Shown: in pieces, positions 1-30,754 of the stretch | Layout of the letters: each line of letters starts with the position of its first letter | Numbering within the stretch: the first letter of the stretch is position 1 | Virus record (IMG/VR): IMGVR_UViG_3300022921_001782 | Coordinates: 1-30,754 of that record | DNA length: 30,754 nt | Source of the DNA: a virus | Direction: 5' to 3' (one strand) | The notes under the pieces: model-generated | Database searches by the model: none | What the model was told of the DNA's origin: nothing | Seen by the model: the letters and a program-made list of their open reading frames with translations, nothing else | Program-made: the position numbers and the translations under genes

Positions 1-221
1 TGACGCCAACCCTTTCTTGTGGGTGACTGATGTGTTTCCATTTTGATTGATTGTTTAGGATTGAATTCGTGTTCTAGTGATTCTATTCTATCACAAATGT
101 TTTGTTGTAGATGTTCAAACCAATCTGTTATAGAGTCTCTATCCACAACATCTTCACCAAACATATCTGCATTAGGTGTATTGTTTGCCAGTGCGTCTAA
201 AAATTTATTTTTATCTTTCAC
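1..221 (-). CDS. Hypothetical protein, C-terminus beyond the window
   Basis: A minus-strand frame stays open from a GTG at 219-221 to the left edge (73 codons seen), so the C-terminus is missing. The GTG has a GGAG ribosome-binding site 7 nt upstream and overlaps the end of the preceding 74-aa gene by 11 nt, as is usual in this operon. The visible protein begins MKDKNKFLDALANNTPNADM and is polar and acidic, with no membrane segment. It is the last visible gene of the operon starting at the structured leader RNA. I do not recognise a family. Confidence 0.6.
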   Translation of the reverse strand, partial: MKDKNKFLDALANNTPNADMFGEDVVDRDSITDWFEHLQQNICDRIESLEHEFNPKQSIKMETHQSPTRKGWR

Positions 222-435
222 AGTATGGCTCCATCTCTTTATCAAACTCTGTTTGAGTAATCATTTCCATTTCCACAGCGTCTGCTCCTCTTTCATACCA
301 TGCTTCAACTTCTTTTAACACTTCTTTGTAAGCGAAGTATCCTATGTGCCACTCATCTTCTTTCTTTTCAAAGTAGTAACTGCCTTTCACAGGTTTCAAT
401 TTCGTTATTGTGAGTTTGTAGAAGCACTGATCCAT
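211..435 (-). CDS. Hypothetical 74-aa soluble protein
   Basis: The protein has 74 residues, begins MDQCFYKLTITKLKPVKG and ends MEPYCER. It is rich in Glu, Lys and aromatic residues and has no signal peptide or membrane helix. Its middle (KEVLKEVEAWYERGADAVEM) could form an amphipathic helix. The ATG overlaps the stop of the 40-aa membrane peptide upstream (TAATG), which implies translational coupling. I recognise no family. It is probably a phage early protein, given the sigma70-like promoter heading the operon. Confidence 0.7.
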   Translation of the reverse strand: MDQCFYKLTITKLKPVKGSYYFEKKEDEWHIGYFAYKEVLKEVEAWYERGADAVEMEMITQTEFDKEMEPYCER

Positions 436-557
436 TAAGCAGGATTCATTTGATTCAGCACAGCAAACAGTATTGCCAACACAAATAAAATTGAAACTAT
501 GCCTGCCAATGTTTTCTTTGTCTGTATAAAAGTTCTTAACACTTTAATTTTTTTCAT
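435..557 (-). CDS. Small 40-aa membrane peptide
   Basis: A 40-codon frame begins MKKIKVLRTFIQTKK and continues into one hydrophobic segment of about 18 residues (AGIVSILFVLAILFAVL), so it is a basic N-terminus plus one TM helix. The start is supported by AAAGG about 6 nt upstream and by the stop/start overlap (TAATG) with the next gene. It is the first reading frame after the structured RNA at about 575-704 and so may be controlled by it. The function is unknown. Confidence 0.65.
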   Translation of the reverse strand: MKKIKVLRTFIQTKKTLAGIVSILFVLAILFAVLNQMNPA

Positions 558-574
558 TGTTGCCTTTCTTTGAG

Positions 575-704
575 CGGGGAGAGCCTAGTACCCTCCCCAA
601 CTAGGATTCATGGTACGGATGGTGAGATTGGGTACTCACAGCGCCAGTCTCCCGGCACTCCACCTTTTGGAGTGGAGTTGTGTATGTTTCCACCACATCA
701 CGCA
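575..704 (-). ncRNA. Highly structured leader RNA or small RNA
   Basis: A sigma70-like promoter at 711-739 would start transcription near 704 on the minus strand. The transcript then holds a 7-bp hairpin (668-674 with 656-662) and a 6-bp stem (648-653 with 577-582). That stem encloses two hairpins: 635-639 with 622-626, and 600-605 with 584-589. The loops of the inner hairpins are complementary (GGGUA against UACCC on the plus-strand reading, 630-634 and 589-593), which would allow a kissing-loop or pseudoknot. The structure ends about 20 nt before the ATG of the 40-aa peptide. It lacks a tRNA T-loop and I recognise no known riboswitch. It could be a cis-regulator or a processed phage sRNA. 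Confidence 0.6.
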
Positions 705-710
705 ATTATT

Positions 711-739
711 AATATAACTGATTTTAAATGAAATGTCAA
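711..739 (-). promoter_or_regulatory. Sigma70-like promoter for the structured RNA operon
   Basis: Minus strand: TTGACA (734-739), a 17-nt spacer, then TATATT (711-716). It points into the structured RNA and the small-protein operon, so it is probably read by host RNA polymerase early in infection. Confidence 0.7.
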
Positions 740-741
740 TA

Positions 742-1173
742 CTATTCTGGATCTTTATCTTTAGGCATCTGTGCTTTGTGATCAAACTCATGCAGTCTAG
801 GAGTTTCGGCTTGCCCTTCTGGTTTCTTAACCATCACCGTTTTTCCATCCTTAACCAACTTGTTGCCCTTGACCATTTCTTTTTTAACTGCATCTGTGGC
901 AGGCAACACGTGCAGTCTAGGACCTTTATCAGTCATGATCAGCACAAATGCTTCATTGCCTATCACTTTGGAATACAAAAATTGAGATTCAGGCAAAGGT
1001 TGTTTGGTAGCATAGCCTTTGCTGGCTTCGTATACCATAAATCCAAACCCCATGGTGAACAACATCCACGGTATCACAATCAATGTTAACCAGAAATTGG
1101 CTCGGGCTCGCACCATAAAGAAAATTAAAAATAAAACCAATAGAACCAAACTGCCTGTGATAAAATATTCCAT
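742..1173 (-). CDS. Two-TM membrane protein, third gene of the exbB/exbD-like operon
   Basis: The 143-aa protein starts MEYFITGSLVLLVLFLIFFM and has two hydrophobic helices (about residues 5-21 and 28-48). A polar C-terminal domain of about 90 residues follows, rich in Lys and Pro and ending KAQMPKDKDPE. Its ATG overlaps the stop of the ExbD-like gene by one base (TAATG), so it is translated with the proton-channel pair and is likely a partner of it. I recognise no family. The C-terminal domain may be cytoplasmic or periplasmic depending on topology. Confidence 0.8.
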   Translation of the reverse strand: MEYFITGSLVLLVLFLIFFMVRARANFWLTLIVIPWMLFTMGFGFMVYEASKGYATKQPLPESQFLYSKVIGNEAFVLIMTDKGPRLHVLPATDAVKKEMVKGNKLVKDGKTVMVKKPEGQAETPRLHEFDHKAQMPKDKDPE

Positions 1174-1811
1174 TACTGTCCTGCTCCCCTGTAACTGAAT
1201 TTAGGAATGGTTCCCACAGCACTGATGTCAGTGTTCTCCAAACAACAAATTCCGCCTCTTTCAGATACATTGAACTTATAGAAGTGAATTGCTTCTCCTT
1301 CATCGTAAATTTTTTTAGTCTGGGTGTAGACTTCTCTGTAAGGATTAACTTTCATAACTTTAATAGTGATGGGTATGCCGTTAATCTCGTTGTCACGTAA
1401 TCTTTGTTTGGAATAGAAGTGTACACTCACATAATAGTCACCGGATGCTATGCCTCTAACAGTGGTAGTTTCTTCGTTGCTCTGAATTATGTTGGGTTTA
1501 CCATCAATGTAATAGGTATCGTTGGCCACTCCCAAATCATCTCTTTCCAAATTCAATAGACCAGATTCCTTGTTGGCGAATCCCACCTTGTTGCCTTGTG
1601 GTCCCATGACCCATAAATCTATATCGTGCAAAGAATTTTTGTCCCAAGTCATTGTGATTATAATTTCAGCCTTCTTCTGGATGTCGGCTTTCTTAGCCAC
1701 AGGATTGATCAACAAGAATGCCACCAAGAATAGGAACACAAATCCAACCAAGATGTTGAACAGTAGGTCAACAAAGCCAATTGTGGATTTATATCTATCT
1801 TGTGAATACAT
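1173..1811 (-). CDS. ExbD/TolR-like stator protein with a DUF2135-like domain
   Basis: The protein has 212 aa. A single N-terminal TM helix (about residues 13-36) carries Asp15 in the context FVDLLFN, the place where ExbD, TolR and MotB carry their proton-binding Asp. The exterior part is not the usual small TolR fold. Residues about 52-78 (TWDKNSLHDIDLWVMGPQG) resemble the DUF2135/YfaP-type motif W(D)..DxDLxVxxPxG, in a beta-rich periplasmic domain. The gene overlaps the upstream ExbB/TolQ-like gene by 17 nt, so the two probably form one inner-membrane proton-channel complex. The family assignment is inferred from topology, the Asp and its neighbour; the DUF2135 resemblance is moderate. Confidence 0.72.
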   Translation of the reverse strand: MYSQDRYKSTIGFVDLLFNILVGFVFLFLVAFLLINPVAKKADIQKKAEIIITMTWDKNSLHDIDLWVMGPQGNKVGFANKESGLLNLERDDLGVANDTYYIDGKPNIIQSNEETTTVRGIASGDYYVSVHFYSKQRLRDNEINGIPITIKVMKVNPYREVYTQTKKIYDEGEAIHFYKFNVSERGGICCLENTDISAVGTIPKFSYRGAGQ

Positions 1812-2289
1812 CGTGTTTCTTCTGATCCAGCAAGTGTTCTAAATTAACCAATTGGGATTTGATATACAAACCACACACCAAACCTACCAACGTGGTGTAG
1901 AGTGCTGTACTCATGCCCACCGCCATAGATGACAGTGCTGTTTGAAGAGTGGCTGTGTCTGCCACATCGATGCCTGAAAATGCTGATCCCAACATCAGTA
2001 GGAATCCAGCCACTGTGCCGATCATTCCTATTGCCATACAAGTTTCGCTTAAGAACCAACCTATCTTGATGAGATACGATACATGAACTCTAACAAATCT
2101 TGCCTGCCAAAATCCTATCCAAAGAGTTGTGATCAACCAAATGGATAGTATAACGAAACTTAATTTTGTTAAGTCTTGTTCCCATAGTTCTTGGACAGCA
2201 CCAAAGTATCCTGCAATGCCGAATGAAAGAACTTGTAAACAGACGATGGCCCACCATCTTATTAAACTTTGTTTTGTGCGTGAAATCAT
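1795..2289 (-). CDS. MotA/TolQ/ExbB-like proton channel protein
   Basis: The 164-aa protein has three or four hydrophobic helices (about 12-33, 43-62, 83-105 and 122-146). The stretch ETCMAIGMIGTVAGFLLML followed by MAVGMSTALYTTLVGLVCGL matches the conserved core of the family (GxxGTVxG, then A(L)xTTxxGLxxG). It is short for TolQ/ExbB (about 230 aa) because the cytoplasmic loop is reduced. It lies directly behind a perfect TATAAATA late promoter and is followed by an overlapping ExbD-like partner. Bacterial homologues turn proton flow into work on the envelope. A role in lysis, DNA entry or exclusion of other phages is conjecture. Confidence 0.8.
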   Translation of the reverse strand: MISRTKQSLIRWWAIVCLQVLSFGIAGYFGAVQELWEQDLTKLSFVILSIWLITTLWIGFWQARFVRVHVSYLIKIGWFLSETCMAIGMIGTVAGFLLMLGSAFSGIDVADTATLQTALSSMAVGMSTALYTTLVGLVCGLYIKSQLVNLEHLLDQKKHDVFTR

Positions 2290-2295
2290 TAAATC

Positions 2296-2303
2296 TATTT
2301 ATA
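2296..2303 (-). promoter_or_regulatory. T4-type late promoter for the exbB-like operon
   Basis: Minus-strand TATAAATA, identical to the T4 late consensus, lies 6 nt before the ATG at 2287-2289. By T4 geometry transcription would start about one base before the start codon. Confidence 0.8.
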
Positions 2304-2331
2304 ATTTATGTTGTGGTGCCAGACAAATTGT

Positions 2332-2360
2332 TTGACATGACATCATGATTAATGTATAAT
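2332..2360 (+). promoter_or_regulatory. Strong sigma70 promoter for the tRNA cluster
   Basis: TTGACA (2332-2337), a 17-nt spacer, then TATAAT (2355-2360). This is a perfect consensus promoter. It ends 10 nt before tRNA-Gln and would drive tRNA-Gln, -Ala and -Cys together. Confidence 0.88.
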
Positions 2361-2370
2361 GATACAAGTT

Positions 2371-2444
2371 TGGCCCTTGGTGAAATGGTATCACACCGGT
2401 TTTTGGTACCGAGGTTTGAGGTTCGAGTCCTTGAGGGCCAGCCA
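2371..2444 (+). tRNA. tRNA-Gln (anticodon UUG)
   Basis: The cloverleaf is complete. The acceptor stem TGGCCCT pairs with AGGGCCA, the discriminator is G, and the CCA is encoded (2442-2444). The anticodon loop TTTTGGT gives UUG, and the T-arm contains GGTTCGAGTCC. The U1-A72 pair is usual for tRNA-Gln. Confidence 0.95.
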
Positions 2445-2455
2445 AACAATGACGT

Positions 2456-2531
2456 GGGGGATTAGCTCATCTGGGAGAGCGCCTGATTTGCATTCAGGAG
2501 GTAGCAGGTTCGATCCCTGTATCCTCCACCA
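2456..2531 (+). tRNA. tRNA-Ala (anticodon UGC)
   Basis: The acceptor stem GGGGGAT pairs with ATCCTCC (with one G-U), and ACCA is encoded (2528-2531). The anticodon stem-loop is CCTGA TTTGCAT TCAGG, giving UGC. The T-arm contains GGTTCGATCCC. It lies 11 nt after tRNA-Gln. Confidence 0.95.
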
Positions 2532-2536
2532 CACAA

Positions 2537-2610
2537 GGCAACGTGGCGGAATGGTTACGCAGAGGATTGCAAATCCTTGTATCCCGGTTCGATTCCGGGC
2601 GTTGCCTCCA
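2537..2610 (+). tRNA. tRNA-Cys (anticodon GCA)
   Basis: The acceptor stem GGCAACG pairs with CGTTGCC, the discriminator is U (as in tRNA-Cys), and CCA is encoded (2608-2610). The anticodon loop TTGCAAA gives GCA. It is the last tRNA of the cluster, 5 nt after tRNA-Ala. Confidence 0.95.
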
Positions 2611-2620
2611 TACTATAAAA

Positions 2621-2628
2621 TATAAATA
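2621..2628 (+). promoter_or_regulatory. T4-type late promoter
   Basis: A perfect TATAAATA lies 6 nt before the ATG of the 56-aa basic protein and would serve the collar/nuclease gene group. Confidence 0.78.
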
Positions 2629-2634
2629 AAGTAT

Positions 2635-2805
2635 ATGTTAATTAAATGGATACAGAACCTGATTAAACGCAACACTGCTTTGTTGTTAAAAGCGGAATGG
2701 ATTGTGGAAGACAAAAAGCCTAAAAAGAAAACTAAAAAGAAAACTAAAAAGAAAACTAAAAAGAAAAAAGGTCCTTATGATGGACCTTGGAATGGAAGAA
2801 TATAA
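2635..2805 (+). CDS. Small basic protein with KKKT repeats
   Basis: The 56-aa frame starts MLIKWIQNLIKRNTALLLK, continues into a Lys-rich block made of four KKKT/KKKK units (about residues 27-45), and ends GPYDGPWNGRI. The start follows a late promoter by 6 nt, and the stop overlaps the ATG of the next gene (TAATG). The Lys block suggests binding of nucleic acid or membrane and the N-terminus may form an amphipathic helix. I recognise no family. Confidence 0.62.
   Translation: MLIKWIQNLIKRNTALLLKAEWIVEDKKPKKKTKKKTKKKTKKKKGPYDGPWNGRI
2721..2767 (+). repeat. 12-bp tandem repeat (taaaaagaaaac)
   Basis: There are three full copies (2721-2756) and a partial fourth. They lie inside the 56-aa gene, in frame, and encode KKKT units. 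The copy number could change by slippage without breaking the frame. Confidence 0.85.
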
Positions 2806-2984
2806 TGCCTAAACATATGGGAATCAACAGAGCCTACGTTGCCGGAGAAATAACAAAAACACCTCAAGAAAAACAAAGAGAACTAGATGAAATGATGAAA
2901 AAGTTTTTAGAAAAAGGTGGCAAAGTTGAGCAATGTAAACCACATAAACCTACCAAAGAACAATTAAAGAGCTGGAAAATATAA
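2805..2984 (+). CDS. Small KFLxKGGKxE-motif protein (paralog of 11091-11339)
   Basis: The 59-aa protein begins MPKHMGINRAYVAGEITKTP. It carries DEMMKKFLEKGGKVEQC (about residues 30-46), closely like ERLMKEFLAKGGKIERI in the 82-aa gene at 11091-11339, so the two are probably paralogs. The start overlaps the previous stop (TAATG), and its own stop overlaps the collar gene start in the same way. An in-frame ATG at 2787 lies inside the upstream gene and is not preferred. The protein is soluble and helical; its function is unknown. Confidence 0.75.
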   Translation: MPKHMGINRAYVAGEITKTPQEKQRELDEMMKKFLEKGGKVEQCKPHKPTKEQLKSWKI

Positions 2985-3214
2985 TGGAAGGCACAATAGG
3001 AGAAGTAAGATATTTTGCAGGAAACTTTGCCCCAAAAAATTGGGAATTTTGTCAAGGACAGATAATGCCTATTTCAAAAAATACATCATTGTTTAGCATA
3101 CTAGGAGACAGGTTTGGCGGAGATGGTAGAACAACCTATGCCTTGCCTAGATTAGAAGATCTACATGGTTGTAAAGCAATTATTTGTGAAAACGGCACAA
3201 TGCCTGATAGATAG
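2984..3214 (+). CDS. Miniature tail-collar (MdpB-like) domain protein
   Basis: Only 76 aa long. The N-terminal part (GEVRYFAGNFAPKNWEFCQG, PISKNTSLFSILGDRFGGDG, RTTYALPRLEDL) is the Phage Tail Collar domain seen in microcystin-dependent (MdpB) proteins. The last residues (AIICENGTMPDR) resemble the C-terminal end of the same family (IALQGIFPSR). The roughly 100 middle residues of a usual 170-180-aa protein are absent, so this is an internally shortened version and not a simple truncation. It is translationally coupled to the preceding gene. It could be a small tail or fibre-tip component. Confidence 0.8.
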   Translation: MEGTIGEVRYFAGNFAPKNWEFCQGQIMPISKNTSLFSILGDRFGGDGRTTYALPRLEDLHGCKAIICENGTMPDR

Positions 3215-3262
3215 GAAATATGAAGGGCGGTAAGAAGTGAACATAGGAGCGTGGAAAGTATA

Positions 3263-3706
3263 ATGGCAAAACTAGGTGATGCTACAGACTTCAGTTATAG
3301 AATTAACAAAGTAACCAAAGTAATAGACGGTGACACCATTGACGTGATCATCGACATGGGCTTTGATATTCTGTACAAAAGCAGAGTTAGATTGTTTGGA
3401 ATAGATACTCCTGAATCAAGAACACGTAATCTAGAAGAAAAGAAACGTGGATTGATCTCTAAAAAGTTTTTGACTGATAAAATTAAATCGGCTAAAAAGC
3501 TCACAATCAAAACTCACAAAGGATCTGAAACAGGTAAGTTTGGCAGAATACTAGGAGAAGTATTTGCCGACGGTGTAAATCTTAATCTTCAAATGTGTGA
3601 AGATGGATACGCTGTTCAATACTATGGACAAAACAAAAGTCTAGTTGAAGAAGCACACATGAAGAACAAAGCCAAGTTAATCAAAAGCGGTGTTCTATCA
3701 GCATAA
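3263..3706 (+). CDS. Staphylococcal nuclease-like (thermonuclease) protein
   Basis: The 147-aa protein has an SNase (OB-fold) domain. It shows VIDGDTIDV (about 20-28), RLFGIDTPES (43-52) and GKFGRILGEVF (91-101). Arg43, Asp48, Glu51 and Arg95 match the catalytic and metal residues (R35, D40, E43, R87) of staphylococcal nuclease, so it should be an active Ca-dependent nuclease. There is no signal peptide, so it would act inside the cell, perhaps degrading host nucleic acid. A GTG at 3251 is also in frame and lies right beside AGGAG, too close for use, so ATG 3263 is preferred. It follows the collar protein in the same group. Confidence 0.88.
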   Translation: MAKLGDATDFSYRINKVTKVIDGDTIDVIIDMGFDILYKSRVRLFGIDTPESRTRNLEEKKRGLISKKFLTDKIKSAKKLTIKTHKGSETGKFGRILGEVFADGVNLNLQMCEDGYAVQYYGQNKSLVEEAHMKNKAKLIKSGVLSA

Positions 3707-3721
3707 CGGCAAACCTTGTCA

Positions 3722-3750
3722 TTGATTAAACGATCAAAAGATAATATATT
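3722..3750 (+). promoter_or_regulatory. Possible sigma70-like promoter for the lipoprotein/DUF3307 pair
   Basis: TTGATT (3722-3727), a 17-nt spacer, then TATATT (3745-3750). It ends 5 nt before the ATG at 3756, so any transcript would have almost no leader. It is weaker than the other sigma70-like promoters here. Confidence 0.45.
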
Positions 3751-3755
3751 ATAAT

Positions 3756-3968
3756 ATGAAAATGATTGTTCTATTATCCATTTTGATTTTGTTAACAGGT
3801 TGTGCTGTTAAGGATTGTAAAGTAAATCCGCAAGTAAGTATCCAAACAAATTCAAAAGAGACTCAATCAAATTCAGACAGCGAGAGCAAAGTTAAAAATC
3901 CTAAGTCCATAATAAAAGATATTCAGGACAACGCACAACCTGGCGGACAACTCAACTGTAAATTTTAA
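3756..3968 (+). CDS. Small lipoprotein
   Basis: The 70-aa protein has a lipoprotein signal peptide (MKMIVLLSILILLTGC) with lipobox LTGC and lipidated Cys16. The mature part is polar, rich in Ser, Asn and Lys, ends GGQLNCKF and has further Cys at about 21 and 67. The stop overlaps the DUF3307 start (TAATG). No family is recognised. A small lipoprotein next to a membrane protein can be an outer spanin or an exclusion factor, but nothing here proves either. Confidence 0.75.
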   Translation: MKMIVLLSILILLTGCAVKDCKVNPQVSIQTNSKETQSNSDSESKVKNPKSIIKDIQDNAQPGGQLNCKF

Positions 3969-4336
3969 TGAGCATAGAACTTTCGATATTATTTTGGTTA
4001 GCCATTAAACATGGTGTTTGTGATTTGGCGTTGCAGGCAATATACTGTCGTCCCAGCAACAAACACATTTGGCTGTCACCCAAAGCGGCTCTGCATTCAT
4101 TACATCATGGTGTAGGCACGTTTGTGGTGCTAATATTTTTTACAAGTTTTATGACAGCACTGTCATTGGCAGTGTTGGACCTTGCCCTTCATCATCATAT
4201 AGATCATATCAAAAGCAGTATTGTTAGGAAATACAAGTGGGGAATGGATGGTATCTGGTATTGGGTTGCTACCACAGTAGATCAACATCTACACTTTGCA
4301 ACCTATCTTTTGATTGTGTTATTAACTCAAGTTTAA
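3968..4336 (+). CDS. DUF3307-family membrane protein
   Basis: The 122-aa protein has about three to four hydrophobic segments and many conserved His and Asp residues typical of DUF3307: KHGVCDLALQ near the start, HSLHHGVGT in the middle, HHIDHIKSS, and DQHLHFATY near the end. These polar residues inside or near membrane helices suggest metal binding or catalysis. The family occurs in bacteria and marine phages and has no assigned function. It is translationally coupled to the lipoprotein upstream. Its 3' end overlaps the convergent VOC gene by 4 nt. Confidence 0.82.
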   Translation: MSIELSILFWLAIKHGVCDLALQAIYCRPSNKHIWLSPKAALHSLHHGVGTFVVLIFFTSFMTALSLAVLDLALHHHIDHIKSSIVRKYKWGMDGIWYWVATTVDQHLHFATYLLIVLLTQV

Positions 4337-4746
4337 ACTTTTAACAAAGTTTTAATTTCTAATACATTAAAGTTGGGATCTTCAATAAAGAATGTTTCCT
4401 GTTCTGTGGGCTGACCTTTGTACCTGATGTAAGGTGGATCAAAGTATTCAATGTGCTGTTCAAGTCTTGCTTTCAATTGATCAAATTTTTCTCTTTCAAG
4501 ATGCACACCAAAATGAGGCACACAAACATTGCCCATGTCCACATCATGACGTTCTCTTTCCTTGTGATCATCCTTGCTGGTTCTTGGAGTGGATTCGTGT
4601 AGAGTTAATTCATTGCCCCAAAAGTCTATGTCCTGATATCTGCCTGCTTCTGCTGGACCCAACGCACAGCCCAACACATCTCTGTAGAAAGGCACAGTCT
4701 TTGCAAGGTCACCACCTTGGATTGCCAAATGAAATATACTGCTCAT
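4333..4746 (-). CDS. VOC-superfamily (glyoxalase/dioxygenase-like) protein
   Basis: The 137-aa protein is a single pair of beta-alpha-beta-beta-beta units. The first half has FHLAIQGGDLAKTVPFYRDV and ends with NELTLHES; the second has PHFGVHLEREKFDQL and ends DPNFNVLEIK. Likely metal ligands are His6 and Glu/His in LTLHE, then His in PHFGVHL and the Glu of VLEIK. The fold covers glyoxalase I, extradiol dioxygenases and fosfomycin-resistance proteins, so the substrate cannot be told. The start is fixed by a late promoter exactly 5 nt upstream. Confidence 0.85.
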   Translation of the reverse strand: MSSIFHLAIQGGDLAKTVPFYRDVLGCALGPAEAGRYQDIDFWGNELTLHESTPRTSKDDHKERERHDVDMGNVCVPHFGVHLEREKFDQLKARLEQHIEYFDPPYIRYKGQPTEQETFFIEDPNFNVLEIKTLLKV

Positions 4747-4751
4747 ACTGG

Positions 4752-4758
4752 TATTTAC
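4752..4758 (-). promoter_or_regulatory. T4-type late promoter, exact 5-nt spacing (VOC gene)
   Basis: Minus-strand GTAAATA is followed by CCAGT and then ATG. The stop codon TAA of the upstream 48-aa gene lies inside the promoter (4755-4757). Confidence 0.75.
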
Positions 4759-4901
4759 TTTTTTGAATAACGATCTTGGTTTACACTTTTCGCTTCGTGT
4801 TCACTAATTCTGCGTTGCAGATAATTGTCGTACCAAGTGATTGCTATGAATAGCGGTATCACTATGGCTAATACTATTATTCCTGCTGTCTGAAGTGTCA
4901 T
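4755..4901 (-). CDS. Small single-TM protein (48 aa)
   Basis: The protein starts MTLQTAGIIVLAIVIPLFIA, a hydrophobic helix at about residues 5-24, followed by a charged tail (DNYLQRRISEHEAKSVNQDR). The start lies exactly 5 nt after a minus-strand CTAAATA late promoter, so its mRNA would be leaderless. It sits between tRNA-Thr and the VOC gene. No family is recognised. Confidence 0.68.
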   Translation of the reverse strand: MTLQTAGIIVLAIVIPLFIAITWYDNYLQRRISEHEAKSVNQDRYSKK

Positions 4902-4906
4902 ATAGA

Positions 4907-4913
4907 TATTTAG
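4907..4913 (-). promoter_or_regulatory. T4-type late promoter, exact 5-nt spacing (48-aa gene)
   Basis: Minus-strand CTAAATA, then TCTAT, then ATG. It directly follows the encoded CCA end of tRNA-Thr. Confidence 0.75.
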
Positions 4914-4989
4914 TGGTGCCGCTTCACGGATTCGAACCGCGGACCTACTGATTACAAATCAGTTGCTCTACCAACTGAGCTAAAGCGGC
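4914..4989 (-). tRNA. tRNA-Thr (anticodon UGU)
   Basis: Minus strand. The acceptor stem GCCGCTT pairs with AAGCGGC, and ACCA is encoded at 4914-4917. The D-arm has AGCTCAGTTGGTAGAGC, the anticodon stem-loop is ACTGA TTTGTAA TCAGT (UGU), and the T-arm contains CGGTTCGAATCCG. It lies just downstream of the second structured RNA. Confidence 0.95.
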
Positions 4990-5000
4990 GTTGGTAATTC

Positions 5001-5146
5001 ATTAACCGGCATCGCTACCTAAGAGGAGTTGGCGCTATCGCCACCAACTCCGAACTCTTAAGCAACTGGGTCTCTCCCATGCACCTTCCTGTCGGTGTGT
5101 TGCCGGTCCTCTATGAGGATAATTTGAAATATGGCCTAGGTCGGCA
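5001..5146 (-). ncRNA. Candidate multibranched structured RNA upstream of tRNA-Thr
   Basis: There is no reading frame between the stop at 5147 and the tRNA. On the minus strand a 6-bp stem (5101-5106 with 5006-5011, CCGGCA/TGCCGG) encloses three hairpins. These are CACC/GGTG (5094-5097 with 5082-5085), TGGG/CCCA (5076-5079 with 5067-5070) and a 13-bp interrupted one (5056-5060 with 5020-5024, then 5044-5051 with 5025-5032). A 5-bp hairpin with a 3-nt loop (5107-5119) precedes the enclosing stem. The 5' segment TGCCG (5142-5146) can compete for the same CCGGCA, so two folds are possible. It is probably cotranscribed with the tRNA. No family is recognised. Confidence 0.6.
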
Positions 5147-5308
5147 CTAATCATGTTTCTTAAATGACCTAGTTATTTTGCTGACGATATCCATCAACAA
5201 GTCCACAATCGCTAATCCCAACATAAAAATAACAAATAGAATTGTAACTGTACCAATCAAGATCCAGTACAAAACAAATTCAAAAAAATCTTTTAGTGTC
5301 CTAACCAT
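5147..5308 (-). CDS. Small membrane protein (53 aa)
   Basis: MVRTLKDFFEFVLYWILIGT starts a 53-aa protein with a long hydrophobic stretch (about residues 10-40, one long or two short helices) and a basic C-terminus (SKITRSFKKHD). A longer frame from an ATG at 5372-5374 is rejected because it would lie wholly in another frame of the 43-aa gene 5293-5424. The chosen ATG overlaps the end of that gene by 16 nt, as is usual in this operon. The function is unknown. Confidence 0.65.
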   Translation of the reverse strand: MVRTLKDFFEFVLYWILIGTVTILFVIFMLGLAIVDLLMDIVSKITRSFKKHD

Positions 5309-5424
5309 ATCAATACCAACGCAACTATTATCATTGAAGAGAACGTAACCAGTATTGCCGCCAAGCAACTCCATTCAATGCGTTCCTTACGGTTCTTGGG
5401 TTTTCTAATTTTTATTTTTTTCAT
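5293..5424 (-). CDS. Small basic single-TM protein (43 aa)
   Basis: MKKIKIRKPKNRKERIEW is a strongly basic N-terminus, followed by one hydrophobic helix (LAAILVTFSSMIIVALVLIW) and a stop after LGH. The ATG lies 5 nt after the stop of the 89-aa gene. The layout resembles the 40-aa peptide at 435-557 (MKKIK start, one helix). No family is recognised. Confidence 0.6.
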   Translation of the reverse strand: MKKIKIRKPKNRKERIEWSCLAAILVTFSSMIIVALVLIWLGH

Positions 5425-5429
5425 GAAAT

Positions 5430-5699
5430 CTATTTTACTAACCATATTATAGCAACAATCATTACCAAAGTCAAGACACTAATTTTTTTAAAACTTAACC
5501 AGTTTTTGAAAAAACTATTCATGATGTTCATCTTCCAAAACATCACTTTCTTTATTGGTTTTGGTAGATAGTGTAGACTCATGTGTTCCATGAGTGCATT
5601 TGGTTCTGCGTGTTTTCCTTTGTAAAAATTTTGGCAGTGATCATAAAACTCTTTGTTGTCAGCGGCTCTTTGATAATCTTCTATGAATTTATTCAGCAT
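5430..5699 (-). CDS. Hypothetical 89-aa protein with C-terminal TM anchor
   Basis: A polar N-terminal part (MLNKFIEDYQRAADNKEFYD, with HCQNFYKGKHAEP and MEHMSLHYLPKP) is followed by two hydrophobic areas near the C-terminus. The last (VLTLVMIVAIIWLVK) is a clear tail anchor. The gene overlaps the lipoprotein gene upstream by 11 nt and precedes the 43-aa gene, so all are one late operon. A tail-anchored protein next to a lipoprotein could be an envelope complex; this is only suggestive. Confidence 0.7.
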   Translation of the reverse strand: MLNKFIEDYQRAADNKEFYDHCQNFYKGKHAEPNALMEHMSLHYLPKPIKKVMFWKMNIMNSFFKNWLSFKKISVLTLVMIVAIIWLVK

Positions 5700-5859
5700 T
5701 TAATTGTTCAACCTCGATGTGTTCAATTGGATATTTGTCCAGTACCATTCTTTCTTCTGGATATGTATATGCCACGGGCCATACAACGGAATACTTGACT
5801 TTAGAAGCACAACCTGTTATAATCATCATTAAACAAAGAAATAATACTGTTTTATACAT
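5689..5859 (-). CDS. Small lipoprotein (56 aa)
   Basis: Signal peptide MYKTVLFLCLMMIITGC has a lipobox (ITGC, Cys17). The mature chain is short and acidic (SKVKYSVVWPVAYTYPEERM onward). The ATG at 5857-5859 is preferred over the longer in-frame ATG at 5902-5904 because it sits exactly 5 nt after a GTAAATA late promoter and gives a proper signal peptide. It heads the minus operon running to the VOC gene and is divergent from the lipoprotein at 5916. Confidence 0.78.
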   Translation of the reverse strand: MYKTVLFLCLMMIITGCASKVKYSVVWPVAYTYPEERMVLDKYPIEHIEVEQLNAE

Positions 5860-5864
5860 AACAG

Positions 5865-5871
5865 TATTTAC
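5865..5871 (-). promoter_or_regulatory. T4-type late promoter, exact 5-nt spacing (56-aa lipoprotein)
   Basis: Minus-strand GTAAATA, then CTGTT, then ATG. CTGTT is close to the CTATT that follows TATAAATA in the extended T4 late consensus. Confidence 0.78.
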
Positions 5872-5903
5872 AATAATACAGTAAGATAATGACAATGTCA
5901 ACA

Positions 5904-5910
5904 ATAAATA
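5904..5910 (+). promoter_or_regulatory. T4-type late promoter, exact 5-nt spacing (85-aa lipoprotein)
   Basis: ATAAATA, then TGACG, then ATG at 5916. It lies back to back with the minus-strand late promoter at 5865-5871. Confidence 0.75.
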
Positions 5911-5915
5911 TGACG

Positions 5916-6173
5916 ATGAACAAACGATTAGAAAGAGCCATTATCCTTATTCTATTGCTTATATTGATAGGCATAGGAATGAGTGGATGTGCCAATCCCA
6001 AAGCCAAAAGCGAATCAGGTTCAAGTGTTTACGCCAGCGATTCCATAGGAATTGTGTTAGGTTGTGTTTTTGATCCAGCCAATTGTAAAAAATACAAAAA
6101 AGACGCTGACCAAGCCGAAATCACAAAAGAGTTTGAAGAAGTAGACAAAGCAAAAGAATCCGAAAGCAAATAA
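5916..6173 (+). CDS. Lipoprotein (85 aa)
   Basis: MNKRLERAIILILLLILIGI then MSGC is a lipoprotein signal with lipidated Cys24. The mature part is polar and ends in a Lys/Glu-rich helix (AEITKEFEEVDKAKESESK). Upstream in-frame ATGs (5889, 5907) would fall before or inside the late promoter, and the promoter spacing selects 5916. The next gene starts two bases after its stop, so the two are cotranscribed. No family is recognised; a spanin-like or surface-exclusion role is possible but unproven. Confidence 0.75.
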   Translation: MNKRLERAIILILLLILIGIGMSGCANPKAKSESGSSVYASDSIGIVLGCVFDPANCKKYKKDADQAEITKEFEEVDKAKESESK

Positions 6174-6174
6174 T

Positions 6175-6486
6175 ATGTTCAAAATAATCATAGTGGCATA
6201 CATCTTTGGCACTATGCCTATTGATACTGTACAAGAATTTGAGATGAGCAAATCATATCAAACCATGGAAGAATGTAAAAGAGAACTCACACTAGAGAAA
6301 AAGCCTGGCTATTATGATGTGATCACAGACTTTATTGCTCAATTTGATTACAAATATGATTGGTTGGCGGCAGGTTGCTACAATCCTTCCACACAAGAAG
6401 AATACAGAATCTTTCCTGAATACGAGCCCGGTGAAGAACCTAAAGGGCTAGATCAAATAGATATTAAACGCGGAATTAAAGTATAG
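6175..6486 (+). CDS. Hypothetical 103-aa protein
   Basis: The N-terminus MFKIIIVAYIFGTM is hydrophobic and may be a short signal or anchor. The rest is soluble, with Cys in EECKREL and AAGCYNPS, and an acidic Pro-rich region (FPEYEPGEEP). It starts one base after the lipoprotein stop. Its 3' end overlaps the convergent 81-aa gene by 11 nt. It is probably secreted or periplasmic, as it is paired with a lipoprotein. No family is recognised. Confidence 0.7.
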   Translation: MFKIIIVAYIFGTMPIDTVQEFEMSKSYQTMEECKRELTLEKKPGYYDVITDFIAQFDYKYDWLAAGCYNPSTQEEYRIFPEYEPGEEPKGLDQIDIKRGIKV

Positions 6487-6721
6487 TTTCGTCGGAAACA
6501 ATTCCATTACTTTTAACAACCTTTTCACTCATCACAGTGACTGTGGTAGGTTGAAGATGTTCGGAATCTGAACTCATTACACCAGAAAAGTCTTCGCTGA
6601 CATTTAGAGCAAACTCATCTAGGATTTGTTGTTCTGTGAAAGGTTGTGTATGATCAACTGAAATACGAACAACTGCTTCGATTTCAGTTTTAAATTGTGA
6701 AGTTTTCCTTTTGCCTATCAT
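6476..6721 (-). CDS. Hypothetical 81-aa protein
   Basis: MIGKRKTSQFKTEIEAVVRI starts a soluble acidic protein with QPFTEQQILDEFALNVSEDF in the middle. The ATG at 6719-6721 is chosen because a sigma70-like promoter at 6728-6756 would start transcription near 6721. The longer in-frame ATG at 6737-6739 lies upstream of that point. The mRNA may therefore be leaderless. The gene follows dnaK on the same strand but has its own promoter. The function is unknown. Confidence 0.65.
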   Translation of the reverse strand: MIGKRKTSQFKTEIEAVVRISVDHTQPFTEQQILDEFALNVSEDFSGVMSSDSEHLQPTTVTVMSEKVVKSNGIVSDETIL

Positions 6722-6727
6722 ATCACT

Positions 6728-6756
6728 ATAATACAACAAAAGGAAACTTCTGTCAA
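6728..6756 (-). promoter_or_regulatory. Sigma70-like promoter after dnaK
   Basis: Minus strand: TTGACA (6751-6756), a 17-nt spacer, then TATTAT (6728-6733). It lies in the 38-nt gap between the dnaK stop and the 81-aa gene. Confidence 0.72.
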
Positions 6757-6759
6757 TTG

Positions 6760-8667
6760 TTATTTGTCTTTATCGTCTTTTTTGACTTCTTCAAACTCAG
6801 CATCTACCACTTTTTCATTGTTTGATTCTTCAGTGGTACCTTGTTCGGAGTTGGCTTGTTCTTGTTGAGCCTGTTTGTACACAGCCTCTCCCAGTTTCAT
6901 TGACGCTTCAGTCAATTTACCAATTGCTGATTTAATTTTATCAGCATCATCTGATTTAGATGCTTCAAGCAATTCCGATTTAGCATCTTCGATTGCTTTT
7001 TTCTCCTCTTCAGAGATTTTATCTCCATGTTCTTTGAGTTGTTTGTCAATTTGATGTGTCAATGTTTCTGATTGATTTTTGGCTTCCACCAACTCTCTTT
7101 TCTTTTTGTCCGCTTCTTTGTTGGCTTCTGCTTCTTTAACCATTTTCTCAATGTCAGCATCTGATAGACCACCGTCTGCTTTGATTGTGATCTTTTGTTC
7201 TTTGCCAGTGCCTTTGTCTTTAGCACTCACACTCACAATACCATTGGCATCGATATCGAATGTTACTTCAATCTGAGGTACTCCTCTTGGTGCAGGTGCT
7301 ATACCTTCAAGATTAAAGTTTCCTAATATCTTGTTGTCAGCCGCCATTTCTCTTTCACCTTGTGTAACTCTGATGGTCACTGCCGCTTGGTTGTCTTCTG
7401 CTGTGGAAAACACTTGACTTTTCTTTGTAGGAATTGTTGTGTTCTTTTCAATCAGTTTGGTTGTAACACCGCCTAGTGTTTCGATACCAAGTGACAAAGG
7501 TGTAACGTCTAACAACAATACATCCTTAACATCTCCCTGTAATACTCCACCCTGAATTGCGGCACCCAATGCCACAACTTCGTCTGGGTTAACACCTTTG
7601 TGTGGTTCTTTACCAAAGAATGTTTTCACTGTTTCGATCACTTTAGGCATACGTGTCATACCACCTACCAACACAACTTCACTGATTTGTCCTGCTGAAA
7701 CTCCAGCATCTTTCAATGCTTGTTTGCAAGGAGACAATGTTTTCTCAATAAGTTCACCCACCAATGCTTCCAGTTTGGCTCGTGTCATCTTCATGTTGAT
7801 GTGTTTAGGTCCTGATTTGTCTGCTGTGATAAACGGTAAATTAACTTCTGTTTGACTAGCAGATGAAAGTTCTATCTTTGCTTTTTCAGCCGCTTCTCGA
7901 ACACGTTGTACTGCCAATTTATCGTTGGCTAAATCTATACCTTGATCTTTCTTAAATTCAGAAATGATATAGTTTGTGATTGTGGCATCAAAGTCTTCAC
8001 CACCCAGTGCTGTATCACCGTTTGTGGACTTAACTTCAAATACACCGTCACCCAATTCTAAGATTGAAATATCAAATGTACCACCACCCAAGTCGTACAC
8101 AGCAATAGTGCCTGATTTTTTCTTATCAAGTCCATATGCCAATGCCGCCGCAGTTGGTTCGTTTATAATTCTTTCCACTTCCAATCCAGCAATCTTACCT
8201 GCGTCTTTGGTAGCCTTACGTTGGCTATCATTGAAGTATGCCGGCACAGTAATCACTGCCTTGGTTACTTCAGAACCTAGATATTTTTCTGCTGTCTCTT
8301 TCATCTTACGAAGCACAGAAGCAGATATTTCTGATGGAGAAAGTTTCTTATCCTTGGCTTTTACCCAAGCATCTCCGTTGTCTGCTTTTACAACTTCATA
8401 AGGAAGTGTTTTAATGTCTTTTTGTATAGCATCGCTATCAAACTGTCTACCAATCAATCTCTTTGCCGCGAAGATTGTGTTGGATGAATTTGATACTGCT
8501 TGTCTTTTAGCAGGCATTCCTACCAATGTTTCAGAGTCTGTGAATGCAACCACACTTGGAGTGGTTCTAGATCCTTCTGAGTTTTCAATAACTTTTGCGT
8601 CCTTACCTTCCATCAAAGCAACGCAAGAGTTGGTTGTTCCCAAGTCTATTCCTATTATTTTGCTCAT
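6760..8667 (-). CDS. dnaK: DnaK (Hsp70) chaperone
   Basis: Full length at 635 aa (E. coli DnaK has 638). The ATPase domain opens with [14 protein letters not shown] and has [37 protein letters not shown] and [14 protein letters not shown]. The substrate domain includes [16 protein letters not shown]. The C-terminus ends [16 protein letters not shown], close to the usual DnaK tail. It is thus an intact bacterial-type ATP-driven folding chaperone. The ATG has AAGGAG upstream and a sigma70-like promoter at 8707-8736. No dnaJ or grpE is present, so it must use host cochaperones. A complete DnaK is unusual in a phage and was probably acquired from a bacterium. Confidence 0.97.
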
Positions 8668-8706
8668 AGTTTTTCTCCTTTATAAGCGAGTTATTAGTTA
8701 CAGTAG

Positions 8707-8736
8707 ATTATATAAGCACTCTTTTGTAAATGTCAA
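8707..8736 (-). promoter_or_regulatory. Sigma70-like promoter for dnaK
   Basis: Minus strand: TTGACA (8731-8736), an 18-nt spacer, then TATAAT (8707-8712), with TGCTTA just before the -10. It shares CTCTTGACA and TGCTTATATAAT with the groEL promoter. No heat-shock (sigma32) or CIRCE element is visible. Confidence 0.82.
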
Positions 8737-8750
8737 GAGCTTTTGGTAAA

Positions 8751-10406
8751 TTAATCGTAGAAGTCGCCTTCTTTCATATTGGTTCTATCTACTGGATTCC
8801 AATCTTTTTTAACATCTTCTGGAGCATCATACACAGATGCTTCTGTTGTTAAAAGTAGTCCTGCTATGCTTGATGCATTCACCAATGCTGTTTTGGTAAC
8901 CTTTGTAGGATCAATAATACCCAAATCAATCATATCACCATATTTGCCACTGCCAGCATCATAACCATAGTTGTCGGCACCATTCATGATTTCGTTCACA
9001 ACAACATCTGGAGAACCTCCAGCATTGGAAACTATCTGTCTAACTGGGGATTCAATTGCTTTCAACACAATCTGAATACCTGCTGTCTGATCTTCATTGT
9101 CCCCTTTGAGATCTTTGATATTCTGTTTGGCTCTTAAAAAAGCAACACCACCACCCGGCACAATACCATCTTCAACTGCCGCCTTTGTGGCGTTTAGAGC
9201 ATCGTCAATACGATCCTTTTTCTCTTTCATTTCAACTTCAGTAGCCGCTCCAACTCTTATTACAGCAACACCTCCAGTTAATTTTGCCAATCGTTCTTCA
9301 AGTTTCTTTTTGTCATCTCCGCCTTCACTCTGTTCTATTTGTGTTTTGATAGCAGTGACTCTCTGTTCAATTTTAGATTTTAATCCTTTACCGCCAATAA
9401 TTGTTGTTGTATTTTTATCAACTACAACTCTTGCCGCCTGTCCTAAATGTTCAAGTTTTGCTTTTTCTAAAGATATTCCTGTTTCTTCTGAAATTACTTG
9501 TCCACCAGTCAACACTGCCATATCTTCAAGCATGGCTTTTCTTGTGTTACCAAATCCAGGAGCCCAAACTGATGCACATCTAATGGTTCCTTTGGCATTG
9601 TTCATTACCAATGTGGCAAGTGCTTCGCCTTCAGCATCTTCACAAATAAACAAAAATGGTTTATTTTTCTTTGCTAGTTCTTCAAGCAACGGCACTATCT
9701 CTTGAATATTTCTTATGTGTTTTCCTGTTAAGATGATGTAAACATCTTCTAATTCAACGATTTGTTTTTCAGGATTATTAATGAAGTACGGACTCATAAA
9801 TCCTTTATCAAATTGTAATCCTTCAACAACTTCTAATTCGTTTTTTAAACTTCTTCCATTCTCAACTGTGATAACACCTTGTTTGCCTACTTTCTGCATT
9901 GCTTCAGCAATCATTGTTCCAATGGCTTTGTCTGAATTAGCAGATATAGTACCAACTTGTTCTATCTCATTTTGAGTATCGCATGATTTGGAAATTAATT
10001 TTAGTTGTTCAACAACTGCTTCTGTGGCTTGATCCATGCCTCTTTTTAGATCCATTGGATTCATTCCAGCAGTTACATATTTGATTCCTTCTTTAACAAT
10101 CGCCTGTGCTAACACTGTGGCTGTGGTTGTTCCATCGCCCGCTTCATCATTTGTTTTGCTGGCTACTTCTTTAACCATCTGAGCACCCATATTGGCCAGG
10201 TCATCTCTTAATAAAATTTCTCTTGCTACTGTAACACCGTCTTTGGTTACGTGTGGAGCACCCCAAGTTCTTTGAAGCACAACATTTCTTCCTTTAGGTC
10301 CTAGTGTAGTTCTTACAGCATTTGCTAAAATATCTACACCTCTGATCAGTCTGTTTCTACTGTCAGATCCAAATCTAACACTTTTAACTTTTCCGTTAAT
10401 TGCCAT
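8751..10406 (-). CDS. groEL: GroEL (Hsp60) chaperonin
   Basis: 551 aa, against about 548 in E. coli. ATP-site motifs are present: [10 protein letters not shown] (34-42), [11 protein letters not shown] (90-100) and the catalytic Asp in [23 protein letters not shown] region. The apical domain keeps EGEALATLV and APGFG. The groove binding GroES and substrate stays hydrophobic ([10 protein letters not shown]). The C-terminus ends NMKEGDFYD and lacks the Gly-Gly-Met tail usual in bacterial GroEL. No groES lies nearby, so a host or distant cochaperonin is needed. It probably helps fold phage capsid proteins. Own promoter at 10445-10474. Confidence 0.96.
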
Positions 10407-10444
10407 AAAATAAAACTCCGTTTCTATATCGTGATATTATTAGT

Positions 10445-10474
10445 ATTATATAAGCATTCATTGTGTTTTGTCAA
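10445..10474 (-). promoter_or_regulatory. Sigma70-like promoter for groEL
   Basis: Minus strand: TTGACA (10469-10474), an 18-nt spacer, then TATAAT (10445-10450). It is very similar to the dnaK promoter, including the spacer length and the TGCTTA before the -10. Confidence 0.82.
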
Positions 10475-10492
10475 GAGTCTTTTGACTATAAT

Positions 10493-10684
10493 TTAATGGA
10501 GAGGTTCTGTTTTTTTGGCGCAGGTGTGTTCTTCTATCAACTTAACATCTGATAATTTGACTGTGGGCTCTTGTTCCAACAAAGTTTCCACAGCATCTTG
10601 GGTGTCCATGGCATAAATTTGGTAGCAATCGGTATTGTCCAAATGTATAAGATAGGTTTTAACTGGGTATTCGATTGTTCGCAT
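10493..10684 (-). CDS. Hypothetical 63-aa protein
   Basis: MRTIEYPVKTYLIHLDNTDC begins a small soluble alpha/beta-like protein ending HTCAKKTEPLH, with an acidic centre (AVETLLEQEPTVKLSDVKLI). It follows the secreted 120-aa protein by 14 nt on the same strand, probably in one operon. No family is recognised. Confidence 0.7.
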   Translation of the reverse strand: MRTIEYPVKTYLIHLDNTDCYQIYAMDTQDAVETLLEQEPTVKLSDVKLIEEHTCAKKTEPLH

Positions 10685-10698
10685 ACCAGTAGTTTATT

Positions 10699-11061
10699 CT
10701 ATTCAACTGGACGAAACACTACATCATGAGTGAGAAAAATAAGACAAGCATCGTTACTGCTTGGTATATTCATTACTGCGGCTGTGCTGGTACCTTCTTG
10801 ATTAATGAAATATGTGATCATGAACAGTGCCTCACCTTGTGGGTCTGCACCTCTTTTGCCCAAACTCATATTCACAGCCACAAAGCCTTGTTCTTTTAAT
10901 CTGTTAAGAACTGCCACATCTGAAGCACAAATCATAGGCATACTCTGCCAATGGAAGCCTTTATCTAAATCTGGCAATCCAGGAGTTGTGTCTTCTGCTT
11001 GAATTATAGTAGCAGATAATGATAAAAAAAGAGCAATAAAAATGCTCATCAAAGTTTTCAT
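10699..11061 (-). CDS. Secreted/periplasmic hypothetical protein (120 aa)
   Basis: MKTLMSIFIALFLSLSATII ending QAED is a classical signal peptide (cleavage after about residue 22). The mature part has two Cys (MICASDV and DACLIFL) that could form a disulfide. The rest is GFVAVNMSLGKRGADPQGEA and a beta-rich end. A late promoter GTAAATA lies 7 nt upstream of the ATG. I recognise the type (small exported phage proteins with a Cys pair) but no defined family. Confidence 0.78.
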   Translation of the reverse strand: MKTLMSIFIALFLSLSATIIQAEDTTPGLPDLDKGFHWQSMPMICASDVAVLNRLKEQGFVAVNMSLGKRGADPQGEALFMITYFINQEGTSTAAVMNIPSSNDACLIFLTHDVVFRPVE

Positions 11062-11068
11062 AGTAAAG

Positions 11069-11075
11069 TATTTAC
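11069..11075 (-). promoter_or_regulatory. T4-type late promoter (120-aa secreted protein)
   Basis: Minus-strand GTAAATA, 7 nt before the ATG at 11059-11061. The predicted leader is only about 2 nt. Confidence 0.65.
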
Positions 11076-11090
11076 CGAATAGTTAATGAA

Positions 11091-11339
11091 CTACTTGGTT
11101 GGTTTCTTGTTTTTGGCTCTGGTTTTTCTAGTCCGCCAAGTCTTAGGTGTGATTGTTTCTGGTGGATCGTAAAAGTTATTAGAGTTTCCTCTGCCCATTT
11201 CCATATTGGTTACACCATATGGAATTCTTTCTATCTTTCCGCCTTTGGCAAGGAACTCTTTCATTAGACGCTCGTGTTCTTTTCGTTTTTCTTCTGGACT
11301 AATATCGTCGTCTTTGCTTGGTCTATAATCTTTTGACAT
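11091..11339 (-). CDS. KFLxKGGKxE-motif basic protein (82 aa)
   Basis: MSKDYRPSKDDDISPEEKRK is followed by EHERLMKEFLAKGGKIERIP, a motif shared with the 59-aa protein at 2805-2984 (MKKFLEKGGKVEQ). The C-terminal third is basic (PKTWRTRKTRAKNKKPTK), suggesting nucleic-acid binding. There is no membrane segment. I recognise the motif only as a repeated element in this window. Confidence 0.75.
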   Translation of the reverse strand: MSKDYRPSKDDDISPEEKRKEHERLMKEFLAKGGKIERIPYGVTNMEMGRGNSNNFYDPPETITPKTWRTRKTRAKNKKPTK

Positions 11340-11375
11340 TGTTTCTTTCTATAGTTTATTCAGAAACAACAGATA

Positions 11376-11510
11376 TTACTGTCTGTTCTGAATAGATTCC
11401 ACAAGCGAGTTATACAAACTTGTTGTATGCTCGATAATGGTAGATGCCCATTCAGGTTGTACAAGATAAATGTACATTCCAACAGCACCTATTATTATAC
11501 CTTTAATCAT
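11376..11510 (-). CDS. Small hydrophobic-N-terminus peptide (44 aa)
   Basis: MIKGIIIGAVGMYIYLVQPE is a short hydrophobic start resembling a TM or membrane-associated helix. It is followed by WASTIIEHTTSLYNSLVESI and a stop after QNRQ. It has its own sigma70-like promoter (11541-11569) and AGAGG upstream of the ATG. No family is recognised. Confidence 0.6.
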   Translation of the reverse strand: MIKGIIIGAVGMYIYLVQPEWASTIIEHTTSLYNSLVESIQNRQ

Positions 11511-11540
11511 ATTAGCCTCTTTGTTGCCTTTTTGTTAATA

Positions 11541-11569
11541 ATTTTATATTCATTCTATCAGAAAGTCAA
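11541..11569 (-). promoter_or_regulatory. Sigma70-like promoter for the 44-aa gene
   Basis: Minus strand: TTGACT (11564-11569), a 17-nt spacer, then TAAAAT (11541-11546). The -35 overlaps the last codons of the 61-aa gene. Confidence 0.55.
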
Positions 11570-11743
11570 GTATTTCTTTTTGTACCAATTATAAAACTGT
11601 TTGTCTTGAAAAAACTTTGCCACATCACTGGCAGGAACCTGATCACTTCTAATACAATCAGCCAAATCTTGATACTCTTGAGGTATCTTATCCTCTCCTT
11701 TTAATATTTCTATCAATTTCTTTTTTCCTATTTTTCTAGTCAA
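11558..11743 (-). CDS. Hypothetical 61-aa protein (TTG start)
   Basis: MTRKIGKKKLIEILKGEDKI starts a basic soluble protein ending DKQFYNWYKKKYLTF. The start is TTG, overlapping the stop of the 85-aa gene as TTGA, the counterpart of an ATGA overlap. No better ATG exists upstream. The composition (Lys/Asp-rich, two helices) suggests a small regulatory or DNA-associated protein, but no family is recognised. Confidence 0.6.
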   Translation of the reverse strand: MTRKIGKKKLIEILKGEDKIPQEYQDLADCIRSDQVPASDVAKFFQDKQFYNWYKKKYLTF

Positions 11744-11997
11744 TGTACACTCTCTTTCTTTTCTTTAACAAACGGTTCTATGTCCACAGCAGACGAGCAC
11801 ACATCGTTCATCAATCTTTGGAAATCTTCTTTGTCCAAACAGGATCTATACATCTTCAATCCCAATGCCAAAAACACACTGGCAACCATTTGCGGATCAT
11901 TGTCCACTGCTTTGTTGATCATCTCTTCCATCATTTCGTCATAGATTCTTTCGTGATCCTCTGTAATCTTTAATTTCTTTTTGATTTCGTCTGACAT
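11740..11997 (-). CDS. Hypothetical 85-aa helical protein
   Basis: MSDEIKKKLKITEDHERIYD then EMMEEMINKAVDNDPQMVAS: an acidic, mainly helical soluble protein with two Cys (RSCLDK and DVCSSA). The ATG directly abuts the stop of the 103-aa membrane gene (TAG, then ATG). It is coupled to the next gene by a 4-nt overlap. The function is unknown. Confidence 0.72.
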   Translation of the reverse strand: MSDEIKKKLKITEDHERIYDEMMEEMINKAVDNDPQMVASVFLALGLKMYRSCLDKEDFQRLMNDVCSSAVDIEPFVKEKKESVH

Positions 11998-12309
11998 CTA
12001 TCCTCCAAAATAATTTTTTAGTAATCCCAAAGTTAATATGGTTACACCAATACTGTTGAGCACAATCAATGCTCTATCGTGCCACAGTATGCCAACCCAT
12101 AACCAACCTGTCACACCAATCATCTGTATAAAAATGTTGTAAGGAAATAGATTGATAGAATTAAGCATCCAACCAATAATAACAAAAAATGAAGATGTCC
12201 ACTTCACATACCAACTCAGGTCGTGCATAGGAGTTATCTTTTTGTAGACCCTTGTGGAGTTTAGTGCCTTGATCTTTTCATCCAGTTTGATGTGTTTGTT
12301 ATCAGTCAT
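11998..12309 (-). CDS. Membrane protein with about three TM helices (103 aa)
   Basis: A charged N-terminus (MTDNKHIKLDEKIKALNSTR) is followed by WYVKWTSSFFVIIGWMLNSI, FIQMIGVTGWLWVGILWHDR and ALIVLNSIGVTILTLGLL, giving three hydrophobic helices. WHDRAL in the loop is a distinctive polar motif. I think similar proteins occur in marine T4-like phages but cannot name the family with certainty. The ATG overlaps the upstream 50-aa gene by 8 nt. Confidence 0.78.
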   Translation of the reverse strand: MTDNKHIKLDEKIKALNSTRVYKKITPMHDLSWYVKWTSSFFVIIGWMLNSINLFPYNIFIQMIGVTGWLWVGILWHDRALIVLNSIGVTILTLGLLKNYFGG

Positions 12310-12454
12310 ATCTTTTGTAAACTGTTAATAAATGATTTAAAACCTTTTCCCAATATGCTTTGAACCAAGGATCCTGTGCAGAGTTCATACAGTTTCTAGC
12401 ATTACGGATCAGTCTGTCTTTACTGGGTTCAAATATTTTACTTAGATTGTTCAT
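12302..12454 (-). CDS. Hypothetical 50-aa protein
   Basis: MNNLSKIFEPSKDRLIRNAR then NCMNSAQDPWFKAYWEKVLN: a small basic, helical soluble protein. Its ATG lies inside the end of the 60-aa gene (17-nt overlap) and its TGA overlaps the next ATG by 8 nt. The tight overlaps on both sides support real translation. No family is recognised. Confidence 0.6.
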   Translation of the reverse strand: MNNLSKIFEPSKDRLIRNARNCMNSAQDPWFKAYWEKVLNHLLTVYKRYD

Positions 12455-12620
12455 GGTCTACCTTTTCAATTTCTCCATTGGCTTTTTCTTTTAGATAACC
12501 CATGGCAATCATTATGTCCACCACTCTTTCACTTGCCAATAGGGTGCCTCGGTCTTTACCCAATCGGTAACTGAAGTAGATGATCATCGCAATACCTAGT
12601 ATAAAATATAAATTATCCAC
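12438..12620 (-). CDS. Small single-TM protein (60 aa, GTG start)
   Basis: The preferred start is GTG at 12618-12620, giving MDNLYFILGIAMIIYFSYRL (one TM helix) followed by GKDRGTLLASERVVDIMIAM and a Lys/Glu-rich tail. GGGGTG lies about 8 nt upstream. A longer frame from an ATG at 12660-12662 is rejected because it lies deep inside the 39-aa gene. The tail after the helix is probably cytoplasmic. The function is unknown. Confidence 0.6.
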   Translation of the reverse strand: MDNLYFILGIAMIIYFSYRLGKDRGTLLASERVVDIMIAMGYLKEKANGEIEKVDHEQSK

Positions 12621-12732
12621 GAGCAACACCCCACATAATCGCGCCAAAGTAAGACACAGCAATAATGGTGATATACCAGAACATGGAATCTCTCAACATA
12701 CTGTCCTTAGCAATCTTAAATTTTTTCTTCAT
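12613..12732 (-). CDS. Small single-TM peptide (39 aa)
   Basis: MKKKFKIAKDSMLRDSMFWY then ITIIAVSYFGAIMWGVARG: a basic N-terminus and one hydrophobic helix. The ATG overlaps the stop of the 57-aa coiled-coil gene (ATGA), and its own end overlaps the GTG of the 60-aa gene by 8 nt. The function is unknown. Confidence 0.6.
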   Translation of the reverse strand: MKKKFKIAKDSMLRDSMFWYITIIAVSYFGAIMWGVARG

Positions 12733-12902
12733 GCTGGTCTCACAGGTTGTGTTAATTTTTTAATTGTGTCATCAATTTCATACAGTTCTTCTTCAATTCT
12801 GATGATTGATGCTGTTTTTGTTTCAAATTGTAATTGATCCTTAAGAGCAATTTTTTGTCGCTCCAAATCAGCAATTCTTTCTTTATTTTGTTCTACGTAC
12901 AT
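12729..12902 (-). CDS. Small coiled-coil protein (57 aa)
   Basis: MYVEQNKERIADLERQKIAL then KDQLQFETKTASIIRIEEEL: a continuous charged helix with heptad-like spacing of Ile/Leu, ending TQPVRPA, so it is probably a dimeric coiled coil. A strong AAGGAGG lies upstream of the ATG and a sigma70-like promoter is at 12923-12952. It heads the operon that runs down to the genes near 11.5 kb. No family is recognised. Confidence 0.68.
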   Translation of the reverse strand: MYVEQNKERIADLERQKIALKDQLQFETKTASIIRIEEELYEIDDTIKKLTQPVRPA

Positions 12903-12922
12903 TGTTCCTCCTTAGTTTTACA

Positions 12923-12952
12923 ATTATAACACATTTGGTTACCAAAAGTCAA
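12923..12952 (-). promoter_or_regulatory. Sigma70-like promoter for the small-gene operon
   Basis: Minus strand: TTGACT (12947-12952), an 18-nt spacer, then TATAAT (12923-12928). It would drive the overlapping run of seven small genes from 12902 down to 11558. Confidence 0.72.
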
Positions 12953-12972
12953 TGCCTTAAAATCCGCATAAA

Positions 12973-12994
12973 CCTTGGTGTTTTTTACCAAGGA
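12973..12994 (-). terminator. Possible weak terminator hairpin after the 76-aa lipoprotein
   Basis: CCTTGGT pairs with ACCAAGG (7 bp, 7-8-nt loop) around the lipoprotein stop codon. Only a short TTTATG follows on the minus strand, so termination efficiency is doubtful. Confidence 0.4.
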
Positions 12995-13215
12995 ACCTTC
13001 ACTGTGTCTGAATTGTTGTAGTAGTCTGTTTCTTCAACAAATTTTGACCAACTGTATGGTTCGTTGGGAATAAACTTGATCTGTTCGCCACAAATGAAGC
13101 ACACATCGTGAGCTCTATACCCAGATGCTTTTGTTCCTTGTTGCCACTCGCCCACTGTTGCTGAACAACCTTGAAGTGCAAGGGCAAAAATAATCATTGA
13201 CAAATATTTTTTCAT
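12985..13215 (-). CDS. Small lipoprotein with CxxC motif (76 aa)
   Basis: MKKYLSMIIFALALQGC is a lipoprotein signal with Cys17. The mature part has HDVCFICGEQIKF, a CxxC that could bind metal or form a disulfide, and an aromatic acidic end (SWSKFVEETDYYNN). It has its own sigma70-like promoter. It could be a surface protein of the infected cell, such as a superinfection-exclusion lipoprotein, but there is no homology evidence. Confidence 0.72.
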   Translation of the reverse strand: MKKYLSMIIFALALQGCSATVGEWQQGTKASGYRAHDVCFICGEQIKFIPNEPYSWSKFVEETDYYNNSDTVKVPW

Positions 13216-13220
13216 ACTTT

Positions 13221-13249
13221 ATAGTACACTAGTTTTTGTGAAAAGTCAA
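13221..13249 (-). promoter_or_regulatory. Sigma70-like promoter for the 76-aa lipoprotein
   Basis: Minus strand: TTGACT (13244-13249), a 17-nt spacer, then TACTAT (13221-13226). Confidence 0.68.
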
Positions 13250-13282
13250 TGCTTATAAAGTGTTACTTTTACTGGCTTTTCA

Positions 13283-13288
13283 TAAATA
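13283..13288 (+). promoter_or_regulatory. T4-type late promoter for speD
   Basis: ATAAATA (with 13282) followed by a leader of about 28 nt that carries AAGGAG (13311-13316) before the ATG at 13322. This is a late promoter with a conventional leader. Confidence 0.7.
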
Positions 13289-13321
13289 ATCATTTAACTC
13301 TTAATAGAAAAAGGAGCAACA

Positions 13322-13756
13322 ATGGGACAAGTGTTAGAACACAAACACATAATAATAAGAGCGGAGGTTTCCAATGCTCCTACGGATGAGACCACTGCAA
13401 TCAACTCAATCAAAGATCTTGTGGAACGAATTAATATGAAAATATTAATGGGTCCATATGCCAAGTATTGCGACATGGTGGGCAATAGAGGCCTAACTGT
13501 GGCAACAATCATAGAAACTTCACACATAGTGATGCACTCGTGGGATGAATGTTCACCTCATATGATACAATTAGATGTGTACACTTGTGGAGCATTTGAC
13601 CCAAGGACAGTGTTGGTATGGTTACAGCAATACAATCCAGTCAAAGTGGAATACAAGTATCTTGATAGAGAACACAACTTAAAAGAGTTAGCCAATGAGC
13701 CTAACTATTCTGCAAAAGAAATAGTGGAAGCCATGGACACCATCCTAGCACGATAA
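13322..13756 (+). CDS. speD: S-adenosylmethionine decarboxylase proenzyme
   Basis: 144 aa, close to class 1B AdoMetDC, which makes decarboxylated SAM for spermidine synthesis. The processing region TSHIVMHSWDE (66-76) matches the family ESHISIHTWPE. Ser67 (the future pyruvoyl group), His68 and Cys89 in DVYTCG are kept. The residue before the Ser is Thr, not the usual Glu, so self-cleavage should be checked. speD is a common auxiliary metabolic gene in marine T4-like phages. No speE is nearby. It has a late promoter plus a ribosome-binding site, and its TAA stop is part of the next late promoter. Confidence 0.9.
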   Translation: MGQVLEHKHIIIRAEVSNAPTDETTAINSIKDLVERINMKILMGPYAKYCDMVGNRGLTVATIIETSHIVMHSWDECSPHMIQLDVYTCGAFDPRTVLVWLQQYNPVKVEYKYLDREHNLKELANEPNYSAKEIVEAMDTILAR

Positions 13757-13759
13757 ATA
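13754..13759 (+). promoter_or_regulatory. T4-type late promoter overlapping the speD stop
   Basis: TAAATA starts with the speD stop codon TAA (13754-13756). The leader of about 28 nt contains GGAGG (13783-13787) before the ATG at 13793. Confidence 0.65.
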
Positions 13760-13792
13760 CTAGTACATTCAAACTATCTAATGGAGGAAGTT

Positions 13793-14002
13793 ATGAAGAT
13801 GAAATCCATTCAGATCAATCTAGCACTAGGACAAGATATTCTAGTTGGTCAAAAACAAGAAAAAGCAACCATTACGAAAATAGAACACTTTGAGAAATCT
13901 GGTGATATTGTTATCAATACCACTAGAGGCACTAGGAAAGCATTAACGTTTAGACTTTTGCCAGAGGTTCAGACAGGAGATCCAGCAGACAAATATCGCT
14001 AA
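13793..14002 (+). CDS. Small beta-rich protein (69 aa)
   Basis: MKMKSIQINLALGQDILVGQ begins a short, probably beta-barrel protein (KATITKIEHFEKSGDIVINT, then RGTRKALTFRLLPE). The start at 13793 has GGAGG 5 nt upstream. An in-frame ATG at 13781 would sit before that site and is rejected. The stop TAA (14000-14002) lies inside the next late promoter. No family is recognised. Confidence 0.72.
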   Translation: MKMKSIQINLALGQDILVGQKQEKATITKIEHFEKSGDIVINTTRGTRKALTFRLLPEVQTGDPADKYR

Positions 14003-14005
14003 ATA
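14000..14005 (+). promoter_or_regulatory. T4-type late promoter, exact 5-nt spacing (78-aa gene)
   Basis: CTAAATA, then TTTTT, then ATG at 14011. The TAA stop of the upstream gene forms the first bases. Confidence 0.75.
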
Positions 14006-14010
14006 TTTTT

Positions 14011-14247
14011 ATGAGAGTACATGAAGTTATATTATCTGAGGCTGGTCCAGCCAGTAAAGCATTGTGCAGAAGCAAAAAACCTGACCATGCTCTTGGTGCC
14101 AGTCAATTGGCAAGTTGTAAAAGTCAAGGTTATAGAAAACGTTCAGGTAAAAAATCTTACAAGATAGGCAAGAAAAGAGTTTACGTGAGTGGCAAAAAAA
14201 TAAAAGGAAAGCCTTATGGTGGACCATTACCGTTGTACAGCAGATGA
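14011..14247 (+). CDS. Small basic protein with ASQLASCKSQG motif
   Basis: 78 aa: MRVHEVILSEAGPASKALCR, then KKPDHALGASQLASCKSQGY, then a Lys/Gly-rich C-terminus (KSYKIGKKRVYVSGKK) ending PYGGPLPLYSR. I have an impression of similar short basic proteins in marine T4-like phages, but no function is known to me. The charge suggests DNA or RNA binding or a virion-core role. The mRNA would be leaderless. It overlaps the AlgH-like gene by 4 nt (ATGA). Confidence 0.75.
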   Translation: MRVHEVILSEAGPASKALCRSKKPDHALGASQLASCKSQGYRKRSGKKSYKIGKKRVYVSGKKIKGKPYGGPLPLYSR

Positions 14248-14783
14248 TGGATCCAGTTTGGCAAAATAAAATTTTAATCTCAACTCCTAAAATGAGACAG
14301 GACAGTACATTTGACAGGAGTGTAGTATTTCTTTACGAAGAATCATCACAACACGTGGCAGGACTGATTATTAATAAACCTACACGAACAAAATTAAAAA
14401 AGATTTTAGAAGTAAAAGGATTTAAAACTGTAAAAGTACAAGACTTAATTTATTCTGGCGGTCCTGTTAATCAAGAAAGTATTCTATTACTTCACACAGA
14501 CGAATGGGGTTGTAGAAACACTCTAAAGTTAGGCAATGGATTCAGTTTAACTAGCGATGCTCAGATGTTAAAAAAATTACATGAAGAAGACGAACCATCT
14601 CAATGGAGATGTTTCAGTGGTTTAAGTGTATGGTCACCAGGACAGTTAGAAGGAGAAATCAACAGTAAATGTTGGATGACTGCGGAACCTACAACCGAAT
14701 TACTTTTAAACACGCCTGTAGAACAAATCTACGAAAAAGCAATTCAGATATGTTCCAAACAGATGATCGACAAGTACATCTAA
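14244..14783 (+). CDS. UPF0301 / AlgH (YqgE) family protein
   Basis: The 179-aa protein follows the family pattern: ILISTPKMRQDSTFDRSVVF, then AGLIINKPT, IYSGGPVNQESILLLHTDEW, SLTSDAQMLKKL, FSGLSVWSPGQLEGEI and CWMTAEPT. Bacterial members (AlgH/YqgE, about 185 aa) are widespread; their biochemical role is unsettled, with AlgH first linked to alginate regulation. It is cotranscribed with the 78-aa gene by a 4-nt overlap and precedes hemA. A full-length copy in a phage suggests it alters host regulation. Confidence 0.9.
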   Translation: MMDPVWQNKILISTPKMRQDSTFDRSVVFLYEESSQHVAGLIINKPTRTKLKKILEVKGFKTVKVQDLIYSGGPVNQESILLLHTDEWGCRNTLKLGNGFSLTSDAQMLKKLHEEDEPSQWRCFSGLSVWSPGQLEGEINSKCWMTAEPTTELLLNTPVEQIYEKAIQICSKQMIDKYI

Positions 14784-14801
14784 ATTAACTACTCATATAA
14801 C

Positions 14802-14807
14802 TAAATA
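14802..14807 (+). promoter_or_regulatory. T4-type late promoter, exact 5-nt spacing (hemA)
   Basis: CTAAATA, then CCCAT, then ATG at 14813. No ribosome-binding site fits between promoter and start, so the hemA message is predicted to be leaderless. Confidence 0.78.
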
Positions 14808-14812
14808 CCCAT

Positions 14813-16012
14813 ATGCTACCAATTAAACCTTTTCAAGATGTTATCGATCGTTTGAAGACTACTGGCGATTACAGAGTGTTCAATGACATATTGCGTAAAG
14901 CAGGCGATTACCCTGAGACATTGTGGTACAATCCTATCAATATTAAGACTGTGGTTAATTGGTGTTCTAATGATTATTTGGGAATGGGGCAACATAAAGA
15001 TGTTATAGATGCTATGAAAACAGCACTTGATACCACAGGAGCAGGCAGTGGTGGTACAAGAAATATTTCAGGCACAACTCATTATCATGTGGCATTAGAA
15101 ATGGAGTTAGCAAGGCTTCATAAAAAGCAGTCTGCGTTAGTACACACGTCCGCCTTTGTCGCAAATGAATGGACGTTGATCGCTCTTAGTAAAATCATAC
15201 CGGATCTGGAGTTTGTAAGTGATAGTGAAAACCACGCATCTATTGTTCAGGGAATCGTTAACAGCAAGGCTCCTAAGCATATCTTTCGGCACAATGATTT
15301 GGAGGATCTAGAAAATAAACTGAAAACCGTGTCGGGTACTCCTTGCGTTGTATTCGAAACTGTGTATAGCATGGATGGAGATGTAGGTTTAATTTCTGAC
15401 ATTTGCGATTTAGCAGACAAATACAAAGCAATCACATACTGTGATGAAGTTCACGCCATAGGTTTATATGGAGACAACGGAGCAGGATGGTTAGAAAAAA
15501 TCAATATGATGGATCGAATCGATTTCATATCAGCAGGTTGTGGCAAAGCATACGGTGTGGGTGGCGGATACATTGTAGGAGATCAATTATCTTTAGATGC
15601 TATTAGACATATGTCTGCAGGATTTATTTTTACAACATCAATATCTCCAGTTATATGTGCTGGTGTAATGGCGGCTGTGAAATTATTAAAAACTGAAGAA
15701 GGTAAACAATTAAGACAAAAACATCAAGCCAATGTTCAACTATTAAAAAAATTATTAAAGGAAGCAGATATAGATGTATTAGAAAACGATTCACATCTGG
15801 TTCCCGTAATGATACGTGATGCTGTTAAGTGTAAACAAATCAGCGACATACTATTGAGAAAATATGAAATATATGTCCAACCAATTAACTATCCAACAGT
15901 GCCCAAAGGTACTGAACGATTAAGATTTGCTCCTACACCTATGCACACAGAAGCAATGATCTACGATTTAGTAGAAAAATTAAAACTTACATTTGAGGAG
16001 ATTTATGATTAA
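14813..16012 (+). CDS. hemA: 5-aminolevulinate synthase
   Basis: 399 aa, PLP-dependent. It condenses glycine and succinyl-CoA to 5-aminolevulinate, the first step of the C4 haem pathway used by Alphaproteobacteria. Visible motifs are WCSNDYLGMG (50-59), GAGSGGTRNISGT (76-88), VYSMDGD (184-190), DEVHAIGLYG (211-220) and the PLP lysine Lys245 in GCGKAYG. PTVPKGTERLRFAPTPMHT near the end is an ALAS feature and separates it from glycine C-acetyltransferase (kbl). It is intact and full length. The late promoter makes it a late auxiliary gene, coupled to DUF454 by an 8-nt overlap. Confidence 0.95.
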   Translation: MLPIKPFQDVIDRLKTTGDYRVFNDILRKAGDYPETLWYNPINIKTVVNWCSNDYLGMGQHKDVIDAMKTALDTTGAGSGGTRNISGTTHYHVALEMELARLHKKQSALVHTSAFVANEWTLIALSKIIPDLEFVSDSENHASIVQGIVNSKAPKHIFRHNDLEDLENKLKTVSGTPCVVFETVYSMDGDVGLISDICDLADKYKAITYCDEVHAIGLYGDNGAGWLEKINMMDRIDFISAGCGKAYGVGGGYIVGDQLSLDAIRHMSAGFIFTTSISPVICAGVMAAVKLLKTEEGKQLRQKHQANVQLLKKLLKEADIDVLENDSHLVPVMIRDAVKCKQISDILLRKYEIYVQPINYPTVPKGTERLRFAPTPMHTEAMIYDLVEKLKLTFEEIYD

Positions 16013-16418
16013 AAAATATTTGTATCAAGCATTAGGATTTCTATGTGTGGGTATCGCCTACATTGGGTTTGTAACACCCGGCATACCTTTTTCAATCTTT
16101 CTAGTAATTGCCGCTTGGGCATTTGCTAAAAGTTCACCCAAGATGGAAGCATGGTTGTACAATCATCCATGGTTCGGCAAGTTCTTAACCAACTGGACAA
16201 AGAAGCGAGTGTTTCCAACTAAAGGCAAGTATGCCATGATATTGGTAATGAGTTCAACATTGGCATTCACTTGGTACTTTACAGGCAATATGAAAGCAGT
16301 ATTGTGGTCAGGTATTTTTATGTTTTTGGTGGCTGTATGGGCATGGAGATTTCCAGGCACTGTGGCAGAACATGATGCCAGAGTCAAAGCAGGTAAGAAA
16401 ATTGGCTGGCTAAAATAA
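16005..16418 (+). CDS. DUF454 (YbaN-like) inner-membrane protein
   Basis: The 137-aa protein has two N-terminal helices (YLYQALGFLCVGIAYIGFVT, then PGIPFSIFLVIAAWAFAKSS), a conserved polar loop (SPKMEAWLYNHPWFGKFLTNW) and two more helices before KAGKKIGWLK. This is the DUF454/YbaN pattern; the function is unknown. ATG 16005 has GAGGAG just upstream; the earlier in-frame start at 15993 lies before that site. It overlaps hemA by 8 nt, so translation is coupled and a haem-related role is a fair guess. Confidence 0.88.
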   Translation: MIKKYLYQALGFLCVGIAYIGFVTPGIPFSIFLVIAAWAFAKSSPKMEAWLYNHPWFGKFLTNWTKKRVFPTKGKYAMILVMSSTLAFTWYFTGNMKAVLWSGIFMFLVAVWAWRFPGTVAEHDARVKAGKKIGWLK

Positions 16419-16421
16419 TAT

Positions 16422-17006
16422 GTGTTCAAAAGAATAGAAAACATATTATCAGAAGCAGAATACAATCAACTACACGACACAATAACATCGTTTAAATTTG
16501 ATTGGCACTATCTGCCAGGCACAGTACCTCCAGAAGTAAAACAGGTAGTGAGCGAATCGAACTCATTTGATTTGTACGAGTCTGGACAATTTATACATTT
16601 GTTGTATGACCAACAACCATTAAGTCCATATTGGAATTTGGTTGAACCAATCATAAACAGTCTTGATAAAGAAATTATTGAAATAGGAAGAATCAAAGCA
16701 AACCTACTAACACAGAACAATAGCGGTAAAGCCATCGTTAACTGTCCTCACGTGGATAGAGATCAAGAAGGATGGCACAGTATGATATATTATGTGAATG
16801 ACTCCGATGGTGATACTGTGATGTTTAATAAAAAAGGCAATCAAGGTTTTGATAATTTACAAATACTGGACACAGCAACACCAAAAAAGAATACTGCGGT
16901 GTTGTTTGAAAGTGATTGGTATCACACCAGCACAAATCCTGTTGACAATTCCAGAAGAATTGTGTTAAACTTCATAATAAAATTTAAAAATGACAACCAA
17001 TTATAA
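16422..17006 (+). CDS. 2OG-Fe(II) oxygenase family protein (first of a pair)
   Basis: 194 aa, GTG start. CPHVDRDQEGWHSMIYYVND gives the iron-binding HxD, and WYHTSTNPVDNSRRIVLNFI gives the distal His and the Arg that binds 2-oxoglutarate. The fold is the double-stranded beta-helix typical of prolyl-hydroxylase-like phage enzymes. The substrate is unknown; in marine T4-like phages they may modify proteins or small molecules. An ATG at 16420 is out of frame. It overlaps the next oxygenase by 17 nt, so the two are probably used together. Confidence 0.85.
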   Translation: MFKRIENILSEAEYNQLHDTITSFKFDWHYLPGTVPPEVKQVVSESNSFDLYESGQFIHLLYDQQPLSPYWNLVEPIINSLDKEIIEIGRIKANLLTQNNSGKAIVNCPHVDRDQEGWHSMIYYVNDSDGDTVMFNKKGNQGFDNLQILDTATPKKNTAVLFESDWYHTSTNPVDNSRRIVLNFIIKFKNDNQL

Positions 17007-17643
17007 TATAACACCATTGTTTGGTATACCTCTGTATCAAACCATTTTGGAAGGTGTTCAGTCTGAAGATATAAATTTTATTAAGAATGCTGAATACAAA
17101 CGTTTTCCAGCAGACAATGGATATGGAACTCCAGACAAATTTATTTTAGATAAACCTGAATTAAAAAATTTGCGTGACAACATAATGAAAAGATGTGAAC
17201 ATTTTCTTCACGAAGTTTTAGATGTAGATGAATCTGCTAGATTTGAAATAACAAATAGTTGGGCAGTGAAACATTTAAAAGGAGATGAAAGCGGTGCTCA
17301 TACACACGTGAATTCAATGATTAGTGGAGTGTTCTACATTCAAACAGATGACGATAGTGGCGAAATAATTTTTCATAAAGATAAAACTCAACACAACATT
17401 TTTACACCCACAGTTAACATACCTTTTAAAGGAAAGAATTTGAATGTTTTTAATACTCTAGGTTGGGCAATAAAACCTAAGAATAATATGTTAATATTAT
17501 TTCCTAGCACATTAGATCATTCTGTTTTGCCTAGCAAAAGTGATAACGAACGATACTGTGTAGCATTTAATTTGTTTGCTTTTGGCAAGTTTGGTTTTGA
17601 TAATGTTGTTCAACTAGGACTCGACAATTCTACAGCGGCATAA
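16990..17643 (+). CDS. 2OG-Fe(II) oxygenase (TIGR02466-like), second of a pair
   Basis: 217 aa. ITPLFGIPLYQTIL at the start, NSWAVKHLKGDESGAHTHVN (iron-binding HxH-type site), SGVFYIQTDDDSGEIIF and FPSTLDHSVLPSKSDNERYC (distal His and Arg region) match the putative 2OG-Fe(II) oxygenase group common in marine T4-like phages. It differs in sequence from the preceding oxygenase, so they are not a recent duplication. The substrate is unknown. Its TAA stop overlaps a late promoter. Confidence 0.87.
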   Translation: MTTNYNITPLFGIPLYQTILEGVQSEDINFIKNAEYKRFPADNGYGTPDKFILDKPELKNLRDNIMKRCEHFLHEVLDVDESARFEITNSWAVKHLKGDESGAHTHVNSMISGVFYIQTDDDSGEIIFHKDKTQHNIFTPTVNIPFKGKNLNVFNTLGWAIKPKNNMLILFPSTLDHSVLPSKSDNERYCVAFNLFAFGKFGFDNVVQLGLDNSTAA

Positions 17644-17646
17644 ATA
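17641..17646 (+). promoter_or_regulatory. T4-type late promoter, exact 5-nt spacing (76-aa gene)
   Basis: ATAAATA (with 17640), then TTTTT, then ATG at 17652. The oxygenase stop TAA is the start of the element, as at 14000. Confidence 0.75.
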
Positions 17647-17651
17647 TTTTT

Positions 17652-17882
17652 ATGCATCAGGATCACGATCAAATGGAAGAAATCAATCTCCTTGATTTGT
17701 ATCAGGAAGAAATAGATTACCTTGAGCATCAAAATCAATCATTACAAAAATCAGAAGATCCTATTGACCAACGACAATATTGGAAGAATGAAATTGTGAT
17801 TGAATATTTTAAAAATAGAATTAATCAAGAATCTAATCTACAACAACAATATTATAACGACAAGCCTAAGACACTTCATTAA
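17652..17882 (+). CDS. Hypothetical 76-aa acidic helical protein
   Basis: MHQDHDQMEEINLLDLYQEE begins a Gln/Asn/Glu-rich soluble helical protein (YLEHQNQSLQKSEDPIDQRQ). Predicted leaderless. The stop overlaps the methyltransferase ATG (TAATG), so it may be a partner or leader gene for it. No family is recognised. Confidence 0.72.
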   Translation: MHQDHDQMEEINLLDLYQEEIDYLEHQNQSLQKSEDPIDQRQYWKNEIVIEYFKNRINQESNLQQQYYNDKPKTLH

Positions 17883-18385
17883 TGCCTTACACCAAGTTGA
17901 AAGTGCCAATGACAATAGAATGGCATTCAAAACCCAATCGCAAACATTTTTTAAAACATCTCATAGACAGCAACCAATTCAAGACTGTGTTGGAAGTGGG
18001 TGTGAGAGATGGACGCACAACCTTTCATTTGCTGAATCAATGCAAGTCCATTGAAAAATATTATGCTGTTGACATGAACATTGATTTGTTTTACACCAAC
18101 AAAGTGGAAAAAAGGTATGGAGAACGTTTGACGGCTATTGAAGGTATGAGCCAAGATGTACATCACAAAATTGATGATGCTTCCTGTGATCTCATATTCA
18201 TTGATGCTGATCATTCTTACCCTGCTGTGAAACAGGATATTATAAACTATCGACCTAAACTAAAACCAGGAGGCATATTGAGTGGACACGACATAGACTT
18301 TCCTGGAGTCAATCAAGCCGTGAATGAAATGCTGGAAAACTACGATGTGGGTCCTAACAATGTGTGGTTTTTAACAAAAATTTAA
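17882..18385 (+). CDS. SAM-dependent class I methyltransferase
   Basis: 167 aa. Motif I is VLEVGVRDGRTT, acidic motif II is YYAVDMN, and DLIFIDADHSYPAVKQDI with LKPGGILSGHDID is the motif of the Methyltransf_24 group, which often modifies sugars or small molecules. The substrate is unknown; in phages such enzymes may modify glycans or virion components. It overlaps the 76-aa gene by one base and is convergent with the HExxH gene. Confidence 0.88.
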   Translation: MPYTKLKVPMTIEWHSKPNRKHFLKHLIDSNQFKTVLEVGVRDGRTTFHLLNQCKSIEKYYAVDMNIDLFYTNKVEKRYGERLTAIEGMSQDVHHKIDDASCDLIFIDADHSYPAVKQDIINYRPKLKPGGILSGHDIDFPGVNQAVNEMLENYDVGPNNVWFLTKI

Positions 18386-18389
18386 TCAC

Positions 18390-18809
18390 TTATCTGGTTT
18401 TATCGCAACTGCTGATCACTTTTAGAAACATGGGATCGTATTCCCATTTGACTCCATGCACTTCCAACAGGTATTTCTTTTGGAGTGGATATATTTCTGC
18501 TTCGGATTCTGCTAAACATCTAAATTTACTGCCAACTGCTCCGTTTACATCATGAACATAGTGCATCACTTCGTGAAGTAAAATTCCCTTGTCAAACACA
18601 TTGTACATATTAAAAGTGTCTTTCACATAGATGGTGTCTGTTTCAGTGTCATACAGTGCGTGAATAGTGGAGTCTGCTGTTTGATTACCATAGTACATGG
18701 TGATTAATTCTTGTTCACTCACCTTCACAACATTGGGTGCAGGTATATTAACATTGTAATTGGTCTCTGAACCAATCCACAGCAATAAAAATGCAATCAG
18801 TGTTTTCAT
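18390..18809 (-). CDS. Secreted HExxH metallopeptidase-like protein
   Basis: 139 aa with signal peptide (MKTLIAFLLLWIGSETN). HEVMHYVHD (79-87) gives the zinc-binding HExxH, and CLAESEAEIYPLQ, about 16-20 residues later, offers the third ligand, as in gluzincin peptidases. It would act in the periplasm or outside, perhaps on envelope proteins. An earlier in-frame ATG (18828-18830) is rejected because ATG 18807-18809 lies exactly 5 nt after a late promoter and starts a proper signal peptide. The enzyme is plausible, the substrate unknown. Confidence 0.8.
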   Translation of the reverse strand: MKTLIAFLLLWIGSETNYNVNIPAPNVVKVSEQELITMYYGNQTADSTIHALYDTETDTIYVKDTFNMYNVFDKGILLHEVMHYVHDVNGAVGSKFRCLAESEAEIYPLQKKYLLEVHGVKWEYDPMFLKVISSCDKTR

Positions 18810-18814
18810 ACAAA

Positions 18815-18821
18815 TATTTAA
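18815..18821 (-). promoter_or_regulatory. T4-type late promoter, exact 5-nt spacing (HExxH gene)
   Basis: Minus-strand TTAAATA, then TTTGT, then ATG at 18807-18809. Confidence 0.72.
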
Positions 18822-18890
18822 AGAGTACACTCAATTGATTCTGTTGTCAGTTAAGTTAAGTGTACATTTAATGGTTTTCACAAGTTCGTT

Positions 18891-18896
18891 TAAATA
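18891..18896 (+). promoter_or_regulatory. T4-type late promoter for the curli operon
   Basis: TTTAAATA (last six bases 18891-18896), then CAGTT. The predicted transcript starts at about 18902 and begins GAGGG, which can serve as the ribosome-binding site for the ATG at 18919. Confidence 0.72.
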
Positions 18897-18918
18897 CAGT
18901 TGAGGGAACGCACGACAC

Positions 18919-19371
18919 ATGAATAAAACTATTTTACTTGTTATAGCCACGGCTACACTCATCAGCAGTGTGGATGCTGGCGAACTCACACACAAATTCA
19001 AAAACCCTTCATTCTCAGGAGAAGGTTACAGCAATCACGTGCTGGCAATTGAACAATTGAGATATCAGCGTGAGAAAGAAATTCAAGAAAAGAAAGAAGC
19101 CGCGGCGGCTAAACTGGCTCGTGAGTTAGAACAGACCACCCTCAACAAATTTATCAACAATGTGGAATCAAGAATCTACGCCCAACTGTCCAAACAGATG
19201 GTGGACAATATGTTCACTGATAGTGGAGCATCATCTGGCACAGCCAACATAGAAGGCGCAACCATTTACTGGATCAAAGACGCATCAACAGACACAATTT
19301 CAATCACTGTTACAGAAGCAGATGGGTCGCTCACAGAGATCACTGTTCCACTAACAGGATTCGGATTTTAG
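18919..19371 (+). CDS. csgF: CsgF-like curli assembly protein
   Basis: 150 aa with signal peptide (MNKTILLVIATATLISSVDA). The mature start GELTHKFKNPSFSGEGYSNH matches the CsgF N-terminus (ELVYTPINPSFGGNPFNGS type), the part that plugs into the CsgG pore. A Lys/Glu/Ala-rich helix follows (QREKEIQEKKEAAAAKLARE), then a Ser/Thr-rich beta C-terminus. In bacteria CsgF links the CsgG pore to fibre nucleation. It lies 3 nt before csgG. The helix is longer than in E. coli CsgF (138 aa). Confidence 0.87.
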   Translation: MNKTILLVIATATLISSVDAGELTHKFKNPSFSGEGYSNHVLAIEQLRYQREKEIQEKKEAAAAKLARELEQTTLNKFINNVESRIYAQLSKQMVDNMFTDSGASSGTANIEGATIYWIKDASTDTISITVTEADGSLTEITVPLTGFGF

Positions 19372-19374
19372 GTC

Positions 19375-20208
19375 ATGATAAAACAACTCACTCGCACCCT
19401 CACAATTACCCTCACCGCGATTGTTTTATTGACCAGTTGTGCTGGCAACCTAAATAACAAGCAGTGGAGTAAGCCCGAAGTGGCAAGGAGTCCAATACAA
19501 TCTGTGCTGGATTCCACTCCACCATTGGATGGTCCAAAGATCACCATTGCTGTGTATGGTTTCCAGGACAAGACAGGACAACGTAAATCCAACGACAGAT
19601 TTTCTGTGTTGAGCAGTGCTGTCACACAAGGTTCAGAAGTATGGGTCATCGACGCACTGAAAAAAGTGGGCAACAAAACATACTTTCAGGTGGTTGAACG
19701 TGTGAGTCTTGACAACCTTGTGAAGGAAAGACAGTTGATCAGATCAACCAGAGAAGTTTATGAAGGACAGAAGGCTCCCAAGTTGAAGCCGATGTTGTTC
19801 GCAGGATTATTATTGGAAGGTGGAGTTGTGGGATATGACTCCAACATAAAATCAGGTGGAGCAGGTGCTAGATATCTTGGCATAGGTGCTTCCACAGAAT
19901 ACAGAATTGACCAAGTCACTGTGGCAATGAGAATTGTCAGTGTGCAGACAGGCGAAGTGTTGCTCACGGTGGCAGTGGAAAAACGAATTGCTAGCCATAG
20001 AACCAGTGCGGATGTGTTCCGTTTCTTGGATATGGGTACCAATGCTCTTGAATTAGAAGCGGGATCGGCCATCAACGAACCGGTGAATTATGCTGTAAGA
20101 GCCGCAATCGAAGCCGCAGTGGTAGAGATTGTAACACAAGGAGAACAGCAGGGCCTTTGGAAATACAAAAAACTTGCTAACCAACAGGAGAACATACATG
20201 ACAAATAA
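19375..20208 (+). CDS. csgG: CsgG-like curli secretion pore lipoprotein
   Basis: 277 aa, the same length as E. coli CsgG. Lipoprotein signal ends LLTSC (Cys22). Then KITIAVYGFQDKTGQRKSND, FQVVERVSLDNLVKERQLIR, GARYLGIGASTEYRIDQVTV and AVEKRIASHRTSADVFRFLD are the typical CsgG core. CsgG forms a nonameric outer-membrane pore that exports curlin subunits. The gene overlaps the curlin-like gene by 11 nt. No csgE or csgC is visible. Confidence 0.94.
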   Translation: MIKQLTRTLTITLTAIVLLTSCAGNLNNKQWSKPEVARSPIQSVLDSTPPLDGPKITIAVYGFQDKTGQRKSNDRFSVLSSAVTQGSEVWVIDALKKVGNKTYFQVVERVSLDNLVKERQLIRSTREVYEGQKAPKLKPMLFAGLLLEGGVVGYDSNIKSGGAGARYLGIGASTEYRIDQVTVAMRIVSVQTGEVLLTVAVEKRIASHRTSADVFRFLDMGTNALELEAGSAINEPVNYAVRAAIEAAVVEIVTQGEQQGLWKYKKLANQQENIHDK

Positions 20209-20884
20209 AATAATAAAAATGTTGCTGTTGAGTTGGCTGTGCTTAACACCGGCAGTGGCTAACGACATCTACATACAGCAATCAGGAGACAATTTGGATT
20301 TGGACATCACACAGGATGGTCAGAACAACCAAGCAGGTAACTCCACAACAGCAATGAGTTTGACAGGTGATACCATGACATTCTCAATCAGCCAGGTGGG
20401 AGACTCCAACGTGATCGAAGCATTGATCAACGGAACAACCTACACAGGTAACATCAACCTCACAGGGGGATTGAACACAGTGGATCTAGACTGTGCGGCA
20501 TCCAATTGTGACACAGTATCCATGAGCATAGATGTAACAGGTGATTCAGCGGATATCACTGTGGACTTGGGTTCCACAGCAGATGCTTCAGACTATGTGG
20601 GCACCATTGATATCACATCAGCGGCGGCAGAAACATTTACATTGACAGTAAATGCGGCGGCGGCAGATGCTGACATCGACATAACCAACTCATTGGGGAC
20701 AGTGGGTAACACATCAAGTTACACACAGACAGGTGATGGCGACAGTGCTGGGCATTCATTGACACACAATCACACAGGTGATGGTGGTGTGATCAACATG
20801 AGTCAATCAGGCATATACGACAACACCATAGATGTGACCACATCAGGTGACAACGCGGCAATAGACATCACACAAACGGACTAA
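20198..20884 (+). CDS. Curlin-like (CsgA/CsgB-type) secreted amyloid protein
   Basis: 228 aa. Signal peptide MTNKIIKMLLLSWLCLTPAVA; the mature protein begins NDIYIQQSGDN. Repeats of the curlin type (Q-x-G-x-N ... I-x-Q) occur at both ends: DLDITQDGQNNQAGN, FSISQVGDSNVIE, SYTQTGDGDSAG, NMSQSGIYDNTIDV and IDITQTD. The middle is Asp/Thr/Ala-rich beta sequence. It has AGGAG upstream of ATG 20198; an in-frame TTG at 20174 is rejected. It should be exported through CsgG and polymerise or nucleate on the surface. Confidence 0.82.
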   Translation: MTNKIIKMLLLSWLCLTPAVANDIYIQQSGDNLDLDITQDGQNNQAGNSTTAMSLTGDTMTFSISQVGDSNVIEALINGTTYTGNINLTGGLNTVDLDCAASNCDTVSMSIDVTGDSADITVDLGSTADASDYVGTIDITSAAAETFTLTVNAAAADADIDITNSLGTVGNTSSYTQTGDGDSAGHSLTHNHTGDGGVINMSQSGIYDNTIDVTTSGDNAAIDITQTD

Positions 20885-20887
20885 TGT

Positions 20888-22006
20888 ATGCGTTGGTTAC
20901 TCCTTGTATTATTTCTATTCAGCGCCACGAACAGTGTGGCGTCGATAGGAGATGTGAGAGAGCAAAAAGGTGAAGGCACAATTGAAAGACAGGCAGGCGA
21001 CAAGTTAGATTCAACTCAAGGCACAGCAATTGAAAGTTATGACACTGTGCGTACCAAGATAGGAAGAATATCCATAGAGTTTGTGGATGAAACCAGAGTT
21101 GATATCACAGAAAATTCCAAATTGGTCATAGACGAATTCATTTACGATCCCAATTCAAAGACAGGTGCTGTGTCACTCAAAGCAGGCTTTGGCACAGTGA
21201 GATATGCTTCGGGACAGATAGCAAAAAATTCAAGACAGAACGTGAAGATCAGCACACCAACAGCAGTGGTGGGTGTGAGAGGCACAGACTTTTCATTAAC
21301 AGTGGATGAAACAGGTTCTAGCACCATCATACTGTTACCCAGTTGTACCATCATTGCCAATGAAAGAGTGTGTGTGACAGGAGAAATATCTGTGGAGTCA
21401 GATGTGGGCATTGTGATCATGAATCAAGCATTTCAAACCACTGTGGTAGAAACTGCTCAATCATCACCCTTAAAACCTTTGGTGTTGGATCTGGATGAAT
21501 CATTCATCAACAACCTACTGATCATCACACCTCCAGAGAAACTGGAAGAGGAAATGAACAAAGATGCCATACAGACTTTGGCTAATATATTGGATCTAGA
21601 TTTCCTCGTGTTTGAAGAACTGAGCACAGACTATCTGGCAGAAGGTGAAGCAGATCGTTGGCAGACGGATCTTGACTTTGATCCGCTCGCAGGTGACTTC
21701 CTGTTTGACGCACTGGATCAGAGTATGGACAATCTCATCAGGCAGGCACGAACTGATCTGGATCGTAAGCAGACCAATCCCAAGTTGGGGTTTGATGCTG
21801 AGACAGGCGTGACCATATTGAATCAGGATCCCAGATGGATTTACATCAGGGAGGGTGCTTCAGGCAACTATGTAAGGATGGAACTGCAACAGGGTTACAA
21901 CTACTCTATAGACCACAACCAGAACGGCAACGAGATAATAGGATTCGAGATCAACCCAGACGGTGGATCCATCAACAACAACATAACCATTAACCAACAG
22001 AACTAA
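20888..22006 (+). CDS. Secreted FecR-domain protein
   Basis: 372 aa with signal peptide (MRWLLLVLFLFSATNSVAS). Residues about 20-150 form a FecR-type beta domain: GEGTIERQAGDKLDSTQGTA, SIEFVDETRVDITENSKLVI, AGFGTVRYASGQI and STPTAVVGVRGTDFSL. A long acidic helical and beta region follows, and the end (NINQQN-like NNNITINQQN) has a curlin-like Asn/Gln tail. It is unlikely to be an iron-signalling anti-sigma partner, as no TM segment is seen after the signal. It sits inside the curli operon, so probably a surface partner of the fibre. Confidence 0.82.
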   Translation: MRWLLLVLFLFSATNSVASIGDVREQKGEGTIERQAGDKLDSTQGTAIESYDTVRTKIGRISIEFVDETRVDITENSKLVIDEFIYDPNSKTGAVSLKAGFGTVRYASGQIAKNSRQNVKISTPTAVVGVRGTDFSLTVDETGSSTIILLPSCTIIANERVCVTGEISVESDVGIVIMNQAFQTTVVETAQSSPLKPLVLDLDESFINNLLIITPPEKLEEEMNKDAIQTLANILDLDFLVFEELSTDYLAEGEADRWQTDLDFDPLAGDFLFDALDQSMDNLIRQARTDLDRKQTNPKLGFDAETGVTILNQDPRWIYIREGASGNYVRMELQQGYNYSIDHNQNGNEIIGFEINPDGGSINNNITINQQN

Positions 22007-23475
22007 TGTTTGAGAGATTTTTATATAGACTGGTGTACATATTGTTTGGCTTGGTGCTGTGGATGGCCCTGACGTCAAAAGCGGAAGCGGATTCGGTATT
22101 GGTGCTACACCAGAACTACGGTGGTGCTCATACAAATATAGGAAGTAGATTATTTACTGAAGGACATACTATTACCTATTCAACAGGAGGTGTGCCCACA
22201 GATGTCAGCAGTTATCAACAGATATGGGATTTAAGATATAACAACACATATGCGGCATCAGAAGTCACTGTATTGGACAACTTCGTGAAGAATGGTGGCT
22301 TCCTGATGATGAACGGTGAGAACTCTGGTTTCGCTTCTAGGAACAATGCCATCGCTACTGTGGTCAGCACAGCAGGTGGTGGCACACTAACTTTTGGATC
22401 TGGCTCCAATTCCTACACCGTGATCAACACAGCATTCTCCGATGACACAGGCACGGTCACAGGTGCGGCTGGTAGTAGTCTGTCCAACTCACAGGGTCAG
22501 TATGTGTTTAAAACCAGCGGAGGTGTGATAGGTGGTATGATATGGCAGTCAGCGGATCTGGGATCAGGATACACAGGTGCTATATTTGTAACGGCTGATA
22601 TAAATTTGTGGGATAGTACATATGGTACATACATTTTAAAAGTCTACATCACAGATGACATCCTGGATATGGAAACCGCAGGCACTTTATATGGTTCAGC
22701 ATCCGCACCCACATATTCATCGGCACCAACTGCCGCACAGTTACAATCAAGAACTGACGCCAGGAACATCACACCCAACGGCAATGAGATCTACATCACA
22801 CAGTCAGGCAACAATCTGGATCTGGACATTGTGCAATACGACAACGATCAGTTGGTGGCTGGCACAGGATCAACCAGTTCAAATTTAACAGACGCCACGA
22901 TCACGGGAGATGACAACACCGTGGCAATCACGCAGGGAAATTCAGCGGGATCATTCAGTGACAACAACGTCACACTGTTGGACATCAACGGCACCAACAA
23001 CTCAGTCACTGTGAGACAGGGTGACAACGTGGATGACGCGGGTGGGCATCGCAGTTCAACCAACGTGGTAGGCAACTACAACACCTTAGGTATTCTACAG
23101 GAGAACGATGGTGGTATAGGCTCTTCGGGACACTACATGGAGATAGATATCGCAGGCAACTCAAACACTGCCTATGCTGATCAAAAGGACGATGGTGACA
23201 AGATGCTGTTCCTGGACGTGAATGGAGCCAGCAACACTGTGGATATCCTACAACAGGGCACGGGAGAACACTTCTTGGATGTTACTGTGGGCAGTAATCA
23301 AACTGTGGACATCAATCAGGATGGTTCTGGATCGCACTCTGCCACCATTGATATGTCAGGCTATTCTGCCACGCTGGATCTGGATCAAACAGGCTCCACT
23401 GATCAAACATATTCTCTCAATCAGATCTGTACCAATGCCAACGGTTGCGGTACCACCACAGTGAATCAGAATTAA
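22006..23475 (+). CDS. Large secreted protein with curlin-type repeats
   Basis: 489 aa. Signal peptide ends SKAEA; residues about 30-250 form an alpha/beta domain (SVLVLHQNYGGAHTNIGSRL, YQQIWDLRY, VTVLDNFVKNGGFLMMNGEN) like class I glutamine-amidotransferase-like folds. From about residue 255 curlin-like repeats take over: GNEIYITQSGNNLDLDIVQY, DNTVAITQGN, NNSVTVRQGDN, YNTLGILQEND, SNTVDILQQGTG, QTVDINQDGSG. GNEIYITQSGNNLDLDI copies the curlin start NDIYIQQSGDNLDLDI, so the two genes share an origin. It is probably a fibre subunit or tip protein. The stop/start overlap with the FecR gene is TAATG. Confidence 0.8.
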   Translation: MFERFLYRLVYILFGLVLWMALTSKAEADSVLVLHQNYGGAHTNIGSRLFTEGHTITYSTGGVPTDVSSYQQIWDLRYNNTYAASEVTVLDNFVKNGGFLMMNGENSGFASRNNAIATVVSTAGGGTLTFGSGSNSYTVINTAFSDDTGTVTGAAGSSLSNSQGQYVFKTSGGVIGGMIWQSADLGSGYTGAIFVTADINLWDSTYGTYILKVYITDDILDMETAGTLYGSASAPTYSSAPTAAQLQSRTDARNITPNGNEIYITQSGNNLDLDIVQYDNDQLVAGTGSTSSNLTDATITGDDNTVAITQGNSAGSFSDNNVTLLDINGTNNSVTVRQGDNVDDAGGHRSSTNVVGNYNTLGILQENDGGIGSSGHYMEIDIAGNSNTAYADQKDDGDKMLFLDVNGASNTVDILQQGTGEHFLDVTVGSNQTVDINQDGSGSHSATIDMSGYSATLDLDQTGSTDQTYSLNQICTNANGCGTTTVNQN

Positions 23476-23489
23476 GCACTCATTTAAAA

Positions 23490-23495
23490 TAAATA
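23490..23495 (+). promoter_or_regulatory. T4-type late promoter (small secreted protein and cyclase)
   Basis: AATAAATA (last six bases 23490-23495), 8 nt before the ATG at 23504. The predicted leader is about 3 nt. Confidence 0.7.
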
Positions 23496-23503
23496 CACAC
23501 ATA

Positions 23504-23707
23504 ATGATTAAACAGTTTTTCATCATACTGCTCTTCACCACAGGCGTTTGGGCCAACGATATCTATATGCAACAAACTCCAGAAAATCCTCAAGCAGACA
23601 AGCCAGCATTTATAGAAGAAAAACCTGTAACTTCTGAAAAAGAATTGATATCGCCTCCACAAAAAGAATTTTGTTCTGTAATAGCAGGGTGTTATGAAGC
23701 TCAGTAA
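23504..23707 (+). CDS. Small secreted protein with curlin-like N-terminus
   Basis: 67 aa. Signal peptide MIKQFFIILLFTTGVWA; the mature part begins NDIYMQQTPENPQADKP, nearly the same as the curlin start NDIYIQQSGDN, but has no repeats. A Pro/Lys/Glu-rich tail follows, with two Cys near the end (EFCSVIAGCYEAQ). The shared NDIYxQQ start may be the signal for CsgG export. It could cap or inhibit fibre growth, or be a secreted peptide. It is followed by the cyclase with a 14-nt overlap. The function is conjecture. Confidence 0.72.
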   Translation: MIKQFFIILLFTTGVWANDIYMQQTPENPQADKPAFIEEKPVTSEKELISPPQKEFCSVIAGCYEAQ

Positions 23708-25745
23708 ATTTTTCACACATTGGATATTCAGCATTGTTATATTAGCAGTCATAATGTTATGGGGTTATTCTGATCCTTTTGTAAAACAAACAGCCAGACT
23801 GAAATCTTTTGATCTTGTGCAAAAATATGACGTACCCACACTGTCGCAAGACATAGCCATTGTGGAGATAGATGAGAAGTCTATATCACAATACGGACAG
23901 TGGCCTTGGAAGCGAGATGTGATAGCAGACATCATATGGAGACTGCGTGAAGCAGGTGCAGGAGTTATTGTGTTGCCCATACTGTTTTCAGAAGAAGACA
24001 GATTGGGTGGAGATGATGCTTTGGTTCAAGCAATCAAAGACAACGGTGTGGTCATAGCACAGGTAGGAACCACACAAACAAATAAAAATGCTGTGCCGAG
24101 AGGTGTTGCTAAAATAGGTGATCCTATGCCTTGGCTGTTTGAATGGCCAGGTATGTTGGGACCAATAGAAACACTAGGTAACACAGCCGCAGGAGTGGGA
24201 GTGTTGAACACAGCACCTGAGATTGATGGTGTTGTGAGAAGACTGCCACTGTTGATGCGAGTGGACACAGAAACATATCCCAGCATAGCCATAGAAACAA
24301 TTCGTGTGGCAGTGGGAGATCCAAGTTACCAGGTTAAAACAGGTGAAGGTGGAATCATAGCACTGCGAGTTCCTCAATACAAAACTATTCAAACAGATGC
24401 CAATGCTCGTATATGGTTGCGTTGGAACAAAGAATTCATAACAGTCAGTGCCGTAGACAATTTCAAATCACTGCAAGGTAAAACAGTGATTATAGGAATC
24501 ACAGCAGAAGGATTGGGCAGTGTGATTGCCACACCCAACGGAGAGAAGTATGCTCATATGTTGCCAGCCACAGCATTACAAACCATCATCAATGGTGACA
24601 ACATTGTGCGTTTTGATTATGCAACATTTGTTGAGTATGTGGGCACAGCATTAATTGCCTTGATATTAATTTTTGCGGCGGCTTATGCACCTTATTGGTT
24701 GATTGGTGGCTTGTTGGTTTTGTTGTACACCAGTTCTGCTTATGGCAGTTACTTTGCTTTCACAAGACATCTTCAACTGTGGGACGTCAGTTGGTTATGG
24801 TTGGTCACAATCATAGTGAGTTTCCATGCTGTGTTCAATAGGTTTGTGATAGAGTTCTTTCAAAAGCAACAGATTAAGAAACAGTTTGGAGGATATGCTT
24901 CACCAACTGTGGTTGAGATGTTACAGAAAAATCCTGCTCTAATCAAACAAGGTGTTAAAAAAGAAGTTTCAATATGCTTCTCGGATCTCAGAGGATTCAC
25001 TCCATTGGGAGAATCATTTGGTGATGATGTAAAAGGTTTGACCGAAATAATGAATGGTTACATGGATGCTATCACACAACCTGTATTGGATGCTAATGGT
25101 ATGATCATAAAGTATATCGGTGATGCTTCCATGCACATTCACAATGCTCCTATTGATGATGAAAATCATCCACGCACAGCAGTTCAAACAGGTTTGAATA
25201 TGTTAAAAGCAGTGAAAGAATTTAATAAAAAAATAACATCACAAGGAAGACCTCCAATTGGCATGGGTGCTGGTATCAATACAGGCTTGGGATATATCGG
25301 AGAGATGGGTAGCACACAACGACATTCATATGATGTGTTGGGTGATGCTGTGTCCACCACAGCCAGACTGGAGTCACAGTGTAAGAATTATGGAGTGCTG
25401 TTGATAGTTGGACCTGAAACAGTGCGAAGAACTGAAAATGATTTCTTATATTTAAAACTGGATGATTTGGCTGTGAAAGGTAAAACAGTGGGATTAGAAA
25501 TTTACACAGTGTTGGATCTTAACAAAAACAATTACTCAGCAGAAATTAAAAAACACAATCAGATGCATGAGCTGTATAGAAAACAAGAATTTAAAAAAGC
25601 CATTTCTAAATGTAAACTGTTGAAAGAAGACTTTAAAGGTCAAATGAAAGGTTATTATGATATGTGGATTGAAAGATGTGAATTCATGATGACCCAACAA
25701 CTTCCGAAAGATTGGGATGGCATTTTTAGAGCTACCACAAAATAG
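23694..25745 (+). CDS. CHASE2 sensor and adenylate cyclase
   Basis: 683 aa: an N-terminal TM helix (8-25), an extracytoplasmic CHASE2 domain (about 35-300; VEIDEKSISQYGQWPWKRDV, GVIVLPILFSEEDRLGGDDA), three TM helices (about 312-382) and a class III cyclase domain (424-600). Metal residues Asp431 (CFSDLRGF) and Asp477 (YIGDASM), and adenine-specifying Lys473 and Asp551 (VLGDAV), are present, as is catalytic Arg558. The usual catalytic Asn is replaced by Ser554 (VSTTARLE), which may lower activity. It would make cAMP in response to a signal outside the membrane. It is located at the end of the curli operon. Confidence 0.93.
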   Translation: MKLSKFFTHWIFSIVILAVIMLWGYSDPFVKQTARLKSFDLVQKYDVPTLSQDIAIVEIDEKSISQYGQWPWKRDVIADIIWRLREAGAGVIVLPILFSEEDRLGGDDALVQAIKDNGVVIAQVGTTQTNKNAVPRGVAKIGDPMPWLFEWPGMLGPIETLGNTAAGVGVLNTAPEIDGVVRRLPLLMRVDTETYPSIAIETIRVAVGDPSYQVKTGEGGIIALRVPQYKTIQTDANARIWLRWNKEFITVSAVDNFKSLQGKTVIIGITAEGLGSVIATPNGEKYAHMLPATALQTIINGDNIVRFDYATFVEYVGTALIALILIFAAAYAPYWLIGGLLVLLYTSSAYGSYFAFTRHLQLWDVSWLWLVTIIVSFHAVFNRFVIEFFQKQQIKKQFGGYASPTVVEMLQKNPALIKQGVKKEVSICFSDLRGFTPLGESFGDDVKGLTEIMNGYMDAITQPVLDANGMIIKYIGDASMHIHNAPIDDENHPRTAVQTGLNMLKAVKEFNKKITSQGRPPIGMGAGINTGLGYIGEMGSTQRHSYDVLGDAVSTTARLESQCKNYGVLLIVGPETVRRTENDFLYLKLDDLAVKGKTVGLEIYTVLDLNKNNYSAEIKKHNQMHELYRKQEFKKAISKCKLLKEDFKGQMKGYYDMWIERCEFMMTQQLPKDWDGIFRATTK

Positions 25746-26000
25746 TTATTTTTTCTTTTTATTCGATTTTTCTTTTTGTTCAAGAATCATGTTTAACTTT
25801 TGAGTTAAACGTATCATGTCATTGTCCAACATTCTCACCCTGTCTATCAGTGCAATCAGTGTTTTGTTGGCTTCACCCAGCACAGGTTTGATTTCTTTGG
25901 TTACCCATGTCCACACATAGTAAACAAAGTATCCTAAACCAAATGCGGCAATGATTGGAAATCCAAATTCTTTAATTGCTGTTGCCAGTTCTACTGTCAT
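25746..26000 (-). CDS. Single-TM amphipathic-helix protein, possible holin (84 aa)
   Basis: MTVELATAIKEFGFPIIAAFGL, one TM helix (about 12-33), then a charged helix with LIALIDRVRMLDNDMIRLTQKLNMILEQ-type heptads and a basic end (KSNKKKK). Topology resembles small holin or BhlA/UviB-like proteins: short N-terminal part, one helix, coiled C-terminus. It is a paralog of the upstream 92-aa gene and starts within its stop codon (TAATG). The cyclase gene ends one base away on the other strand. Holin function is only possible, not shown. Confidence 0.7.
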   Translation of the reverse strand: MTVELATAIKEFGFPIIAAFGLGYFVYYVWTWVTKEIKPVLGEANKTLIALIDRVRMLDNDMIRLTQKLNMILEQKEKSNKKKK

Positions 26001-26278
26001 TAGTCTTTCCTTGCGTCTTCTTTGCCTTCGTTAGCGGCAATGCGATCCACATTGGGTTTGACACCTGTCACGTGTGACAACAACGCATCTATTTTGATCA
26101 AGTCGTTGTTCATGGTCTGAACTCTGTTGTCCAGTGCTTGAATGATATTCTTAAGACCATTCACTGATCCTGTCACAGTTGCCAATATGAATTTTAAGAT
26201 GATGAATATGAATATACCAGATGCCACAGCACCTGCTATTGGAAAACCTACATCTGCTACAAATTGTAAAAAGTTCAT
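26000..26278 (-). CDS. Single-TM amphipathic-helix protein, possible holin (92 aa)
   Basis: MNFLQFVADVGFPIAGAVAS, TM helix (about 10-34), then IIQALDNRVQTMNNDLIKID, aligned in order and spacing with LIALIDRVRMLDNDMIRLTQ in the next gene. Both also share xGFPI before the helix, so they are tandem paralogs. The C-terminus is polar (NEGKEDARKD). Late promoter 8 nt before the ATG. A pair of related small membrane proteins may be a holin/antiholin pair or structural membrane partners. Confidence 0.72.
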   Translation of the reverse strand: MNFLQFVADVGFPIAGAVASGIFIFIILKFILATVTGSVNGLKNIIQALDNRVQTMNNDLIKIDALLSHVTGVKPNVDRIAANEGKEDARKD

Positions 26279-26286
26279 TATGTAGG

Positions 26287-26292
26287 TATTTA
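26287..26292 (-). promoter_or_regulatory. T4-type late promoter (92/84-aa pair)
   Basis: Minus-strand GATAAATA, 8 nt before the ATG at 26276-26278. The predicted leader is about 3 nt. Confidence 0.7.
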
Positions 26293-26299
26293 TCTACTA

Positions 26300-26461
26300 T
26301 TAGAATACTAAAGACAGCATCCAAACTAATGTGAGAGTGGGTACTGTACACATCAGTATCAAAGTCTTGTTCTTCTTCCATTTTGATTTGATGGTAGATT
26401 TAGACTTTTTGGTAATACCGTATGTGATTGTTTTCCATTCACAATGATTATAAGGCCACAT
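26300..26461 (-). CDS. Small membrane protein (53 aa)
   Basis: MWPYNHCEWKTITYGITKKS then KSTIKSKWKKNKTLILMCTV and PTLTLVWMLSLVF: a basic N-terminus and one C-terminal TM helix. The ATG at 26459-26461 is preferred to 26480-26482, which would lie next to the large hairpin at 26482-26516. No clear ribosome-binding site. No family is recognised. Confidence 0.6.
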   Translation of the reverse strand: MWPYNHCEWKTITYGITKKSKSTIKSKWKKNKTLILMCTVPTLTLVWMLSLVF

Positions 26462-26481
26462 ATTTTTCTTTCTTTTGTACA

Positions 26482-26516
26482 CTTTGGGCCCATAGTCGAA
26501 ACTATTAGGCCCAAAG
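26482..26516. terminator. Strong inverted repeat between the 53-aa and phasin-like genes
   Basis: CTTTGGGCC (26482-26490) pairs with GGCCCAAAG (26508-26516), and inside it ATAGT pairs with ACTAT around a CGAA tetraloop (14 bp in all). No U-tract follows on either strand, so it may be a factor-dependent terminator, an RNA-processing or stability element, or a translation barrier before the 53-aa gene. Confidence 0.55.
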
Positions 26517-26531
26517 GTTGTGTGTTGCTGA

Positions 26532-26918
26532 TTACTTCTTGCTTACGCCGTTGAAGAATGCTTCAGTAAATTTCTGTACATTCTGTTGGTATGCTTTGAA
26601 GTTTTCTTGAATTGATTCAGGTTTGATTGATTCCTGAACTTTTTCATTGAACTTCTTCACATTTTCCATAAGCATCTGAGTGTTTTCACCAATTGAAGCA
26701 CCGTTCGTTACGAACTCATTGAACTTTTGTGCAGTTGCAATGATGTCTTCTGGTGTGATTGAAGGATACTTAAATTCAGTAACCACTTGATCACCTTCTT
26801 TTCTTACAGATTGTTCGTACTCGTTGTACTTGATTGAGTAATTGAACTCGGCGATTGATTTCGCTAGTCCTAATAGATCGGCTCTTATTTCGTAGCCATT
26901 TCTTGTGTTGTTTGCCAT
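26532..26918 (-). CDS. Conserved phage protein with phasin-like C-terminal half
   Basis: 128 aa. NTRNGYEIRADLLGLAKSIA at the start reminds me of a protein group in marine T4-like phages. The rest is amphipathic helices with repeated KFNE/KFTE units (QKFNEFVTNG, KKFNEKVQES, QKFTEAFFNG), which resemble phasin granule-coating helices. It has AAGGAG before the ATG and a sigma70-like promoter at 26974-27002, so it is probably early and abundant. No signal peptide. The exact role is unknown. Confidence 0.75.
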   Translation of the reverse strand: MANNTRNGYEIRADLLGLAKSIAEFNYSIKYNEYEQSVRKEGDQVVTEFKYPSITPEDIIATAQKFNEFVTNGASIGENTQMLMENVKKFNEKVQESIKPESIQENFKAYQQNVQKFTEAFFNGVSKK

Positions 26919-26973
26919 TGTCTTTCTCCTTTGTTTGTGTGTTTGTGTGTCGTTATATTAACAATGTGCTAGT

Positions 26974-27002
26974 AATATAACATGATTATTTATGTTTGTC
27001 AA
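26974..27002 (-). promoter_or_regulatory. Sigma70-like promoter for the phasin-like gene
   Basis: Minus strand: TTGACA (26997-27002), a 17-nt spacer, then TATATT (26974-26979). The leader of about 48 nt has AAGGAG before the ATG. Confidence 0.75.
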
Positions 27003-27039
27003 CCAGCAAAATGTATATTATAGGGTTCAATAATAACGA

Positions 27040-27068
27040 TTGACAACCAAAAACAAGTGTGTTAAACT
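27040..27068 (+). promoter_or_regulatory. Possible sigma70-like promoter (88-aa gene)
   Basis: TTGACA (27040-27045), a 17-nt spacer, then TAAACT (27063-27068), a poor -10. It is divergent from the phasin-like gene promoter. Confidence 0.4.
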
Positions 27069-27102
27069 ATGAACACTTACTTTATATTCGTGGACATAAC
27101 GG

Positions 27103-27108
27103 TAAATA
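27103..27108 (+). promoter_or_regulatory. T4-type late promoter (88-aa gene)
   Basis: GTAAATA followed by a short leader with AGGG before the ATG at 27130. Confidence 0.6.
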
Positions 27109-27129
27109 GTTAAAAGCAGGGTAGTACAT

Positions 27130-27396
27130 ATGAAAAAACGTACCAGAAGTATATTAGATGAGTTGAGAAACATTGGTAGAATCAATGATACCGAAGCCTT
27201 TATCGAAACAACAGGCTCCAATATTATTGAAAGTGCTGTCAACTTGCTCAACACCATTAGAGAGAATTATCCTGAAGAACAGGCAGTGGAGTTAGAAAGA
27301 CGTTTTTTAAATTCTATCCGTAACAAAGAAGCAAAAAAGTTTCAAGTTGGTGTCAAAAAAATAATTGAAAGTAAAAAGTCAAATGATGATTCTTAA
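27130..27396 (+). CDS. Hypothetical 88-aa helical phage protein
   Basis: MKKRTRSILDELRNIGRIND then TEAFIETTGSNIIESAVNLL and NTIRENYPEEQAVELERRFL: a basic, all-helical soluble protein with a Lys-rich end. The type is familiar to me from marine T4-like phages but it has no function I can name. It overlaps the nucleotidyltransferase-like gene by 14 nt. Confidence 0.78.
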   Translation: MKKRTRSILDELRNIGRINDTEAFIETTGSNIIESAVNLLNTIRENYPEEQAVELERRFLNSIRNKEAKKFQVGVKKIIESKKSNDDS

Positions 27397-28132
27397 AGAA
27401 GGTGGCAATGTTTTTAAAGATCCTAATGGACAATTAGCCACTCAAAGAATCAATCAAGCAGATGTGGCTCCCACACTAGCCTGGTTGGAAAAAATTGTTG
27501 GTTTAGACCTACAAGGCAACACACTGGGCACAACAGGCAAGGCTCCCACATCAGGAGATTTAGATGTTGCCATAGATCAATCAAAAACTTCAAAAGATCA
27601 ATTGGCAGACAAATTGAGTCAGTGGGCGATACAGAACAAACAAGATCCTAAACAATGGGTGGCAAAGAGCGGTATATCTGTACACTTCAAAACTCCTATC
27701 AGAGGCAGTGCTAAGAATGGCTTTGTACAAACTGATTTGATGTTTGGCGATCCAGACTGGATGCGTTGGAGTTTGCAAGGTGGTGAAGTAGGTTCAGACT
27801 ACAAAGGTGCAGACAGACACGTGATGATTGCTTCTATAGCCAAACCTCAAGGTTATAAATGGAGTCATAAATCAGGATTGTTGAATAGAGAGACCAACGA
27901 ACCTATCACAAAAGATCCTAACAAAATTGCTGAATTACTTTTAGGCAAAGGAGCAACTGCCAATGATTTAAACAGCGTGGAAACTATTCATAAAAAAATT
28001 AAAAGCAGAAGCGACTATGATAAGTTAGTGGCAGATGTGAAAGACTCATTTGCCAAAGTAGGTAAAACATTACCTGAGAGTGCTGGACCAATTGCTTGGT
28101 TTAGAGCCATGGCAAATAACATTAAAATATGA
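27383..28132 (+). CDS. Probable Pol-beta-type nucleotidyltransferase
   Basis: 249 aa from ATG 27383 (27386 also possible). TTGKAPTSGDLDVAIDQSKT carries the DxD metal motif after a Gly/Ser turn, and GFVQTDLMFGDPDW supplies the third acidic residue, as in minimal nucleotidyltransferases. A helical C-terminal half follows. Its genes upstream and downstream overlap it by 14 and 4 nt. It is next to a protein with ligase-like motifs, so the two may act on the same nucleic-acid end. Assignment rests on motif order only. Confidence 0.72.
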   Translation: MMILKEGGNVFKDPNGQLATQRINQADVAPTLAWLEKIVGLDLQGNTLGTTGKAPTSGDLDVAIDQSKTSKDQLADKLSQWAIQNKQDPKQWVAKSGISVHFKTPIRGSAKNGFVQTDLMFGDPDWMRWSLQGGEVGSDYKGADRHVMIASIAKPQGYKWSHKSGLLNRETNEPITKDPNKIAELLLGKGATANDLNSVETIHKKIKSRSDYDKLVADVKDSFAKVGKTLPESAGPIAWFRAMANNIKI

Positions 28133-29262
28133 GATTAGTTGAATTTAAAGAAATAGACAAGAAAAATCTAGCACTGAAAGAATCTAGAATACAACACGCA
28201 GAAGATTTAATTTTCTGGGAAGGTTCTAAAGGTGTTGCTAGAGCAATTCAACAACTGGAACAATTAAGCAAAAGCACACAATCACTCACAATCAAATGGG
28301 ACGGATCACCTGCTGTGGTGTTTGGTAGAAATCCTAATGGTGAATTTATTTTTACAGACAAAGCAGGCTTTGTGGCAAAAAGTTATGATGGTAGAGCAAC
28401 CAATCCAGAAGACTTGAAAGGTGCTATCATGCAGAGAGGTAAAGATCCTACCAAACGAAAAGCACAGGCTCAATATGCTTCTAAGATGGCTTCTGTGTTT
28501 GACACCGTGGCTAAGGCAGTGCCAGAAAACTTTCAAGGATACTTTGTGGGAGATATGTTGTATTTTTCAACTCCTAAGAAAGCAGGCAATCAATTTGTTT
28601 TTAAACCCAATGTGGTTGAATACAGAGTGGATGGTAACAGTGAACTGGGACAAAAGATTTCGCAGAGCAAAGTGGGTGTAGTAATACATCACACCATGAG
28701 TGAAGCAGGCAAAGTGTTGCCTATAAAAGATTTAGAAATGATACAGGGAGATGTGTTGGCAATACCTCCAACCACTGTGAACAAAAAACAACCAATTCAA
28801 GTCAAAGGATTGGATCAACTCAAATCGTTGGTCAGCAATAGTGGAGCAGAAATAGATGTACTATTGAATAAAAATAAATTAGCACAAATGAAATTAACAG
28901 ATTTACCCAACATACTCTACACTTATACCAACAGCAAAGTGGATACAGGATTAACTAGACTGGGAGAAGACTTTATCAAGTGGCTTCAAAGCAGTTCAGT
29001 GTCTGCTCCTAAAAAAGCAAAGATCACAGAATATGTGAAAGGTAATATAAAAGCATTCAGCAAACTTTGGATTTTAGTTGGCGGGATAATGAAAGTAAAA
29101 GACAGCATAATCAATCAGTTGGATCGATCACAAGGAGATATTAGTGCTACAATAAATGGAAAACCTGGCGGAGAAGGCTATGTGTTGGGTTCACCAGAAG
29201 GCAATATCAAATTGGTCAACAGATCCGGCTTCACCAAAGCCAACAGAGCGATAAATAGATAA
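28129..29262 (+). CDS. DUF6267-like protein with ligase/adenylation motifs
   Basis: 377 aa. Lys56 in TIKWDGSPAVVFGR matches motif I (KxDG) of covalent nucleotidyltransferases; GYFVGDMLYFS lies where motif III occurs; EGYVLGSPEGNIKLV (349-363) matches motifs IV-V (EGxVxx ... xKL). The order and spacing are those of ATP-dependent DNA/RNA ligases, though the middle is long and unlike known ligases. Relatives occur in marine T4-like phages as proteins of unknown function. It is coupled to the nucleotidyltransferase-like gene (ATGA). A nucleic-acid end-joining or adenylating role is inferred. Confidence 0.75.
   Translation: MRLVEFKEIDKKNLALKESRIQHAEDLIFWEGSKGVARAIQQLEQLSKSTQSLTIKWDGSPAVVFGRNPNGEFIFTDKAGFVAKSYDGRATNPEDLKGAIMQRGKDPTKRKAQAQYASKMASVFDTVAKAVPENFQGYFVGDMLYFSTPKKAGNQFVFKPNVVEYRVDGNSELGQKISQSKVGVVIHHTMSEAGKVLPIKDLEMIQGDVLAIPPTTVNKKQPIQVKGLDQLKSLVSNSGAEIDVLLNKNKLAQMKLTDLPNILYTYTNSKVDTGLTRLGEDFIKWLQSSSVSAPKKAKITEYVKGNIKAFSKLWILVGGIMKVKDSIINQLDRSQGDISATINGKPGGEGYVLGSPEGNIKLVNRSGFTKANRAINR
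29252..29257 (+). promoter_or_regulatory. T4-type late promoter (129-aa gene)
   Basis: ATAAATA (with 29251) inside the last codons of the preceding gene. A 10-nt leader starting with GGAG precedes the ATG at 29273. Confidence 0.65.
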
Positions 29263-29272
29263 GGAGAACACA

Positions 29273-29662
29273 ATGAAAGCAAAAGAATTTATTAAAGAGT
29301 TTAGAGACATAGATCCAGCAGATGATCCAAATTTTGGTATGGACAAAGAATTCAAGCAGGATTCTGTGTTCAATCAATTGGGCAAGATATTAGACAGCAG
29401 AGGAAATCCAAATCCGTTAGACACAGTTGTGACTGATGATGGTAAAAAGTTCAAAGTGAATTTTCAACAAGCCACAGTGTTAAGAAGATTGTTGACTGCA
29501 CCAAGTGTAAAACCTCAAATTAAGTCACAGTTCACAAAAGACTTACAACAGAGTGCTACTCTTGAAAAATATTTACAAGCAGATGACATGGTAGAGCTGT
29601 TTCTTTCTACGTATAATCCAGAAAAAACAGAACCTAGTCCATACACCAAATACGACGACTAA
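29273..29662 (+). CDS. Conserved hypothetical phage protein (129 aa)
   Basis: MKAKEFIKEFRDIDPADDPN begins an acidic, helical protein with FQQATVLRRLLTAPSVKPQI and LEKYLQADDMVELFLSTYNP. It has a good ribosome-binding site (AAGGAG) after a late promoter. I think similar proteins exist in marine T4-like phages; no function known. No membrane or signal segment. Confidence 0.75.
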   Translation: MKAKEFIKEFRDIDPADDPNFGMDKEFKQDSVFNQLGKILDSRGNPNPLDTVVTDDGKKFKVNFQQATVLRRLLTAPSVKPQIKSQFTKDLQQSATLEKYLQADDMVELFLSTYNPEKTEPSPYTKYDD

Positions 29663-29686
29663 CCATAGGATTTGTCAGATTTAGAT

Positions 29687-30586
29687 ATGACAAAACAAAC
29701 TCAAGATACAGAAGCAACAATGGACTTTGTCAGTTCACTTTTTGAAGCACGTATGACTCGTGATTCAAGCGATCAGAAAGTGTTAACTTACACAGACTGT
29801 TCTGAAAGATTGTATCTAACACTTTTGATTTTACAACTGTTGAATCAATATCCTACATACAGACAGTTGGCTTCCAAATATGCTAGAGACACCAAACACA
29901 GCAATTACGATAGATTTAGAATGTATTCTACTGATCTATACAACTTTGTGTATTTTGTAACAGGCAACGAAGAAGCATTGAACAAATTGAAAGATCCTGA
30001 AAGTGCCAAAGCGATGCGTAAGAAAAGTTCTTTTCCTACAATGGCTTTCAATAGATATTTGATGGCTTTACAACAAGGATTAATTGCTCCCAGTATCATG
30101 CAGGTGTTTCTTAACATTGAAAATGGTTTAAGAATCAGTAACACAGACTACAAAAATATTAGACGAAATGTGTTTTTGTTTAACTCAATCACAGAACGTG
30201 AGAAACAAAATTTAGTCACAAGATTATTACACGCGGCAAGAGCCAAATTGAGAAGTTCAGACATTATAGAATATCTTGAAAAATTAGCCTCTGATAGGAA
30301 TCTTGAAACTGGTAGAGTTGATGATAGAGAACCAACAATCAGTATTCCTGATATTAGTACACAAGGTAGAGATTTAGCCATGTATAGATATATTGTGGGA
30401 GGGTCTAATCTTGTAGCAACCAAACGTTTTATTGACCTAGCATTGAACGGTAAATCCATTCCAGGTAGTTTGGTACAAGCATACCTACCAGCAATTAAAA
30501 TGATAGACGATATTGTGAAAGCAGGGCCATCTTTTGTTAGTGTGCTCAAGGCATTACAATCTAGAGCTCAAAAGAGCCGAAAATAA
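29687..30586 (+). CDS. Conserved hypothetical phage protein (299 aa)
   Basis: MTKQTQDTEATMDFVSSLFE starts an all-helical soluble protein (DCSERLYLTLLILQLLNQYP, DRFRMYSTDLYNFVYFVTGN, LVTRLLHAARAKLRSSDIIE). An in-frame TTG at 29672 gives 5 more residues; it lies only one base after AGGA, too close, so ATG 29687 is preferred, though neither has a well-placed ribosome-binding site. There are no recognisable catalytic motifs. It is in the same plus-strand group as the nucleotidyltransferase and ligase-like genes. Confidence 0.7.
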   Translation: MTKQTQDTEATMDFVSSLFEARMTRDSSDQKVLTYTDCSERLYLTLLILQLLNQYPTYRQLASKYARDTKHSNYDRFRMYSTDLYNFVYFVTGNEEALNKLKDPESAKAMRKKSSFPTMAFNRYLMALQQGLIAPSIMQVFLNIENGLRISNTDYKNIRRNVFLFNSITEREKQNLVTRLLHAARAKLRSSDIIEYLEKLASDRNLETGRVDDREPTISIPDISTQGRDLAMYRYIVGGSNLVATKRFIDLALNGKSIPGSLVQAYLPAIKMIDDIVKAGPSFVSVLKALQSRAQKSRK

Positions 30587-30618
30587 TATAGTAGCACACA
30601 AATCTTACCAAAAATCGC

Positions 30619-30624
30619 TAAATA
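30619..30624 (+). promoter_or_regulatory. T4-type late promoter for the last gene
   Basis: CTAAATA followed by a leader of about 55 nt with a hairpin and AAGGAG before the ATG at 30685. Confidence 0.7.
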
Positions 30625-30631
30625 TCTTTAA

Positions 30632-30653
30632 CCAATCCACTGAGCGTGGATGG
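30632..30653 (+). promoter_or_regulatory. Leader hairpin before the last gene
   Basis: ATCCAC (30635-30640) pairs with GTGGAT (30646-30651), and flanking CC/GG can extend it. It lies near the 5' end of the predicted late mRNA and may stabilise it, as a 5' hairpin often does. Confidence 0.5.
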
Positions 30654-30684
30654 CCATTAAAAAAGAGAAAAAAGGAGAAAAACA

Positions 30685-30754
30685 ATGGCAAGTAGATCAA
30701 ACCCAGCAACTACTAAAGCAGGTAACGGATTAGGTCCAGTTACTAGAATCGTAA
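30685..30754 (+). CDS. Start of a late phage protein, C-terminus beyond the window
   Basis: Only 23 codons are visible (MASRSNPATTKAGNGLGPVT then RIV). A strong AAGGAG (30672-30677) and a late promoter with a stable hairpin in the leader suggest a highly expressed structural protein, but the visible part does not identify it. Confidence 0.65.
   Translation, partial: MASRSNPATTKAGNGLGPVTRIV

Follow-up and report, generated by a model that had tools for sequence, protein, structure and literature searches.

A conserved three-gene membrane module of viruses and Proteobacteria that probably encodes a stator-type motor

In this study, we analysed a three-gene membrane module in the viral record IMGVR_UViG_3300022921_001782, whose whole 30.8-kb stretch is called the window in the following. 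The module, which had been claimed in an earlier note without giving its strand, proved to be real: three overlapping ORFs, all located on the minus strand, span exactly positions 742-2289, with overlaps of 17 nt (ORF1/ORF2) and 1 nt (ORF2/ORF3). Judged by sequence comparison, this trio is a conserved module, and it very probably represents a proton-driven stator-type motor. To the complete explanation, i.e. a proton-driven motor with its own transducer serving envelope maintenance or remodelling, we assign a probability of about 0.5. The coordinates of all features are given in Table 1.

Table 1. Positions of the features analysed, referring to the window unless a locus is named.
Feature	Position	Strand	Basis
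ExbB/MotA-type channel protein, 164 aa (P0001)	1795..2289	-	Pfam MotA_ExbB; T92 and T133 aligned to E. coli ExbB
ExbD-like axle protein, 212 aa (P0002)	1173..1811	-	AF2 model; alignment; gene order in 61 viral loci
Membrane Asp15 codon	1767..1769	-	Sequence conservation; aligned with ExbD Asp (weak match, prob 5.5)
DUF2135-like beta domain, P0002 residues 47-183	1263..1673	-	HHalign; acidic residues in 124/124
Third protein, 143 aa (P0003), proposed transducer	742..1173	-	AF2 model; same-place homologues in viral and bacterial loci
P0003 C-terminal peptide motif, residues 128-139	757..792	-	Aligned Pro / Lys in 120 sequences
T4-type late promoter motif TATAAATA	2296..2303	-	Exact match; enriched upstream of viral relatives
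Trypsin-like protease of rhizobial phages	L229:2649-3296, L231:2132-2842, L230:2057-2779, L065:3184-4083

P0001 matched the Pfam family MotA_ExbB (PF01618) with an E-value of 6.9e-7 and 29.5 bits, above the curated cut-off of 22.9, which confirmed the claim of a compact ExbB-like protein; in a PDB sequence search, only weak MotA matches were obtained. Its residues T92 and T133 align with T148 and T181 of E. coli ExbB, and the equivalent threonines are kept in all 117 marine viral and bacterial relatives. The replacement of T92 by Ala or Asn in 3 of the 8 rhizobial phage copies counts against the motor explanation. In viral and SAR116 copies, the ExbB-like protein mostly comprises 145-190 aa versus ~245 aa in gammaproteobacteria, the phage copies being ~80 residues shorter than the bacterial form; the viral and SAR116 proteins can therefore be regarded as a trimmed form.

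In the AF2 model of P0002 (mean pLDDT 84.6), one membrane helix is formed by residues 7-35 with Asp15 near its start, and the beta domain is modelled at good confidence. The earlier note had staked its proposal on conservation of Asp15. This residue was found to be invariant in the 49 unique viral and window sequences, all marine, and present in 118/124 once bacteria and cultured phages were added. The six sequences without it, which count against the motor explanation, form one alphaproteobacterial clade with Val at this position and Asp four residues earlier (L150-L153, L160 and L161, from large alphaproteobacterial-type genomes). In a profile-profile comparison, Asp15 was aligned on the ExbD Asp, but the match was weak, which likewise counts against the motor explanation, and none of 43 P0002-family members matched Pfam ExbD (PF02472) at E 0.1. 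From the description as an ExbD-like protein with a membrane Asp, the conserved Asp helix thus stands, but any likeness of the sequences to ExbD is limited to this helix.

The beta domain of P0002 was aligned with DUF2135 (PF09906) over 117 columns by profile-profile comparison using HHalign (prob 97.5, E 7.8e-12), in agreement with the view that a DUF2135-like domain replaces the TolR fold. A plain Pfam search with P0002 did not detect DUF2135, and in plain searches of 43 relatives it was found in only one (E 0.043). The residues D63, D65, D91, D92 and E114 are kept in all 124 sequences, which suggests a putative metal site. No relative of P0002 was found in a PDB sequence search. Among PDB folds, the axle protein matched the TerD fold best; this reading of the domain (TerD, PF02342) was dropped, because the profile-profile probability was 0.5 and sequence support is thus absent.

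For P0003, two membrane helices were modelled (AF2, pLDDT 71) together with a small domain predicted at low confidence, after which a linker leads to a conserved C-terminal peptide. In this peptide, 105 of 120 aligned sequences have a Pro and 108 a Lys; the window protein keeps the Lys and lacks that Pro. The claim of a coupled third membrane protein is in accordance with the 1-nt overlap with ORF2 and the two modelled helices, and homologues hold the same position in viral and bacterial loci. Searches of Pfam, NCBIfam, PDB sequences and PDB folds yielded no TonB/TolA C-terminal domain or TonB-type match, with no significant hit of any kind among the PDB folds and nothing convincing among the PDB sequences. 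By analogy with TonB and TolA, we give P0003 even chances of being the transducer of the motor.

Using the ExbB-like protein as query, 61 related viral loci were found, in which the partner genes were then located by profile; a pattern scan with P0002 alone returned no viral relatives. In each of the 61 loci, the ExbB-like gene is immediately followed by the ExbD-like gene, and the third gene is present in nearly all of them, wherever the contig extends far enough (that of L002 ends before the third-gene position). The module, which the earlier note had suggested looking for in other marine phages, hence recurs across related viral loci. The T4-type capsid protein Gp23 was encoded in 3 of the 45 viral records searched, including one of 328 kb; many of these records are fragments. 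The trio is not specific to phages as the earlier note had implied, but occurs on the chromosomes of Proteobacteria as well: of the 306 bacterial relatives that a genome scan reported, 80 were examined and all 80 carried the full trio, and the ExbD-like gene occurred in 16/398 genomes of a draw across Pseudomonadota. Among cultured phages, the ExbD-like protein is encoded in 27 records, all from Rhizobium or Sinorhizobium phages, and all three genes were found in 8/8 cultured rhizobial phages examined, where they carry no annotation beyond "hypothetical" or a number (p038, p040 and p042 in phage 16-3). Plasmid relatives are distant and were found in Azospirillum only.

In the cultured-phage collection, the window ExbB-like protein had no match. 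The curlin-repeat and CHASE2-cyclase genes of the window match those of two cultured marine myophages of T4-like type, Melnitz, which infects OM43, and HTVC008M, which infects SAR11. Both of these close relatives lack the trio, which counts against our explanation, and the trio is therefore dispensable in this group. The curlin-repeat protein gene is followed by the gene of a CHASE2 adenylate/guanylate cyclase at 22006-25745 on the plus strand; curli-type clusters with such a gene pair have been described for pelagiphages and Melnitz (PMC9599517, PMC9004378). Genes for Hsp70 (635 aa) and a Cpn60/GroEL-like protein (551 aa) adjoin at 6760-10406 on the minus strand, the Hsp70 showing up to ~68% identity to DnaK-like proteins of the phage collection. 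Three tRNA genes (Gln, Ala, Cys) are arranged in tandem at 2371-2610 on the plus strand and are transcribed away from the trio.

In the tree, viral and bacterial labels switch sides at least four times, several long branches leaving parts of it unsure. A chromosomal clade of mostly gammaproteobacteria is set apart, and a chromosomal clade from SAR116 falls within the viral sequences. This pattern suggests an old exchange between phages and bacteria, in either direction. The trio is named by no Pfam, NCBIfam or PADLOC family. In the literature searched, no ExbB/TolQ-type motor encoded by a phage was described, and we found no paper on DUF2135 and none combining ExbB and pelagiphage; ExbB, TolQ and ExbD are not mentioned in pelagiphage papers (PMC7029224, PMC9599517), nor ExbB or MotA in the AP-16-3 paper (PMC10460002).

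In the mechanism that we propose, the products of all three genes would form one membrane machine. On the model of ExbB-ExbD and TolQ-TolR, five ExbB/MotA-like copies would encircle two ExbD-like proteins at their helices. Rotation would be caused by protons moving past Asp15 and the ring's conserved threonines, and the DUF2135-like axle domains and the third protein would pass this motion to an envelope target, like TolA and TonB in their systems. In the infected cell, such a machine might maintain or remodel the periplasm and cell wall. This explanation is favoured because of the MotA_ExbB match, the conserved ion-path residues, namely T92/T133 and Asp15, the constant gene order in the viral loci, the 80 bacterial loci and the eight cultured rhizobial phages, the DUF2135-like domain and the conserved C-terminal peptide of P0003; the ion-path residues and the gene order also support the minimal proton-driven motor claimed before. 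We infer the 5:2 assembly, proton use, periplasmic orientation and force transfer, and more weakly the role in the envelope.

Compared at the level of sequence with known systems, the channel protein places the trio with the ExbB/TolQ/MotA motors, and the axle and third proteins differ from those of every named system tested. With ExbB-ExbD-TonB, the trio shares the T148/T181 threonines of the channel, a one-helix partner with a membrane Asp and the number of three membrane components, but its axle domain is DUF2135-like and does not have the ExbD fold, its third protein has two helices without a TonB domain, and phages and SAR116 have a shorter channel protein. It resembles TolQ-TolR-TolA (Tol-Pal) in motor principle, third membrane component and envelope setting, but contains no homologue of TolR, TolA, TolB or Pal. 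The MotA-MotB flagellar stator belongs to the same channel family, with a weak profile match of P0001 to solved MotA, whereas the trio lacks an OmpA-like peptidoglycan-binding domain and a flagellar context. The channel core is also common to ZorA-ZorB (Zorya), but the long ZorA tail, ZorB and ZorC/D/E are missing. DUF2135 proteins, such as E. coli YfaP, share the beta domain with its W...DxDLxVxxPxG motif; in the trio, the domain is fused to a membrane-Asp helix within a motor operon.

Upstream of ORF1, a perfect late promoter had been claimed, and an exact match to TATAAATA is indeed located 6 nt before the ATG. The motif count in the window is not above chance (2 found versus 1.8 expected), but NATAAATA is enriched upstream of the relatives: on the sense strand, it occurs within ≤80 nt in 20 of 46 unique viral loci (0.96 expected), and on the antisense strand of the same span in none of the 46. 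Upstream of other ORFs in those loci, it was found in 34/281 cases (Fisher p 2e-6, an optimistic value since the loci are related). In the window (2289-2310) and in L002 (just upstream of 6001), the motif lies 5-6 nt before the start codon, which leaves no room for a ribosome-binding site and therefore possibly results in a leaderless late mRNA; assuming T4 spacing, hardly any leader would remain on the window transcript. Late expression, as claimed, is hence plausible for the T4-like marine group, but elsewhere the context differs: a DNA polymerase gene adjoins downstream of the trio in 14 other marine viral loci, and in rhizobial phages the trio is located among replication genes. Because of these settings, its timing may differ between lineages.

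With respect to the neighbouring genes, an SbmA/BacA-like peptide transporter gene is present downstream in 14 unique viral loci, 2-3 kb from the trio start (for example L057:8969-10015; PF05992, E 1.7e-76), and genes for Hsp20, ClpS-like and ClpA-like proteins are found near viral trios. A trypsin-like protease gene is located directly upstream of the ExbB-like gene in the rhizobial phages X2_25, TM3_3_14B and NV1.1.1, one small gene upstream in phage 16-3, and ~1.5 kb downstream of the trio in phage N3_13. This protease carries an N-terminal hydrophobic stretch, its gene overlaps the ExbB-like gene by 4 nt in X2_25 and TM3_3_14B, and homing endonucleases are inserted within several of the rhizobial trio/protease cassettes. 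In bacteria, a YkuD-family gene is found upstream in 17 and a VWA-FHA protein downstream in 9 of 34 representatives. The protease, SbmA/BacA, Hsp20, Clp and YkuD neighbours suggest envelope maintenance or remodelling, and because of them we tentatively favour this job, at somewhat less than even odds. Against it and the complete explanation count that the neighbours vary between lineages and that bacterial synteny around the trio partly reflects a common chromosomal context of related genomes. No evidence points specifically to lysis timing, exclusion or Tol interference.

Superinfection exclusion, in which an inner-membrane machine would block competing phages or toxins or disturb the host Tol system used by them, is the first alternative to consider, although we regard it as unlikely. 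T4-like phages commonly achieve exclusion by means of small membrane proteins, the patchy presence of the trio among related phages fits an accessory trait, and a secreted protease stands beside it in rhizobial phages; on the other hand, the same three genes are also chromosomal in bacteria, a passive blocker would not need conserved ion-path residues, and late promoters would be late for exclusion. The promoter motif and the proton channel family of P0001 would fit lysis timing, with a channel that dissipates or monitors the proton gradient at a late stage of infection and in this way times or triggers lysis. This is nevertheless improbable, given that a leak needs neither the constant ExbD-like partner nor the third protein, that bacterial chromosomes retain the trio, and that rhizobial phages carry it among replication genes. 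Slightly less probable still is nutrient uptake, with the trio energising outer-membrane transport instead of the host ExbB-ExbD-TonB: the motor family is shared with ExbB and the tail of the third protein reaches away from the membrane, but this protein has no TonB-type match in the searches listed above and the axle domain is not of the ExbD fold. A trimmed decoy that would poison ZorAB, the motor of Zorya defence, is very improbable. In its favour are the shortened phage copies and a weak similarity of the ExbB-like protein to ZorA profiles (best E 2.6e-4), but the ZorA matches cover only the common channel core, protein 2 has no ZorB-like match, and since bacteria carry the same trio, a decoy is needless as an explanation for it. 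Membership in Zorya itself was rejected, the ZorA bits being far below the NCBIfam cut-offs and protein 2 having no PADLOC match.

Taken as a motor for envelope work, the trio, carried by large groups of marine and rhizobial phages, would represent a class of ion-driven 5:2 motors that has so far escaped recognition, having a DUF2135 axle and a two-helix transducer of its own. It would perform mechanical work at the envelope during infection, and its chromosomal relatives would serve an envelope job in Proteobacteria; we hold the arguments for and against this to be about evenly balanced. Carriers of the trio range from T4-like marine viruses through several cultured lineages of rhizobial phages, among them the classical phage 16-3, to bacterial chromosomes. 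Since rhizobial phages are open to cultivation and mutation, the trio is a tractable test case. If the explanation is true, both the axle domain and the third partner would be new to the 5:2 motor family, and the trio raises the question why viruses devote genes to periplasmic mechanical work.
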